In this document: positions 1-64,000 of the stretch, one piece after another
How positions within the stretch are numbered: position 1 is the stretch's first letter
How the letters are laid out: the number at the start of each line of letters is the position of its first letter
DNA from: Pyrococcus furiosus DSM 3638
GTDB taxonomy: Archaea; Methanobacteriota_B; Thermococci; Thermococcales; Thermococcaceae
Direction of reading: 5' to 3'
Assembly: GCF_000007305.1 (NCBI RefSeq)
Contig: NC_003413.1
Coordinates: 1,844,257-1,908,256 of the forward strand
DNA length: 64,000 nt
Notes under the pieces: generated by a model
Database searches by the model: none
What the model was told of the DNA's origin: nothing
The model's input: only the letters and a program-made list of their open reading frames with translations
Translations under genes and position numbers: made by a program

Positions 1-397
1 GACCCTCTAGCCTTATAAATGCGATCTGCACAAATCTCTCTCCATATCTTAATTCGACAGGTTCATTTGAGGCATTGTAGAGCATTAGTGTTAAGTTTCC
101 ATCCCATCCTGGGTCAACCCAAGCAAAAGAACCAATAACCCCTTCTCTTGCTAAACTGCTCCTTATCTTCATATCCCCCATAACATCGTCGGGCAACTTT
201 ATCCTCTCGAGGGTTAGGATTAAGGCGTATTCCCTTGGAGGAATAACGACTTTTCCTTCCTTTTCCACGTCGATTAATTTCCCCTTAACAAAAGCCTCTC
301 TGCCCACTCTGAGGTCATAACCTGCTGGTTGGAGCGATTCTTCAGAAAATGGCTCTATAAGTATTTCTTTTCTGATTTTCCAGTCTGGAAGTAGCAT
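1..397 (-). CDS. dcd: dCTP deaminase, N-terminal part (runs off window)
   Basis: Deaminates dCTP to dUTP in pyrimidine deoxynucleotide synthesis; some archaeal members are bifunctional deaminase/dUTPases. About 132 residues are visible, starting MLLPDWKIRKEI and reading through the family segments QPAGYDLRVG, IRSSLAREGV (catalytic Arg-Ser region), WVDPGWDGNLTLMLYN and ELRYGERFVQIAF. The family is usually about 155-200 residues, so only a short C-terminal tail lies outside. The ATG at 397 follows a GGTGG ribosome binding site. It diverges from the tRNA-Arg gene. The product call is firm from motifs; mono- versus bifunctional cannot be decided because the C-terminus is missing. Confidence 0.9.
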   Translation of the reverse strand, partial: MLLPDWKIRKEILIEPFSEESLQPAGYDLRVGREAFVKGKLIDVEKEGKVVIPPREYALILTLERIKLPDDVMGDMKIRSSLAREGVIGSFAWVDPGWDGNLTLMLYNASNEPVELRYGERFVQIAFIRLEG

Positions 398-445
398 TTT
401 ACCACCGAAACCTTTATTTTTAATTTAATTTAAAGCCTTTTCTGA

Positions 446-523
446 GGGCCGGTGGCCTAGCCTGGATGGGGCGTCGGCCTTCGGAGCCGAAGGTCCCGGG
501 TTCAAATCCCGGCCGGCCCGCCA
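446..523 (+). tRNA. tRNA-Arg (anticodon TCG)
   Basis: A full cloverleaf can be folded: acceptor GGGCCGG pairs with CCGGCCC, D stem GCCT/GGGC, anticodon stem TCGGC/GCCGA around loop CTTCGGA, and T arm CCGGG-TTCAAAT-CCCGG. The anticodon is TCG, reading CGA arginine codons. CCA is encoded in the gene. An AT-rich TATA-like stretch (TTTAATTTAAA, around 420-433) lies just upstream. No intron is seen. Confidence 0.95.
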
Positions 524-604
524 ATCACAAATCCTAACTATTTCTCAAACTTCTAACTAAAAAAGCCATTCCAAGAAGCTTTTCAACAATACAGCTCACA
601 TTAA

Positions 605-739
605 AGTGTCTTTGCTTACCAAAAGTGTAAAGAACTCTGGGGTGTGAAACTCCTTATTGAGGAAGTTACGAGAGCTATTGGAGTTTCAGAGTTTCACAAA
701 AAATATCAATTGGTTAATAGAATCATGAATCTTAACTAG
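605..739 (+). pseudogene. short coding-like fragment in a gene-poor gap
   Basis: The 335 bases between tRNA-Arg and the next gene hold one open stretch of about 44 codons ending in TAG at 737-739. It reads like protein (GVKLLIEEVTRAIGV, then FHKKYQLVNRIMNLN) but has no good start codon or ribosome binding site. It may be the tail of a decayed gene. I do not recognise its family. The rest of the gap holds only AT-rich sequence that could contain the promoter of the next gene. Confidence 0.25.
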
Positions 740-866
740 ACGGCCAACCTATGCCTATGAGCAACCCACTATAATGTACCGGACCCCCAAGAAAAGTGTT
801 TCATATGGTACAAAGTAAAAAAAAGTGAATTTTTAATAAAATGGGAAAAAAGATTTGGTAGTGGGC

Positions 867-1538
867 ATGATGATATCCAAGAAGCTTTCTCTAGTTTTTA
901 CCATTATTCTCGTACTAGCCGTCCTAGTATATATCTCCAATCATGAACATCCCTCTACAACTACTAATAATACCAACCCCCAATCTAACGCTTTTACAAT
1001 CGAGAACCGAACATATAAGCTTGCAACAAAAGAGTTTAGTAATATCTTAAAAGAAGCAAAAGACCTATATCTAAATGTACTAAAAATGAATGAGACATGG
1101 AAGATCTTAATTTATGAGCCCTACTCCAACTTTTCTAAGACGTTTATATTAAACACCACTATCCTAAATGAAACTACTCTACTTATAGATCATGCAGTTT
1201 ATAAGTACGTAGTTGTGCATGTATATAATGCTGAATCCAAGTTCAACTTCATGCCTCAAAGGATTCATGTTGATGATTTACTCATTGAACTTCTGCCAAG
1301 AAATAAGTCAGTAACTTACACAGGTGTAATATCCTACAATTACAGGATAAGTTATGGGAATGAAACATACGAAACGTCATTTTCCTCCATAGGTTTTATC
1401 GAGGCATCATACTATCTCACAGTATCTACAAATAAAGTGAGTGACAACATATACCAAGTAAAGATCACAACAGCTAGAAAAATAGGCAATACTGCGTACA
1501 TCAATGTAGCGTGGATAATACTTATAAAAGAGGACTAA
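867..1538 (+). CDS. membrane-anchored protein of unknown function
   Basis: I do not recognise this protein. It begins MMISKKLSLVFTIILVLAVLVYI, a short basic end plus one hydrophobic segment, so it is probably a signal-anchored protein facing outside. A Ser/Thr/Asn-rich linker (residues about 30-45) leads into a soluble domain of about 180 residues with many N-x-S/T sequons, as in exported archaeal glycoproteins. No Cys-rich or catalytic motif is visible. Two ATGs at 867 and 870 are possible; in-frame TTG/GTG codons further upstream are less likely. It precedes a HAD-like gene on the same strand, separated by enough space for a separate promoter. Confidence 0.6.
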   Translation: MMISKKLSLVFTIILVLAVLVYISNHEHPSTTTNNTNPQSNAFTIENRTYKLATKEFSNILKEAKDLYLNVLKMNETWKILIYEPYSNFSKTFILNTTILNETTLLIDHAVYKYVVVHVYNAESKFNFMPQRIHVDDLLIELLPRNKSVTYTGVISYNYRISYGNETYETSFSSIGFIEASYYLTVSTNKVSDNIYQVKITTARKIGNTAYINVAWIILIKED

Positions 1539-1607
1539 ACTCCCAAAAGCTATCTTTGAAGTTGAATGGCAATAACTTTAAAACTCCTCCAGATGTGTAG
1601 CTCTCTG

Positions 1608-2273
1608 ATGATCATAGCCTTTGACTTTGATGGAACACTAGTAGATAGCTACTCATGCATAGAGGAGGCCTTCTACAGAGCTTTAAAACGTACTTATCCT
1701 TGGCTCCCTGGGAAGAGGTATATAGCAAAGTTATTAACAAAGTTAGAACTCCAATTTGAGAGGCCAAAGTTCGGAAAGCACGGAAGAAAAATAAAGCCCC
1801 CAATGAAGATTTTCCAAGGAAAATTTGCGAGAGCATGGTTTGAGGAAAGAGCCAAGCTTACAAAGCCTCTTGATGGAGCAAGAGAAGTTTTGGAAAGGCT
1901 AAAAGAAGACGGGCATATAGTGATTTCTTTCTCGGCAGAGGACTTTATCCCAGGAATAAAAGAATACAGGCTAAAGATTAGTGGCCTTTACGATCTTTTT
2001 GATGATGTAATAATATTTGGAAGGGATATCACGATCTGCGAGGCATTTAGCATTGTGAGGGAAAAGTATGGGTATGATACATTTGTTTGGGTTGATGACA
2101 AGCCATGGCGCTTCATAGGAAGGGGAGATGAAAATACTGAATACGTATGGATGTACTTCCCCTACACCGCGAGGTTCGTTAGCGATGATATTTTGGCCCA
2201 AATTCCTCATTTACATGTGATCTACGATCTTTGGAGCCTTCTTGATGTAGTTAAGAATTTGAAATCTAGATAG
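1608..2273 (+). CDS. HAD-superfamily hydrolase-like protein
   Basis: The N-terminus [14 protein letters not shown] contains HAD motif I (DxDGT/LVDS) with the nucleophilic Asp and the acid/base Asp. A later ISFSAED stretch may serve as motif II, and VWVDDKPW near residue 165 resembles the acidic motif IV. Likely a cytosolic phosphatase or phosphoesterase; the substrate is unknown. An ATG lies in frame at 1566, but I prefer 1608 because motif I then sits at the N-terminus as in the family, and a TTTAAAA box about 30 bases upstream would give a nearly leaderless transcript. Length is 221 residues. Confidence 0.7.
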
Positions 2274-2331
2274 ACAGAAAACAGAAAGGCATATATTTTT
2301 CTATGTTAAAAGATTTTATGAGGGAAAAATT

Positions 2332-3678
2332 ATGGGAAAGCACTACATTCCTAACTCAGCTCATAAAGAAGAAATGCTAAAGGAAATCGGCTTTTCTTCA
2401 ATAGAAGAACTCTTTGCAGATGTTCCAGAGGGATTCATAAGGGAGTTCAACGTTCCAGAAGGAAAAAGTGAATACGAGGTATTCATGGAGATGAACGAGA
2501 TTCTAAGCAAGAACAAGACCGTGCTGGAGATGCCAACATTTCTCGGAGCAGGAACTTATTTCCACTACGTTCCAGCTCATGTAAAATACCTCATAGAGAG
2601 AAGTGAGTTCCTAACTTCTTACACCCCTTACCAGGCCGAGATAAGCCAGGGAATGCTCCAGGCTCTCTTCGAATATCAAAGCCTGATAGCTGAACTCGTA
2701 GGATTGCCCGTTGTCAATTCGTCAATGTACGACTGGGGCTCAGCTTTAGGTGAGGCAGCCTTAATGACGGTAAGACTTCACAGAGGAAAGAGATTAAAGT
2801 TCGTCGTTCCTAAGCACACACATCCCGAGAGAATGCAAGTTCTAAAAACCTACACCAGAGGAGCAAATCTGGAAATAGTGGAGGTAAAGTGGAATGATAG
2901 AGGCCAAGTTGATCTTGAAGATTTAAAAGAGAAGGTTAACGATGCTGCTGGAGTTTACGTAGAGATACCAAACTTCTTTGGACTTCTTGAAGAAAACATT
3001 CAAGAGATTGGAGAGATAGCCCATGAAGCGGGAGCATACTTCGTAGTCGGAGTTGATCCAACGATTTTAGGAGTAGTAGAGGCCCCGGGAGAATTAGGAG
3101 CAGATATAGTTGTTGGAGAAGCTTCATACTTTGGAAGTCCAATGAACTTTGGGGGGCCCAGGGCCGGAATTTTCGCAACTAGAAACGATCCTAAATTTAT
3201 CAGACAGATGCCTGGGAGAATTATAGGAATGACGAAGGACGCAGAAGGAAAGAGAGCCTTCGTGATGACACTCCAGACGAGAGAGCAACACATAAGGAGA
3301 GCTAAAGCTACTTCAAACATTTGTTCAAATGAAGCTCTAGTGGCAGTGGCCGCAGCGATCCACATAGCTTCCCTGGGACCCAAGGGAATGCAAGAGCTTG
3401 GGGAAGTAATACTGAAAAATACCGCCTATCTAAAGAAGAGGCTCAGTGAAGTTGCAGAGATACCTTTTGATGGCGTGAACTTCAAGGACGTTCTTGTAAA
3501 ATTCGAAAAGCCCTACCAAGAAATCCACGAGCATCTATTGCAGAAAAATATTCACGGTGGTTACTACGTTAAGCCCCATTTCCCAGAGCTTGGAGAAAGT
3601 GCCCTCTTTGCAGCTACAGAGACTACAAGAAAGGAATGGATTGATGCACTGATAGATGCCCTTAGGGAGGTGTTGTAA
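2332..3678 (+). CDS. gcvPA: glycine decarboxylase (P-protein) subunit 1
   Basis: First half of the split P-protein of the glycine cleavage system, which decarboxylates glycine and passes the aminomethyl group to lipoyl H-protein. The 448-residue length and segments such as [28 protein letters not shown] and [18 protein letters not shown] are typical. The ATG follows a GAGGGAA ribosome binding site. Its stop codon is directly followed by the ATG of the second subunit, so the two are certainly co-transcribed. T-, H- and L-proteins are not in this window. Confidence 0.95.
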
Positions 3679-5187
3679 ATGTTCAGACAGGCAAAATGGG
3701 ATGAACCGCTAATTTTCGAGCTCTCAAGGCCTGGGAGAGTTGGATACACTCTTCCTAAGCCCATTGAAGACATAAAGGTTGATATTCCCGAGAAGTTGAG
3801 GAGGAAGAGTAAGCTTGAACTTCCAGAGTTAAGCGAGCCTGAAATAGTTAAGCACTACACAAGGCTAAGCGAGATGAATTACGGCGTTGACTCTGGAATA
3901 TATCCACTTGGCTCATGTACAATGAAGTATAATCCAAAGATAAACGAGGAGATCGCCACTCATCCAAAAGTTGCTTACATTCATCCCTATCAAGATGAGA
4001 GAACAGTTCAAGGTGCACTTGCAATAATGTGGGAGCTCGAGCAGTGGCTTAAGGAGATAACAGGCATGGATCGCTTTACTCTCCAACCAGCAGCTGGAGC
4101 AAATGGAGAGTTTACTGGAGTGATGATAATTAGAGCCTATCATTTAGACAATGGAGAGCCCCAGAGAAATGAAATGTTAGTTCCAGACTCAGCTCACGGA
4201 ACAAATCCAGCATCAGCAGCAATGGCAGGATTCAAAGTTATTGAAATACCATCCAATGAGAATGGAACAATTGATTTAGAGGCATTAGAAAATGCCGTAA
4301 GTGAAAGAACTGCTGGATTAATGCTGACAAACCCAAACACCCTGGGAATATTCGAAGATGAGATAGTGGAAATAGCTAAGATAATCCACAAGGCTGGGGG
4401 GTTGCTCTACTACGATGGTGCGAACCTCAATGGAATTCTTGGAAAGATAAGGCCTGGAGACATGGGATTTGACATTGTGCACCTCAACCTCCACAAGACG
4501 TTTTCAACTCCTCACGGTGGAGGAGGTCCAGGGGCTGGGCCCGTAGGAGTTAAAGAGTTTCTGAAAGATTATCTACCAGTGCCACTGGTGAGTTATGACG
4601 AGAAAAGCGGTAGGTATTACCTTGACTACAACGTGCCAAAGAGCATTGGAAAGGTGAAGGAGCTTTATGGAAACTTTGCAGTTCTTGTGAGGGCATTAAC
4701 TTACCTTAAGATAATGGGAAGAGATGGCCTGAGAGAAGTGAGTGAGATAGCAGTTTTAAACGCAAACTATCTAACCCAAAAGCTCAAGGGGACAAGGGGA
4801 TATTCTCTCCCAGGGAAAGAGCTCAGGAAGCACGAAGTTGTATTCTCAGCAGAACCCATGAAGAAAGAGACTGGAGTTAAAGCTCTAGACGTTGCAAAGA
4901 GGCTCTTAGACTTTGGAATGCACGCCCCAACCATATACTTCCCCCTAATTGTACATGAGGCCTTAATGATCGAACCTACTGAAACCGTAAGTAAGGAGGA
5001 GCTAGATGCCTACGTTGAGGCTCTAAAGAGGATTAGCGAAGAGGCCTACACAAACCCAGAGATCGTTAAGAGTGCTCCCCACAACACGGCAGTTAAAAGA
5101 GTTGACGATGTTTTAGCAGCCAAGAAGCCAATTGTTACGTGGAGAATGTACAAGGAGCTAAAAGAGAAAGGAGAAGTTGACTACTAA
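3679..5187 (+). CDS. gcvPB: glycine decarboxylase (P-protein) subunit 2
   Basis: Second half of the two-subunit P-protein. It carries the pyridoxal phosphate lysine in [18 protein letters not shown] (about residue 275) and the substrate-pocket stretch [12 protein letters not shown] (about residue 75). Its 502 residues match the bacterial and archaeal two-gene type. The ATG at 3679 abuts the TAA of gcvPA. A minus-strand C/D sRNA gene begins essentially at its stop codon. Confidence 0.95.
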
Positions 5188-5241
5188 GGTCAGACAGTGC
5201 CAGTATCATCACAACTCAGACCGGTAAACGCTCATCATCCC
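5188..5241 (-). ncRNA. C/D-box methylation guide sRNA
   Basis: Read on the minus strand, the order is box C ATGATGA (5232-5238), a guide of about 12 bases, box D' CTGA (5216-5219), a short spacer, box C' GTGATGA (5206-5212), a guide of about 12 bases, and box D CTGA (5190-5193). Box sequence, spacing and total size of about 55 bases fit archaeal C/D sRNAs that direct 2'-O-methylation with L7Ae, Nop5 and fibrillarin. Targets were not determined. Confidence 0.8.
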
Positions 5242-5291
5242 CTTTCTTTTTATCGTTTCTTTTTTAAAACCAATCCGCCTATTTTATATGA

Positions 5292-5345
5292 CCGATGAGG
5301 AGCGTTAGCCACGCTGAAGATGATGACAAGAGGGTTAGCCGAGGT
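5292..5345 (+). ncRNA. C/D-box methylation guide sRNA
   Basis: Plus-strand order: a C box variant CGATGAG (5293-5299), a guide of about 14 bases, D' CTGA (5314-5317), C' ATGATGA (5320-5326), a guide of about 12 bases, and D variant CCGA (5339-5342). A TATTTTATATG stretch just upstream could be its TATA box. It lies about 50 bases from the oppositely oriented sRNA gene at 5188-5241. The C and D boxes are each one base off consensus, so it is a little less certain than its neighbour. Confidence 0.7.
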
Positions 5346-5506
5346 CTTCTCTCACAATTTTAAAGAATTCATGGAGAAATTTAACTCCTTCAGGATTGTC
5401 AACTACGGTGGGGTGAATAGAGAGGAAGAAAGGTAAAATGCTAAGATAATAGGGAGCAGGACTCTGGCTTTCATAGATGATAAATTTAGGATGAAAAAAT
5501 AAAAAC

Positions 5507-6373
5507 TTATCCCATCCACCTTTTAAGGAACTCTCCAACTCTACTTTTCCACTCTTCTGGAAAGACTTGAATTGTCCTTACATGAGGAGCGTCTGTGACC
5601 CACAATTCAACGTTCGGATTTACATGCTTGTTTCTCTCGTAAAACTCTTGAACTTCCTCGACTTTTACGAGTGTATCTCTTCTACCTATGATCAAAAAGA
5701 GTGGTTTCTTAATGCTATTTGTATAATTAAGAACATTTATAGGCCTTCCACCAGAAAATAGTTCTGAAAAAGGTTTAACGAATGAATAAAGCCATTCTGG
5801 AAGTTTTGCAAAATACTTCATTCCTCTTGCTCCTGTTTTATCTAGGTATATTGGTGGTGAATCTGCAACTCCGCAACAAATTTCTTTAACTTCGCTTAAT
5901 CCCCTAATTGCAACTAATGCCCCCATTGAAAATCCAATCACTCCAATTCTCTTAGATTTCTCTGGATAATTATCTTTTAACCACTTTACACCGGCCTTTA
6001 AGTCCAGAATTTCCTTATCTCCAACAGTTGTATATTTTCCTCCACTTTTTCCATGGGCCCTAAAGTCAAATGCCAAAACATTGTACCCTTCTTTTAAGAG
6101 GAACTCTATCACGGGCCTCATGTAGTGCTCGGCCCATCTGCTCGAGGTATAACCGTGTAGGGGAATTACAGTTTTGTCGCTGCCATTATCTATCCACCAC
6201 CCACTAAGCTTAACGTTGTCTTCGGTGGTGATTTCAACGTCTTTGTATTCAAAGCTAAGGTCTTTTGGAGTCCAATTCCCTACTACCCTAGGTGGATTTA
6301 CCATTTTATACCCCACAAAGGCTGTAAAAACTAGGAAGAGAACTAAAGCAGCTACAAGTATTTCAATTATCAC
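5507..6373 (-). CDS. membrane-anchored alpha/beta hydrolase
   Basis: A serine hydrolase of the alpha/beta fold. Residues 1-22 form one hydrophobic segment, so the enzyme is probably membrane-tethered. The nucleophile elbow GFSMG lies near residue 150, an oxyanion segment IPLHGYTSSRW near residue 73, an acid near GRRDTLVKV and the catalytic His near DAPHVR at the end. This resembles the BAAT/bem46-type esterases. Translation starts at GTG 6373 after GGAGGTAG. The gene follows the MFS transporter by 13 bases on the same strand, so the two form an operon. The substrate is unknown. Confidence 0.8.
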   Translation of the reverse strand: MIIEILVAALVLFLVFTAFVGYKMVNPPRVVGNWTPKDLSFEYKDVEITTEDNVKLSGWWIDNGSDKTVIPLHGYTSSRWAEHYMRPVIEFLLKEGYNVLAFDFRAHGKSGGKYTTVGDKEILDLKAGVKWLKDNYPEKSKRIGVIGFSMGALVAIRGLSEVKEICCGVADSPPIYLDKTGARGMKYFAKLPEWLYSFVKPFSELFSGGRPINVLNYTNSIKKPLFLIIGRRDTLVKVEEVQEFYERNKHVNPNVELWVTDAPHVRTIQVFPEEWKSRVGEFLKRWMG

Positions 6374-6386
6374 CTACCTCCCTCCC

Positions 6387-7715
6387 CTAGTCCATATCTG
6401 GTATGTACTCATACATATCGCTACTTCCACCCTTGATGTCCCCTCTCCTAACGAACTGCATGGTTATTGCAGCCAGTACAAAGAACACAATGGCAAATGG
6501 GATAAGAGTGGAATAGCTTGTCAGGTCTATTAGAGCCCCTGATAATGGTGGGGCAACAAGATTTGCTGCTTGGCTGAAGAAGTAGTATAATCCAGTATAT
6601 CCTCCAACCTTTTCCCTCACCGTCATGTCAACAACCATGGGGAGGGAGTTGACGTTAACCATTGCCCACCCAATTCCAGCTAGGAAAAACAGACCCATGA
6701 ACTTGAGAACAACAGGATCAGTCAAGGAGTCGGACGCTGGCTTCGTTGTTTGCCCCAATATATGGGCTAATATGAGAACTATGACTATTAAAACAAGGCC
6801 AGCCGTTATTGTCTTTCTTCTTCCAATTTTTCCTCCAAGGAATCCCGCAGGTATTGCAAATATCATGAAACTTAGGGAAACAACTCCCATAATGAAGGCT
6901 CCTGTGCTCTCACTGATTCCCAGGTGATACTTGGCATAGCTGGTGAAGAAAGTTTCCAGGGAGTTAAACGCTATGAACCAGAAGAATATCGCTAGTAATA
7001 TTGCTAGTAAGCTTTTCTCTTTGCTTAGGAACACATCCTTTAAGTTCTCTTTCAGCTCTCCAAAGCTCTTGTGAGCGGTTTCAGAAAGTATTTTTCTAAT
7101 TTCCAACTTTTGTCCCTTAATGCAGTATTCTTCTGGCTCTGGAACTAGTATCACGACAAGGAGGTTCGCCAAAAGCATGACAATTGCACCCACATAGAAT
7201 GGAAGTGCGTAGTTGATGTCATAGAGAAACTTTCCACCAAAGTAAGCTAACAGAGCTCCAAGTCCTCCCATAAAGTTTATTATCCCATTTGCTTGGCTTC
7301 TCTTTTCGCTTGGGGTTATGTCAGGCATGAAGGCGATGACAGGAGATCTGAAGAGAGCCATAAAAAAGTTCATGAAGATTATCGTGCCCATAAAGAGGGC
7401 AAGATTCTCATATTTTCTCGCCACTGGAATTAGGGCGAACATTATTGCAGCAGAGGGTGCTCCAAGTAATATGTAGGGTTTTCTTCTTCCAATCCTCGTT
7501 CTCGTCATGTCGCTAAGTGCTCCCAGGAAGGGCAATAGAATAACCGCAAAGAGGTTATCTATTGTCATGATGAAGCCTGTTATTGTCCTGTTCATCTTGA
7601 ATGTCTCCTGCAGGAAAATTGGGATGTATGCATTATAGAGGGACCATATTATGCTTATACCGAAGAAACCAAAACCAAGGAGGAATATCATCGAATACCT
7701 GAACTTTCTTTCCAT
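6387..7715 (-). CDS. MFS-family transporter (sugar/cation symporter-like)
   Basis: 442 residues with about 12 hydrophobic segments. The loop 2-3 signature RTRIGRRKPYILLGAP and its counterpart GGKIGRRKTITAG in the second half mark the major facilitator superfamily, close to the GPH or SLC45-like sugar symporters. The ATG at 7715 follows a GGGGGAGGG ribosome binding site. It heads an operon with the hydrolase at 5507-6373, which could process what is imported. The substrate cannot be read from the sequence. Confidence 0.85.
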   Translation of the reverse strand: MERKFRYSMIFLLGFGFFGISIIWSLYNAYIPIFLQETFKMNRTITGFIMTIDNLFAVILLPFLGALSDMTRTRIGRRKPYILLGAPSAAIMFALIPVARKYENLALFMGTIIFMNFFMALFRSPVIAFMPDITPSEKRSQANGIINFMGGLGALLAYFGGKFLYDINYALPFYVGAIVMLLANLLVVILVPEPEEYCIKGQKLEIRKILSETAHKSFGELKENLKDVFLSKEKSLLAILLAIFFWFIAFNSLETFFTSYAKYHLGISESTGAFIMGVVSLSFMIFAIPAGFLGGKIGRRKTITAGLVLIVIVLILAHILGQTTKPASDSLTDPVVLKFMGLFFLAGIGWAMVNVNSLPMVVDMTVREKVGGYTGLYYFFSQAANLVAPPLSGALIDLTSYSTLIPFAIVFFVLAAITMQFVRRGDIKGGSSDMYEYIPDMD

Positions 7716-7869
7716 TCTCTTCCCTCCCCCAAGTTGTCATTCTGGCCAATTTTGGCTCCTAGAGTTAATAAGAAATTCCCGATACGGAGTTGAAAATATG
7801 ACAAAAATTTAATAGGGTATAGAAAAATTGTTATTATCCTTCCTCATGCATTGAATGGTGGGAAACCCT
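7716..7869. promoter_or_regulatory. divergent promoter region with small inverted repeat
   Basis: This region separates the divergent MFS and glycerol operons. It contains a perfect inverted repeat GCCAA-tt-TTGGC (7745-7756) and, before the glycerol operon, an AT-rich TATA-like stretch (AAAATTTAATAGGG, about 7802-7816). The repeat is short and could be chance. Confidence 0.3.
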
Positions 7870-8616
7870 ATGTGGGAAAGAGATAAGATAATAGTTCTTG
7901 GACATAGGGGATACATGGCAAAATATCCAGAGAACAGCCTGCTCTCAATTAGAAAGGCTATTGAAGCGGGCGCAGATGGTGTTGAAATCGACGTGTGGTT
8001 GAGTAAAGATAATAAGGTAATATTAATGCATGATGAAACAATCGATAGAACTAGCAATCTCAAGGGTAGACAAAAGGAGATGACGCTAGAGGAGTTGAAA
8101 AAGGCCAATATCGGAATGGGGGAAAGAATTCCAACTCTAGAGGAAGTTTTCGAGATTTTACCAAAAGACGCTTTGCTCAATATAGAGATCAAGGACAGGG
8201 ATGCTGCAAAAGAAGTTGCCAGGATAGTCTCTGAGAATAACCCTGAGAGAGTTATGATATCCTCCTTTGACATAGAAGCATTAAGAGAGTACAGAAAGTA
8301 CGATGATACAACAATTATGGGCCTACTAGTGGACAAAGAGGAAACCGTTCCGCTTATTCCAAAGCTTAAAGAAAAGCTAAACCTATGGTCTGTAAACGTA
8401 CCTATGGAGGCAATCCCAATTATAGGCTTTGAGAAAACTTACCAAGCAATCAAATGGGTCAGAAGTTTAGGATTGAAGATAGTTCTATGGACGGAAGATG
8501 ACAAATTATTCTATGTAGATGAGAACCTAAAGAGGCTCCTTGGCATGTTTGAAGTTGTAATAGCTAATGATGTTGAGAGAATGGTATCCTACCTTTCTTC
8601 CCTGGGAATAAGGTAA
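7870..8616 (+). CDS. glycerophosphodiester phosphodiesterase
   Basis: Hydrolyses glycerophosphodiesters to glycerol phosphate and an alcohol. The GDPD signature is plain: [14 protein letters not shown] (catalytic His and Arg), [26 protein letters not shown] (second catalytic His) and LNIEIKD. With the start at ATG 7870 it has 248 residues, normal for the short cytosolic form; 7870 is chosen because GGTGGG lies at a proper distance, whereas the in-frame ATG at 7855 has none. It is the first gene of a run leading to glycerol kinase and glycerol-3-phosphate dehydrogenase, so it probably feeds that route. Confidence 0.9.
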
Positions 8617-8660
8617 AAATAATAACCCTTCTTTTTCATAACTCTAAATCAGGTGGTTAA

Positions 8661-10133
8661 ATGGACCGCTATATCCTCTCTTTAGATGAGGGCACAACTT
8701 CCGCCAGGGCAATAATATTTGATAAGAACAGCAATGTTCTAGGAATTGGGCAGTATGAATTCCCTCAATACTATCCCAAGCCAGGGTGGGTAGAGCATAA
8801 TCCAGAGGAAATTTGGGAGGCTCAAGTGAAAGCAATAAAGACTGCGATAGAGAAAGCCAAGATAGAGGCAAATCAAATAGCTGCTATTGGAGTCACAAAC
8901 CAGCGTGAAACTACAGTTATTTGGAAAAAAGATGGGAAACCCGTTTACAATGCCATTGTGTGGCAGTGCAGAAGAACTGCTGAAATGGTTGAGGAAATTA
9001 AGAGAGAATATAGTGATGTCATTAAAGAAAAGACAGGTCTTGTTCCAGATGCCTACTTTTCAGCCTCAAAGATAGCATGGCTCTTGGACAATGTCCCTGG
9101 GCTTAGAGAAAAAGCGGAAAAAGGAGAGGTTATGTTCGGTACAATTGACACCTTTCTAATTTACAGGCTTACGGGAGAGCACGTAACGGACTATTCAAAT
9201 GCCTCCAGAACAATGTTGTTCAACATTAATAAGCTGGAGTGGGATGAAGAGCTTTTAGAGATCTTTAAGATTCCCGATGGAATTTTACCTGATGTAAAAG
9301 AATCTAGTGAAATCTATGGCTATACAAAAATTCTTGGCCCAGAAATTCCAGTTAGTGGGGATGCTGGAGATCAACAGGCTGCTCTCTTTGGCCAAGCAGC
9401 ATTTGAAGAGGGAATGGTAAAGGCCACTTACGGGACTGGAAACTTCATATTGGCGAATACAGGAAGAATGCTTCTTTATTCAGATAACCTCCTCACAACG
9501 GTTGCATGGGGGATTAATGGGAAGGTAAATTATGCCCTGGAAGGCAGTATCTTCATCACGGGAGCAGCTGTTCAGTGGTTGAGAGACGGGATTAAGATAA
9601 TCAGCAATGCCGCTGAGACTGAAGAATTAGCTACTAAGTTAGAGAGCAACGAGGGAGTCTACTTCGTTCCAGCATTTGTAGGATTGGGAGCTCCCTACTG
9701 GGATCAGTTCGCTAGGGGGTTGATAATTGGAATAACAAGGGGAACTGGGAGAGAACATCTTGCAAGGGCAACCTTAGAGGCCATAGCTTACCTCACAAGG
9801 GATGTAATTGAAGAGATGGAAAAGCTGATACAGATAAAGGAGCTTCGCGTGGATGGTGGAGCCACTGTTAACAACTTCCTCATGCAGTTCCAGGCTGATA
9901 TCCTCAATAAGAAAGTTATTAGACCTGTAGTTAAAGAGACCACTGCCCTTGGAGCTGCCTACTTAGCTGGTTTGGCCGTAGACTATTGGGAAAGCATGGA
10001 GGAGATATCACAACTCTGGAGAGCTGAGAGAGTATTTGAACCTCAGATGGATGAAAAAACTAGAGAAAAACTATATAGGGGATGGAAAGAGGCCGTTAAG
10101 AGAGCTTTAGGTTGGGCCAAAGTTGTGAGTTGA
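8661..10133 (+). CDS. glpK: glycerol kinase
   Basis: Phosphorylates glycerol to sn-glycerol 3-phosphate with ATP. FGGY-family features are clear: [14 protein letters not shown] phosphate loop at the N-terminus, [35 protein letters not shown] (catalytic Asp) and [17 protein letters not shown] near the C-terminus. 490 residues is the usual length. It lies 12 bases before the FAD-dependent G3P dehydrogenase, in the same operon. Confidence 0.97.
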
Positions 10134-10145
10134 GGAGGGGGATAA

Positions 10146-11636
10146 ATGATTAAGGTTGCGATAATTGGAGCGGGAATAACGGGAGCTAGTATAGCAAGAG
10201 TTCTAAGCAGATATGAAAACCTCGAGGTTCATCTAATAGACAAAAATCCCGACGTTGGTTGGGGTGTTAGTAAAGCAAACACAGCTTTAATTCATGGTGG
10301 ATACGATGACGATCCAGATAAATACCCAATGAGGGCAAAGCTCTGTGTAAGGGGAAATAGACTCTGGCATAGATGGGTTAAGGAACTAGAAATACCCCAC
10401 ATATGGAATGGTGCCCTTGTTGTGGCATTGGAGGAGGAAGATTTTGACGAACTCGAAAAGCTTCTCGAGAGGGGTATAAGAAATGGAGTCCCCGAGATGA
10501 GAATCGTTGACAGAGAAGAGCTGTTTCATTTGGAGCCAGGGTTGAATCCAGAGGCAAAAGGAGCACTTTGGATACCAACGGTAGGTCAGATTGGCCCTAT
10601 TCCTGCGGTAATAGCTATAGTTGAGAATGCCGTTGCCAATGGAGTCAAGATCCATCTCAACACCAAAGTTAAAGGAATAAAAGTGCAGAACGGGGAGGTA
10701 AAAGGAGTTGAGACAAACAACGGATTCATTGAGGCAGATGTTATAATAAATGCCGCCGGACTTTATGCAGATGAAATTTCTAGAATGGTTGGACTCGATT
10801 ACTTCACTATTCATCCCAGGAAGGGTGAGTACTGGATATTTGACGATACCGTCCCAGGACCTAGGAGAGTTCTTTTCCCAACACCGACTCCAATTAGTAA
10901 GGGAATTGTAGTTACAACAGAGATAAGCGGTCATCTAATGATTGGGCCCAATGCCCAGGACTTGCCACCTGAAGAAAAGGAAAACCTGGCAACTACAAGG
11001 GAAGGACTAGAGGAGGTATGGGAGGGTGCAAAGAAGTTGTGGCCAAACCTTCCTCCAAGGAGCAAGGTAATAAGGACATTTGCAGGGTTAAGACCAGAGC
11101 CCACAGGTGGAGACTTTATAATTAAGGCTGAAGAAGAAGTCTTTGGTTTCATAAACGTTGCTGGAATCCGTTCTCCTGGACTTACTAGTGCCCCAGCAAT
11201 TGCTTATGAAGTTGCAGAGATAATCCAGAGGGATCTCGGTATTAAGCTCATAGAAAAAGAAAAGTGGAACCCATATAGGAAGGATATAACAAGATTCTCA
11301 ATGCTCTCTCCAGAGGAAGCAAACAGATTGATTAGAGAGAACCCTGCTTACGGAAAGATTGTATGCAGGTGTAACCTAGTAACTGAAGGTGAGATTCTAG
11401 AGGCAATAGAGAGAATGAAGTTCATAGGCGTTAAAATTCCAAGCATAGACTCAATAAAGTTTAGGACTAAAGCTACCTCAGGAACCTGCCAGGGAAGCTT
11501 TTGTAGGGTTAGGATAATTCAACTTCTCTCAAAGGCATACAACGTTCCACCCTGGGAAATTACTCTTAAGGGAGAGGGAAGCGAGATTGGTATAGGAGAT
11601 GTTAAGGCATTGCTAAGAGGTGAGAACAGTGCTTGA
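10146..11636 (+). CDS. FAD-dependent glycerol-3-phosphate dehydrogenase, GlpA-like
   Basis: Oxidises glycerol 3-phosphate to dihydroxyacetone phosphate. An N-terminal FAD fold (VAIIGAGITGASIARVL) is followed by a DAO-type oxidoreductase domain with GLRPEPTGGDF and GIRSPGLTSAP near residues 310-345. The C-terminus (about residues 390-490) is a BFD-like [2Fe-2S] domain with CRC, later CQGSFC. This architecture matches GlpA and related enzymes. The next flavoprotein gene overlaps its end by 8 bases, consistent with a two- or three-subunit complex. There is no membrane segment. Confidence 0.88.
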   Translation: MIKVAIIGAGITGASIARVLSRYENLEVHLIDKNPDVGWGVSKANTALIHGGYDDDPDKYPMRAKLCVRGNRLWHRWVKELEIPHIWNGALVVALEEEDFDELEKLLERGIRNGVPEMRIVDREELFHLEPGLNPEAKGALWIPTVGQIGPIPAVIAIVENAVANGVKIHLNTKVKGIKVQNGEVKGVETNNGFIEADVIINAAGLYADEISRMVGLDYFTIHPRKGEYWIFDDTVPGPRRVLFPTPTPISKGIVVTTEISGHLMIGPNAQDLPPEEKENLATTREGLEEVWEGAKKLWPNLPPRSKVIRTFAGLRPEPTGGDFIIKAEEEVFGFINVAGIRSPGLTSAPAIAYEVAEIIQRDLGIKLIEKEKWNPYRKDITRFSMLSPEEANRLIRENPAYGKIVCRCNLVTEGEILEAIERMKFIGVKIPSIDSIKFRTKATSGTCQGSFCRVRIIQLLSKAYNVPPWEITLKGEGSEIGIGDVKALLRGENSA

Positions 11637-12870
11637 GAGTTATGACGTCGTTGTCATTGGAGGAGGACCAGCTGGAATGGGTGCAGCAATTAAGGCCAAA
11701 GAGCTTGGCCTGAAGGTATTATTGCTCGATGACAACGATTTCCTGGGAGGAATTCTACCCCAGTGTATTCACCCAGGCTTTGGGCTTCACTACTTTAAAG
11801 AGGAATTAACTGGGCCAGAGTTCGCATACAGGCTGATAAACAAGTTAGATGGGGTGGAAGTAAAGACTTCTGCAAGAGTCATTGAGATTCAGAATTATTC
11901 TGACCTGGAAAAGTTTGTGACATATGTATCTCCCGAAGGTGTGAAAAAAGTTGCCACAAAGACTATTATCTATGCAGCGGGTGCTAGAGAAAGGCATGCG
12001 TTCGAAATAGGAATCGTTGGAGATAGGGTTGCTGGAATTTACACGGCTGGAGAGGCTCAGGCCCTCATGGATCTATATGGCATACTCCCTGGGAGGGACA
12101 TAGTCATAGTTGGCTCTGGTGATGTGGGACTAATAATGGCCCGTAGATTTGCGCTTGAAGGATGCAATGTAAAAGCTGTAATCGAGCTAATGCCCTACCC
12201 AGGAGGACTTGCAAGAAATTTAATGATCCTAAAGGATTTCAACATCCCACTATACCTAAGCCATAAGGTAGTGGAAGTGAGGGGGAGAAAGAGAGTAGAG
12301 AAAGTAAAAGTGGTCAAGGTAGATGAAAATCTAAGGGAAATCCCAGGGAGTGAGTTTTGGATCGAAGCAGACACCCTAATAATTTCTGCGGGACTTATTC
12401 CAAACGTTAAACTTCTCCAGGAGATTGGAGTTAGGATAGATCCAGCAACTGGAGGACCAGTGGTTAATGACAGGCTCGAAACTTCCGTTCCTGGGATATT
12501 CGTGGCAGGAAATTCTCTGCTAATAAACGATTTAGTTGATTACGTTGTAGAACAGGGTGAAACAGCTGCCGAGGGCGCTAAAGAGTTTATAGAAAACGGG
12601 GGGATAAAGAGTACGAGATGGATAAAACTAGTTAAAGGAGAGAACGTTAGACTTGTAGCTCCTCACTACCTCAGCGGAGAGAGGGATGTGTGGATTTATG
12701 CAAGAGTTCAGAGACCCATAGAAGATGTAACTCTAGAATTCCCTGAAATAGGGAAGAAACTTCGTCTCCCAGTAGTTAAACCATCAGAAATGCTCAGAAT
12801 AAAGCTTAGGGGGGAGGAGATTAGAAAGGCCAAGGAAAAAATAACGATGCAGGTGGTAAAGAATGAGTGA
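11629..12870 (+). CDS. NAD(P)/FAD-dependent oxidoreductase, partner of GlpA-like subunit
   Basis: A pyridine-nucleotide-disulfide-oxidoreductase-like flavoprotein: N-terminal dinucleotide motif VVVIGGGPAGMGAA, second one IVIVGSGDVGLIMARR near residue 165, and ETSVPGIFVAGN near residue 290. It lacks the CxxxxC redox-active pair of thioredoxin reductases, having a GGILPQCIHPGFG stretch instead. It probably accepts electrons from the GlpA-like subunit. I take GTG 11629 as start because GAGGTGAG sits just upstream; an in-frame GTG at 11620 lies inside that site. It overlaps the gene before by 8 bases and the gene after by 8 bases. Confidence 0.82.
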   Translation: MLESYDVVVIGGGPAGMGAAIKAKELGLKVLLLDDNDFLGGILPQCIHPGFGLHYFKEELTGPEFAYRLINKLDGVEVKTSARVIEIQNYSDLEKFVTYVSPEGVKKVATKTIIYAAGARERHAFEIGIVGDRVAGIYTAGEAQALMDLYGILPGRDIVIVGSGDVGLIMARRFALEGCNVKAVIELMPYPGGLARNLMILKDFNIPLYLSHKVVEVRGRKRVEKVKVVKVDENLREIPGSEFWIEADTLIISAGLIPNVKLLQEIGVRIDPATGGPVVNDRLETSVPGIFVAGNSLLINDLVDYVVEQGETAAEGAKEFIENGGIKSTRWIKLVKGENVRLVAPHYLSGERDVWIYARVQRPIEDVTLEFPEIGKKLRLPVVKPSEMLRIKLRGEEIRKAKEKITMQVVKNE

Positions 12871-13213
12871 AGTTTATAGGCTCACTTGCATTGTCTGCCC
12901 CCTTAGTTGCTCTATTGAAGTTGAAATTGAAGCCGGGAAGATAAAGGATATAAAGGGCTACACATGTCCCAGGGGAAAAGAGTGGGCCATTGAAGAAATA
13001 AGGGCTCCAAAGAGAGTTGTCATGAGCGTGATTCCAGTTGAAGGAGGAAAATTGCCTACCGTAAGTGTTAAAACGGAAAAGCCAATACCAAAAGATAAGA
13101 TCCCCGAGCTCATGAAGATGCTCGCCAAGTTAAAGCTCAAAGCTCCAGTAAAAGTTGGCCAGGTTGTTGGAGAATTTGAAGGAGTGAAGATAATAGCCAC
13201 CAGAGAAGCCTAA
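12863..13213 (+). CDS. DUF1667-type small Cys protein of the glycerol operon
   Basis: 116 residues. The N-terminus holds CIVCPLSC and a later CPRG, four Cys that could bind a metal or Fe-S cluster; the C-terminal part is an alpha/beta segment with KLPTVSVKTEKPIPK. Proteins of this kind (DUF1667) are commonly encoded after GlpA/GlpB-like flavoproteins, and here the start overlaps the preceding gene by 8 bases. I infer a third subunit of the G3P dehydrogenase complex, perhaps for electron transfer; this is not shown by the sequence alone. Confidence 0.8.
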   Translation: MSEVYRLTCIVCPLSCSIEVEIEAGKIKDIKGYTCPRGKEWAIEEIRAPKRVVMSVIPVEGGKLPTVSVKTEKPIPKDKIPELMKMLAKLKLKAPVKVGQVVGEFEGVKIIATREA

Positions 13214-13214
13214 A

Positions 13215-13225
13215 CATTTATAAAC
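13215..13225 (+). promoter_or_regulatory. TATA box of the L37Ae operon
   Basis: CATTTATAAAC about 50 bases upstream of the L37Ae start fits an archaeal TATA box. It lies directly after the stop codon of the glycerol operon's last gene, so the ribosomal operon has its own promoter. Confidence 0.55.
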
Positions 13226-13275
13226 TACTTCAGATTTAACCCCCTTCAGCTCACGATGATTTAGAGGTGATGCTC

Positions 13276-13527
13276 ATGAGCGGAACCAAAAAGGTTGGTT
13301 CAGCCGGTAGGTTTGGTGCAAGGTACGGTCTCAAGATTAGAAGAAGAGTTGCAGCAGTAGAGGCAAAGATGAGACAGAAACACACCTGCCCAGTCTGTGG
13401 AAGAAAAGCGGTGAAGAGAATTAGCACTGGAATATGGCAGTGCCAGAAGTGTGGAGCTACATTTGCCGGTGGAGCTTACCTCCCAGTTACCCCTGCCGGA
13501 AAGGCCGTTAGAAGGATAACGGAGTGA
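13276..13527 (+). CDS. rpl37ae: 50S ribosomal protein L37Ae (eL43)
   Basis: 83-residue large-subunit protein with a C4 zinc ribbon (CPVCG and CQKCG, about 20 residues apart) and the usual [11 protein letters not shown]-terminal stretch. ATG 13276 is preferred over in-frame upstream GTG/ATG codons because GAGGTGAT lies at the right distance. Rpo12 follows after 7 bases, and a Brix-protein, Pcc1 and EF-2 lie downstream on the same strand. Confidence 0.96.
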
Positions 13528-13534
13528 ATGTAAT

Positions 13535-13684
13535 ATGGTTGAGGCCGTGTATAGATGTTTTAAGTGTGGTAGGGAGGTTAAGCTAGACCTTTCCATAACA
13601 AGGGATCTCCGTTGTCCATATTGTGGTAGCAAGATTCTATACAAGCCAAGACCCAAGGTTCCAAGAAGGGTAAAGGCCATTTAG
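13535..13684 (+). CDS. rpo12: DNA-directed RNA polymerase subunit Rpo12 (RpoP)
   Basis: 49 residues beginning MVEAVYRCFKCGREV with a zinc ribbon (CFKCG ... CPYCG) and a basic C-terminus (KPRPKVPRRVKAI). This is the small polymerase subunit P, homologous to eukaryotic Rpb12. It follows L37Ae by 7 bases, a common archaeal arrangement. The gene is only 150 bases, but the zinc ribbon and context make it certain. Confidence 0.95.
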   Translation: MVEAVYRCFKCGREVKLDLSITRDLRCPYCGSKILYKPRPKVPRRVKAI

Positions 13685-13730
13685 CTAACATTTTTAACCT
13701 TTTCTTTTAAACTTCCTAAGGGTAGCACCT

Positions 13731-14402
13731 ATGATGCTGATAACTACTTCACATAGGCCTACCAGAAGAACTAGAAGTTTTGGTCATGATTTAGAGAGAG
13801 TATTCCCCAATTCTCTTTACTTGACTAGGGGGAAGAAGACCATCCAAGAGCTTCTCATGGAAGCTTATGACAGGGGATATGAGAGGCTTCTCATATTAAA
13901 CGTTTGGAAGGGGAACCCCCTCAAAATGACATTCATAAAAGTCCACCCCGAGGATTGGGGTTATTTGGGATATTTGTATCTTCATGGTATAAAGTTGCAG
14001 AGGGAGATGGGATTTAAGGGGCTCAATCCAATAAGAGAGGATATGCCTTTAGTTGTTACGACTGCCAAAAGGGTTGGGTGGGATCACATTGCATTTGCCC
14101 AAGTTTTTGCTGAACTAACCACTGGAAAGTTTGTTCCCAGGGGAGATAAGAGCTTGACATACATAGCGGATAAATACGATACAGATGTAATTGCGGTTAT
14201 TGAAAGGCATCCTAGAGGAATGGTTATAAACTTCTATAGGCTTGATGTTACAAAAGACAGGCCGGTTGGACCTCTAATCAACGTAAAGATATGGATCATG
14301 GAAGATGGTAGAAGATGGGACTACAAAGAGGCCCTAGGAATTAAGGTTCCACGGAGGGAAAAGGGTGAAGGCCAAGAGAGTTCAAGCGAAAATCGAGATT
14401 GA
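13731..14402 (+). CDS. Brix-domain rRNA maturation protein
   Basis: A 223-residue protein of the archaeal Imp4/Brix group, thought to act in ribosome assembly or rRNA processing. The N-terminus MLITTSHRPTRRTRSFGHDLERVFPN followed by YLTRGKKTIQELL is the familiar Brix start. Two tandem ATGs (13731, 13734) are possible. It overlaps the Pcc1 gene by 38 bases, so the two are translationally coupled. Confidence 0.88.
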   Translation: MMLITTSHRPTRRTRSFGHDLERVFPNSLYLTRGKKTIQELLMEAYDRGYERLLILNVWKGNPLKMTFIKVHPEDWGYLGYLYLHGIKLQREMGFKGLNPIREDMPLVVTTAKRVGWDHIAFAQVFAELTTGKFVPRGDKSLTYIADKYDTDVIAVIERHPRGMVINFYRLDVTKDRPVGPLINVKIWIMEDGRRWDYKEALGIKVPRREKGEGQESSSENRD

Positions 14403-14613
14403 ATTTCCCTCCGAAGATGTTGCTAAAGTTGTTTATGAAGCTGTTCTTTACGAGCACTTAAGCGTTCCATATAGGAGGAGTGAAATTGATTTCAAGCTGG
14501 AAGGGAAAAAAATAATCCTAGATATAAAGGCCACAGATTCCTCTGCCCTTAGAGGGACGGTCAATTCTTACCTCAGGTGGATAAAGGCAGCAATCGATGT
14601 AATTGAAGTTTAG
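14365..14613 (+). CDS. pcc1: KEOPS complex subunit Pcc1
   Basis: 82-residue protein of the CTAG/Pcc1 family, the dimerising subunit of KEOPS, which makes N6-threonylcarbamoyladenosine in tRNA. The pattern AKIEIEFPSEDVAKVVYEAV ... IILDIKATDSSALRGTVNSYLRW is characteristic. It starts with GTG inside the Brix gene after a GGAGGGAAAAGG stretch. A second Pcc1-like gene occurs at 50318-50569. Confidence 0.9.
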   Translation: MKAKRVQAKIEIEFPSEDVAKVVYEAVLYEHLSVPYRRSEIDFKLEGKKIILDIKATDSSALRGTVNSYLRWIKAAIDVIEV

Positions 14614-14644
14614 AGCTTCAACTTTGAATGAATTCTCTCAACCT

Positions 14645-14660
14645 GGGAAAAGTTTTATAA
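14645..14660 (+). promoter_or_regulatory. BRE/TATA promoter of EF-2
   Basis: GGGAAAA followed by GTTTTATAA lies about 50 bases before the EF-2 start codon, a good BRE plus TATA arrangement for a strongly expressed gene. Confidence 0.6.
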
Positions 14661-14705
14661 CCTAACTTTTTAAGTAAACCCGAGCAAGGTTAGAAGGTGG
14701 TGGAA

Positions 14706-16904
14706 ATGGGTAGGAGAGAGGAAATGATTGCTAAGATCAAGGAGCTCATGCTCCAACCTGAAAGAATCAGGAATATTGGTATAGCGGCTCACATTGACCA
14801 CGGTAAAACTACGTTGAGTGACAACCTACTTGCCGGAGCTGGAATGATAAGTGAAGAGCTGGCAGGAAAGCAACTAGTTCTAGACTTCGACGAGCAAGAG
14901 CAGGCCAGAGGTATTACCATTAACGCGGCAAACGTTTCAATGGTGCACAACTATGAAGGAAAGGACTACCTAATTAACCTCATCGATACTCCAGGACACG
15001 TGGACTTTGGTGGTGACGTTACAAGAGCTATGAGAGCCATTGACGGTGTTATAATCGTCGTTGATGCAGTGGAAGGAGTGATGCCACAGACCGAAACAGT
15101 TGTGAGACAAGCATTGAGAGAATATGTCAAGCCAGTCCTCTTCATAAACAAGGTTGATAGGCTTATCAGAGAGCTTAAGCTAACTCCACAGCAAATGATG
15201 GAAAGGTTCTCCAAGATAATTATGGACGTTAACAGGTTAATCCAGAGATACGCCCCCGAAGAATACAAGAAGAAGTGGATGGTCAGGGTTGAAGATGGTA
15301 GCGTTGCATTCGGTTCAGCTTATTACAACTGGGCCTTAAGCGTTCCATTCATGCAGAGAACTGGAGTTAAGTTCAACGAAATAATTGACCTAACTCTCAA
15401 GGGAGACAACAAGACTCTTAGGCAGAGAGCCCCACTCCACGTTGTAGTACTTGACATGGTCGTTAGGCACCTCCCAAGCCCAATTGAGGCCCAGAAGTAC
15501 AGGATTCCACACCTCTGGCAGGGCGACATAAATAGCAAAATAGGCCAGGCAATGCTCAACTGTGATCCAAAGGGTAAGATGGTAATGGTAATCACCAAGA
15601 TCATCATCGACAAGCACGCTGGAGAAGTTGCCACTGGTAGAGTTTGGAGTGGAACTGTAAGGAGTGGTCAGGAGGTTTACCTAATCAACAGCAAGAGAAA
15701 GGGAAGAATACAGCAGGTCGGTATCTACATGGGTCCAGAGAGAATAAACATGGAGGCCGTTCCAGCTGGAAACATCGTTGCAGTTACTGGACTTAGAGAT
15801 GCAATGGCTGGAGAGACTGTTGCTGAAGAGCAAATCGAGCCATTCGAGGCCCTCCACTACGTGAGCGAGCCTGTAGTTACAGTGGCTATAGAGGCCAAGA
15901 ATGTGAAAGACTTACCAAGGCTCATTGAGGCATTGAGGCAATTAGCCAAAGAAGACCCAACACTTCACGTTAAGATCGATGAAGAGACTGGACAGCACCT
16001 CCTCAGTGGTATGGGTGAGCTCCACCTTGAGGTCAAGCTCTACAAGCTACAGAAGGACTGGGGAATTGAAGTCGACGTTTCAGAACCAATAGTAGTTTAC
16101 AGAGAGAGCATAACCAAGCCAAGCCCAATAGTTGAAGGTAAGTCACCAAACAAGCACAACAGATTCTACGTTGTAGTTGAGCCAATGCCAGACGAGATAT
16201 ACCAGGCAATTAAGGAAGGAATAATACCAGAGGGAAGGGTCAAGGATCCAAAGGCCGTAGCTAAGAAGCTTGCAGAGCTTGGAATGGATTATGACATTGC
16301 AAGGGGTGTAGTTGATATTTACAATGGAAACATGTTCCTCGACAACACAAAGGGTATCCAGTACCTCAATGAAGTTATGGATCTCCTCATAGATGGATTC
16401 CACCAGGCTATGGATGAAGGACCATTGGCCAAAGAGCCAGTAATGAAAGTAATAGTTAGGCTTGTTGATGCTCAAGTTCACGAGGACAACGTACACAGAG
16501 GTCCAGCTCAGATCTATCCAGCAATTAGAACTGCAATTCACTGTGCAATGATGAAGGCAGGCCCAGTCCTCTACGAGCCCTACCAGAAGGTCATTATCAA
16601 CATCCCATACGAGTACATGGGTGCTGTTAGTAGGGAGATATCACAGAGAAGAGGTCAGCTCATTGACATGAGGCAAGAGGGAGAGGTAATGACCATAATT
16701 GCAGAAGCTCCAGTTGCTGAGATGTTTGGATTCGCTGGAGCAATAAGAAGTGCAACAAGCGGTAGAGCCCTATGGAGCACAGAGCACGCAGGATTCAAGA
16801 GAGTTCCAAATGAGCTTGCTCAGCAGATAATCAGGCAGATCAGACAGAGAAAGGGCCTTGACCCCAATCCACCAACAGAAAAAGACGTCTGTCCACTGTT
16901 CTGA
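14706..16904 (+). CDS. fusA: translation elongation factor 2
   Basis: GTPase that drives ribosomal translocation. G1 [10 protein letters not shown] near residue 27, G3 [10 protein letters not shown] near 97, G4 NKVD near 150, and the domain IV stretch [12 protein letters not shown] near 600, whose His in VHRG is the diphthamide site. 732 residues from ATG 14706, which follows AGGTGGTGG; the upstream in-frame GTGs are part of that ribosome binding site. Codon use and context suggest high expression. Confidence 0.98.
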
Positions 16905-16967
16905 TTTCCTCTCTTTTCAAAAAATTTTTATTTTCTGGACTTTGGTCTATATTTGGTGATGAGATTA

Positions 16968-17771
16968 ATGATTAGAGAGTTCTTTCAGAAATATTTTATT
17001 GACCCAATTAAGTATAATACTGGATATAACCCAGTTAACACGCTTGTCTATGCCATAATCTTGGGGATTGCAACTTTACTTGTATATAAAGTTCTAAAGA
17101 GGCTTAAAATTGAGATAAACAACGCATTCTTCAGAGCGCTAATTCCTTACATGATTTTTGGAGCGTTCACAAGAGCCTTAACAGATGCTGGAGTTTTTCC
17201 GAGAACTTATCTCACTGTTTCCCCTGGGATATACTTCCTGGTCTTTGTAATAGCATTTTCTGCCCTTTTAGTCTCACATAAATTCGCCAAAGATTGGAGG
17301 GGAGTTTTCTTATGGTTTGGATGGGGTTTAGTTATGGTAGATCTCGCTGCAATGTCTGCTAACATTTCCAAAATAAATTTTGATTTCGCTGTCTTAAAGT
17401 ACTTCATTCCCTTCCTAATTCTTGCCGAACTTGTGGTCTTTCTCTTGTCAAAGAAAGTTAGTTTAGTTAGAGAGAACTCATACCTATTCTATGCCCACTT
17501 CTATGACGCAACCACCACCTTTGTGGGAGTAGACTTTATGGGCTACTGGGAGCAACATGTTCTCCCTAGGTTGCTAATTGGATTAACTGGGACTGCAGCA
17601 GTTATGTATGTATTAAAGTTCATAATCCTCTTCGCCGCAGTATGGCTACTTAAAGAACTCGAAAAGGAAGGGGAAGAGAAGGAGCTCTTGGACTTTATAA
17701 AAATGGTAATCTTTATACTGGGCTTTGCCCCAGGAACCAGGAATTTATTAAGAATGTTAATGGGGGTTTAA
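16968..17771 (+). CDS. DUF63-family integral membrane protein
   Basis: About 267 residues with seven or eight hydrophobic segments and the segments NPVNTLVYAIILG, ALTDAGVFP, PGIYF and HFYDATTTFVGVDF that mark archaeal DUF63 membrane proteins. Function is unknown; the conserved polar residues inside membrane segments suggest a channel or membrane enzyme. The start at ATG 16968 is chosen since GGTGATGA lies 7 bases upstream. The next gene starts 2 bases after its stop, so it is co-transcribed with the IMPase/FBPase. Confidence 0.75.
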   Translation: MIREFFQKYFIDPIKYNTGYNPVNTLVYAIILGIATLLVYKVLKRLKIEINNAFFRALIPYMIFGAFTRALTDAGVFPRTYLTVSPGIYFLVFVIAFSALLVSHKFAKDWRGVFLWFGWGLVMVDLAAMSANISKINFDFAVLKYFIPFLILAELVVFLLSKKVSLVRENSYLFYAHFYDATTTFVGVDFMGYWEQHVLPRLLIGLTGTAAVMYVLKFIILFAAVWLLKELEKEGEEKELLDFIKMVIFILGFAPGTRNLLRMLMGV

Positions 17772-17773
17772 AA

Positions 17774-18538
17774 ATGAAGCTTAAGTTCTGGAGGGAAGTA
17801 GCCATTGACATAATCTCAGATTTCGAAACTACAATAATGCCTTTCTTTGGAAACCCTGATGGGGGAAAGCTCGTAAAGATAAGCCCCAGTGGAGATGAGA
17901 CAAAGCTGGTTGATAAGCTCGCCGAGGATTTAATACTTTCAAGAATCACAGAGCTTGGAGTCAACGTTGTGAGCGAGGAAGTTGGTGTTATTGATAACGA
18001 GAGTGAATACACCGTTATAGTAGACCCACTAGATGGTTCATATAACTTCATTGCTGGAATTCCTTTTTTTGCTTTGAGTCTAGCAGTATTTAAAAAAGAT
18101 AAGCCAATATATGCAATTATCTATGAACCTATGACAGAGAGATTCTTTGAGGGAATCCCAGGAGAGGGAGCTTTTTTAAATGGAAAAAGAATAAAGGTAA
18201 GAAAAACCCCGGACGAGAAGCCATCAATAAGCTTTTATTCTCGAGGTAAAGGCCATGAAATCGTTAAACATGTAAAGAGAACTAGAACCTTAGGGGCAAT
18301 CGCTCTAGAATTGGCATACCTAGCTATGGGTGCATTAGATGGAGTAGTTGATGTGAGGAAATACGTAAGGCCAACGGACATAGCTGCTGGAACGATAATT
18401 GCAAAAGAGGCAGGAGCCCTTATTAAGGACTCCGCGGGAAAGGATATAGATATTTCATTTAATGCAACTGATAGGCTTGATGTGATAGCCGTGAACAGCG
18501 AAGAGTTGCTAAAAACAATTTTAAGCTTACTGGAGTAG
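17774..18538 (+). CDS. inositol monophosphatase / fructose-1,6-bisphosphatase family phosphatase
   Basis: 254-residue Mg-dependent phosphatase. The signature VDPLDGSYNFIAGIP (about residue 78) binds the metals, with VVSEEVG upstream and RPTDIAAGTIIAKEAG near residue 198. Archaeal members act on inositol-1-phosphate, and often on fructose-1,6-bisphosphate and NADP as well. It lies between DUF63 (2 bases) and hef (8 bases). Confidence 0.9.
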   Translation: MKLKFWREVAIDIISDFETTIMPFFGNPDGGKLVKISPSGDETKLVDKLAEDLILSRITELGVNVVSEEVGVIDNESEYTVIVDPLDGSYNFIAGIPFFALSLAVFKKDKPIYAIIYEPMTERFFEGIPGEGAFLNGKRIKVRKTPDEKPSISFYSRGKGHEIVKHVKRTRTLGAIALELAYLAMGALDGVVDVRKYVRPTDIAAGTIIAKEAGALIKDSAGKDIDISFNATDRLDVIAVNSEELLKTILSLLE

Positions 18539-18546
18539 ATAGTGTG

Positions 18547-20838
18547 ATGTTATTAAGGAGAGACTTAATACAGCCTAGGATATATCAAGAGGTAATATAC
18601 GCCAAGTGCAAAGAAACAAACTGCTTGATTGTTCTGCCCACAGGATTAGGTAAGACGCTGATAGCTATGATGATAGCAGAGTATAGATTAACGAAATATG
18701 GCGGAAAAGTTCTAATGCTCGCCCCCACTAAGCCTCTCGTTCTTCAACATGCGGAAAGTTTTAGGAGGCTATTTAACCTCCCTCCAGAAAAAATTGTAGC
18801 ACTTACTGGAGAGAAGAGCCCAGAAGAGAGAAGTAAGGCCTGGGCGAGAGCAAAAGTAATTGTAGCCACTCCTCAAACTATTGAAAATGACTTATTGGCG
18901 GGAAGAATATCTTTAGAAGACGTTTCGCTAATAGTATTCGATGAAGCTCACAGAGCTGTGGGCAATTACGCTTACGTCTTTATAGCAAGAGAGTATAAAA
19001 GACAGGCCAAAAACCCACTTGTTATAGGGTTAACAGCCTCCCCTGGGAGCACTCCTGAAAAGATCATGGAGGTAATAAATAACTTGGGAATTGAGCATAT
19101 TGAATACCGCTCCGAAAATTCTCCCGATGTTAGACCTTACGTTAAGGGAATAAGGTTTGAATGGGTTAGGGTTGATCTCCCAGAAATATACAAGGAAGTA
19201 AGGAAACTTTTAAGAGAAATGCTTAGAGATGCCCTTAAACCGTTGGCAGAAACTGGACTTCTTGAATCTTCTTCCCCAGACATTCCAAAGAAAGAAGTTC
19301 TTAGAGCTGGGCAAATAATAAACGAAGAAATGGCGAAAGGTAATCATGATCTCAGAGGCTTGCTTCTCTATCACGCAATGGCTCTTAAGCTACATCATGC
19401 AATTGAGCTGTTGGAAACCCAAGGGTTATCCGCCCTGAGGGCTTATATAAAGAAGTTGTATGAGGAGGCAAAAGCGGGATCAACAAAGGCTAGCAAGGAA
19501 ATATTCTCGGATAAGAGAATGAAAAAGGCAATCTCACTTTTAGTTCAAGCGAAGGAGATTGGGCTTGATCACCCCAAGATGGACAAGTTAAAAGAAATAA
19601 TTAGGGAACAACTCCAAAGGAAACAAAATTCCAAAATCATAGTTTTCACTAACTACAGAGAAACTGCAAAAAAGATAGTCAATGAACTTGTGAAAGATGG
19701 AATAAAAGCTAAAAGGTTCGTTGGACAGGCCAGCAAAGAAAATGACCGTGGACTGAGTCAGAGAGAGCAGAAATTAATTCTTGACGAATTCGCTAGAGGA
19801 GAATTCAACGTTCTAGTGGCAACGAGTGTAGGAGAGGAAGGACTTGACGTGCCGGAAGTTGATTTGGTTGTGTTTTATGAGCCAGTACCATCTGCCATAA
19901 GGAGCATCCAAAGAAGGGGTAGAACTGGCAGGCATATGCCGGGGAGAGTTATAATCCTAATGGCCAAGGGGACTAGAGATGAAGCATACTACTGGAGTTC
20001 CAGGCAAAAGGAAAAGATAATGCAAGAGACAATAGCTAAGGTGAGTCAGGCAATTAAAAAGCAGAAGCAAACTTCTCTAGTTGATTTTGTGAGAGAAAAA
20101 GAGAGCGAAAAGACCTCTCTAGACAAGTGGTTGAAAAAGGAAAAAGAAGAAGCAACTGAAAAAGAGGAAAAGAAGGTAAAGGCTCAAGAGGGTGTAAAAG
20201 TCGTCGTAGATAGCAGAGAGCTTAGGAGTGAGGTTGTGAAGAGACTTAAACTTCTTGGTGTAAAGTTAGAGGTTAAAACGCTCGATGTGGGAGATTATAT
20301 AATTAGTGAGGACGTTGCAATTGAGAGGAAGTCAGCTAACGACTTCATTCAGTCAATTATTGATGGTAGACTTTTTGATCAAGTTAAGAGGCTCAAAGAG
20401 GCATACTCAAGACCGATAATGATAGTCGAAGGTTCTTTATACGGAATTAGAAACGTCCATCCAAATGCAATAAGGGGGGCAATAGCAGCGGTAACCGTAG
20501 ACTTTGGGGTCCCAATAATATTTTCATCTACTCCAGAGGAAACCGCTCAATACATCTTTCTAATTGCAAAGAGGGAGCAAGAGGAGAGAGAAAAACCTGT
20601 GAGAATTAGAAGTGAGAAGAAGGCCCTTACCCTTGCCGAGAGGCAGAGGTTAATAGTTGAGGGATTACCTCACGTCTCAGCAACTCTAGCTAGGAGATTG
20701 TTGAAGCACTTTGGAAGTGTGGAAAGGGTATTCACTGCAAGCGTTGCTGAGTTAATGAAAGTTGAAGGCATAGGAGAGAAGATTGCTAAGGAGATTAGAA
20801 GGGTAATAACTGCCCCATATATAGAGGATGAGGAGTAG
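18547..20838 (+). CDS. hef: Hef fork-structure helicase/nuclease
   Basis: Archaeal relative of FANCM and XPF that processes stalled replication forks. The helicase half has motif I LPTGLGKTLIAMM, DEAH (VFDEAHRA), SAT-like LTASPG and motif VI QRRGRTGRH. The insert and C-terminal helicase end near residue 510; a charged Lys/Glu linker follows. The nuclease half starts VVVDSRELRSEV and contains IERKSANDF (the ERKxxxD active site, about residue 595), then two HhH motifs (LPHVSATLARRLLKHFG, VEGIGEKIAKEI). 763 residues; ATG 18547 is preferred to the adjacent GTG. Confidence 0.97.
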   Translation: MLLRRDLIQPRIYQEVIYAKCKETNCLIVLPTGLGKTLIAMMIAEYRLTKYGGKVLMLAPTKPLVLQHAESFRRLFNLPPEKIVALTGEKSPEERSKAWARAKVIVATPQTIENDLLAGRISLEDVSLIVFDEAHRAVGNYAYVFIAREYKRQAKNPLVIGLTASPGSTPEKIMEVINNLGIEHIEYRSENSPDVRPYVKGIRFEWVRVDLPEIYKEVRKLLREMLRDALKPLAETGLLESSSPDIPKKEVLRAGQIINEEMAKGNHDLRGLLLYHAMALKLHHAIELLETQGLSALRAYIKKLYEEAKAGSTKASKEIFSDKRMKKAISLLVQAKEIGLDHPKMDKLKEIIREQLQRKQNSKIIVFTNYRETAKKIVNELVKDGIKAKRFVGQASKENDRGLSQREQKLILDEFARGEFNVLVATSVGEEGLDVPEVDLVVFYEPVPSAIRSIQRRGRTGRHMPGRVIILMAKGTRDEAYYWSSRQKEKIMQETIAKVSQAIKKQKQTSLVDFVREKESEKTSLDKWLKKEKEEATEKEEKKVKAQEGVKVVVDSRELRSEVVKRLKLLGVKLEVKTLDVGDYIISEDVAIERKSANDFIQSIIDGRLFDQVKRLKEAYSRPIMIVEGSLYGIRNVHPNAIRGAIAAVTVDFGVPIIFSSTPEETAQYIFLIAKREQEEREKPVRIRSEKKALTLAERQRLIVEGLPHVSATLARRLLKHFGSVERVFTASVAELMKVEGIGEKIAKEIRRVITAPYIEDEE

Positions 20839-20841
20839 TGT

Positions 20842-20906
20842 ACCCCCGGGGAGCGAAGCGGGCTCACAGCTCGCCGCTCGCTCCCCCGCCGCGGTTTCCC
20901 GGGGGC
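20842..20906. ncRNA. GC-rich structured RNA candidate (possible H/ACA guide)
   Basis: A compact, almost pure G+C block in an AT-rich genome. Outer arms CCCCCGGG (20843-20850) and CCCGGGGG (20898-20905) pair perfectly, and inner pairs GAGCG/CGCTC and GCGGGCT/AGCTCGC extend the structure. On the minus strand the stem is followed after one base by ACA (20841-20839), as in archaeal H/ACA sRNAs; on the plus strand it could also end the hef transcript. High GC in an AT-rich hyperthermophile is a known mark of structured ncRNA genes. The strand is not decided. Confidence 0.5.
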
Positions 20907-20923
20907 AATGAAATTTCGACAAA

Positions 20924-20937
20924 CATTTATAAATATC
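20924..20937 (+). promoter_or_regulatory. TATA box of Sec61-beta
   Basis: CATTTATAAATATC lies about 40 bases before the Sec61-beta start; TTCGACAAA just upstream could act as BRE. It is independent of the GC-rich block before it. Confidence 0.55.
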
Positions 20938-20968
20938 TTATTCAAAAATGCACCTTAGGTGGTGAATA

Positions 20969-21139
20969 ATGGCAAAGGAAAAAACAACCCTACCACCAAC
21001 TGGAGCAGGACTAATGAGGTTCTTCGATGAGGACACTAAAGCTGTAAAAGTAACGCCAAAGGGAGCTCTGGCTATAGTCTTAGTCTTCATACTGATTGAG
21101 GTTTTACTCCAAATAATTGGACCTAGGATATTTGGTTAG
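20969..21139 (+). CDS. protein translocase subunit Sec61-beta
   Basis: 56 residues: MAKEKTTLPPTGAGLMRFFDE, a short KAVKVTPKGA amphipathic stretch and one C-terminal membrane helix (ALAIVLVFILIEVLLQIIG). This is the tail-anchored beta subunit of the SecYE-beta protein-conducting channel. AGGTGGTGA precedes the ATG. The last 4 bases overlap the convergent coiled-coil gene. Confidence 0.93.
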   Translation: MAKEKTTLPPTGAGLMRFFDEDTKAVKVTPKGALAIVLVFILIEVLLQIIGPRIFG

Positions 21140-21786
21140 ATTATCGTCTTCTTTAACCCCCTCGCATTGAGCTCTTCATTAACTACTTTTCTCATCACTT
21201 CTTCAATGTATCCTGAAATTAGGGACGTTATGTTGTTCCTTATCTCGTCTATATCGTGCCTAATTCCTTCAAGTAATTTTATGTACTCTCTTGCCATCTC
21301 AAGTTGACCTTCCTGCTTCAATAGTTGCTCCTTCAAGTGGCCAAAGTCATCTTCAATGACCTCGAGCCTCTTAACTTTTCTCTCAAGTTCTTCTATAATT
21401 TTTTGCAACTCTTTGTTCTCCTCTTTGAGTTTCTTTATCTCTTCTTCCTTCTTTTCTAACTCTTTTACCAAAGCATTATATTCTTCGGCTATGTGGACTA
21501 ACCTCTCTATTTCTCTAAGTGGTGGAACTTTTCCATCTCCCAAGATTATTACGTCTGGGCCAACGTTTACAATGTCTTCTGGCTTAATTTTGATTTTCTT
21601 TTCTGAGGAAAACATTCCTGGGTGAAATTCTCCTCTTGAGAGGTTTTCAAATACCTTCATTCTTAAAATGAAATAGTATTGGTTGTCCGACACTTCTACA
21701 TTGATGTCGGTTACGAATCCTAAAATCTTTCCCTCAGGAAGAGATATCACGAACTTATTCACCAGTTGATTTGATGGAGATTCCAT
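21136..21786 (-). CDS. PRC-barrel/coiled-coil protein of unknown function
   Basis: About 216 residues. The first 85 look like a PRC-barrel (ISLPEGKILGFVTDINVEV, later IKPEDIVNVGPDVIILG). Residues about 95-165 are a long Lys/Glu coiled coil (VKELEKKEEEIKKLKEENKE), ending in a helical tail with GIRHDIDEIRNNITSLI. It might be an archaeal cell-division or membrane-associated scaffold, but nothing fixes the role. ATG 21786 follows AGGGTGA and is preferred to the in-frame GTG at 21795. It lies downstream of the RPA operon on the same strand. Confidence 0.7.
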   Translation of the reverse strand: MESPSNQLVNKFVISLPEGKILGFVTDINVEVSDNQYYFILRMKVFENLSRGEFHPGMFSSEKKIKIKPEDIVNVGPDVIILGDGKVPPLREIERLVHIAEEYNALVKELEKKEEEIKKLKEENKELQKIIEELERKVKRLEVIEDDFGHLKEQLLKQEGQLEMAREYIKLLEGIRHDIDEIRNNITSLISGYIEEVMRKVVNEELNARGLKKTII

Positions 21787-21831
21787 ACCGTTCACCCTTT
21801 CTTCTTTTTCATTGGATCTACTTATACTTTA

Positions 21832-22641
21832 TCATAGCAGTTTGTAGTATCCAGTCTCCGGCTCGTAAATTTCTCCATCCGCTAGTAGCTCTGCAATCGC
21901 ATCCTCTATTGTCTCCTCGTCATACTTTTCTCCCAATTTCTTTAGTATGTATTTTCTCGATACTGCAATTTTCTTTGACCTTAATATCTCTAGAATCTCC
22001 TGCTTTACTTTCTCCAATATTTCGTTCTCTTCTTTTCCTTCTTCTGTTATCTCTTCCTCTATAAGCTCTTCAACCGGCTCTTCCATTGCCTTCTCTTCCA
22101 TAATTATTCCATAGAGCTCATCAATTGTTTCCAGTAATTCCTCAGGAACTCCCTTGTTCTTAGCTATGACCTTAGACTTTGCGGTTATCCCATAGGTGTT
22201 GTATATCTCGAATGCAATCTTCGCTTTCCTCGCATGTTCAATTTTCTCCTTCAGCGTCTCATACCTGTGAAGAATCCACATATTAGGATGGACTTTTGCA
22301 ACACCTTCCACTAGGATTTGCTTATCATCTCTCCACTCTGCTATCTTTCCTATAACTTGGACTAGATCTCCCTTCTTTACAAGTTTAGCGAACTTGGTAT
22401 CGTCTCTAAATCCAAGCACCCATATTACTCCAGTCCCATCATCGATTTGAAACTTTCCATATGTCTCATCTTCTGCAATTAGTGGCTCCCTTATCACAGT
22501 TCCAACGATTTTAGCCCTGTATATCTTTCTGGCGTCTTTCGTTATTAGATAATTTGGCTCAAAGTCTCCTTCGCTTTTTACGAAGTATCCCTCTAAAATA
22601 TCCTTAATATAAACTCTACTTGCAGGTAATCTCTTTTTCAT
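21832..22641 (-). CDS. rpa32: replication protein A subunit RPA32
   Basis: Third gene of the archaeal RPA operon, encoding a single-stranded-DNA-binding subunit. An OB-fold (about residues 40-125: RAKIVGTVIREPLI, FQIDDGTGVIWVLGF, VQVIGKIAEW) is followed by an acidic linker with many Glu and a C-terminal winged helix (KYILKKLGEKYDEETIEDAIAEL). ATG 22641 overlaps the RPA14 stop in an ATGA junction and has GGTGGT upstream; this gives 269 residues. Confidence 0.93.
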   Translation of the reverse strand: MKKRLPASRVYIKDILEGYFVKSEGDFEPNYLITKDARKIYRAKIVGTVIREPLIAEDETYGKFQIDDGTGVIWVLGFRDDTKFAKLVKKGDLVQVIGKIAEWRDDKQILVEGVAKVHPNMWILHRYETLKEKIEHARKAKIAFEIYNTYGITAKSKVIAKNKGVPEELLETIDELYGIIMEEKAMEEPVEELIEEEITEEGKEENEILEKVKQEILEILRSKKIAVSRKYILKKLGEKYDEETIEDAIAELLADGEIYEPETGYYKLL

Positions 22642-23006
22642 AGTGACCACCACATCATTACTTCTCTTTCAATTTGAGGCAATATTTTCCTCTCCAATTC
22701 TCTAATTTCTTCAAGAGCCTCTAGGTCTGCCTCACTGAAGTCTTGAATAACTTCAGCGTATATGTGCATCCCCTCGTTTTTGATTATCCTCCCAATAACT
22801 CTAACGATCTGCCCAACTTTTGGTAGCTCTCCCTCACTCTCAATTATCGCCACTCCAGTACCATCATCTAGCCAGAAAAGATACTCCATCTTGTCCACCT
22901 TGATGACCTTGCCAATTATGGATACCCTCGTATCATTCTCTGTAATTTCAGCAATTTTTTTCTCTATAGCAGGTCTTCTTTTTCTCACCTGAGTAACTTC
23001 TTCCAT
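22638..23006 (-). CDS. rpa14: replication protein A subunit RPA14
   Basis: 122-residue small OB-fold subunit of the heterotrimeric RPA: RVSIIGKVIKVDKMEYLFWLDDGTGVAIIESEG, then GQIVRVIGRIIKNEG. It sits between RPA41 (one base gap) and RPA32 (ATGA overlap), the gene order known for Pyrococcus RPA. It probably bridges the other two subunits. Confidence 0.93.
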   Translation of the reverse strand: MEEVTQVRKRRPAIEKKIAEITENDTRVSIIGKVIKVDKMEYLFWLDDGTGVAIIESEGELPKVGQIVRVIGRIIKNEGMHIYAEVIQDFSEADLEALEEIRELERKILPQIEREVMMWWSL

Positions 23007-23007
23007 T

Positions 23008-24084
23008 TCACATCACCCCCAATTCTTCCAATTCCCTCTTAATTCTCTCAATTTCTCTCTTGTAGTCAACTTCTTCCCAGGAGGAGGCCCTTAAGATTAG
23101 GCCCAAGAACCTGTCCTCAATTACATTTCCCCTCACGATTATTTCTTTCCCTATTATATTGTAGAACTCTTCCTCCGCCAATTTTCTCGCTGCCTCCTTG
23201 AGAGTCATGCCCATGCTCTCCATTTCCTTAAGCTTTTGGGCAATCTCTTCTGGCCCTACTCCCAGCAACTCTTCAGCATCGTCTCCAAAGAGGGTAATCC
23301 TAATGTATCCCGAGCCATCATCAAGCCCAAAGTCAAGAATAGTGATTTTTATTGGCTCAACCTCTCCATGTTCTGGACATATCCAAACGTCCATTCCTGG
23401 GTCATAGTCAACCTTCTTCTTACACTCTGGACATGCATCATATACCAAAACTCTGTAAACTTTGGCAATTGTTCCCCTAAGCTCTACAAATCTATCCCCA
23501 GGCTCGACCTCACTGATCTTCTTTCTCGTATAAGTTGCCACTCTAACTTCTTCAAGAGGTGGGATATCCTGAACCCTAGGATCATCTGGGTTTTTAATTA
23601 TTCTAGCCCTGAAGTTAATGTGCAATTCAGGCAAACCAGATAAGCTCTCCCTAACCTGGGCGTCTAAAACCTTAATAACATCCCCTACTTCTAGCTTGCT
23701 GTAATACTCCAAAACTTTTGAATCCCAAAGAACAACCCTCGCTCTCCCAGTATCATCGTATATAACTAGACTGGCAACCCTTCCAATGCTTCCATCCTTC
23801 TTTGTGTATTCTCGCGGTGGATACTTCTTAAGTATTCTTCCAACAATGTTGACCTCGTGGGGATCCATTCCTGGATATAGGTCGCTAATCTTCATTAAAG
23901 GTTGTTCTTCTCTTTTGGTAACTTCAACTCCCAGCCTTTCTGCTAGTAAGAGAGCAGCTGCATGCTCTGAAATATTGTTTTCCCTCATTATTTGCCTTAT
24001 TTGGTTCTCAATTTCTTCTAGAGTTATTCCTTCCACTTCTTCCAGGATCCTCTTGATTATTTCTTCTTTTGTAAATGCACTCAT
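23008..24084 (-). CDS. rpa41: replication protein A subunit RPA41
   Basis: Large subunit of the archaeal RPA heterotrimer, with an N-terminal helical region, a first OB-fold (VNIVGRILKKYPPREY, VLWDSKVLEYY), and a zinc-finger-bearing second OB-fold (CPECKKKVDYDPGMDVWICPEHGE, followed by LDFGLDDGSGYIRITLF). ATG 24084 is chosen over ATG 24090 because AGGTGA then lies 7 bases upstream. A TTAAATATTC box upstream (about 24116-24125) would drive the whole RPA operon. Confidence 0.94.
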   Translation of the reverse strand: MSAFTKEEIIKRILEEVEGITLEEIENQIRQIMRENNISEHAAALLLAERLGVEVTKREEQPLMKISDLYPGMDPHEVNIVGRILKKYPPREYTKKDGSIGRVASLVIYDDTGRARVVLWDSKVLEYYSKLEVGDVIKVLDAQVRESLSGLPELHINFRARIIKNPDDPRVQDIPPLEEVRVATYTRKKISEVEPGDRFVELRGTIAKVYRVLVYDACPECKKKVDYDPGMDVWICPEHGEVEPIKITILDFGLDDGSGYIRITLFGDDAEELLGVGPEEIAQKLKEMESMGMTLKEAARKLAEEEFYNIIGKEIIVRGNVIEDRFLGLILRASSWEEVDYKREIERIKRELEELGVM

Positions 24085-24137
24085 GATCATTCACCTAAAT
24101 AGTAATTTCTTTGGAGAATATTTAAGCCTTTGGAAGG

Positions 24138-24719
24138 TCATTCCTTTTTCTTTTCACTTTCCTCTATCTTTTTCATCAAATCAGAATACTCAGCATGAAT
24201 TACTTTCTTGAATGTCTCCTTTATTAACATTGGATCATTTTCTGGAAAGCCATAAAGCTCCGCAAATTTTTCAGTAGTTCCAAGAAGTCTTGTTCTCTCA
24301 TAAGGCTCAGCATATATAAGACCCATCTCCAAAAGCTTCCTAATGTGCTCGTATGCTTGACTCCCCCTAAGCTTTACTATCTTGCTCTGTTCCACTGGTT
24401 GGAGGTAAGCTATCAAGGCTAAAGTTTTGAGTTCTCCTGTGCTCAGCTCTGGCTTAGGCATTAATGGAATTACCCTTTGGGAGTATTCCTGCTTTACTTG
24501 CATAACCCACTTATCCCCAGCAACCTTTACTATTTCAATTGCACTTTTCCTCTCCGCATACTCACTTGCTATCAGCTCAATCAACTTCTCCAGATAGTCT
24601 AGAGATTTTATTCCCAGTGCTTTTGAAAGCTCTTTTAAGCTCAAAGGTCTTCCTGCTACGAAGAGAGCAGCTTCAACTAAGGCTTTATCCTCTATTAGTC
24701 CCATGCTTCTCGCCCACAT
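24138..24719 (-). CDS. scpB: ScpB-like segregation and condensation protein
   Basis: 193 residues with two winged-helix domains: VEAALFVAGRPLSLKELSKALG at the N-terminus and LSTGELKTLALIAYLQPVEQSKI with LRGSQAYEHIRKLLEMGLI later. ScpB works with the kleisin ScpA and SMC in chromosome condensation. No ScpA or SMC gene is in the window. An ATG five codons further in (24704) is an alternative start. Confidence 0.85.
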   Translation of the reverse strand: MWARSMGLIEDKALVEAALFVAGRPLSLKELSKALGIKSLDYLEKLIELIASEYAERKSAIEIVKVAGDKWVMQVKQEYSQRVIPLMPKPELSTGELKTLALIAYLQPVEQSKIVKLRGSQAYEHIRKLLEMGLIYAEPYERTRLLGTTEKFAELYGFPENDPMLIKETFKKVIHAEYSDLMKKIEESEKKKE

Positions 24720-24732
24720 TATTTAGGCCATC

Positions 24733-25482
24733 TCATTTTATGACTATTTCCTTTCCTACATTAAGGTGTTCTGCCTTCAACTTCATCCTTAGGTAAGCAT
24801 ACTCATCAATGCCCGTACAGTGACCAGGATAAAGCATTTCAACGTTCAGCTCTTTTAATCCCCTAACAGCATCTTCTAAGATGGTAATTGAAGCTCCTCT
24901 CAAGTGAAATCCTCCAATGAGGGCTCTAATAGGTTTCTTGCTTATTTCAACTGCATGTTTTGCAATATTCAAAATTCCACTGTGGCCACATCCAGTTATT
25001 ACAGCAATCTTATCTCCAAGATCTATGAGAAGAGCCATATCGTCCCTAACCGGATCCTTTTCGTTGTTGAGTAGATATCCAACGGCTCTATCCCAGGTTT
25101 CCCTTTTTATTTCCCCCGAGGATATTAGCCCAGGTAAAAACTCCAATGCTTTATCATTTAAATGGAAAATCGCTCCAAGGCTTTCAAGCTCTTCCTGGGA
25201 AAAAGGAATTCCAATGTCTCTTCTTTTAGGTTTTAGAGCTATCCTCTTTTCAAAGATTCTCGGATGAGCATAAACATCGAGAGTGTCCTTCCTCGCCTTC
25301 AAAAGTTCTGCAATTCCTCCAGTATGATCATAGTGGCCATGAGTTAAGAAAAGAGCATCTATTGAATTAGGATCGATCCCCAACCCCTCCATGTTGTTTA
25401 GTAGAATTTTTCCATCCGTACCAGTGTCAACTAAAACTCTATACCCGTTGTGTTCTACTAGAGCTGAAAAGCCTTTTTTCAC
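24733..25482 (-). CDS. metallo-beta-lactamase fold hydrolase, possibly N-terminally shortened
   Basis: MBL-fold enzyme with FLTHGHYDHTGGI (metal site, about residue 48), a later GCGHSGILN and C-terminal LYPGHCTG. It resembles the group of archaeal MBL proteins near the RFA-P synthase-like family. Its start, MKKGFSALVEHNGYRVLVDTG, lacks the first 20-30 residues that such proteins normally carry before the GFSALV strand, and only about 25 bases separate it from AT-rich sequence next to the IS607 element. It may have lost its 5' end or be read from a different start. GTG 25482 follows AAGAGGAAC. Confidence 0.75.
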   Translation of the reverse strand: MKKGFSALVEHNGYRVLVDTGTDGKILLNNMEGLGIDPNSIDALFLTHGHYDHTGGIAELLKARKDTLDVYAHPRIFEKRIALKPKRRDIGIPFSQEELESLGAIFHLNDKALEFLPGLISSGEIKRETWDRAVGYLLNNEKDPVRDDMALLIDLGDKIAVITGCGHSGILNIAKHAVEISKKPIRALIGGFHLRGASITILEDAVRGLKELNVEMLYPGHCTGIDEYAYLRMKLKAEHLNVGKEIVIK

Positions 25483-25533
25483 TGTTCCTCTTAACCGAAA
25501 GCTTTAAATATTTTCGTGAATAATTGTGAGTGT

Positions 25534-26163
25534 ATGGTAGTAAAAGAGAAACTCTACACGGTAAAGCAGGCAAGTGAGATACTCGGCGTCCACCCAAAGA
25601 CAATCCAAAAATGGGACAGAGAAGGGAAAATCAAAACCGTTAGAACACCCGGCGGGAGAAGAAGAATACCAGAAAGCGAAATAAAAAGACTCCTCGGAAT
25701 AAGCGAGGAAAAAGGCCTAATCATCGGCTACGCAAGGGTATCAAGCCACACACAAAAAGACTACTTAGAAAGACAAGTCAAAGCAATAGAGCAATACGCA
25801 AAAGAACGTGGGTGGCAAGTCCAAATACTCACGGACATCGGCTCAGGATTGAACGAGAACAGGAAAAACTACCGCAAACTCCTCGAACTCGTGGCAAAGA
25901 GAGAAGTCTCAAAAGTCATCATCACCCATCCCGACAGGCTTACACGCTTTGGCTTCAAAACTCTCGAATTCTTCTTCAAGGAGAACGGTGCAGAGATAAT
26001 CATTATCACCGACAAAGAAAAATCCCCACGAGAAGAACTCATTGAAGACTTAACAACCATAATCTCACACTTTGCTGGGAAACTCTACGGAATGCGCTCC
26101 CACAAATACAAAAAGCTCAAAGAAGGCGTAAAAAAACTAATCGAGGAGGTCGAGAATGGGTAA
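25534..26163 (+). CDS. tnpA: IS607-type serine recombinase TnpA
   Basis: 209 residues. The N-terminal MerR-like helix-turn-helix ([25 protein letters not shown], then [12 protein letters not shown]) precedes a short serine recombinase domain ([19 protein letters not shown] with the catalytic Ser in RVSS, and HPDRLTRFG). The DNA-binding domain before the catalytic domain is typical of IS607. ATG 25534 is chosen; an in-frame GTG at 25516 adds only six residues. It overlaps TnpB by 8 bases. Confidence 0.93.
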
Positions 26164-27409
26164 AATTGTCTTAACATACAGAATGCCCCACAACTGGAAC
26201 ATTAATCCCTTCCTCAAGGAATACCAGAGACTCCTCCAGAGGGCAATTGACGAAATATGGGATAACACGAGTTGGAAGGAAAAGAAGGTTAAGCATAGAT
26301 ATTCTCTCGGAAACGAGGAATACCGGTACTACGAGACAATCCGCCTAATCCCATATTTTCCACAATCAAACGATTTTAAGCGAGGGCTGAGGAATAAACT
26401 CCTCCGAGAATGGCCTTTTGCTAAGCACTACGTTGATTCTGCAATAAAGACTGCTTACTCAATCCTCAAAAGCTGGAGGCAGAACTACCTCAAGGGGAGA
26501 AGAAAAAGAGTGAAACCAGTCGTTAAGAGGAAGTTCGTGAGGGTTAAAACAACACTAATGAAGGTTGAAGGCTCGAAAATCAGAATAACAATTAAACCGA
26601 GGGAAGAATACCTTGAACTGGACTTCTCAAGGGAGTGGTTTTATGAGAGGATTAAGGATTGGAAAGTTGGCGAGTTAATAATCAGGGAGAGGGATATCTT
26701 ATTAACCTTCTCAAAGGAGGTTGAGTTCTCTGGAAGAATCAAAATCGGCATTGACAGTAACTTAACGAGCCTTGACGTTTATCACCCTGAAAAGGGCTGG
26801 ATTAGAGTGGACTTGAGCGAACTGCATAGAATTTCCGAGACTTATGATAGAATTATTGATATGCTAAAAAGCATTCAGCGGAAAGCTCCAAAGAGGATTG
26901 GTTTATTGCTTGAGAAATACTGGACTAGGAGGAGGAACAGGATTGAGGATTACTTGAACAAACTCGCAGTCCAGCTTTCGAGGGAGTTCCCCGATGCGAT
27001 TTTCATCTTCGAGGGTTTGAACAAGTTTAAAATGCTCCAGAATGGTTCGAGAAAGTTTAACAGGAAGCTTTCCCGTGCCACTTGGAAGAAGATTGTTGGA
27101 AAGCTTTCTTATCGTGTTCCTATCGAGTTTGTTAATCCTGCTTATACTTCCTCCACCTGCCCGATATGTGGGAGTAAGTTAGAGTCCCGAAACGGGCTGG
27201 TGGAGTGTTTTAACTGTGGGTTTAAGGCGGATAGGCAGTTTGTTGGTGCTTTTAATATTTTGATGCGGGGACTTGGGGTCGCCCTGAGCGGGGTTGAGCG
27301 TGATGATTTGCCCCCCAATGAACCCAGAGGGGAGCTGAACGCGATGAGGCCCAAGTCCGTCGTGAGGGTTGACTTGAATGGACGAAGATTTACTCACATT
27401 CACTCATAA
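26156..27409 (+). CDS. tnpB: TnpB RNA-guided nuclease-family protein
   Basis: 417 residues. RuvC-like catalytic residues are all present: Asp in [11 protein letters not shown] (about 200), Glu in IFEGLNKFK (about 285) and Asp in [10 protein letters not shown] (about 360), with a C4 zinc finger between the last two (CPICG, CFNCG). TnpB proteins are ancestors of Cas12 and cut DNA guided by an RNA from the element's 3' end. The gene starts inside TnpA and is transcribed with it. Confidence 0.93.
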
Positions 27410-27424
27410 AAACTCACGACGGAC
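27355..27424 (+). ncRNA. likely 3'-end guide (omega) RNA region of the TnpB element
   Basis: A perfect 12-base inverted repeat GTCCGTCGTGAG (27355-27366) and CTCACGACGGAC (27413-27424) encloses the TnpB stop codon at 27407-27409, making a hairpin with a loop of about 46 bases. TnpB guide RNAs are known to come from the 3' end of tnpB and the element's right end, so this hairpin may be part of the scaffold or the element boundary. Whether the guide starts right after it is inference. Confidence 0.45.
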
Positions 27425-27565
27425 AGACCCCATGATATCCAATAAATCCTTTTCTCCATCCTGAGTGGTTTTCGAAAAGAATTAAAATTTGCGTATTCAT
27501 CATTATTATTATTCCCTCTTTATGTTAGAAAAGATATTTAAAAATTAAAAGAAAAGATGATTAGT

Positions 27566-28105
27566 TCACCACCAGCCGTAATACCAACGAAGGGCCCTTC
27601 TGCTTGGCATTCCAGTCCATGGACAGTATCCAAGTATAGAGCCCCAACCTCTTCCCCATCCACGTCCTTTTCCCCAGCCTCTACCCCATCCAAATGGAGG
27701 ATATACTGGACCATACATTGCAGGTGCTGGAGTTACCGGAGTAGGAATTTGTGGTAGTGATGGAAGTTGGCCCCCTTGGCCAGTAGTTGCTACTTTAATT
27801 GCCTCTTCAACTGGAGTCCCTGGGGTAACATAATATACTCTAATTCCAGCAGCTTGTATTGCTCCCAAAGCATTCGGTACTACCTGAGGAGCTACTATTG
27901 TGTCAACGCCCTCATTAATGAGCATTTGAACAGCTATTGGACCTGCTCCTCTACCTGCAGTGGCAGCAGGGTTCTGAATTACTTTTTCGCTAATTATGTT
28001 ACCCTTTTCATCGACTTCAGCTATGTAAAATGCCGGAGCTCTAGCAAAGAGAGGTGCTACAGTATCTTCCCTACCTCCTCCATTAGTTGGGATCGCTATC
28101 TTCAT
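27566..28105 (-). CDS. NifX/NifB-like dinitrogenase iron-molybdenum cofactor domain protein
   Basis: The N-terminal 105 residues form the domain found in NifX, NafY and the end of NifB (IAIPTNGGGREDTVAPLFARAPAF, then IAVQMLINEGVDTIVAPQ and AGIRVYYVTPG). The C-terminal 60 residues are low-complexity, rich in Pro, Gly and Trp (GWGRGWGKGRGWGRGWG). The domain binds metal clusters; no nitrogenase is nearby, so the role is in another Fe-S or metal cluster. It diverges from two decayed ferredoxin-MinD genes, the usual partners of such proteins in archaea. Start ATG 28105 after GAGGTGAG. Confidence 0.85.
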   Translation of the reverse strand: MKIAIPTNGGGREDTVAPLFARAPAFYIAEVDEKGNIISEKVIQNPAATAGRGAGPIAVQMLINEGVDTIVAPQVVPNALGAIQAAGIRVYYVTPGTPVEEAIKVATTGQGGQLPSLPQIPTPVTPAPAMYGPVYPPFGWGRGWGKGRGWGRGWGSILGYCPWTGMPSRRALRWYYGWW

Positions 28106-28124
28106 GATCCTCACCTCAATATTT

Positions 28125-28138
28125 TGTGCATATGCACA
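28125..28138. promoter_or_regulatory. palindromic operator, copy 1
   Basis: TGTGCATATGCACA is a perfect 14-base palindrome just downstream of the TATA-like TTTAAATATC (minus strand, about 28138-28147) of the NifX-like gene. It lies between that promoter and the start codon, a position suited to repression. Confidence 0.6.
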
Positions 28139-28207
28139 GATATTTAAAATTTTCGGCTACCCTAATAAGCAGAACTTTTCCCAGTATAGCCTAAATTAGA
28201 TAATTGG

Positions 28208-28221
28208 TGAGCATATGCACA
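28208..28221. promoter_or_regulatory. palindromic operator, copy 2
   Basis: TGAGCATATGCACA differs from copy 1 by one base and lies immediately before the TATA box GTTTATAAAT (28228-28237) of the ferredoxin-MinD genes. An 8-base inverted repeat AAATTAGG-tttc-CCTAATTT (28237-28256) follows the TATA box. The same site before both divergent promoters suggests one shared regulator. Confidence 0.6.
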
Positions 28222-28269
28222 AGAAAGTTTATAAATAAATTAGGTTTCCCTAATTTTGGAGGTGAGAGT

Positions 28270-29133
28270 GTGCAGATAGCAATCAGTGGGGGAAAAGGGT
28301 GGAACTGGAAAATCTACAGTCGCCATAAATCTTGCAGTAAGATGGGAGTAAAGCGCACACTTGCAGATCTCGATGTAGAAGCACCAAACGACCATCTCCT
28401 CTTGGGAGTAAGCTTAGCCAATGAAGAGCCCGTATATCAGTTCATGCCTCATTTTGATTATTTAAAGTGTATAAAGCGTAGAAAATGTGCAAAAGTGTGT
28501 GAGGAACACGCAATAGTTACTCTTAAGGATGGAACTCCTTTTCTAATGCCAACTCTTTGCTCTGGCTGTCGTGCATGTGAAATAGTCTGCCCAGTCCCAG
28601 GAGCAATAAGAGAATGATCTAAACTCATTGGCCACACCTACGTCACCCCTACCCCCTATGGCTTTACCCTAGTTACTGGCAAACTTAAAGAGGGAGAAGA
28701 GAGATCAATGCCCCTTGTTGTTGCCACAAAGAAAAGAGTTGAGAAATTAAGGGAAGGTCTTCTAATAGTGGATACAGCTGCTGGAACAGGTAATACTGTT
28801 TCTAAGGCCATAGAAGGCTCAAAGCTTCTCATAGCTGTTACTGAGCCCACATCTCTCGACATTCATGACTTGGAGCTCATTTTAAAGCTTGGGACTCTTA
28901 TGAAAATTAGAACCTGGGTAGTCGTAAATAGGGCAGACTTAGGAGAGATTGAAAAGGTAAGAGAAATTTCAGAGAAATATAATGCTGAAATTGTTGCAAA
29001 AATCCCATACAGCGAGAATATAGTCAAAAGTTATGTCCAAGGTTACCCAATAGTTCTTACTGAGTATCCCGAAGCTGAAATATTCAATGAGCTTGCCAAG
29101 AAAGTTTTAGAGTTTGTTGGAGGTGGAGAGTAA
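28270..29133 (+). pseudogene. decayed ferredoxin-MinD ATPase gene (first of pair)
   Basis: A MinD-superfamily P-loop ATPase with an inserted ferredoxin domain, now broken. An extra base in the Walker A region (near 28301) puts the true GGTGKSTVAIN reading in another frame, compensated near 28345; the frame then returns to ADLDVEAPNDH. An in-frame TGA at 28615-28617 interrupts between VPGAIRE and SKLIGHTYVTP. One Fe-S cluster Cys is also replaced (CIKRRKCAKVC where CIKCRKC is expected). GTG 28270 follows GGAGGTGAGA. The later part (PLVVATKKRVEKL onward) is open to 29133. Confidence 0.85.
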
Positions 29134-30022
29134 TGCAAATAGCTATTGCAATCGGTAAAGATGGTTTTGGGAAGAGTACGATAACAGCTTCCCTATTATA
29201 TCTGCTAAAGGATGATTACTCATTCGTCGTTGTGGATGCAGACGCAGAGGCTCCAAACCTGGGAATCCTCCTTGGAGTGACCGAATGGGATGGGAAGAGA
29301 GCATATAGGAGCCAAAGTTGCAAGAATAAACCAAGATAGCTGTGTAAAGTGTGGAATATGTTATGAACGCTGCCCTTATGAGTCAATTTACATCGATAAT
29401 GAAGTAAATTATGTTGTTAATGAGCTAACGTGTGAAGGTTGCAACGTGTGTGGACTCGTTTGTCCAGTCCCAGGAACGATAACGCTAGAGTTAGTAAGGT
29501 CAGAAGTCATTAGAGAGGCAACGACAAAGTATGGCTTTCCACTTATATCAGCCCAGGTAGATGTGGGAAGACCAGAAAGTGGGAAATTAGTTACGGAAGA
29601 AAAGGAGTGGGCAAGAAAAAATAATGAAAGAAGAAGGTCTAGACCACATGATCGTTGACTCTGCAGCAGGAATTGGGTGTCAAGTCATAGCAAGCCTTGG
29701 AGGGGCCGATGTAGCAATTCTAATTGCAGAACCTACTCCAGCATCATTGAGTGATGTTCAACGTGTCTATAAAGTGGTGCAACACTTCAAAGAACCCGCT
29801 TACCTAATAATAAACAAGGCCGACATAAACCCAGAATTTACAGCTCTGGAAGAGTGGGCTGAGAGCGAGGGCATTCCAATTTTAGGAAAGATACCCTACG
29901 ACAGATCGGTGCCCGAAAGTATGATCATGCTAAAACCAGTTGTTGAGGCCTTTCCAAATTCAAAGGCTTCAAAAGCAATAGCTGAGATAGTGGAGATAAT
30001 AAAACAGGAAATATTGAAATGA
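29133..30022 (+). pseudogene. decayed ferredoxin-MinD ATPase gene (second of pair)
   Basis: A paralogue of the gene before it, starting at the last base of that gene's stop codon. It has two frame breaks: near 29290, between VTEWDGK and MGREHIGAKVARINQ, and near 29620, between EKEWARK and MKEEGLDHMIVDSAAG. The ferredoxin part is intact, with CVKCGICYERC and CEGCNVCGLVC. The Walker A is unusual (GKDGFGKST). Pieces together match one full protein of about 295 residues. Two broken neighbours of the same family point to decay rather than one sequencing slip. Confidence 0.85.
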
Positions 30023-30033
30023 AAATAGAAAAA

Positions 30034-31635
30034 TCACTCAGAGATTTCAGTTGGATAGATGGGAACTCTTCCATGCGGTATTCCGTATTTCTTTCCATAC
30101 CATTCACTGAGGAAATACCAGGCTAACACTAGGAGGACAAGGCCGATTGGAAGTAGAATTACTGGTGTTCTTATTCCTGCAGCAAATAGGAGGTAGAGGA
30201 CTATTCCAACACTGGCAGCTGTTACTGCATAGGGAATCTGAGTAGTTACGTGGTCTATGTGATCGCTTCCAGAGAACATTGAACTCATGATTGTTGTATC
30301 ACTTATTGGTGAACAGTGGTCTCCGAATATTCCTCCCGCAAACACTGCACCTATGCTTGCAAAGAGTACAGAATTATCACCTGGGGCCAGTTCATAAGCT
30401 AGAGGAATAGCTATTGGCATGAGTATTCCGAAGGTTCCCCAGCTTGTTCCAGTTGTGAATGATATGAACATGGCAACTAAGAAGATTATCAGTGGAACTA
30501 TCCCACCAGGAACGTTTGCACTCTTTGCAAGGTTTACAACATAGTCAGCTGTTCCTACAGCTTCAGTTGCGCTCTTAATGCTCCACGCCAAGACTAGAAT
30601 AACGGTCGCCATTATCATTTGCTTCATACCCTGAATTATTGCACTCTCCGCCTCTTCCACAGTCATTGTCTTCGTTCCTAGTACTAGAACTAAGGCCACA
30701 AGTACCATGGCAAATGAACCCCATAGAAGGGAAGTTGCTGAATCCGCATTACCTAGAATGTCCATAGCTCCGCATGGGCCTTCACATGCACTCTTTCCAG
30801 TATAGTAGAGGCCGTAAAGTGTTACGAATACCAACGCCAATATCGGCCATATGAAGAAGTGAACACTTCCCTTCTCAGTAAGAGGGTGCCCGAGATCTGA
30901 TTCAGTTGCCATTAGTGGCTTTGCTCCATCCCTTACGACCTTTCCAGTGGTTCTGGCTCTGTATTCTGCCTTAAGCATTGGACCATAGTGCCTGTGGGTG
31001 TAGGCTACAATGAAAACTAGGATTATCGCGAATATTGAATAAAATCTGTATGGAACGCTGTGTGCCCAGGCGAAGTATTCACCCATGGTAATGTTCAATT
31101 TATCTAATGCTTCCCTAATTAGTCCGAGTTCATATCCTATCCATGTTGAAACAATAGCTATTCCAGCGACTGGAGCAGCGGTTGAATCATCTATATAGGC
31201 AAGCATTTCTCTGGAAACCCTCATTTTGTCTGTTATGGGCCTCATAGTATTTCCGACAATTATCGTGTTTGTGTAGTCGTCAAAGAAAACCAAAACTCCC
31301 AGGAGCCAGCCTAACAGTGATGCATCCCTGCTAGTCCTAATTCTTCTTGTTATTGCCTCGGCAACTGCATGAACTCCACCGGATTTGTAGATCAATCCAA
31401 CCCCTGCTCCAATTAGGAAGTCAAATATTAGTATCGTTGCATTCCAGCTATCAGTAACGTTCCCAACTATCCATTCGAAAGTCTTTATTGTTCCCGTCAC
31501 TGGATTCCAATTGGAAGCCATAACTCCGCCTACCCATACTCCAGCAAAGAGTGCAAAGACTACCCTTTTGGTCCATATTGCAAGGACTATAGCTACGAGA
31601 GGCGGCAGGAGAGATAGAACACCAAAATCACTCAT
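30034..31635 (-). CDS. Na+/H+ antiporter, NhaC family
   Basis: 533 residues with about 12 hydrophobic segments. NhaC-type features include LVFFDDYTNTIIVGNTMRPITDK (acidic pair inside a helix), DDSTAAPVAGIAIVSTWIGYELGLI and FGDHCSPISDTTIMSSM, the last being highly characteristic. It exchanges Na+ for H+ across the cytoplasmic membrane; related proteins also move amino acids or malate/lactate. The ATG follows AGGAGGTG. It is convergent with the broken MinD-like gene. Confidence 0.92.
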   Translation of the reverse strand: MSDFGVLSLLPPLVAIVLAIWTKRVVFALFAGVWVGGVMASNWNPVTGTIKTFEWIVGNVTDSWNATILIFDFLIGAGVGLIYKSGGVHAVAEAITRRIRTSRDASLLGWLLGVLVFFDDYTNTIIVGNTMRPITDKMRVSREMLAYIDDSTAAPVAGIAIVSTWIGYELGLIREALDKLNITMGEYFAWAHSVPYRFYSIFAIILVFIVAYTHRHYGPMLKAEYRARTTGKVVRDGAKPLMATESDLGHPLTEKGSVHFFIWPILALVFVTLYGLYYTGKSACEGPCGAMDILGNADSATSLLWGSFAMVLVALVLVLGTKTMTVEEAESAIIQGMKQMIMATVILVLAWSIKSATEAVGTADYVVNLAKSANVPGGIVPLIIFLVAMFISFTTGTSWGTFGILMPIAIPLAYELAPGDNSVLFASIGAVFAGGIFGDHCSPISDTTIMSSMFSGSDHIDHVTTQIPYAVTAASVGIVLYLLFAAGIRTPVILLPIGLVLLVLAWYFLSEWYGKKYGIPHGRVPIYPTEISE

Positions 31636-31877
31636 CCCTTAACACCTCCTATCTAAAAATTTTTTAGGAACTCTGAAATTATCGGATCTTCTTTGGAGTA
31701 TTTGAGAATTACAATAAAAAACATTTTGGTGTTCTTTGATCCCTTTCTAGCCTTGTTGATCAGCTTATAGTCTATACTCATCAGCTATGAACTATGAAGA
31801 AATGAGTATAAAAACCTTCTTTTACTCATTTGTAAAGGGTAAAAAGTCTTTTAAATGCCACTAGGAAATCTTGAACC

Positions 31878-32870
31878 ATGTATTGGATTGGCAAAGACAA
31901 CGTTGCAGGTAAACCTGGGAGTGTTTTGTACATAATCCTCCCAACCATAGGATGCTATAGGTATCGAATAGGAAAGCCATGTTACATGTGCTCTTACCCC
32001 GCCCAATCTCCAAAAGAGACTACACAAGAGAAAATTCTCAACTATTTTAGGGAGGCAATTCAGAAGATAAAAGGGGAAGAAGGAAGATTTAGCGTGAGAA
32101 TATTTACCTCTGGCTCCTTTTTTGACTCGGCCGAGGTAAGGAGAGAGACAAGGATTAAGATCTTTGAAGAGTTAGCAAAGCTCGAGAACGTTTATGAAAT
32201 CGTTGTTGAAACTAGAAGTGAACTTGTTAAAGAGGAATGGGTTAGAGAATTAGCTAAGATAGTAGAGGGAAAGAGGTTTGAGGTTGCCCTAGGCCTTGAA
32301 ACGGCCAATGACCATGTTGCGGATATATCCATAAACAAAGGAAACACATTTGAAGACTTCATTAAGGCCAGTGAGAAAATTAGAAATGCTGGAGCTTACG
32401 TAAAAACTTACCTCCTGTTTAAGCCGATATTTCTCTCAGAAGCTGAGGGAATTGAAGACGTAAAGGAGAGCATAGAAAAAGCCGAACCTTACACTGATAC
32501 TTTCTCAATAAACCTAACTAACATTCAAAAGGGAACCGTTTACGAAATTATTTGGGAAAAGGGGGAGTATAGGCCCCCCTGGCTTTGGAGCGTGGTTGAG
32601 GTCTTGAAATGGGCGAAGAGAAAGTTTCCCGAAAAGAGGTTTTTATGTGACCCAGTAGGTGCCGGTTCCAAGAGAGGGCCACACAACTGTGGTGGAGCAA
32701 AAGACAGAAAAGTTGAGAAGGCCATAAGAGAATTCTCCATTACCCAGGACGTTAGAGTTCTTGAAAACCTCGAAAAGGAGTGTTATAAAGAGTGGAGGTA
32801 TATAGTGGAGAACAATATCCTTGACTGGCAACTCTCTATAGCGAGAGTTTCTCAGTACTCAGAGTGGTGA
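31878..32870 (+). CDS. radical SAM archaeosine synthase subunit (RaSEA-like)
   Basis: 330 residues. The radical SAM Cys triplet is CYRYRIGKPCYMCSYP, near residues 36-50, in the unusual spacing of this archaeal group (COG1244). Other segments: IFTSGSFFDSAEV, VALGLETANDHV, FLCDPVGAGSKRGPHNCGG. Members called RaSEA work with ArcS to make archaeosine at position 15 of tRNA. A TTTTAAATG box about 25 bases before the ATG suggests a nearly leaderless transcript. It converges on taw3, another tRNA modification gene. Confidence 0.82.
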   Translation: MYWIGKDNVAGKPGSVLYIILPTIGCYRYRIGKPCYMCSYPAQSPKETTQEKILNYFREAIQKIKGEEGRFSVRIFTSGSFFDSAEVRRETRIKIFEELAKLENVYEIVVETRSELVKEEWVRELAKIVEGKRFEVALGLETANDHVADISINKGNTFEDFIKASEKIRNAGAYVKTYLLFKPIFLSEAEGIEDVKESIEKAEPYTDTFSINLTNIQKGTVYEIIWEKGEYRPPWLWSVVEVLKWAKRKFPEKRFLCDPVGAGSKRGPHNCGGAKDRKVEKAIREFSITQDVRVLENLEKECYKEWRYIVENNILDWQLSIARVSQYSEW

Positions 32871-33456
32871 AGAGAGGATCTTCACCAACTTCCTCTTTTA
32901 GCTCTTCAAACTTCTCTCTCAACCTAGGAAGCCTAGATTTACCCCTCATCAGCATTTGATTTCCTATTTCAATGACAAATTCTAAGTATTCGTCCGTCAC
33001 AAAGACTTTTCCATCCTTTCCCAGGGGGACAGTTAAGTATTCAGTGCCGTTAATTTCCACAAGATATCTTCTTGATATTACCTTGTATGTGGTGTACTTA
33101 AATCCAGATGAAAGTCCAATTTCATGTATTTTTCTTGCGAGTTCTAAGCTTTCTGTGACCACGTGAAAAATTGGAGGTTGGCTTTTCAGAAATATTAACC
33201 CCTTTTGAGCATTTTTTAGGGCCTTCTTTGCCTCTTCAAATTTAATTGGCCTATGAACCTTTATCAACCATCTCGAGAGGGGCTTAGCTCCAAGTGAAGG
33301 CTCCTCGATTATTCCTATCCTCCCAGAACAAGAGGAGGTTGTATAAACTCCTTTTATTGAATTTATAAGCAGAAGTAATTCTACTATGTCCTCATCAACT
33401 TTATTTTCTTTTATTGCTTGAAATAAACTCAGTAATGCCTCTCTTTTTGCTTTCAT
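32836..33456 (-). CDS. taw3: tRNA wybutosine-synthesis protein Taw3 (TYW3-like)
   Basis: About 206 residues: a basic N-terminus, then INSIKGVYTTSSCSGRIGIIEEP (the conserved SSCSGR stretch), HVVTESLELARKIHEIGLSSGFK and a C-terminal helical region. TYW3 proteins methylate the wyosine intermediate in tRNA-Phe. I start at ATG 33456, which has GGGTGG 7 bases upstream; a longer reading runs into the insertion sequence and is an artefact. Only 28 bases separate the start codon from that IS, which sits where the native promoter should connect. It overlaps the RaSEA-like gene tail by 35 bases. Confidence 0.85.
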   Translation of the reverse strand: MKAKREALLSLFQAIKENKVDEDIVELLLLINSIKGVYTTSSCSGRIGIIEEPSLGAKPLSRWLIKVHRPIKFEEAKKALKNAQKGLIFLKSQPPIFHVVTESLELARKIHEIGLSSGFKYTTYKVISRRYLVEINGTEYLTVPLGKDGKVFVTDEYLEFVIEIGNQMLMRGKSRLPRLREKFEELKEEVGEDPLFTTLSTEKLSL

Positions 33457-33484
33457 GAGTTTTCCACCCTTCTTTTCCAGAATC

Positions 33485-34266
33485 GATACTGTCAGGATAA
33501 CTGGGGCATCACCTCTTGAAGCCACTCAGTCACATCACCAGGCGGACAACCAAACCGAGAATGAAACCTAACAAAATTATACCAGAACGCAAACAGAAAA
33601 ACAAACCTGTGAACCCTCCTCCAGTCTCTAGCCCTGAAATTATTCCAGAAACGCTTTGTTCTTTCTTTTAAAGTCCTGAACCAGCGTTCAATACAGTTCC
33701 TCGGCCCGAAGGTTACGTGAACAAAATCCAGTCCAAGGGATTTAAAAGCAGACTTGTACCACTTCCCACCATCAACCAGAAAAACAGGCTGTCCTTTGCA
33801 GGATTTCAAAACAACCAGAATGAAGTCTCTAGCAATCCACCAGTTTCTGGTTGTTGTAATCCAGACTGCGAGAACTTCCCTGCTCTCAACGTCAAGTGCA
33901 GCCCAGAGAAATCTCTTCTCCCCGTTGATTTTTACGACAGTCTCATCAACTGCGATAAAATTCCTCTGTTTTCTTACTGCGAGGAGTGTTGGCTGGTAAA
34001 CTGCTTCTGCTAGTTTTTGAACTGCCTCCCAGACTGTTGTGTGGCTGATTTTGAGGATTTTTCCGACTTGTCTGTAGCTGAGGCCTCGCAGGTATAGTTC
34101 TACTGCTCTGATTTTCTTTTCTGGTGGGATTTTGTTGCGGCGAAAAGGTTTTAAGACTGAAATCAGTGAGTATAGAATGCTCTCAGCCTTCATTTCTCTC
34201 CCTTCTTTTTCTGAAAAATTATCAGAAACTTAAACCTAACGCCCTACCGCTTATCCTAACAGTATC
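33485..34266 (-). mobile_element. complete IS6-like insertion sequence with 8-bp target duplication
   Basis: Terminal inverted repeats GATACTGTCAGGATAA (33485-33500) and, on the other strand, GATACTGTTAGGATAA (34251-34266) differ by one base. An exact 8-bp duplication CCAGAATC flanks both sides (33477-33484 and 34267-34274). The 782-bp size and single transposase gene match the short IS elements known from P. furiosus. The intact duplication means the insertion is recent. Confidence 0.95.
33492..34193 (-). CDS. IS6-like DDE transposase
   Basis: 233 residues. An N-terminal HTH (RAVELYLRGLSYRQVGKIL, then SHTTVWEAVQKL) precedes the DDE domain: FIAVDETVVKINGEKRFLWAALD (first Asp), VFLVDGGKWYKSAFKSLG (second Asp) and CIERWFRTLKERTKRF (Glu). 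The frame is intact. Transcription runs toward taw3, so read-through could express that gene. Confidence 0.93.
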   Translation of the reverse strand: MKAESILYSLISVLKPFRRNKIPPEKKIRAVELYLRGLSYRQVGKILKISHTTVWEAVQKLAEAVYQPTLLAVRKQRNFIAVDETVVKINGEKRFLWAALDVESREVLAVWITTTRNWWIARDFILVVLKSCKGQPVFLVDGGKWYKSAFKSLGLDFVHVTFGPRNCIERWFRTLKERTKRFWNNFRARDWRRVHRFVFLFAFWYNFVRFHSRFGCPPGDVTEWLQEVMPQLS

Positions 34267-34284
34267 CCAGAATCTGACGAAAAC

Positions 34285-34294
34285 TTTATAAATC
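34285..34294. promoter_or_regulatory. TATA box of tRNA-His, also near old taw3 promoter position
   Basis: ACTTTATAAATC, preceded by CGAAAA, lies about 30 bases upstream of tRNA-His and is a good BRE/TATA pair. Because TTTATAAA is symmetric it could also have served taw3 on the other strand before the IS inserted between them. Confidence 0.55.
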
Positions 34295-34319
34295 TATTCC
34301 AAAATTTTCGATGGGAGTG

Positions 34320-34396
34320 GCCGGGGTGGTGTAGCCTGGTTAGCACAGGGGACTGTGGATCCCCTGGCCCGGGTTCAAATCCCGGCCCCGGCCCCA
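34320..34396 (+). tRNA. tRNA-His (anticodon GTG)
   Basis: Acceptor GCCGGGG pairs with CCCCGGC, anticodon stem GGGGA/TCCCC around loop CTGTGGA with anticodon GTG, and T arm CCGGG-TTCAAAT-CCCGG. The unpaired discriminator is C73, and a G lies at position -1 (34319), both identity marks of histidine tRNA. CCA is encoded. Confidence 0.95.
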
Positions 34397-34559
34397 GAAA
34401 CAGATTCTTCATAAAAATCTCCAAGACGGAATCCTAATTCACAAAGTAATAATGGATTCTGAATCTTATGATCTTTAACCGGTAATAGTAATTTGAGCGA
34501 AGTTATGCCAGAAGAAAGCATCGGCAAGGACCGGCCAAATTATACTCCTTTTTGAGAGA

Positions 34560-34862
34560 TAGGAGAATTCGCATGAGTCACCTTCGACAGCTTGCACGTT
34601 ATTTTTTAACCGCGGAGTCCTTTGGAAATCCTCACAAATGCTCCCTCAGTAGATGATAAACTCATTTGAAGCGGGAAGAACATATAATTCTCACCGTTGA
34701 GTTAAACGCACAAGATCCTTCACAGGTGGCAGAGAGATTAAAGTAACTGTCAAAAGAGAGAATCAGAAATTACAATAAATTTCTGATAGAAATATTGAAA
34801 AACACTCTCTCAAAACCTCTAGTGGGCATCAAGCCATTTATCCAACGGAAAGATAAATAAAA
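34560..34862 (+). pseudogene. gene remnant in the tRNA-His/corA gap
   Basis: The 675 bases between tRNA-His and corA have no intact gene. Parts still read like protein: one stretch gives KREEHIILTVELNAQDPSQV before a stop near 34744, and the next gives SKERIRNYNKFLIEILKNTL and PLVGIKPFIQRKDK before a stop near 34860. This looks like a decayed gene; the family is not recognised. The remainder shows no clear RNA or repeat. Confidence 0.35.
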
Positions 34863-35071
34863 AGTCCAGAACGTTGTACGTTACTATCTAGAAAGTAGAT
34901 ACACCATCTTCTGCCATTGAACCAGCATGAGGAATGCTACATTATTAATCCTGTCATTAAGCAAGAGCTGAGGCATGCAAAATAGGCCCGACGTTCTCTA
35001 TGAACGACATTAAGAAGGTAACACAAACTATAATTACTCTAAAGTTCAATTTTTCAGCTGTGGTGTCCAGG

Positions 35072-36058
35072 ATGGAAGAACCTAGAATAACGGTCTTCGC
35101 ATATTCAGAAGATAAATTTGAAGAAAAACGGATTAAAGCAATAAAAGATGCCCTAAATTACAAAGACTACAAGGTAGTTTGGGTAAACATCGAAAGCATT
35201 GCATACCTCAAAGACCTAAAAGAAATTTTTAAGCTTCACGATGTTGTAATTAAGTTGATTCTCCGAGCAAAGACTCGATCCAGAATCTTGATTCTAAACG
35301 ACTATATCTTTGTTCTACTTTACCAAGTGTATAAGATAAAGGGTGGCTTAAAAAGGGAAAAGACTGCTATCTTTCTGAAGGACAACTTCATAATAACTGT
35401 TCAAGAGCAACCTGGAGATGTTTTTAACTCAATTAGAGAGAGCATAAGACATGGTGAATTAGCTTATAGAAGAAAGGGAGCAGATCATTTATTCTTTGCA
35501 CTTCTCGATGCAATAATTGAGAATTACATTTCAATTTTAGAGGATGTCAGTAAACAGATGGAGGAGATAGAGACCAAGGTTCTAAAAGGTGAAGGAAAAG
35601 AAGTACTTCAGAAGATCCACGGAATTAGGAGGAGAATATTATTCCTAAGAAGAACTATATTTCCCCTGCTGGAGATATTTAGACGGTTAAGGCTAGAAGG
35701 AAAGGAATTCTTTAGTGAAGAGACGCAGAATTATCTCGGAGAGCTTTATGAGCATGTTATGGAAATACTTGACATCATTGAAAACAACAGAGAAATGGCC
35801 AATGGCCTAATTGACATTTATTATTCAACACTTTCAATAAGAACGAACGAAATCATGAGAATCCTCACCGTTGTCTCCACGATCTTCATACCTCTAACTT
35901 TCGTAACTGGAATATATGGAATGAACTTCAACCCACAGGCTTCCCCATATAATATGCCAGAACTTAACTGGTACTACGGCTATCCCGCAGTGCTTTTAGC
36001 AATGCTGACCATAGGTATCGGAATGGTGTACTACTTTAAGAGGAAAGGGTGGCTATAA
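35072..36058 (+). CDS. corA: CorA-family divalent metal transporter
   Basis: About 328 residues. A long cytosolic alpha/beta and helical domain (NSIRESIRHGELAYRRKGADHLFFALLDAI is the family mark) leads to two C-terminal membrane helices separated by GIYGMNF, the CorA signature that forms the Mg2+/Co2+ selectivity loop, with NMPELNWYYGYP after it and a basic tail. ATG 35072 is chosen because the CorA fold starts right after it; an upstream in-frame ATG at 35000 adds 24 residues not expected in the family. The next gene starts 33 bases downstream. Confidence 0.92.
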   Translation: MEEPRITVFAYSEDKFEEKRIKAIKDALNYKDYKVVWVNIESIAYLKDLKEIFKLHDVVIKLILRAKTRSRILILNDYIFVLLYQVYKIKGGLKREKTAIFLKDNFIITVQEQPGDVFNSIRESIRHGELAYRRKGADHLFFALLDAIIENYISILEDVSKQMEEIETKVLKGEGKEVLQKIHGIRRRILFLRRTIFPLLEIFRRLRLEGKEFFSEETQNYLGELYEHVMEILDIIENNREMANGLIDIYYSTLSIRTNEIMRILTVVSTIFIPLTFVTGIYGMNFNPQASPYNMPELNWYYGYPAVLLAMLTIGIGMVYYFKRKGWL

Positions 36059-36091
36059 GGAAAATTTACCACTTTGGAGAGGTGAGAGTCT

Positions 36092-36844
36092 ATGTTATCA
36101 GATCCACGTGAAATTCTTCAATATCTCCTCACATATGTAGGTGAAGTTTTCGAGAAGGAAAATGAGATCAATAAGGAGGAAGTAATAGGATGGAGAGGAT
36201 CTGTTTCCAGCATAATATACTATAAACCAGGATATGAGATTGATGAGTTAGATAAAATTAGGAGGTTAATCTTCAGAGAAGATTTCATGAGTTATAGAAC
36301 TTACATTCCCGATGAAATTCGGGGCATAATAAGCTATATAGACGGAATCTGCCAAAAGCTAGAAAGCCTAAATGGGAAATACGAAAAATTATGTGCAGAG
36401 ATCAGAAAATTTCTTATCTCAGGAGACATAAGATGGCTTATCAAGAAAAGTGAGGAAATATCAAATCAAGTTGATCTTGATACCAAATCCCTGGAAAAAT
36501 TAGTTGGTTTTCTCGAAGGATTGATCTTTCTTTTAAAGCTTTTTATGAAAGTCAATAAGTACTATCAAGAGTTCTTCACAAGCGAAGAAGACAAAATTAA
36601 GCTTCATGATAATGTTGAAGCTATTTACCTAAAAGATGAAGACGGAGAAATTCTCTGGCTATTTAAACCCCAAGGAAATTATGTTAGAGGGCTAGAAATT
36701 TCAGTTAACTTTGACACTTATGATTACGTGCGACTATGGGAGGGAGTCAACGAGTACGCTATTGTAAAAGCTTCACTGACGGGAAAAAGTGAGGGGATAA
36801 AAGAATTAGATAAGATTGAAGTTCCCACTTTACTTCTATTTTAG
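36092..36844 (+). CDS. protein of unknown function downstream of corA
   Basis: 250 residues, not recognised. No membrane segment and no catalytic motif is evident; most of it is predicted helical (LDKIRRLIFREDFMSYRTYIP, LEKLVGFLEGLIFLLKLFMKV), with a beta-rich end (IYLKDEDGEILWLFKPQGN). The ATG has GAGAGGTGAGAG before it. It probably shares a transcript with corA and may be specific to Pyrococcus. Confidence 0.65.
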   Translation: MLSDPREILQYLLTYVGEVFEKENEINKEEVIGWRGSVSSIIYYKPGYEIDELDKIRRLIFREDFMSYRTYIPDEIRGIISYIDGICQKLESLNGKYEKLCAEIRKFLISGDIRWLIKKSEEISNQVDLDTKSLEKLVGFLEGLIFLLKLFMKVNKYYQEFFTSEEDKIKLHDNVEAIYLKDEDGEILWLFKPQGNYVRGLEISVNFDTYDYVRLWEGVNEYAIVKASLTGKSEGIKELDKIEVPTLLLF

Positions 36845-36849
36845 TCTTT

Positions 36850-37260
36850 TCTACGCGGTCGCCGCTGAAATTATAGCTAGGATCAGGAAAGAGGGCTTCG
36901 AGCTTATAGTCATGGCGGAGAAGGGTCGGAAAGACGAGGCTCGTCCTTGAGGAATTTGAAGAGAAAGGCTGAGCTCGTAGACTCAAGGATTGAGAGAAGT
37001 ATTATGGACTGATCGCTAAAAACGTCGAGAAGAAGGATGAACTCAGAGAAGAGAGCTGGCTTACCTAGGATTTAAGGGACTTTCCCCACTACCGTTAACC
37101 GCGTAAATCCCTAAGAGCTTGGGAGCCTTTGAAAACCTGCGAGTGGAAGAGGAAAAGCTTATGTCGAAGAATGGGGATGATGTAATACTCCTGGTGATCC
37201 TCCTTCACATACCGCATATTCTACAAGTGATTTTTCCTATCGATATTACCGGCCCTGGGG
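36850..37260 (+). pseudogene. gene remnant
   Basis: This gap between 36844 and the sRNA at 37546 reads in broken pieces like protein: AEIIARIRKEGFELIVMAEKG near 36870, then in a shifted frame KTRLVLEEFEEKG and EKYYGLIAKNVEKKDELREES, each ended by stops. It is probably a decayed gene of an unrecognised family. From 37261 to 37545 I see only AT-rich sequence; an open frame there looks spurious. Confidence 0.35.
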
Positions 37261-37545
37261 AGTGCGCATGAGGGAAAGACAAAAAGGGATGCAACGCTTT
37301 TTTAAGCAGACTCTTAACTTTTTACGAGAACCAACAGAACATCTCAAAACCCTTAAATTATATTCTTACCATGCACTTCAAAAATTTTCGAAAAACATTC
37401 GTTACCTGAAAAACAAAGCAATGCTAACTTCGATTATTAAATCAAATCCCAATCTCCAACACCTTTATTTCCAAAAATATGCCCAAATATCGTGTACCGA
37501 AAATCCTCAAGATTTAAAATTTAAACTCTCAAAGTCTTATAGCTC

Positions 37546-37597
37546 CGATGATGAGTCTCGCTCGGCTGATAGATGATGTAGGGCATACTGGCTGAGG
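37546..37597 (+). ncRNA. C/D-box methylation guide sRNA
   Basis: Box C ATGATGA (37548-37554), guide of 11 bases, D' CTGA (37566-37569), C' ATGATGT (37573-37579), guide of about 12 bases, and D CTGA (37592-37595). The spacing is textbook for archaeal C/D sRNA. Box D ends 9 bases before the start codon of the adenosyltransferase gene and touches its GAGGTGAT ribosome binding site. Confidence 0.85.
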
Positions 37598-37604
37598 TGA
37601 TAGT

Positions 37605-38132
37605 ATGAGTTGGAAAGAAAAGCTTGGTTTAGTTCATATCTACACTGGAAATGGAAAAGGGAAAACCACAGCAGCCCTAGGCTTAGCGCTGAGAATGCTC
37701 GGCTCTGGGGGGAAGGTAATAATAGTCCAATTCCTTAAGGCTCCAAAAGTGTACGGAGAGTATGAGATGGCCCAAAAGTGTGGATTCACGATTGAATCTT
37801 ACGGCCTTCCAAAGTTTGTTCATGGAAAGCCGGATGAAGAGGACATAAAAGCCGCAAAGAAGGCCCTTGAAAGGGCCAAAGAAGTCGTGAAGAGTGGCGA
37901 ATGGGATCTTGTAATTCTAGATGAAATATGCGTGGCCCTTGGCTTTGGAATGATATCAATTGAGGAAGTCAAGGAGCTCATTCTAAACAAGGCCAAAAAC
38001 ACTGAGCTCGTTCTCACTGGAAGATACTGCCCAGAGGAGCTCTTTGAGCTTGCAGACTATGTTACCGAAATGAAAGAAGTAAAGCACCCATACCAAAGAG
38101 GAATACTGGCAAGAAGGGGAATTGAGTATTAA
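37605..38132 (+). CDS. cob(I)alamin adenosyltransferase, CobA/BtuR type
   Basis: 175 residues. Adenosylates the corrinoid cobalt in cobalamin synthesis or salvage. The P-loop GNGKGKTTAALGLALRMLG (residue 16 onward), LVILDEICVALGFGMI near residue 105 and VLTGRYCPEELFELADYVTEM mark the CobA/CobO/BtuR family. The ribosome binding site overlaps the end of the C/D sRNA gene just upstream. Confidence 0.92.
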   Translation: MSWKEKLGLVHIYTGNGKGKTTAALGLALRMLGSGGKVIIVQFLKAPKVYGEYEMAQKCGFTIESYGLPKFVHGKPDEEDIKAAKKALERAKEVVKSGEWDLVILDEICVALGFGMISIEEVKELILNKAKNTELVLTGRYCPEELFELADYVTEMKEVKHPYQRGILARRGIEY

Positions 38133-38617
38133 TCTTCTTCCCTTTTCTCCATTATTATTACATAGTCGGCCGCATTCTGAAGAGCCACAGCGAACCCAGG
38201 TTCAACACCTATAACTACCGTCTCTTTCCCCCTCCTCTTTGCTTCACTTATTATTGGCAAAAAGTCCGCATCTCTCGTAGCCAACGCTAAAACATCTATG
38301 TCACTATTGTATATTAACTCCATGGCCTCTATTGCCACTCTCACATCGGTATCCCCTGCCACAATTATAGGTTCAAATCCCTGGTTTACAACAGCCTCGA
38401 TTAATCCTTGAGGAGCGTATTGATTAAGAACTACTTTTGCCACTCTTATCTTTCCAATCTTTTCTAAGGCCTTCTTGATGTCCTCTAGCCTTATCTTAAA
38501 CTCCTTCCTAAGTATGTTTGGCCCATCTATTATCAGTCCAATCGTCTTTTTAGGCTCCTCTTCCTCCTTCTCTTCTCTCCTCAGAATCTTCGTGATGACG
38601 TTCTTCAATCTTCTCAC
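38129..38617 (-). CDS. NYN/PIN-like nuclease-domain protein, downstream copy
   Basis: 162 residues with a NYN domain (LabA/DUF88-type). Acidic residues expected at the metal site are present: IIDGPNILRKE (residue 28 on), VAGDTDVRVAIEAM and LALATRDADFLPIISEAKRRGKE. Such domains are ribonuclease-like. The N-terminus is a charged tail (RREEKEEEEPKK). The gene overlaps its upstream paralogue by 68 bases, so the two arose by tandem duplication and are co-translated. Confidence 0.82.
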   Translation of the reverse strand: MRRLKNVITKILRREEKEEEEPKKTIGLIIDGPNILRKEFKIRLEDIKKALEKIGKIRVAKVVLNQYAPQGLIEAVVNQGFEPIIVAGDTDVRVAIEAMELIYNSDIDVLALATRDADFLPIISEAKRRGKETVVIGVEPGFAVALQNAADYVIIMEKREED

Positions 38618-39101
38618 CTCTCGGCTTTAGAATTATCACGTAATCAGCTGCGTGTTTTAATGCAGAACTTAGACCATGTTCAACTCCAATTATCGCAGTT
38701 TCCTTCCCCTTTTCCTTTGCCTTTAATATGATTGGGACAAATTCTGTATTCCGAGTGGCCAAAGCTATCATGTCTATATTCGGGTTATACACTTCTCTCA
38801 TGGCCTCAACTGCCATCTTTACTCCTATTTCTCCCGCAACTATTACCGGCTCAAACCCTTGATTTGAGACGGCCTCGATAAGGCTTTGAGGGGCATATTG
38901 ATTTAGAATCACTTTTGCTACTCTTATGTTGCCCAACTTGCTCAGCGCCTCCACTATGTCTTCAAGATGAATTCCCAGCTCTTTTCTGAGAATATTAGGC
39001 CCATCAACGAAGAGGGCTATCCTTTTCCCCCTCGTGATTATTTTCTTTCTCATCAGTGCTATGCTCTTTACCCCATCCACAATTCTCTCCCATCTCGCCA
39101 T
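38550..39101 (-). CDS. NYN/PIN-like domain protein, upstream copy with altered active site
   Basis: 183 residues, clearly a paralogue of the downstream gene (shared DGPNILRKE and LNQYAPQ). Two acidic motifs have changed: GDTDV is GEIGV here, and ATRDADF is ATRNTEF. The first motif VDGPNILRKE is kept. It may be catalytically weak or inactive and act as partner or regulator of the downstream copy. C-terminal residues after 165 are charged and come from the overlap region. Confidence 0.8.
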   Translation of the reverse strand: MARWERIVDGVKSIALMRKKIITRGKRIALFVDGPNILRKELGIHLEDIVEALSKLGNIRVAKVILNQYAPQSLIEAVSNQGFEPVIVAGEIGVKMAVEAMREVYNPNIDMIALATRNTEFVPIILKAKEKGKETAIIGVEHGLSSALKHAADYVIILKPRGEKIEERHHEDSEERREGGRGA

Positions 39102-39165
39102 CTATAACACCTGGGCGATCGATGAAATCAATTAATTTTTGAAACTCTCAAGTATTTTAATTTTC

Positions 39166-39762
39166 CTATTCTCTAAGAAGTCCACTCCTAAGAACAGTCC
39201 TAATATCATCCAATGTTTTAACCCTAAAGAAGCTCCACTTAACTTTTTCGTTCTTTCTCATTAATTCCTCAACATCCAAGAATTCGGCGTCTATGTATTC
39301 AGGAAGCTTTGATAAGTTGCTTATATTGTCGGCCTTCATGCCCTCCAAAGCATTCCTCAAGGCTCTCGCATTGTACACCCCATGAAAGACCTCTACATTC
39401 TCTCTGAACCTGGGAATAAGAGCTTCCAAGAACTCATCGTAGTATATTGAGGTCATGTAGTTGATCAGGAAAGGCATTACCAGAGGCATGTTTCCCTCTA
39501 CAAGAAATATGTCCCCTGATTTAGGAAGGCCTTTCAATAGGGCATCTATTTTCGTGTTTCCCGTAACTGGGACTACGTTCTCAACGTGGAGAGAAAACTT
39601 TCTTTCTTGACTCTTTTTTACTAAAACCACAACATCATCTATCCTCTTAGCTAACCTAAGCCTAGCTTCAACAATTTTTACCACAGACTCATCATTTATC
39701 GGAATTAGGTAATTATCACTCTTCTTGAGTTTCACTGCAAATATTACCCCTAGCATCTCCAC
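39166..39762 (-). CDS. MobA-like nucleotidyltransferase-fold protein lacking the usual signature
   Basis: 198 residues. The order of segments (strand [51 protein letters not shown]) follows the MobA/NTP-transferase fold, which attaches GMP to molybdopterin. However the expected LAGGxSxRxG loop is replaced by [10 protein letters not shown], so nucleotide binding would differ. It could be a diverged, inactive or repurposed member. A TGTATAAAAA box about 30 bases upstream suggests a near-leaderless transcript from GTG 39762 or ATG 39756. Confidence 0.55.
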
Positions 39763-39811
39763 ATTTGGGTGGGAAAAGTGTTTTTATACATTACTCTCCT
39801 TAGGAAAAACA

Positions 39812-40396
39812 ATGATTAGGAGGGTTAAAAGAGAAATTAGGGTAATCGGATTTGATGACGGAACATTTCCTCACAAAAAAAGAGGAGAAAAAGTTATTCT
39901 CGTCGGAATAGTCATGAAAGGGGGAAGTGATGTTCTTGGAGCTGTTTCTAGGTGGATAACCATAGATGGACTTGATGTTACAGAAGCAATAATTGACTCG
40001 ATTTTGTCTTCAAGATTTAGGGGGGATCTTCGCGTTATCCTACTCAAAGGAATAACCTACGCAGGGTTTAACGTCGTTGACGTCAACAGAGTATTTAGGG
40101 AGACTGGTCTTCCCCTTATAGTGGTTGTAAGGAAGAGGCCTGATTTTGAAGCGATTGAAAATGCATTGAGAAAGCATTTCGAAGATTGGGAGAAGAGAAT
40201 GGAGCTAATAAAAGCTGGGGGAAAGATCTACGAGCTGATCCCAGGAAAGGTGTACTATCAAGCCATAGGCATTGACGCTGAAACTGCCGCTAAGATTATA
40301 AGAGCAACCTCTCGGAATTCCCTAATTCCAGAGGCCCTGAGGATTGCCCACATAGTTGCATCGGCCGTTATGAGGGGAGAAAGCTCCAAAGAATAG
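39812..40396 (+). CDS. DUF99 family protein (endonuclease V-like fold)
   Basis: 194 residues. [15 protein letters not shown] at the N-terminus and [20 protein letters not shown] in the middle are typical of archaeal DUF99 proteins, distantly related to endonuclease V; an acidic DD lies where the nuclease has its first metal ligands. Function is untested. ATG 39812 follows a TTTTTATACA box by about 30 bases. It diverges from the MobA-like gene. Confidence 0.8.
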
Positions 40397-41227
40397 CTAC
40401 CTCTTTGCTAGAATTGCTCCAGCTATTATAAGGGAAGCACCGAGATATTGGAGTAAAGAAAGTGCCTCTCCAAATATAAAGTAAGCTAGGATAATAGCAA
40501 CTACCGGCTCAATAGTTGCAATTATCGAGGCCTTGCTAACCTCTACAGTCTTGAGAGCCGTATTATACAAGATATACCCCAGGAATGTGGGAAAGAAAGC
40601 AAGTCCTAAGAGATAAGGAAGGGCGGCTGTGGGAACTCTTAAATCAGTCACTGGCAAGAGAAAGAGCAGACCAATTAATAAGACGTTAAAGAGAACTCTC
40701 TCGGGCTCTTCCCTTCTCACTGCAAACTTCACAAAGACTCCATAAAGGGAGTATGTGAGTCCACTTGCAAGTCCAGTCAATAAAGCTAGCTTTGAAACGT
40801 TAAGTTTTCCGTCCAGGTTCAATAACAAAACACCGAGAATTACAAGAAAAACTGCAGTAAGTTTACTGGGAGTGAGCTTTTCCCCAAATAGTATTCTTCC
40901 AAAAATTAGGGAGTAGACTGGGGCAGTATAAAGCATTAAAACGGCGAAAGAGACTGATGATATCTTAACTGTGTAAAAGTAGAGAGAATAAAAGAGAAAA
41001 ATGCTAAAGAAGGAAAAACCCAGGTAAAAGGGGAGCCTATCTTTAGACATCAGCAAAGGGAGACCCCTAACTTTAAGATAAACTGCCAAGAATATTAGCG
41101 CAAAGAGAACCCTGTAGAAAACTATCGTATAAGTTGAGAGATTAAATCCATAGAGAAACTTTGCGAATATTCCCAGAGTTCCCCACATGACCGCAGCCAA
41201 AAACACAAAGAGATAGCCTCCCTTCAT
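40397..41227 (-). CDS. EamA/DMT-family membrane transporter
   Basis: About 276 residues with ten hydrophobic segments in two EamA repeats (FLAAVMWGTLGIFAKFLYG in the first, LTGLASGLTYSLYGVFVKFA in the second). Drug/metabolite transporters of this kind export amino acids, nucleotide sugars or metabolites; the substrate is unknown. I take ATG 41227 because ATTATAAGC lies about 27 bases upstream as a TATA box; an in-frame ATG at 41272 would add 15 residues spanning that box. Its stop codon abuts the convergent DUF99 gene. Confidence 0.83.
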   Translation of the reverse strand: MKGGYLFVFLAAVMWGTLGIFAKFLYGFNLSTYTIVFYRVLFALIFLAVYLKVRGLPLLMSKDRLPFYLGFSFFSIFLFYSLYFYTVKISSVSFAVLMLYTAPVYSLIFGRILFGEKLTPSKLTAVFLVILGVLLLNLDGKLNVSKLALLTGLASGLTYSLYGVFVKFAVRREEPERVLFNVLLIGLLFLLPVTDLRVPTAALPYLLGLAFFPTFLGYILYNTALKTVEVSKASIIATIEPVVAIILAYFIFGEALSLLQYLGASLIIAGAILAKR

Positions 41228-41310
41228 TGCAAGAGTTCCTGGGAACTTAAGCTTATAATGTTTGCTCAACATTCATATACCCAAACTCAGATATTCATAA
41301 GGGTGAAAGA

Positions 41311-42666
41311 ATGAAGGTACTTTTGCTTGGCTTTGAATACTTACCCATAAAGGTCGGAGGACTAGCAGAGGCATTAACGTATATTGCAAAGGCACTTGCC
41401 TCCCTGGGAAATGAGACCATCGTATTTACTCCCGCCCATGGGCAATTTCACGGAGAATCGATTGGAAAGGTTAGGGCTTTTGGAGAAGAAGTTGAAATTA
41501 GAGTTCACTTAGAGAAAGAGGGAAACTTAAGGGTTTATAGAATAGGGGGAGGACTGCTTGACTCAACGGATGTGTATGGCCCTGGTTGGGATGGATTGCT
41601 GAAGAAGAGTGTTCTCTTTGGAAAAGCAAGCGTTCTCCTCTTAAATAAATTGCTCGAGAAAGAAGAGCTCCCAGATGTAGTTCACTTTCACGATTGGCAC
41701 ACCGTTTTTGCTGGTGCACTAATAAAGAAGTACTTCAAGATCCCAGCCGTCTTTACAATACACAGGTTGAATAAGGCGAAAGTTCCAGCTTATTACTTCC
41801 ATGAGGCAAACCTTTCGGAGCTAGCCCCCTACCCAGATTTAGACCCAGAGCATACTGGAGGATATGTAGCCGACATGGTAACGACGGTAAGCAGAGGGTA
41901 TCTCCTGGATGAATGGGGGTTCTTCAGGAACTTTGAAGGTAAAGTTACCTATGTATTCAACGGCATAGACTGCAGCTTCTGGAGTGAAGACTTCCTCGAT
42001 GGGGATAGAGAGACAAGAAAAGAGAGGCTTCTAAAGAAGTTCGGGCTTGAAAAAGGGACGACTTTCATGTTTATTGGAAGGTTCGATAGAGGGCAGAAGG
42101 GAGTAGATGTTCTTTTAAGGGCAATTGAAATTCTATCCCAGATTTACAAAGACTTTAGCTCTCTTAGGTTTATAATAGTTGGAAAAGGGGATCCAGAATT
42201 GGAAAATTGGGCTAGAAGCTTGGCTACTTCATACAAAAACGTTGTAGTTATAACACAGATGCTGTCTAGAGAGTTTGTGAGGGAACTATATGGTTCAGTA
42301 GATTTTGTGGTTATTCCTTCGTACTTTGAGCCCTTTGGTTTAGTTCAATTAGAAGCAATGTGCCTTGGAGCAATACCCATAGCCTCTTCAGTCGGTGGGT
42401 TAAGGGATACCATAATAAGCCTCGATAAAAGTCCCCACAATGCAACTGGCTTGTTAGTACCCCCAGGAGATCCTTGGACACTTGCAAATGCTATGATAAA
42501 GATGGCCGAGCTAAATAAGACCAACAAAGAGCTAATAGAGGAGCTAAGAGAAAACTGCAAGAAGAGGGCAAGAGAATTTTCATGGAAAAAGGCAGCTGAA
42601 AGATACATTAAAGTTTACAGGGGAAATGTGGAAAGGTTCTTTGACTTCATCAGCACCGGAGTTTAG
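41311..42666 (+). CDS. glgA: glycogen synthase, GT5 family
   Basis: 451 residues. Transfers glucose from ADP- or UDP-glucose to glycogen. N-terminal EYLPIKVGGLAEAL holds the KxGG loop, HFHDWHTVFAGALIKK the conserved His, MFIGRFDRGQKGVDVLL begins the C-terminal Rossmann domain and FVVIPSYFEPFGLVQLEAMCLGAIPI is the nucleotide-sugar site with catalytic Glu. It is shorter than bacterial GlgA, as in other Pyrococcus enzymes. A putative minus-strand sRNA overlaps its last codons. Confidence 0.94.
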   Translation: MKVLLLGFEYLPIKVGGLAEALTYIAKALASLGNETIVFTPAHGQFHGESIGKVRAFGEEVEIRVHLEKEGNLRVYRIGGGLLDSTDVYGPGWDGLLKKSVLFGKASVLLLNKLLEKEELPDVVHFHDWHTVFAGALIKKYFKIPAVFTIHRLNKAKVPAYYFHEANLSELAPYPDLDPEHTGGYVADMVTTVSRGYLLDEWGFFRNFEGKVTYVFNGIDCSFWSEDFLDGDRETRKERLLKKFGLEKGTTFMFIGRFDRGQKGVDVLLRAIEILSQIYKDFSSLRFIIVGKGDPELENWARSLATSYKNVVVITQMLSREFVRELYGSVDFVVIPSYFEPFGLVQLEAMCLGAIPIASSVGGLRDTIISLDKSPHNATGLLVPPGDPWTLANAMIKMAELNKTNKELIEELRENCKKRAREFSWKKAAERYIKVYRGNVERFFDFISTGV

Positions 42667-42703
42667 ACCCTCACCACTCGGGAAGCGGCCAAGCTCATCA
42701 TCT
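42650..42703 (-). ncRNA. C/D-box sRNA candidate overlapping glgA end
   Basis: Minus strand: C ATGATGA (42695-42701), D' CCGA (42678-42681), C' GTGGTGA (42671-42677) and D CTGA (42650-42653). D' and C' touch, and D lies inside the glgA coding region. The boxes are in order but two are off consensus, and the second guide is longer than usual, so this is only a candidate. Confidence 0.5.
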
Positions 42704-43161
42704 CACTCCTTCTTCTTTCTTTTCTCCCTTAAATGCTTTTCTAAATATGTTGATATTACCTCACCATGCTCCTCTTTGGTCCAGAACTTCTCCTCATTGA
42801 TTATTTTCTTCAATTGTTCTAAATCTTTCTCAGAGGCATCAAGTTTTATAACTACAGAGGCGTCAAAGTTTTCAAGAGCCCCGTGAGGTTCAACTATAAT
42901 GGAAGTCCCTACAACATGAACTTTGTCAATTGCCACTCTTATATGAGCAGCATGCTCCTCCCCTTCAACTCTCCAAAAGCCATAAATATCGAGGTAGCCC
43001 TCTTTGATGTAGAAGTGAAGTGTTGGAGGAACAATTCCCTCAATTAGGGGATATACGTTTTGGCCCACAAGAAGATACGCTGAACCTCTGACAGTCATTA
43101 TGTTCAACCCTTCACACATGTCGTGGAGGTAACAATCTATAATAATCTCCCTAGTCCCCAT
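42703..43161 (-). CDS. conserved-looking protein of unknown function
   Basis: 152 residues, not recognised. A beta-rich front (REIIIDCYLHDMCEGLNIMTVRG, PTLHFYIKEGYLDIYGFWRVEGEEHAAH) is followed by a helical, Lys-rich end (LEQLKKIINEEKFW, LREKRKKKE). No membrane segment. It diverges from the exonuclease-like gene at 43222, which starts about 60 bases away. Confidence 0.6.
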   Translation of the reverse strand: MGTREIIIDCYLHDMCEGLNIMTVRGSAYLLVGQNVYPLIEGIVPPTLHFYIKEGYLDIYGFWRVEGEEHAAHIRVAIDKVHVVGTSIIVEPHGALENFDASVVIKLDASEKDLEQLKKIINEEKFWTKEEHGEVISTYLEKHLREKRKKKE

Positions 43162-43221
43162 AACCCCTCACTTAAATGTGTAGTATTTTATATAATTAAA
43201 ACTATCGCTGGAGGTAGAAAA

Positions 43222-43911
43222 ATGAGAATCGTGGCCGCAGACACGGGAGGGGCTGTTCTAGATGAAACTTTTGAGCCAATAGGGCTTATAGCGACCGTCG
43301 CTGTTCTAGTTGAGAAACCTTACAGGAGTGCAAAAGAAGTTATGGTGAAGTACGCAAATCCCTATGATTATGACCTCACGGGAAGGCAGGCAATCAGAGA
43401 CGAAGTCTTGCTAGCAATCGAGTTGGCAAGGAAAGTAAAGCCAGATGTAATTCATCTAGACTCAACCCTGGGAGGAATAGAGCTAAGAAAGCTCGATGAA
43501 CCCACAATCGACGCATTAGGTATTTCAGATAAAGGGAAAGAGGTATGGAAGGAGTTATCAAAAGACCTTCAACCATTAGCCCGAAAATTTTGGGAGGAAA
43601 CAAACATAGAGATAGTTGCTATTGGAAAAAGTAGCGTCCCAGTGAGAATAGCAGAGATCTACGCAGGTATTTATTCAGCAAAGTGGGGGATAGAGAACGT
43701 TGAAAAAGAAGGACACTTAATAATAGGACTACCAAGATACATGGAAGTTAATATTAAAGATGGCAAGATCATTGGGAGAAGCCTAGATCCCAGGGAAGGA
43801 GGACTTTATGGTTCAGCAGAGGTTAGTGTCCCTGAGGGTGTTAAATGGGAAATATATCCAAACCCTGTGGCCAGGAGATTTATGATTTTCGAAATTTTTT
43901 CAAAACGCTGA
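43222..43911 (+). CDS. DUF4152 protein, RNase H-like 3'-5' exonuclease (PF2046-like)
   Basis: 229 residues. MRIVAADTGGAVLDETFEPIGLIATVAVLVE and VKPDVIHLDSTLGGIELRKLDEP place acidic residues as in RNase H-like nucleases. I recall the P. furiosus protein PF2046, structurally studied and reported to have single-strand 3'-5' exonuclease activity, as matching this sequence and place (next to asparaginase). ATG 43222 follows GGAGGTAG. Name and activity are from memory. Confidence 0.75.
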   Translation: MRIVAADTGGAVLDETFEPIGLIATVAVLVEKPYRSAKEVMVKYANPYDYDLTGRQAIRDEVLLAIELARKVKPDVIHLDSTLGGIELRKLDEPTIDALGISDKGKEVWKELSKDLQPLARKFWEETNIEIVAIGKSSVPVRIAEIYAGIYSAKWGIENVEKEGHLIIGLPRYMEVNIKDGKIIGRSLDPREGGLYGSAEVSVPEGVKWEIYPNPVARRFMIFEIFSKR

Positions 43912-43936
43912 ACAAATGTCAATTTTTCTTTTCTAC

Positions 43937-43948
43937 ACCTTATAAATT
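43937..43948 (+). promoter_or_regulatory. TATA box of asparaginase
   Basis: CCTTATAAATTG lies about 55 bases before the asparaginase start, with CTTTTCTACA upstream. Its position fits an archaeal promoter. Confidence 0.5.
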
Positions 43949-43999
43949 GTCGACAAAAATACTAAAAAGGGGGTATTTTAGTTATCATGGTGATTAAAT

Positions 44000-44980
44000 G
44001 TGAAAATTCTTCTAATTGGGATGGGTGGAACAATTGCGAGTGTAAAGGGCGAGAATGGATATGAGGCTTCGTTGTCCGTTAAAGAAGTTTTAGATATCGC
44101 CGGAATCAAAGATTGTGAGGATTGTGATTTTCTCGATTTAAAGAACGTTGATAGCACGCTTATCCAGCCAGAAGATTGGGTAGATCTTGCTGAAACTCTT
44201 TACAAGAATGTAAAAAAATATGATGGAATTATAGTCACTCATGGTACCGATACTCTTGCCTACACTTCTTCAATGATAAGTTTCATGCTTAGAAACCCCC
44301 CAATACCCATCGTATTTACTGGTTCTATGATACCTGCCACTGAAGAAAATAGTGATGCCCCCCTAAACTTGCAAACAGCAATAAAGTTTGCAACTTCTGG
44401 AATTAGGGGAGTTTACGTGGCCTTCAATGGAAAAGTTATGCTTGGAGTTAGAACATCTAAGGTTAGGACAATGAGCAGAGATGCATTCGAAAGCATTAAC
44501 TACCCTATAATTGCAGAATTAAGAGGAGAAGATCTCGTGGTTAACTTTATTCCAAAGTTTAACAATGGAGAAGTCACATTAGACCTTAGGCACGATCCAA
44601 AAGTTCTAGTTATAAAGCTAATCCCAGGACTTTCGGGGGACATATTTAGGGCAGCTGTAGAGCTGGGATATAGAGGAATTGTCATAGAAGGTTATGGAGC
44701 TGGAGGAATTCCTTATAGGGGAAGTGATTTACTTCAAACAATAGAGGAGCTCTCCAAGGAGATTCCAATAGTAATGACAACCCAGGCAATGTACGATGGA
44801 GTTGATCTAACGAGGTACAAAGTTGGGAGATTAGCCCTTAGAGCTGGAGTAATCCCAGCGGGGGACATGACAAAAGAGGCAACAGTAACAAAGCTCATGT
44901 GGATTCTAGGCCACACAAACAATGTGGAAGAAATAAAAGTATTAATGAGAAAAAATCTAGTTGGAGAGCTTAGAGATTAA
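44000..44980 (+). CDS. L-asparaginase
   Basis: 326 residues. Hydrolyses asparagine to aspartate and ammonia. [10 protein letters not shown] has the first catalytic Thr, [14 protein letters not shown] the second Thr with Asp, and [19 protein letters not shown] the conserved Lys-free hinge typical of the type I archaeal form. It starts with GTG after GGTGATTAAAT. The well-studied thermostable P. furiosus asparaginase has this sequence pattern. Confidence 0.95.
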
Positions 44981-45186
44981 CCTTCCAGCTTCTTAATTTC
45001 TTCTTCTCCAATGATTAATGGCCTAGTAGCTTCATAGACATCTGCAAGCTCCCATTTGACTTCTCCTTTATTCATGAGCTCTGCATACTTCTTTGCCAAC
45101 TCCACGGCCTCCTCGTAACTTTCAGCTTCTACTATTCTTCTCACATACCACTTTCTATTGCCAAATCTGAGCTTGAACTCTGCCAT
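44977..45186 (-). CDS. small protein of unknown function
   Basis: 69 residues from ATG 45186, beginning [21 protein letters not shown] and continuing [21 protein letters not shown], an alternating strand/helix pattern common in small archaeal proteins with a ferredoxin-like fold. Upstream GGTGGTGGTG gives a ribosome binding site. Its stop overlaps the end of the asparaginase gene by 4 bases (convergent). Not recognised beyond this. Confidence 0.65.
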
Positions 45187-45237
45187 GTACATCAGCACCA
45201 CCACCTGAAGTTCAATTTTATAGAAATAAAACTTTTC

Positions 45238-45295
45238 CCTCAGTCTGGAACGGCTTCCTCATCAGCTCGGCAGCTACCCTGTTCCCATCATCGGG
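45238..45295 (-). ncRNA. C/D-box methylation guide sRNA
   Basis: Minus strand: C CGATGATG (45286-45293), guide of about 15 bases, D' CCGA (45267-45270), C' TGATGAG (45258-45264), guide of about 14 bases, D CTGA (45240-45243). The order and size fit; D' is one base off CTGA. It is divergent from the sRNA at 45337-45389, leaving about 40 bases between them. Confidence 0.68.
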
Positions 45296-45336
45296 CAATT
45301 AGATTTATTACTCAAAGGTTTTTAACATCTATCACC

Positions 45337-45389
45337 CAATGATGATGGATCAACCGGCTGAAGTATGATGAGGTCCGCATCACCTGAGG
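45337..45389 (+). ncRNA. C/D-box methylation guide sRNA
   Basis: Box C ATGATGA (45339-45345), guide of 12 bases, D' CTGA (45358-45361), C' ATGATGA (45365-45371), guide of 12 bases, D CTGA (45384-45387). All four boxes match consensus. Box D merges into the GAGGGGAT ribosome binding site of the M20 peptidase gene. Confidence 0.87.
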
Positions 45390-45397
45390 GGATGGAT

Positions 45398-47610
<2,213 letters not shown>

Positions 47611-47622
47611 TTAATCACCACC

Positions 47623-47676
47623 GGTCGGCGAAGCGAAGAGTCATCATCCATCAGGTGTCCTCGGCTTCCTCATCCC
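47623..47676 (-). ncRNA. C/D-box methylation guide sRNA
   Basis: Minus strand: C ATGAGGA (47667-47673), guide of 12 bases, D' CTGA (47651-47654), C' ATGATGA (47641-47647), guide of about 13 bases, D CCGA (47625-47628). It fits between the PrsW-like gene start and the next gene's stop, overlapping the latter by a few bases. C and D are each one base off. Confidence 0.68.
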
Positions 47677-48428
47677 GCCTTTTCTAGATACTTTTCAAGG
47701 TTCTTCGATGGAACATCAACTTTTAACCCAAGCTTTGAAAGCATTTCTCTGGCCGCATATCTAACTTCAAATTCGTTTCCTTTAAACTCTCTGAAGAGCT
47801 GGACTATTTCCTTTATCTCTTCTTCTTTCTTAACTTTCTTGAACCCACCGAAATACTCCACTATTTTCTTATCATCAACATCTGCAAAGTCTTTAATCTT
47901 GTTAACTGCAGTTTCATTTATACTTGCTAAAAGTCTTGCTATATCCAAAAGGGGAGTTTTTTCATCTATAATCATTCTCTTAACCACTATCCAGCTTCCA
48001 TATCTTGCAGTAAAGTTTATGTGGTCTTCTTCATACCTTGGCTGAATTTTTAGCCCTTCAATTTTTCCACCTGGGAATTCAATTGGTAACTCATTCTTCA
48101 AAATCTCTCTAGTTAAAACAGCCTTTGCAACCTCAACTAGAAGTTTTTTCAACTTTTTATCGTCTTCCATAACAAGCCTCCCTATCTGCCGGGATACTTT
48201 TGGGGATATCAAGGCCTTTAGCTTCTCCTCTAAGCTTCCCTCAATTTTTATGGAAAGCAATCCATTAACGTCAATTTTTTCTCCTAAATAGCCCGGTATC
48301 TTTGAACTAACTGTGTTGGAGACTCGTGAGAGGAACATCGCTATATTCTCATTTGTGAAATCTTCCACGTTCTCACCTACAATCCACTCTTCATGTTTAG
48401 CCGTGAATTCCAATATCCTCTCGATCAT
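47670..48428 (-). CDS. protein of unknown function (possibly DUF2666)
   Basis: 252 residues. Two similar halves: IERILEFTAKHEEWIVGENVEDFTNENIAMFLSRVSNTV at the front and INFTARYGSWIVVKRMIIDEKTPLLDIARLLASINE in the second half, pointing to an internal duplication. This fits an archaeal family I believe to be DUF2666, of unknown function. It diverges from an ArsR regulator across a region with two palindromes. Confidence 0.65.
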   Translation of the reverse strand: MIERILEFTAKHEEWIVGENVEDFTNENIAMFLSRVSNTVSSKIPGYLGEKIDVNGLLSIKIEGSLEEKLKALISPKVSRQIGRLVMEDDKKLKKLLVEVAKAVLTREILKNELPIEFPGGKIEGLKIQPRYEEDHINFTARYGSWIVVKRMIIDEKTPLLDIARLLASINETAVNKIKDFADVDDKKIVEYFGGFKKVKKEEEIKEIVQLFREFKGNEFEVRYAAREMLSKLGLKVDVPSKNLEKYLEKAG

Positions 48429-48462
48429 TTTTCATCCCTCAAATAAGATAAGTGGATCTCAT

Positions 48463-48478
48463 TGAAAAAGCTTTTTCA
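48463..48478. promoter_or_regulatory. 16-bp palindrome in divergent intergenic region
   Basis: TGAAAAAGCTTTTTCA is a perfect palindrome 35 bases upstream of the DUF2666-like gene start. It may be an operator or a small hairpin. Confidence 0.4.
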
Positions 48479-48483
48479 TGCAA

Positions 48484-48500
48484 TTCACTTTTCAAGTGAA
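48484..48500. promoter_or_regulatory. inverted-repeat operator before arsR-like gene
   Basis: TTCACTT-ttc-AAGTGAA is a perfect inverted repeat immediately upstream of the TATA-like TTTTTTATACC (48506-48516). It covers the BRE position, so binding there would block TFB. The adjacent ArsR protein is the likely ligand. Confidence 0.55.
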
Positions 48501-48546
48501 ATAAATTTTTTATACCATTAGTTCCAAACCTTTGGTGGTGATAGAC

Positions 48547-48945
48547 GTGAAGATTAGGGAGCTAATTGAAAAGCTTAATGAAAAGCAGAAAAAGACTGTC
48601 ATGAGTTGCCTATCAAAATGTGAAATATTAGATTTAGATGAGGAAATAGAGACATACCCCTCCAAGGAGATAAGTAGGTTTTTAAAAGTCATATCAAATC
48701 CAATTAGGTATGGAATACTCAAAATGTTAAATGACAGGTGGATGTGTGTCTGCCTAATTTCTGAAGCCCTTGAGATAGATCAAACACTCGTTAGTCATCA
48801 CATAAGAATTTTAAAAGAGTTAGATCTCCTTGAAGAAAGAAAAGAAGGGAAATTAAGATTCTATAGGACAAACAAAGAAAAGTTAAGGGAATATTTGGAA
48901 AAGGTGCTGGAGGACTTTAATCATGGAACTTCAAAAGGAAGTTGA
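48547..48945 (+). CDS. ArsR-family winged-helix regulator
   Basis: About 132 residues. Core: EISRFLKVISNPIRYGILKMLND, then CVCLISEALEIDQTLVSHHIRILKELDLLEERKEGKLRFY. The CVCLI sits where ArsR/SmtB metal sensors hold their alpha-3 Cys pair, and an earlier SCLSKC adds more thiols, so metal or redox sensing is plausible. I start at GTG 48547 after GGTGGTGAT. It overlaps the MazG-like gene by 23 bases. Confidence 0.87.
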   Translation: MKIRELIEKLNEKQKKTVMSCLSKCEILDLDEEIETYPSKEISRFLKVISNPIRYGILKMLNDRWMCVCLISEALEIDQTLVSHHIRILKELDLLEERKEGKLRFYRTNKEKLREYLEKVLEDFNHGTSKGS

Positions 48946-49198
48946 CAAACTTATTAAGAGGATGGGAGGCTACTGGACACCCTCACAAATGCTAACCGCT
49001 TTAGTGGAAGAAGTTGGAGAGCTTGCCGATATAATTTTATCTTTTGAAGGAGTAAAGGGCCAAAAAGATTACAGTAAACTAGAAGAGGAAATAGGAGATG
49101 TTCTTTTTGCATTAATTTGCATCGCAAATTATTTCAAAATAGATGTAGAGGAAGCATTAAAGAAGACACTCGTAAAATACTCAACTAGAGACTTGTAA
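48923..49198 (+). CDS. MazG-like nucleotide pyrophosphohydrolase
   Basis: 91 residues. ALVEEVGELADIIL followed by LEEEIGDVLFALICIAN is the EExxE-12-ExxD pattern of all-alpha NTP pyrophosphatases. These remove non-canonical nucleotides or regulate NTP pools. It overlaps the ArsR gene and is probably co-transcribed. Confidence 0.85.
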   Translation: MELQKEVDKLIKRMGGYWTPSQMLTALVEEVGELADIILSFEGVKGQKDYSKLEEEIGDVLFALICIANYFKIDVEEALKKTLVKYSTRDL

Positions 49199-49228
49199 CT
49201 TTATAATAATCTTTGAATATTGGAAATC

Positions 49229-49246
49229 ATCCGAAACTTTTTTATA
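49229..49246 (+). promoter_or_regulatory. BRE/TATA promoter of Lrp-like gene
   Basis: CCGAAAC followed by TTTTTTATACAGG lies about 40 bases before the Lrp-like start, a good BRE plus TATA pair. Confidence 0.55.
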
Positions 49247-49278
49247 CAGGCGAATATTCATCAAAAAGGGGGTTATTT

Positions 49279-49725
49279 ATGAGGAGGATGGACAAAGTAG
49301 ACCTCCAGCTCATCAAAATACTCTCACAAAACTCAAGACTCACATATCGCGAATTGGCTGAAATGCTCGGAACTACCAGGCAGAGGGTTGCCAGGAAAGT
49401 CGACAAATTAAAAAAATTAGGCATTATTAGAAAATTTACAATAATTCCAAACTTGGAAAAGTTAAATTACATGTATGCGATTCTATTGATAAAAGTGAAA
49501 GCAACTGAAAACATATACCAAGTTGCAAAGGTTCTCAAAGATCACGAAGATGTTAAAATATTGGAGCTAGGAGTAGGAAAGTACAACATAATAGCCCATG
49601 TTTTAGTTCCAAAGGATATTAAAAAAGCACAAGAAAAGGTCAACGATGTAATTAAAGAAATTAATGGTATTGAAGATCTCGAAGTCGAGTTTGTTAGTGA
49701 CATTCCAAAGTTTGAGCTTCTCTAA
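49279..49725 (+). CDS. Lrp/AsnC-family transcription regulator
   Basis: 148 residues. N-terminal HTH ([41 protein letters not shown]) and a C-terminal ligand-binding RAM-like domain ([22 protein letters not shown]). Typical Lrp-type length. ATG 49279 follows GGGGGTTATTT. Its end overlaps the convergent S3Ae gene by 4 bases. The ligand is unknown. Confidence 0.9.
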
Positions 49726-50317
49726 GCTATAACCTGGGGCTCTTCCAACACTTTTATCTTTCTTATCTCTGCCTTTCTTAGCGGGTAGATCTTCTTTGCC
49801 TCCTTTGCAATCTCAGCTGCAATTTTGCCGTTTACGGATTCTAAAACAAAGTCCTTGAAGTTTAGTTCTTCAGCTTTCTTGTAGATAATTTCCTGCATTA
49901 TCTTTCTAATAGCCCTCTCTTGGCTCGTTTGTATTCTTCTCATTGCTATGGCCATTGCCATTACCCTCAACTTGTACCCATCTTTCGTTGTTATGTTGAA
50001 TATTCCATCAATTCTTGTAGTCTTTCTCCTGACAAGGGATCTTATGTAACTCCTTGCAAGCTTCATTCCCTTGAACTTTGTGTAGGCATTCTGTCCCTTG
50101 ACATCATATACTTGGAAATAGAGCTTCACGTGACTCTTTGTAAAGTCTCCTGTAACATCCTTCAGAGTAACTTCAACGACTCTGTTGAGTACTTTCTCTG
50201 GATCGTCTGCTGGCGTTAATCCTACCTCTACCCCGCCAAAGAAGTCGGGAGCATAAATAATATACCATTGCTTCAACTTCCACTTATCCCTTGTTGTTGT
50301 AGCCCTTTTCGCAGCCA

Positions 50318-50318
<1 letters not shown>
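49722..50318 (-). CDS. rps3ae: 30S ribosomal protein S3Ae (eS1)
   Basis: 198 residues starting [19 protein letters not shown] and containing [33 protein letters not shown], the eS1 pattern. GAGGAGGTG precedes the start. It is the last gene of an operon with the Pcc1 paralogue, RecJ-like nuclease and S15. Confidence 0.95.
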
Positions 50319-52488
<2,170 letters not shown>

Positions 52489-52491
52489 TTA

Positions 52492-52542
52492 CATCACCTC
52501 CATGGTGACGGCCAGCCTAAGGCCAGCCGGTCCCTTTCGGCG
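52492..52542 (-). promoter_or_regulatory. structured 5' leader of S15 mRNA
   Basis: Minus strand. Hairpin I: CGGCTGGCC - tta - GGCTGGCCG (52509-52529), 9 pairs with tandem U-G/G-U wobbles in the middle. Hairpin II: GTCACC - atgga - GGTGAT (52493-52509), whose 3' arm is the ribosome binding site GGAGGTGAT. ATG follows 4 bases later. A hidden ribosome binding site behind a conserved stem is the layout of ribosomal-protein autoregulation. A near-identical copy lies at 53673-53717. Confidence 0.6.
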
Positions 52543-52828
52543 CATGATTGATTATAGCATTTAAAAGGTTTTTGGAATTTCCCTTTAAGAGCCGAGAATT
52601 CCAATTGGAAGGTTTACAGGCTTATCAGTTTCGACTCGGCCTGAAAGCAGGTTCTTCGCATATTACCTACTGGTTAAAGCCAGCTTGGGGGTTATGAAGA
52701 GGATGGGCTATGGTGGTGAGCAATCCTGGGAAAAGTTATGGTTTCTTCTCATTACTCTCACAATTAATCGAGAAATCAAGAGGGTTTCTTCGCATTGCTT
52801 TACTCAGCCATAGTTCACAAGGAGGAAG

Positions 52829-53287
52829 TTATAACGGTGAATCAATAACTTCGAGAAAATTAACTTTCTTAAAGTCTTCATCAAAGGTTGCTATTTTCTT
52901 AATTCCATAATATTTACAAGTGGCAGCTATTATCGCATCGTTGGTTAAAAGAGCGTATTTTTCCCAATTTCTGCGGATAACTTTAGTATTTCCCAGTTGA
53001 CTTCAACTATCCTTAAAAGTTCATTCTTCATCAGTTGTTCAATTGATTCCTTGACTTTCCCATAAACCCAACTATATCTATTCAAATGCTTTTTGAGATC
53101 ATAAACACCCTTCAATCCATCTCGAAGGGCCAGGTAAACATAACCTTATAAGCCGTTTCAGAGAAAACGACTGGACTAAGGTAAGGCCTCTTTCAATTAA
53201 CGACTTTACTAATGCTTTTGCCTTTTCATCACCAAGGTTTAATCCTACCAGAACAGAAGAATCTACAAAGAGTTCAAAGTGATTCAT
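52829..53287 (-). pseudogene. VapC-like PIN-domain toxin, frameshifted
   Basis: A PIN-domain ribonuclease toxin broken by about three single-base shifts. The start is intact: MNHFELFVDSSVLVGLNLGDEKAKALVKSLIERGLTLV. A shift near 53180 moves the frame to VVFSETAYKVMFTWPFEMD, a second near 53112 to KGVYDLKKHLNRYSWVYGK and onward through VEVNWEILKLSAEIGK, and a third near 52973 to ALLTNDAIIAATCKYYGIKKIATFDEDFKKV. The PIN acidic residues (VDSS, SET, TNDAII, TFDEDF) are all still visible. It starts 13 bases into the antitoxin gene's end. Confidence 0.85.
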
Positions 53288-53471
53288 AGTAAGCCTCCTT
53301 AAGCTTCTTATAATCTATACCCTCAACTTTCTCGATAACCATGGAATCCAAGATTTTCTCAAGCTCCTCCTCATCAATTATCTTGATGATGACCTTTGAG
53401 TGCTCTTTAAGCTTTAGCTTTTTTAGAGGTTTCAAAACTCCATCCTCATAAATTGCCTCAATGACCTGCAT
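53274..53471 (-). CDS. AF2212-type (DUF104) antitoxin, VapB-like
   Basis: 65 residues: MQVIEAIYEDGVLKPLKKLKL is the AbrB/AF2212-like N-terminus that pairs with PIN toxins, followed by KVIIKIIDEEELEKI and a helical tail. It is intact although its partner toxin is broken. It overlaps the toxin start by 14 bases, the standard order of VapBC operons. Confidence 0.85.
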   Translation of the reverse strand: MQVIEAIYEDGVLKPLKKLKLKEHSKVIIKIIDEEELEKILDSMVIEKVEGIDYKKLKEAYYESL

Positions 53472-53606
53472 AACTCTCCCCGTAAGAGATTTTTGGGAGA
53501 TTTAAGGTTTTGGCGTTGTTGTGAGGTTTGTTTTTAATGACGAAGTTAATGTTAACAAAAAAGAGAGCGAAATAGGAAAAGATGTTAAGAGGTATCATTT
53601 AATTAG

Positions 53607-53669
53607 CTAACTAGAACCTAAGATCCCTCCACTAATTAAAAGTGCAAAGAAGTGAAGTACTTTAGCCAT
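53607..53669 (-). CDS. 20-codon hydrophobic reading frame behind an S15-type leader
   Basis: MAKVLHFFALLISGGILGSS, preceded by GGAGGTGAT four bases from its ATG, the same spacing as in S15. It could be a hydrophobic micropeptide or the start of a lost gene; nothing else supports translation. About 140 bases separate it from the antitoxin gene downstream. Confidence 0.35.
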   Translation of the reverse strand: MAKVLHFFALLISGGILGSS

Positions 53670-53672
53670 TCC

Positions 53673-53717
53673 CATCACCTCCCGGGTGACGGCCAGCAAG
53701 TGCCAGCCGTCCCTTCG
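53673..53717 (-). promoter_or_regulatory. second copy of the S15-type structured leader
   Basis: Minus strand. Hairpin I: CGGCTGGC - actt - GCTGGCCG (53690-53709) with the same U-G/G-U tandem as the S15 leader. Hairpin II: GTCACC - cggga - GGTGAT (53674-53690), again with a 5-base loop and the ribosome binding site in the 3' arm. The loops differ in sequence from the S15 copy while the stems agree. Confidence 0.6.
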
Positions 53718-53810
53718 CGTAAACACAATGGAATCAATTTAAAAGATTTTAGAACTTAATAACATTTGTTTTACAGTTATGTTAAGAAGGTTGGCGGAGT
53801 AGCATACCAG

Positions 53811-53833
53811 CGAGAGTATCTAAGGTATTCTCG
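53811..53833. terminator. hairpin after first M1-like protease gene
   Basis: CGAGAGTATC - taa - GGTATTCTCG folds into ten pairs including two G-U. It lies 34 bases beyond the stop of the M1-like protease gene (minus strand). It could mark the transcript end; archaeal termination usually needs only T-runs, so this is weak. Confidence 0.3.
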
Positions 53834-53866
53834 GTTTGTTTAAATAAAATCCCCAATTGGAAGTTT

Positions 53867-55570
53867 TTAATTCACTATCACCTTCATTCCATCTACGCTG
53901 TATTCTTTATTCTCATTTATCATCCATTCGTTTGGGTCGAGGATTATCTTTAGGGGCTTATCATTTATCTCAAAACTAACCTTTGCTTTTCCTTTAATCC
54001 AAACTTTCTTGACAAATTTTTCTTTTGAAGTTATTATCTCAACCTCAAGGGGCATTGTAAAATTGCTCTTGTCAATAATGTCAAAGCTCACTATATATTT
54101 TCCATTCTTTTGGACTAGACTTAAGTTTTCAATCTTGTAATTGGGCACCTTTGTAGTGTAAAACCATTCTTTGAAGAACCAATCCAAATCTTGTCCACTG
54201 ACTTTTTCAAAAATATCTTGAACATCAGTTAAATTGCATTCTTTACCATGACACTCCCTCAAAAGTTCCCTTAGCCCTTTAAAGAAAATCTCATTACCAA
54301 GAACAAACTGCAGAGAACGGAAGACAAAAGCACCTTTGTAGTACACCATTCCTTCTGCGTGTGGATTGAACACGTCTTCCGTATAAACTTGTGCTAAGGT
54401 GTAGGTGGAATTAATTAAAGGAGAATGTTCTACAAAATTAAGCACTTCATAAGAATTCATGGACATTATAGCAAGATAATTTGCTAATGTTTCATCCATC
54501 CTACCAAAAGATGCATAATCACCGAACCAAGAGTGGGCAATTTCATGAGCGAGGAGGAGAGTCTCATTTCTTTTAGGATGGATTAATATAACTCCTTGTG
54601 GGAACTCAAAACCCGCCTTAGTGTTTAAACTCTCCAGGTAAAAGATTTTGAGGCTGGAGTATGGATAACCTCCTAGAATTCTAGAATAACTCCTTACTAT
54701 TTTGGAGACAACATAAACAACGTCTTCTCTCTTTCTTCCCACCTGATACACATTAATTGTTATTCCTGAAAGATTTTTACGAATGAGCGAGAAATTGCCC
54801 ACAATTATTAAGGGATCTCTTGAGTTTTTTGAGCTATACACAAGAATATTTCCCTCTCTTGTTGATCCTTTGTAAATAACCTCCCAGAACCCTTCTCCTT
54901 TTTCGTCTATTACTACCCCTTCCCAACCCTTGGGAACCTTCAGGCGTATTTGTGATTCATAGCTTTCAAAAGTTTCTAGTTCCCTCAATAGCCACATGGA
55001 TGATAACACGAGTTCGTTTCCATCATAGGTTGTTCTGAAAATGCTCCAGCTTTCTCTCATTTCTATGTAACTTACAAAAGGCTCAAAGCGCATTACTTCG
55101 GCATGATACTCTATTGTTATATTCCCAATTTTATCTTTTGGTATCTTTAAAACGAGTACCAAGATATTTGCTTGAGGCATGGTGACTATTGAAACGTTCT
55201 TAATAAAGCATCCTTTCGCTGTAATATTTCCAATAACAACTCTCTTAGGAAATATCAGTGATATTCTACTTGTGTCGCTTTCTCTAACGTTTTTTACTGT
55301 CAAAATTTTCTTCCCGTCCACTTCTAAACTTTTTTGAGAAGAAGGATTAATTGTGAGTTCTATATAAGATCTAACTTCAAGCTTGGAAAAGTTATGTGTG
55401 GTTAAATAAGTGACGCCATGAAAGGATGCATTTGATTTGGGAATGTCCTTTCCGTCAATTATTTGGAAATTTTCTAGATTGTTATTGTCATGAATAGTAA
55501 CATTTTTAAAAGTGAAAAATAATATAATGCCAATGCATATCAAAGTTATAAAAATTCTTCTCATTTTCAT
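53867..55570 (-). CDS. membrane-anchored M1-like zinc metalloprotease, copy 1
   Basis: 567 residues. One N-terminal hydrophobic segment (RIFITLICIGIILFFTF) anchors it, probably facing outside. A beta-rich front of about 280 residues precedes a gluzincin domain with LLAHEIAHSWFGDY (HExxH near residue 341) and DETLANYLA (third zinc ligand). The GAMEN exopeptidase motif of M1 is replaced by GFEFPQG. The C-terminal 200 residues (YKGAFVFRSLQFVLGNEIFFKG onward) are almost identical to the other two copies. It follows the frameshifted maturase by 13 bases, so they are one operon. Confidence 0.88.
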   Translation of the reverse strand: MKMRRIFITLICIGIILFFTFKNVTIHDNNNLENFQIIDGKDIPKSNASFHGVTYLTTHNFSKLEVRSYIELTINPSSQKSLEVDGKKILTVKNVRESDTSRISLIFPKRVVIGNITAKGCFIKNVSIVTMPQANILVLVLKIPKDKIGNITIEYHAEVMRFEPFVSYIEMRESWSIFRTTYDGNELVLSSMWLLRELETFESYESQIRLKVPKGWEGVVIDEKGEGFWEVIYKGSTREGNILVYSSKNSRDPLIIVGNFSLIRKNLSGITINVYQVGRKREDVVYVVSKIVRSYSRILGGYPYSSLKIFYLESLNTKAGFEFPQGVILIHPKRNETLLLAHEIAHSWFGDYASFGRMDETLANYLAIMSMNSYEVLNFVEHSPLINSTYTLAQVYTEDVFNPHAEGMVYYKGAFVFRSLQFVLGNEIFFKGLRELLRECHGKECNLTDVQDIFEKVSGQDLDWFFKEWFYTTKVPNYKIENLSLVQKNGKYIVSFDIIDKSNFTMPLEVEIITSKEKFVKKVWIKGKAKVSFEINDKPLKIILDPNEWMINENKEYSVDGMKVIVN

Positions 55571-55583
55571 GTATGCTCACTAT

Positions 55584-56953
55584 TTATGTAATGTATTCTT
55601 GGAGGTTTAAATAAATATTCCTTTTATCTCCTAGTTTATGATAAAAACGTAATCCAGCTTCGCAATATGGATAAAGGATGCATCCTGGAGCATTTGGAGT
55701 GCCGTATTTCAATATCGACACAAACGCACAACCGCCCATACAAATTGGTAAAAGTTTACAATTTCTACACTTCTCAAATTCTAAAGCATCTCTTCCCCTA
55801 GCTTCATAGTAGAAAGGTGTTGGAGTAAATTCTCCCTCTTCGGTTATTTTTCCAATCCTGTATTTTTCGATTCCTATCATTTCCCAACAGGAATATACAT
55901 CCAAATATGGGTCAATTATATACGCATTTGGATTTTCATGCCCGCAATACATACTTCTCCCACGCGGTAGAATATATGATTTCTGAACTGGAAGATTGTA
56001 CTTCTGTGCACTTTGGTACAAATAATACAGTTTGTCAAATATTTCTCTTTCTTTAGATATAACTAAATCCTTCGGGTCTGAAAACCCTACTAGTCCAGGT
56101 CGTATAATTCCAAAAGCAATAGGAAATGTTATTTCATTTTCCTTTAAATACCTAAGCAACTGGGGAATACTATCCACATTGCTTTTATCTACATTGATTC
56201 TAAGACTAACATACCCTTTGTAATTAGATAATTTTTTCAAATTTTCAATAATAGTGTCAAAAGTGCCGGCACCATCTAAAGATTTTCTTCTATCGTCATG
56301 AACTTCCTTTGGTCCATCTAATGTTATTTGCAGACCACATCTGTATCTTATAATCTCATTTATTTTTCATCGTCTAACAAGGTACCGTTTGTGACCATGG
56401 CAAGGACATAATTTTTTATTAAGCCGCGTTTTTTCAGAGAATCTAGTTTTTTAAATACACATTTGCATCCTTCCCAATTCAAAAGAGGTTCTCCTCCATA
56501 TAAATTCACATTGAGGGTAGTAGGGTACTGCCGTATTTTTAAGAGTTTTGATAAAAATTTATCAAAAATTATATCAATATCTTTTTTAGTTAAATATCTG
56601 CTCCTACGTTTAAGATCCCCTTCATAACAATAAACACAAGCTAAATTGCACCTATATGTCATTATGAGAGTAAAAGTTATAACATTGCCAATTTCATTAA
56701 GGAATGAGAATTTTCTTCTTGCTCTTACTATATTGAGTTCATTAATATTTTTTGGTAATATGACTTTTGTTTCAAGAAACAGGTTTAGCATAGTTTTCGG
56801 GATTTTTAAATCATGAAGTTTATCGATATTTTCAATAAGATGTTTTGTCTCATCATCTACTTCAATTACACTTTCACTAAGGCTATTATAAAGCAACCAT
56901 TTATTATTATCAATTTTAAAAAATAAATTATATCGAGAAGGTTTATATTTCAT
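55584..56953 (-). pseudogene. radical SAM/SPASM peptide maturase, frameshifted copy
   Basis: Reads as one 456-residue maturase if one base is added in the A5 run at 56363-56367 (minus strand GATGAAAAATAAATG). Before the break: MKYKPSRYNLFFK, CNLACVYCYEGDLK (radical SAM Cys) and YGGEPLLNWEGC. After it: LQITLDGPKEVHDDRR, then the SPASM Cys set including YCGHENPNAYIIDP, CWEMIG, CRNCKLLPICMGGC and PGCILYPYC. All key Cys remain. It aligns closely with the intact copy at 60244-61662. Loss of function, slippage rescue or a sequencing error are all possible. Upstream is the 50-residue Cys peptide. Confidence 0.88.
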
Positions 56954-56998
56954 AGAGACAGCCCCCATTTAGTTTTAAACCAAGTGCAGCATGATGTA

Positions 56999-57151
56999 TT
57001 ATAGTACTGGTGGCATGCAAATACAGCGTTCAATACTGGCACATTTTGTCATACAGAGATTCTCTGGTCCTACACACTCACAAGGATAGTCGGGTTCAAT
57101 AGGGACAAATTCAAATATCAACTTCTTTCGGTATAATACCTCAAACTTCAT
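56999..57151 (-). CDS. 50-residue Cys-rich putative precursor peptide, copy 1
   Basis: Short gene starting MKFEVLYRKKLIFEFVPIE, followed by a Cys-rich core with six Cys at residues 24, 26, 33, 37, 43 and 45 and a short CICMPPVL end. GAGGAGG lies 8 bases before its ATG, a strong ribosome binding site. It directly precedes the (frameshifted) radical SAM/SPASM gene and shares CxCxGxxxLCxxxC with the peptide at 61722-61940. I infer a substrate of the maturase: an N-terminal leader without Cys, then a modified core. It has no signal peptide. Confidence 0.72.
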   Translation of the reverse strand: MKFEVLYRKKLIFEFVPIEPDYPCECVGPENLCMTKCASIERCICMPPVL

Positions 57152-57169
57152 TTTTCTGCCTCCTCAAGT

Positions 57170-57322
57170 TTTTTCATTCATTTTTTCGGTGAAACGATAA
57201 ATAAGTTTTACTGCAACTGATTTATAAATTCTCGAAACTTTTTTTATAAATGTTATGAAATCATAATCAAGGAAAAGAAGCAATGCTTATAAGTAACTTC
57301 ACCAATTTTAAACTGATGTAAG
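57170..57322. promoter_or_regulatory. divergent promoter region, copy 1
   Basis: Shared upstream region of peptide 1 (minus) and the permease (plus). It has two TTTATAAA boxes near 57221 and 57244, BRE-like CGAAAC, and a GCTTATAAGTAA box near 57285 about 30 bases before the permease start. About 150 bases here are clearly homologous to 61965-62122, including ATAAATAAGTTTTACTGCAA and AGCAATGCTTATAAGTAA. Confidence 0.65.
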
Positions 57323-58138
57323 ATGATGAATGTAGATAGGATAACAAGAAACGCTAAAGTAATTAAAGCATTCATTTTCATTCAGAAAGAAGTCTTCTTT
57401 TCAAGGAGGTTTGACTTGTTTCTTCAATTTATAAGTTTGAGTTTAAATATCCTATTTATTGGTATTTTTGCAAATCTAATTACAATCAACGCTGACATCT
57501 CCCAATATGGCACCGCAAACTATCTCGATTATCTTTTAATTGGCTCAATAATTCACAATCTCGTGTTTTTACCGAGAGGTAGCATCTCTTCATTTGTTTT
57601 GGGAAGAGTATTTCCAGTGTTGTATAATTCACCAGCTTCCTTAGCGGCCATTTTTATTGGAATCAACGCCTGGCGAATTTTATGGAACCTAGGCTTAACT
57701 CTGATAATAGCTACAGTTTATGTTATCTTTTTCGGGTTAACTATTCATCTTAACCTTGGCGTTGTAATTGTCATCTTGAGTGGCATCTTGCTGATTTTTG
57801 CTCTTGACATGTTTTCCGCAGGCTTTAGAATTGCCACCAAAGCGACTCAGGATCCATTAAATTGGTTTTTCAACATCACCGCCCAGCTTGTAAGTGGCTT
57901 ATACTTCCCACCAGAGGCATTGCCGAAATGGATTCAACCTTTATCAAAAATTCATCCAGAGACATATATCCTCAGAATGGGTAGACTAACAATGGGTGGG
58001 GATTATTCATTAACAGAAATCCTTCCAAGTTTACAAAGCATGCTAATTATAACGGTGGTAATGTTAGTTTTAGGCTATTTAATGTTCTCATGGGGCTTTA
58101 ATAAGGCAAGAGAACTAGGAACATTAGGACACATATAG
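57323..58138 (+). CDS. ABC-2-type permease
   Basis: 271 residues with six hydrophobic segments, preceded by a short cytosolic front (RITRNAKVIKAFIFIQKEVFFSRRFDLFLQF). FFNITAQLVSGLYFPPEALPKWIQPLSKIHPETYILRMGRL is the conserved ABC-2 transporter stretch near the last periplasmic turn. No ATP-binding subunit is encoded in the window, so the partner must be elsewhere. It diverges from the peptide/maturase operon and is followed by a winged-helix gene after 3 bases. It may export the modified peptide; this is inference. Confidence 0.85.
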   Translation: MMNVDRITRNAKVIKAFIFIQKEVFFSRRFDLFLQFISLSLNILFIGIFANLITINADISQYGTANYLDYLLIGSIIHNLVFLPRGSISSFVLGRVFPVLYNSPASLAAIFIGINAWRILWNLGLTLIIATVYVIFFGLTIHLNLGVVIVILSGILLIFALDMFSAGFRIATKATQDPLNWFFNITAQLVSGLYFPPEALPKWIQPLSKIHPETYILRMGRLTMGGDYSLTEILPSLQSMLIITVVMLVLGYLMFSWGFNKARELGTLGHI

Positions 58139-58141
58139 GGG

Positions 58142-58426
58142 GTGAATGGGACGAGGGTTCATCTGTTAAAAGCAGAATGTGAGAATGGGAGACTAACATT
58201 GCTCATTAGAATAGAAATAGATCTTGAACACGCATATAAAGTGGAATTAACTAAGCTGGAAAGAGATGTCCTAGAATTTATACTTCGAAATGGTGAAGTT
58301 ACTCAAAAGAAGCTGGCTGAAATATTTGGGAGGGTTAAGACTTGTAGGATTATTAAAAACTTAGAAAAGAAGGGACTAATAGAAAGGAAGAAAAATGGAA
58401 GAACTTATATAGTGAAGGTAGTGTGA
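58142..58426 (+). CDS. winged-helix DNA-binding protein
   Basis: 94 residues. The C-terminal half is a winged helix of MarR/IclR style (KLERDVLEFILRNGEVTQKKLAEIFGRVKTCRIIKNLEKKGLIERKKNGRTYIVKV). The front (RVHLLKAECENGRLTLLIRIEI) is a short beta segment. It starts with GTG 3 bases after the permease stop and probably controls this cluster. Its end nearly meets the convergent protease gene. Confidence 0.78.
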   Translation: MNGTRVHLLKAECENGRLTLLIRIEIDLEHAYKVELTKLERDVLEFILRNGEVTQKKLAEIFGRVKTCRIIKNLEKKGLIERKKNGRTYIVKVV

Positions 58427-58431
58427 AATTG

Positions 58432-60186
58432 TTAATTCACAACTATAATTATCCCAGTTTCTCTCTCAATGTACTCTCTATTCTCATTCACCATCCATTC
58501 GTTTGGGTCGAGAATTATCTCTGTGGGCTTTTCATTAAGCTCAAACTCTACCCTTGCACTCCCATTAACCCAGATTTTCTTAATGAAACTCTTTGTTGGA
58601 GTTTTTACTTCAACTTCAAGTGGCATTGTGAAGTTACTCTTATCTGCAATCTCAAAGCTCAGAGCATACTCTCCATCCTTTTCCTCCAAGCTTAGGCTTC
58701 TCACGTAATAATTAGGAACTTTTGCAGTGTAAAACCATTCTTTGAAGAACCAATCTAAATCTTGTCCACTGACTTTTTCAAAAATACCTTGAACATCAGT
58801 TAAATTGCACTCTTTGTCATGACATTCCCTCAAAAGCTCCCTTAGCCCTTTAAAGAAAGTCTCATTCCCGAGCACGAATTGTAGGGAGCGGAAGACAAAA
58901 GCACCCTTATAATATTTAATGGCATTCCTAACTTGGGGATTGGAGATAACTTCTTTATAGGCCTGAATCAATGGTTTCCTGTATTGTGAAGAATATTTCA
59001 ATATTTGCCTTTCTGTGTAACCTAAGCTATAGCTGAGATATCCCGCATCACTTCCCATGAATGTAGCAAGACCTTCCTCAATTCCTGGAGTGAGATCAGT
59101 ATAACTTCCAAACCACAGATGAGCAACTTCATGTGCAAGGGTTGGTAAAATGTCTTCAATCCTTTTGCTATCTCGAATTCCAACAATTGCAATTCCTTTT
59201 CCAGAATCCTCAAATTCCTCTCCATTTCCAAATGGAAGATCTGGATGAAAAATTACGTTGATTTCGGAATAAGGGGGATCCATCAATCTATCTATGTAAT
59301 GCTTAATTATTTTTACAGTAGCGTTAGTAAGTTCCTTAGAATATAATCTCATATTGCTTGGAGCATAAATTACTAACCAAGTATTGTTGTCCCCTATTGT
59401 TAGTTTAGTTTCCTGGAAAAATCCTCTTTTATAAATATACACAGAACCCCATGGTTTGGAATTGTCAATTATTATAATCGTTTGATTATTCTTAGAGTTT
59501 ACTTCTAACGGGTACTCAGAGATTACTGCATACCTCGAAGGAAGAACAAGAACGATATTCCCCCGAGAAACTTTCCCAATTATCCCTGCAGGAGATACGG
59601 GGAAAACGAAATTCGGTGAAAAGTATATTGCATAAGGATAGTTTTCTGGATAATAAAAAGACTTGGAAAATTGAGCTACGTAATAGAGAAACAGAGAATC
59701 TATCGTCGTCTCATATTCCAGTGTTCCGAAGAGTGGTTTATCTTTTGAATATGTTAAATTCAGGAGAAATATCTTGACATTATAATCAGGCAATAAGTAA
59801 TAAGAGAGTCTCGATAAATTAACTTGCTGTTCTTCAAATGTGATATTCAAGTTACCAAAGTTTGGGGTTAATATGTAAATTATTGTACTATCTTGGGTTC
59901 TGTTTACGATCATGAAGTCCCATTTCAGCCTTAAATGATGATGTGTAATTGAGGTACTTACATTTCCAACCAGAGAATAATCCACTGAAATTCTCCTAAA
60001 AATATCATCTATTTCAGGTTCGTATATCACTTGCGCTTCTGCTTGTAAAGGATATTCAACATGTAGTTCTGAATTTGCTTGCATTTGAGAAGAAGTTTTC
60101 TGCTCAGTTGGAATCCTGAGGCATCCACTAGGGAGTATGATGATAAAAGAAATGAAAATAACAATCACCTTTTTTCCAATCATCAT
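58432..60186 (-). CDS. M1-like zinc metalloprotease lipoprotein, copy 2
   Basis: 584 residues. The front VIVIFISFIIILPSGCLRIP ends in a lipobox (LPSGC), so it is likely a lipid-anchored extracytoplasmic protein. Zinc site LAHEVAHLWFGSY (HExxH near residue 355) and EEGLATFMG. A GAMEN equivalent is missing; the region reads GNGEEFEDSG. The C-terminal 200 residues match copies 1 and 3 almost exactly, the front differs strongly. It is third in the operon after peptide 2 and the intact maturase. Confidence 0.88.
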   Translation of the reverse strand: MMIGKKVIVIFISFIIILPSGCLRIPTEQKTSSQMQANSELHVEYPLQAEAQVIYEPEIDDIFRRISVDYSLVGNVSTSITHHHLRLKWDFMIVNRTQDSTIIYILTPNFGNLNITFEEQQVNLSRLSYYLLPDYNVKIFLLNLTYSKDKPLFGTLEYETTIDSLFLYYVAQFSKSFYYPENYPYAIYFSPNFVFPVSPAGIIGKVSRGNIVLVLPSRYAVISEYPLEVNSKNNQTIIIIDNSKPWGSVYIYKRGFFQETKLTIGDNNTWLVIYAPSNMRLYSKELTNATVKIIKHYIDRLMDPPYSEINVIFHPDLPFGNGEEFEDSGKGIAIVGIRDSKRIEDILPTLAHEVAHLWFGSYTDLTPGIEEGLATFMGSDAGYLSYSLGYTERQILKYSSQYRKPLIQAYKEVISNPQVRNAIKYYKGAFVFRSLQFVLGNETFFKGLRELLRECHDKECNLTDVQGIFEKVSGQDLDWFFKEWFYTAKVPNYYVRSLSLEEKDGEYALSFEIADKSNFTMPLEVEVKTPTKSFIKKIWVNGSARVEFELNEKPTEIILDPNEWMVNENREYIERETGIIIVVN

Positions 60187-60243
60187 AACTTCCCACCATT
60201 TTGTTTCGATGTATTGTCATCATTATTAAAAATAAATAATGTA

Positions 60244-61662
60244 TTAAGTATTGAACATTATACGATTTTTGGTTTGTTCATCTCTATTTGGAACTCTCCC
60301 TAAGTTCTCTATTAGAGTTTCCTTGCTAAATAGGTTGGGATACTTCTTCATTAGATAAAATTTTAATCCTTCTTTCCAAATATATTTATTTATGTCACAT
60401 CCTGGACCATTGGGATGTCCATTTTTTCGAATTGACTCCATTGCACATCCACCCATGCAAACTGGCAAAAGTTTGCAATTCTTGCACTCATCATATTCTG
60501 TAGGATCCCTAGATTTCGCATCATAATAAAATGGAGTAATTTTCATTGTTCCATCTTTCTGTATTTCCCCAATTTGATAATCCTCAATTCCAACCATCTC
60601 CCAACACGGATATACCTTTAATTCTGGGTCAATAACGTATCCAAATGGATTGTCATATCCGCAATAAATGAATCGTAAGTTAGGTCTAGTCCAAACCTCG
60701 AATCCTCGCCTGTAAGCTTCTTTCCAAAGATATGGGAGATACTTCTGAAGATCGCTCCCAGAAAAGTAAACACCGCAGTTGGAACTACAATAAGGAAGAT
60801 TTCCTCTCACAATTCCATAGGAAATTGGTATACCTCCTAGACCCTCATCCTTTAAGAAGTCTAACAATTCTGGGATTTTTTTATAGTTTGTTTTGTCAAC
60901 ATTTATTCTTAATGCCAAATGGAAGTTTTTATTAGCTATTCTCCGATTTAAAAGTTTTATATTTTCGATTATTTGATCAAATGTTCCCTCTCCATTTGAT
61001 TTTATTCTTCTTTTATCATGGATCTCTTTTGGACCATCCAATGTTATCTGCATTGAATATACGTTGTAGTTATTGATTGCGTCAACAATGTCCTCATTAA
61101 TTAGTGTTCCATTAGTGACAAAACCTGCTGAATAATCACGGATTTCTTTATTCTCTTTCATTTCTTCTAATCTTTGTAGTGTATATTCACATCCTTTCCA
61201 ATTTAAAAGAGGTTCTCCTCCATAGAAACTAACTGAGATTGTTGGTTTTTTGTCTCCTTGTGCATGAGCACTTGCAAAAGTGAGTATTGTCTCAATTTTC
61301 TCTCGGGTTAATAACCCACCTTTGCTTTTTATATCTCCTTCATAACAGTAGGGACATCTCAAATTACAAGAATATGTCATTACTAAAGTCAGTCCAATAC
61401 TTAAATAATGTAGAAGTTGTCCATAATACATCATTCTTGTAAGTTTAATGATATTAAGCTCGTTTAGTTCTTTGTTAACTATTATTCCTTCAGAAATCAT
61501 CTTATTTAACAAGTCTGGAGGCAATTTATTAAACGTTTCATTTTCCAAGATTTCTTTTGTTTCAATATCACACTTAGCTATTATGTTTCTCAATGTGTTA
61601 AATGATATAACTTCTCGTTTTCTTTCGATGAACAAATTATATTTAGAGGATTTATACGACAT
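60244..61662 (-). CDS. radical SAM/SPASM peptide maturase, intact copy
   Basis: 472 residues. The front (SKYNLFIERKREVISFNTL ... LLNKMISEGIIVNKELNEL, about 90 residues) looks like the peptide-recognition region in maturases of this kind. The radical SAM core holds CNLRCPYCYEGD (near residue 100), SFYGGEPLLNWKGC and MQITLDGPKEIHDKRR. The C-terminal SPASM domain has YCGYDNPFGYVIDP, CWEMVGIEDY, CKNCKLLPVCMGGC and GPGC, ligands for two more Fe-S clusters. Such enzymes make thioether or C-C links in peptides. The ATG follows GGAGGG. It lies between the Cys-rich peptide and the protease. Confidence 0.92.
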   Translation of the reverse strand: MSYKSSKYNLFIERKREVISFNTLRNIIAKCDIETKEILENETFNKLPPDLLNKMISEGIIVNKELNELNIIKLTRMMYYGQLLHYLSIGLTLVMTYSCNLRCPYCYEGDIKSKGGLLTREKIETILTFASAHAQGDKKPTISVSFYGGEPLLNWKGCEYTLQRLEEMKENKEIRDYSAGFVTNGTLINEDIVDAINNYNVYSMQITLDGPKEIHDKRRIKSNGEGTFDQIIENIKLLNRRIANKNFHLALRINVDKTNYKKIPELLDFLKDEGLGGIPISYGIVRGNLPYCSSNCGVYFSGSDLQKYLPYLWKEAYRRGFEVWTRPNLRFIYCGYDNPFGYVIDPELKVYPCWEMVGIEDYQIGEIQKDGTMKITPFYYDAKSRDPTEYDECKNCKLLPVCMGGCAMESIRKNGHPNGPGCDINKYIWKEGLKFYLMKKYPNLFSKETLIENLGRVPNRDEQTKNRIMFNT

Positions 61663-61721
61663 CTATTTCCCTCCACATCTTCAATTGAGAAATAACAAAA
61701 CAAAAAACAAACGATTAGTAG

Positions 61722-61940
61722 TTAATAACAGACACAATATTCGCACTGCTGGTTACACTCACAATCTATTCCGATACAGAAACCCGTTGGAATAAATACG
61801 GCGATACACTTAGGTATGCAAACTCCTGGGCAATATAGACTGCAATCATCTCCGCAAAGACTCGATCCTCCATAACAGGTACATGAGAGGTTTCCAGTAA
61901 TTCCTTCTCCTGAACCTTTTTCTATGATCTCAAACTCCAC
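61722..61940 (-). CDS. 72-residue Cys-rich putative precursor peptide, copy 2
   Basis: The front (FEIIEKGSGEGITGNL) has no Cys; the rest holds 13 Cys, many as CxC or CxxxC pairs (SCTCYGGSSLC, DDCSLYCPGVC, IDCECNQQC, ending CEYCVCY). I take GTG 61940 as start because GGTGAT ends 4 bases before it; an in-frame GTG at 61949 would add three residues and is inside that site. It precedes the intact maturase by 59 bases and shares CxCxGxxxLCxxxC with peptide 1. Likely the maturase substrate. Confidence 0.78.
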   Translation of the reverse strand: MEFEIIEKGSGEGITGNLSCTCYGGSSLCGDDCSLYCPGVCIPKCIAVFIPTGFCIGIDCECNQQCEYCVCY

Positions 61941-61964
61941 CTCAATCACCCCAACAAGTTTTTC

Positions 61965-62122
61965 ACCTATATTTTTTGTTGAAACAATAAATAAGTTTTA
62001 CTGCAACTGATTTATAAACTCTTGAAACTTTTTTATAAATAGCATGAAACCATAATTAAAGAAAAAAAGAGCAATGCTTATAAGTAATTTCATTGATTTT
62101 TAATAATGAGTAGTGAGCAGTG
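61965..62122. promoter_or_regulatory. divergent promoter region, copy 2
   Basis: Homologous to 57170-57322, with the same order of TTTATAAA boxes and a GCTTATAAGTAA element. One side drives peptide 2; the other side now points only at the permease fossil. Agreement outside the TATA boxes indicates duplication of the whole region. Confidence 0.65.
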
Positions 62123-62173
62123 ATGAACGTTAATGCAGTAAACAGAAACGTTAAAGTCATCACTCGATTATAA
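62123..62173 (+). pseudogene. fossil start of a second ABC-2 permease
   Basis: ATG 62123 begins MNVNAVNRNVKVI, matching MNVDRITRNAKVI of the intact permease at 57326. After 13 codons the homology ends exactly where the third protease gene's stop codon (62160-62162) begins; the frame then runs TRL and stops. The rest of the permease and its winged-helix partner are absent. Confidence 0.75.
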
Positions 62174-63935
62174 TCTCTATTCCTTTAACGTTATCTTTTT
62201 TATTTTCATTTACCATCCATTCGTTTGGGTCGAGGATTATCTTTAGGGGCTTATCATTTAGTTCAAAACTTACCTTTGCTTCCCCTCTAATCCAGACTTT
62301 TTTAACGAGCTTTTCTTTTGGAGTTATTACCTCAACCTCAAGGGGCATTGTAAAATTACTCTTATCGACAATTTCAAAGGTCAATGAATATTTACTGTTT
62401 TTCTGCGTTACAGTTAGGTTTTTTACTTCATAATCAGGAACCTTAGCAGTATAAAACCATTCTTTGAAAAACCAGTCTAAGTCTTGTCCGCTAACTTTCT
62501 CGAAAACATTTTGAACATCAGTTAAATTGCACTCTTTACCATGACACTCTCTCAAAAGCTCTCTTAAACCTTCAAAGAAAGTCTCATTACCAAGAACAAA
62601 CTGCAGAGAACGAAAAACAAAAGCACCCTTATAATATTCAACACCAAGTCTCACTTGCGGGTCAAGTATTCCATCTTGGTAAACTTGGGCAAGAGGCATT
62701 CCGTAACGTTTGAAATTCCTTACTGCTCGATCTTCTCTTTCTTTCAAGTTTTCACCAGTAAGTTCACTCACATCAAATTCCATGAGTGTGGCGAGGCTTT
62801 CATCGAGCCGACCAAAGTGGACATAACTCCCAAACCATAGGTGGGCAAGCTCATGAGCAATTGTTGGTAAAATGTCCTCATTTCTCAAAAATCCATGATG
62901 TGCACGAAACCCGACGATTATAATGCCTTTCCCGAAATATTCAAACTCTTCTCCAAAGATAATGTCCGGATTAAAAAATACATTGATTTCTTGATAAGGA
63001 AGTATACTTAAGCGATCTACATAGTGCCAGACTATTTGTGCTGTGATATTTGCGAGTTCTTGAGCATTCAAGTAATTATTCTTTGGGCTGTAAATGATTA
63101 ATTTAATATTTCTAATAGTAATTTTGGTTTTCTGAAAAAGGTTTTGATTGTAAATGTAAATAAACCGGTAATTTGTTGGATTAGGTTTAACATTTTTGAA
63201 CATCACCACTAATTTTTCATCTTTATGCCATACTCTAGGTAAATAATAATCAGAGAGCACGATATAGTTTGAAGGTAAAATGAGGGTGAGATTATATATT
63301 TCTGGAATCGGGTTATAGAGGGAATTTGAGTTAACGAGAATTCCTACAGATGATATTGGAAGAAGCCATTCAGTTGAGAAAACTATTGTTGAAGGATATG
63401 TCTCAGGATAATAAATTGGAGAAAATTTCACAAAATCCCCAAGTATGTATTTAGTAAAAGAGGAGTTTATTGTTGTTTCATACTCTAGTGTTCCATGTAT
63501 TGGAATGCCTTTTGGATATGTTACATTCAAAAGTATTACTTGAGCATAATACTGAGGTAGTGAATAGCGAGAGAGTTTCGATATGTTTACTTGTACTCCT
63601 TCAACCACCATACTCAATCTACCAAAATTTGGAGACTTTATGTAGAGTACAGTATAATTTCCAGATCTATTCGTGATTATAAAATCCCACCTCACTTTTA
63701 AGTGATGATTGAGGGTAATTACAGTTATGTTTGCAATAACAGAATAATTCGTCAGAAAATAGGGAAAAGCTCCATATATACTTTTTTCTTCGACTTTTGA
63801 AGGATACTCAATGTAGAGTTGCAATTTCTCTTGTTTTGATGATGGGACCGGGTTATTACTCCATAGAATATATCCCACGGAAAGCACAAGAAAAGAGATA
63901 AGGAATACAGCAAGTGCTTTTCTTTTCATCAGCAT
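62160..63935 (-). CDS. membrane-anchored M1-like zinc metalloprotease, copy 3
   Basis: 591 residues. N-terminal anchor (ALAVFLISFLVLSVGYILW). Zinc site IAHELAHLWFGSY (HExxH near residue 359) and DESLATLMEF. GAMEN region reads FGEEFEYFGKG. Its C-terminal part is almost identical to copies 1 and 2, and its front resembles copy 2 more than copy 1 (GTLEYETTINSSF, LPYQEINVFFNPD). Its stop overlaps the permease fossil. Any peptide and maturase genes belonging to it would lie beyond the window's right edge. Confidence 0.88.
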   Translation of the reverse strand: MLMKRKALAVFLISFLVLSVGYILWSNNPVPSSKQEKLQLYIEYPSKVEEKSIYGAFPYFLTNYSVIANITVITLNHHLKVRWDFIITNRSGNYTVLYIKSPNFGRLSMVVEGVQVNISKLSRYSLPQYYAQVILLNVTYPKGIPIHGTLEYETTINSSFTKYILGDFVKFSPIYYPETYPSTIVFSTEWLLPISSVGILVNSNSLYNPIPEIYNLTLILPSNYIVLSDYYLPRVWHKDEKLVVMFKNVKPNPTNYRFIYIYNQNLFQKTKITIRNIKLIIYSPKNNYLNAQELANITAQIVWHYVDRLSILPYQEINVFFNPDIIFGEEFEYFGKGIIIVGFRAHHGFLRNEDILPTIAHELAHLWFGSYVHFGRLDESLATLMEFDVSELTGENLKEREDRAVRNFKRYGMPLAQVYQDGILDPQVRLGVEYYKGAFVFRSLQFVLGNETFFEGLRELLRECHGKECNLTDVQNVFEKVSGQDLDWFFKEWFYTAKVPDYEVKNLTVTQKNSKYSLTFEIVDKSNFTMPLEVEVITPKEKLVKKVWIRGEAKVSFELNDKPLKIILDPNEWMVNENKKDNVKGIEIIIE

Positions 63936-64000
63936 TCCCCCTCACTAAACAGTAGTTTTATTATCACTAATATACTCTCCTGCACTATTTAACTCAAGTG

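Follow-up and report, generated by a model that had tools for sequence, protein, structure and literature searches.

Results

Gene order at the locus

The locus lies in a window of 64,000 nt, the whole stretch of DNA that was analysed, and all coordinates are positions in that window (Table 1). As originally predicted, the order peptide, radical SAM/SPASM maturase, M1-like protease is present twice on the minus strand, accompanied by a divergent ABC-2 permease and a winged-helix gene. Besides M1a and M1b, the window also holds a third M1 gene, M1c. The predicted duplication of a peptide cluster applies to the order rather than to the peptide, because pep1 and pep2 are barely alike (BLASTP E 0.001). 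Likewise, both cassettes contain all of the expected genes, but the maturase of the first, mat1, is frameshifted and not intact; and the permease is present, but no ATPase lies beside it in the window. Its relatives are found in the arrangement permease-wHTH-ATPase. Self-BLAST between the cassettes (E ≤ 1e-6) returned the promoter block, the 3′ protease block and two short matches of 39 and 58 bp.

Table 1. Features of the locus, in window coordinates
Feature	Position	Strand	Evidence or remark
M1a, M1-like zinc protease	53867..55570	-	N-terminal hydrophobic anchor; HEIAH; PF01433 E 2.3e-13
M1a 3′ protease block	53903..54334		84% to M1c block, 81% to M1b block (self-BLAST, DNA)
mat1 C-terminal half, SPASM part	55584..56366	-	Post-frameshift; TIGR04085 2.3e-16
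mat1 N-terminal half, radical SAM domain	56360..56968	-	PF04055 1.3e-10; frame stops at A-run
pep1, candidate precursor	56999..57151	-	50 aa, 6 Cys; 49 nt after promoter motif; Shine-Dalgarno-like site
Divergent promoter block 1	57165..57360		Motif 57201-57228, minus strand; includes first permease codons
ABC-2 permease	57323..58138	+	PF01061 8.5e-07
Winged-helix regulator, MarR/TrmB-like	58142..58426	+	Domain match; adjoins permease in relatives
M1b, M1-like zinc protease	58432..60186	-	Lipobox-like SGC, residues 20-22; HEVAH; PF01433 1.9e-13
M1b 3′ protease block	58470..58905		Identity to G079 climbs from ~76% to 100% within
mat2, radical SAM/SPASM, intact	60244..61662	-	472 aa; PF04055 6.1e-19; NF038107 347 bits; 5wgg E 1.6e-24
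pep2, precursor	61722..61940 (or ..61949)	-	Leader MEFEIIEKGSGEGITGN; 13 Cys
Promoter block 2	61955..62157		Motif 61991-62018, minus strand; ends in relic of permease 5′ end
M1c, M1-like zinc protease	62160..63935	-	PF01433 8.4e-15
M1c 3′ protease block	62196..62627		Self-BLAST

Maturases

The translation of mat2 contains the radical SAM motif CxxxCxxC as CNLRCPYC. Its best curated family is CefB (NF038107), at 347.1 bits and short of the 600-bit equivalog cut-off, a score reached in none of the 115 genomes searched; its best solved relative by sequence is 5wgg, which we take to be CteB. The SPASM match of mat2 (PF13186, E 0.0059, 17.3 bits) falls under the 21.5 cut-off, and the SPASM half of mat1 exceeds that of TIGR04085. 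In mat1, a frameshift at an A-run close to 56360 leaves two frames, one of 202 aa and one of 260 aa. Slippage, that is, programmed −1 frameshifting, is possible there in principle, but we prefer decay because genome G010 has only maturase remnants beside its M1a, one of them 57 aa long and 80% like mat1. The frameshift may also be a sequencing error in the window. Cassette 2 is intact, and cassette 1 is probably decaying.

Maturase matches were found in 19 of 94 genomes. Eight Thermococcales genomes have a maturase at least 50% identical (six whole, one broken, one fragment), and in seven of these, as in the window, a small Cys-rich precursor gene lies directly upstream. One outcome named in advance as fatal to the prediction, namely that relatives of the maturase are never beside Cys-rich ORFs, therefore did not materialize, and the predicted modified-peptide (RiPP) reading is well supported by this co-occurrence together with a SPASM maturase closest to CefB. 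More distant maturases (30–34% identity, G080 and G020) stand outside the present layout. A scan of named genomes gave five loci among 77 stretches, two in Thermococci and three in distant bacteria at 29–32%. Among plasmids, 219 records matched mat2, all below 60% identity, the best two being Clo7bot-type maturases at 33%. Two genomes from outside the order (G114 and G115) encode CefB-like maturases, often as tandem pairs; neither gave a permease or protease match among ORFs of at least 110 aa, nor did either yield a small ORF rich in Cys.

Precursor peptides

Depending on the start, pep2 is 72 aa (GTG at 61940) or 75 aa (61949) long. With 13 Cys in 75 aa, it is the only ORF of 25–110 aa in the whole window with at least 9 Cys and at least 12% Cys, and 60 dinucleotide shuffles produced none at this level. 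The window has three ORFs with the Cys content of pep1, against a mean of 0.55 and a maximum of 3 in the shuffles, and by Cys count alone pep1 would not stand out from chance; it is supported as a precursor because of its site, 49 nt after the promoter motif. Leaders are more conserved than cores (74% vs 51% in seven sequences, the core dropping to 38% without its Cys columns). The Cys residues of pep2 are spaced by 2 to 10, mostly 2 and 4, and neither peptide has the CefA-like pattern of a Cys at every fifth residue. Two hydrophobic small ORFs (57253-57381 and 62056-62163), considered as a duplicated second peptide, were rejected because they overlap, in antisense, the start of the permease gene and the remnant of that start within the promoter block.

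A promoter block shared by dissimilar cassettes

The two promoter blocks in the window are 80% identical (self-BLAST). At 16 sites, a divergent block of ~110 bp sits 48–53 nt ahead of the precursor. A search of 94 genomes with the promoter pattern gave 23 sites, spread over 17 of them, against none for the reversed-pattern control, and hand inspection found permease/wHTH/ATPase or RiPP genes next to 22 of the 23. With the window's own two sites and a G062 site that has 5 mismatches, the set grows to 26, of which 24 have at least 2 kb downstream. Counted by hand, 21 of these 24 sites are followed by a precursor and 20 by a radical SAM gene, either intact or disrupted. Zinc proteases of the M1 or DUF4932 family follow at 19; the gene is whole at 15 of these, truncated by a contig end at one and broken at three. 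About nine dissimilar kinds of precursor, with from 13 Cys down to none, are preceded by the block, and one of them belongs to a SagBCD-type TOMM. The promoter can also precede a zinc protease alone, with neither peptide nor maturase (G045), or a protease that follows only a 23-aa ORF, with no maturase (G076).

Relatives of the permease, 78–90% identical over the matched part, are present in 18 of 94 genomes; in three of these (G017, G031 and G065) no promoter motif was found near the permease even with 6 mismatches. An additional ABC pair is encoded in several cassettes, so export need not be the task of the conserved permease.

Zinc proteases

All three window proteases score over the PF01433 cut-off and have in common a 3′ block of ~435 bp with 80–84% DNA identity. 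HExxH is present in 13 of 13 aligned M1 proteins. In M1 enzymes the third zinc ligand is a Glu 18 residues beyond HExxH; here, by eye, that spacing is absent and a Glu follows after 13–14 residues instead. Genes like M1c occur in 47 of 94 genomes, a count that includes distant M1 paralogues. The DUF4932 family is a putative zinc protease family on the strength of its HExxH; one member had no solved relative by sequence, and structure predictions were poor (mean pLDDT 56 for DUF4932, A3, and 58 for M1c, A4). Many leaders at these loci hold FEII/FEIL-like motifs. A whole or contig-cut protease was counted by hand at 13 of 16 loci with an FEII-like leader vs 1 of 5 with other leaders, these sequences being non-independent.

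Probable exchange of cassettes among relatives

From 58.8 to 64.0 kb the window is ~100% identical in DNA to genome G079, but the EF-2 gene of G079 is only 80% identical. The breakpoint lies inside M1b, within its 3′ protease block. In G079, a 19.7-kb cassette array includes a TOMM cluster behind the same promoter, with matches over cut-off to the SagB, SagC and SagD models (TIGR03605, TIGR03603 and TIGR03604) and a precursor, CCCCGGGG, with a Cys-rich core; the gene that follows this cluster is identical to M1c. Whole cassettes also distinguish G083 from G079 and G076 from G079, in surroundings that are 94–99.7% identical. These comparisons support the view that both cassettes in the window belong to a RiPP locus of Thermococcales that is polymorphic and undergoes recombination. 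The breakpoint supports, in addition, a swap of whole payloads by homologous recombination between the promoter block on one side and the 3′ protease block on the other. The original prediction included neither the frameshift in mat1 nor the shared promoter nor recombination.

Discussion

The best overall explanation, which we regard as reasonably probable, is a recombining RiPP locus in which a SPASM enzyme modifies the peptide, an ABC pair exports it and an anchored protease removes the leader, yielding a putative archaeocin. By this account, pep2 would be expressed from the shared promoter block, and mat2 would bind the conserved leader and form radical links on the Cys-rich core, most likely thioethers. 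The peptide would then leave by the conserved permease-ATPase pair, whose ATPase would here sit beyond the window, and the membrane-anchored M1 protease would remove the leader outside the cell, by analogy with AplP. Judging by cassette turnover and transfer, this product would most likely be an archaeocin of narrow spectrum, directed against close relatives. The zinc proteases may have a role other than leader removal, because 5 of the 24 promoter sites lack one and G045 and G076 have one without a maturase.

They might instead confer immunity or resistance by breaking down incoming peptides, and hence outlive the biosynthetic genes. The protease sites without a maturase in G045 and G076 fit this idea, as do an M1a that is intact next to the broken mat1 here and next to the maturase remnants of G010, and the excess of genomes with M1c-like genes over those with a maturase match (47 vs 19 of 94). 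However, that excess takes in distant paralogues, the pattern of proteases outliving maturases is weak and judged by eye, and proteases are broken too (in G025, G056 and G083; in G062, the second protease). Cassettes also tend to finish with their own protease, as processing would predict, and M1 leader peptidases are already known (PMC10885120). We consider an immunity role unlikely. That the peptides are metal-binding or signalling RiPPs rather than weapons, with the proteases and transporter serving uptake or sensing, appears quite improbable to us. Their very high Cys content (13 in 75 residues) and the winged-helix gene within the operon would suit such a function, but precursors behind the same promoter range from 13 Cys to none, and payloads vary among close relatives, whereas stability would be expected of a housekeeping metal peptide. 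Finally, a patchwork of unrelated genes (peptide-degrading proteases, an orphan SPASM enzyme and chance Cys-rich ORFs) would accommodate the unexceptional Cys count of pep1 and the broken mat1. It is largely contradicted by the conservation of order, leader and promoter across species, and we give it hardly any credence.

Returning to the recombining RiPP locus, its closest curated counterpart is CefA/CefB. Two sibling loci with the same permease (L053 and L057) encode precursors whose 10 and 11 Cys recur at intervals of exactly five residues, but mat2 lies far below the family cut-off and the Cys spacing of pep2 is not five. Ranthipeptides (e.g. SCIFF/CteB) and sactipeptides also combine a SPASM maturase with a Cys-rich precursor; we know of no extracellular M1 or DUF4932 proteases and no cassette exchange in those systems. 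The SagB/SagC/SagD set and precursor in G079 resemble known TOMM clusters, but lie outside the window; SPASM cassettes have the same promoter block and the same family of proteases.

The pairing of a maturase with M1-like proteases had been called an unrecognised layout, which is only partly right. The M1 proteases AplP and MicP1/MicP2 remove the leaders of class III lanthipeptides and lipolanthines, and AplP cleaves after E-(I/L)-(L/Q) (PMC10885120). The proteases here are likewise M1 zinc enzymes, with a predicted part in RiPP pathways, and many leaders have the FEII/FEIL-like motifs, but they differ in their N-terminal anchor, their shorter HExxH-to-Glu spacing and their presence in both SPASM and TOMM cassettes. 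A 16-kb transfer between P. furiosus and T. litoralis, with near-identical DNA in the two species and flanking IS elements, is described in another report (PMC6640164); it concerns a different region and is IS-flanked, whereas the sole breakpoint seen here is inside the M1b homology block. The literature searched contained no exchangeable locus that brings M1 or DUF4932 proteases together with both SPASM and TOMM pathways, nor any modified peptide ascribed to the present locus.

We would put at about even the chance that this is a class-independent RiPP array of Thermococcales, a 'polymorphic weapon' locus, in which the promoter/operator and 3′ protease blocks act as homology handles for exchanging, stacking and losing unlike pathways that share a regulator, an exporter pair and two interchangeable families of extracellular protease. 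Little work has been done on modified peptides from hyperthermophilic archaea. If the array is real, its 28-base promoter motif would be a class-independent hook for archaeal RiPP precursors that profiles miss; about nine kinds of precursor have already come to hand with it. The locus would then offer tractable candidates for heat-stable cross-linked peptides, and would permit a direct test of how archaea fight their relatives and exchange weapons.

Two cassettes beside a divergent permease

The cluster consists of two cassettes, each comprising a candidate Cys-rich precursor (pep1, pep2), a radical SAM/SPASM maturase (mat1, mat2) and an M1-like zinc protease (M1a, M1b), with a third protease, M1c. 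G+C content is 33-36% in 2-kb bins from 54 kb on vs. 39-45% before, with one exception (36% at 48-50 kb). The window source is an archaeon close to Thermococcales, with a gene order reminiscent of P. furiosus; its EF-2 gene shares 87% identity with the gene of genome G010 and 80% with the G079 gene.

Gene layout of the cluster (window positions)
Feature	Position	Strand	Description
M1c	62160-63935	minus	M1-like protease, first in minus-strand transcription order
Promoter block 2	61955-62157		between M1c and pep2
pep2	61722-61940	minus	precursor, 3' of promoter block 2
mat2	60244-61662	minus	maturase after pep2
M1b	58432-60186	minus	protease after mat2
wHTH	58142-58426	plus	winged-helix regulator, between M1b and permease
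ABC-2 permease	57323-58138	plus	
Promoter block 1	57165-57360		minus-strand side before pep1
pep1	56999-57151	minus	candidate precursor
mat1	56968-55584	minus	frameshifted maturase
M1a	53867-55570	minus	protease after mat1

Adjoining the cluster (53099-53471) are short antitoxin-like and PIN/VapC-like ORFs; by eye, the toxin-like frame looks truncated, and its G010 counterpart is 155 aa long (L046 17683-18150). A ~54-bp repeat (85%) occurs at 52484-52536 (start of a ribosomal S15-like gene) and 53665-53715 (downstream of M1a). Elsewhere in the window, translations read by eye gave an IS607-like pair (serine recombinase and TnpB-like protein, 25516-27409) and an IS6-like transposase (33492-34193).

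Maturases and Cys-rich precursors co-occur

In the 64-kb window, pep2 alone combines at least 9 Cys with at least 12% Cys, which none of 60 shuffles produced; in the same comparison the Cys count of pep1 is unexceptional. It is the comparison across genomes that settles whether the cluster exceeds chance. A profile search places mat2 among radical SAM/SPASM enzymes (PF04055, 6.1e-19); among curated families it scores highest with NF038107, the Cys-every-fifth maturase CefB, at 347 bits (cut-off 600), and the solved protein nearest to it in sequence is 5wgg. In the order to which the Thermococcus MAG G002 belongs, 19 of 94 genomes had a maturase match at E ≤ 1e-25, eight of them at 50% identity or more: G079, G010, G001, G087, G002, G062, G061 (broken) and G075 (a fragment). 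The original refuting condition, that relatives of the maturase in other Thermococcales are never next to Cys-rich small ORFs, does not hold: 7 of these 8 genomes have such a precursor directly upstream, and none was found upstream of the G075 fragment. The leader in all seven follows F-x-I-[IL]-E-x-G-S-x-E-x-[ILV]-[AT]-G-N, and identity is 74% in the leader vs. 51% in the core (38% without Cys columns; 21 pairs from 7 sequences).

Outside the order, in the same phylum, G114 and G115 (L077-L083) encode CefB-like SPASM maturases (up to 388 bits), often as tandem pairs, without the permease/protease layout. In rS4 (L044:4642-5967), the fourth radical SAM gene of G079, the central segment runs on the other strand, suggestive of an inversion within the gene; the adjoining rS3 is broken too.

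One promoter block precedes diverse precursors

Aligning upstream regions (23 sites in one alignment) gave a conserved block between the precursor and the divergent permease. The pattern TTTATAAATCNGTTGCAGTAAAACTTAT, with up to three mismatches, matched 23 sites in 17 of the 94 genomes (backward control, 0). Judged by hand, 22 of these lie beside permease, wHTH and ABC ATPase genes or RiPP genes; the exception, in G089, is adjoined by an unrelated ABC transporter only. The permease (78-90% identity) is present in 18 of the 94 genomes, 14 of which carry the pattern; in G062 it appears with five mismatches, and it was not found near the permease in G017, G031 or G065 at up to six. With the two window sites and G062 there are 26 sites, 24 of them with at least 2 kb downstream (leaving out G086 and G056:C6). 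A precursor was seen at 21 of the 24 (none at the second G010 site, G045 or G089), and 20 have a radical SAM gene, intact or disrupted. A zinc protease is present at 19: 15 whole, three broken (G025, G056:C7, G083) and one, assigned by eye, truncated where the contig ends (G001:C123). No zinc protease was found downstream at G002:C151, G003, G069, G089 and G094. Where a precursor start is listed (16 sites), it lies 48-53 nt past the motif.

Precursor kinds behind the promoter block (letters coined in this analysis)
Kind	Feature	Occurrence
A	leader ending [AT]GN, 9-13 Cys	window pep2, G079, G010, G001, G002, G087, G062, G061
B		window pep1
C	Cys every fifth residue	G025, G002 second locus
D	MKIEILKVENGK...CMTGCGGGG	G079, G075; G001:C123 with leader lost
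E	TOMM precursor ...IIIIACCCCGGGG	G079
F	...RGRCGK.PCGH	G003, G083
G	pairs with Y[VIL]PP.G	G069, G094
H	...EILCWKC	G056:C7
I	23 aa	G076

Genes downstream of the kind E precursor pass SagB, SagC and SagD models, and the next same-strand gene encodes a protein 100% identical to window M1c. Because this TOMM cassette stands behind the promoter and is followed by M1c, a single promoter block and a single protease family accompany both a SPASM and a TOMM pathway. Beside SagB, SagD, SagC and its CCCCGGGG precursor, the cluster (L054:1523-6640), which lies behind the same promoter motif and directly upstream of the gene identical to M1c, holds a further ABC ATPase and a membrane protein. At L055 and L056, the motif is followed by two successive small ORFs with Y[VIL]PP near the start and then a radical SAM gene; the part read has no Cys, and these ORFs are possibly a Cys-free RiPP kind.

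Proteases of the cassettes

M1a, M1b and M1c exceed the Peptidase_M1 cut-off across the catalytic region, and each has a hydrophobic stretch at its start. HExxH is present in 13 of 13 aligned M1 proteins, with Glu 13-14 residues later. Compared in bins of 60 residues, the three window paralogues share 18-34% identity across residues 1-300 and 61-79% across residues 421-591. M1b, which we take to be PF2063, has SGC at residues 20-22. A secretome study lists PF2063 as a predicted lipoprotein with Gly-Cys (PMC3824201). Other cassettes have DUF4932 (PF16286, HExxH) as their protease. DUF4932 was found in 59 of 94 genomes (E ≤ 1e-8) and M1c-like proteins in 47 of 94 (E ≤ 1e-25), at many places outside the RiPP cassette locus.

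Known M1 leader peptidases include AplP and MicP1/MicP2, AplP cleaving after E-(I/L)-(L/Q) (PMC10885120). Leaders of kinds A, B, D, E, F, H and I contain FEII/FEIL-like motifs, which offer a lead, not a test, for leader cleavage by M1 proteases.

Cassettes appear to be exchanged between close relatives

Every 100-bp bin of the window is 99-100% identical to G079 at 58.8-64.0 kb, vs. 68-87% at 57.4-58.7 kb; the switch, at ~58.7 kb, falls inside the 3' protease block of M1b. Against G010, bins at 58.9-61.6 kb are 97-100% identical, the next 95%, and those of the precursor and promoter 80-92%; there are differences at 12 of 73 aligned positions in pep2 and at 7 of 472 in mat2. Self-comparison of the window gave four kinds of match between the cassettes: the promoter block, the block at the protease 3' end, one hit of 39 bp and one of 58 bp.

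G083 matches G079 at 99.7% in cassette D and 99% in wHTH-permease, the matches being on two contigs in G083; in the stretch from wHTH to ATPase, however, cassette F and M1 remnants occupy G083 where G079 has E and A. In G076, surroundings 94-95% identical to those of G079 enclose 1.9 kb (the 23-aa ORF and one M1), vs. 19.7 kb with three cassettes in G079. The G079 ATPase, absent beside wHTH, was found beyond the TOMM cassette; thus the array is bounded by these two genes. As in G079, a TOMM cluster and then the ATPase are predicted to the right of window position 64000.

Proposed function

Gene order, families, leader conservation, the shared promoter and recombination are supported by sequence. 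In the scheme we propose, mat2 would link Cys residues of pep2, the permease and ATPase would export the peptide and the anchored protease would remove the leader. No description of the RiPP cassette locus was found in the portions seen of open-licence PMC articles. Every part is of a known kind, and the combination and the cassette logic seem new. That payloads change hands among close relatives would suit weapons aimed at relatives. Counting against this picture, there are proteases that lack a maturase, several cassettes include an additional ABC pair, and cassette 1 is no longer intact.
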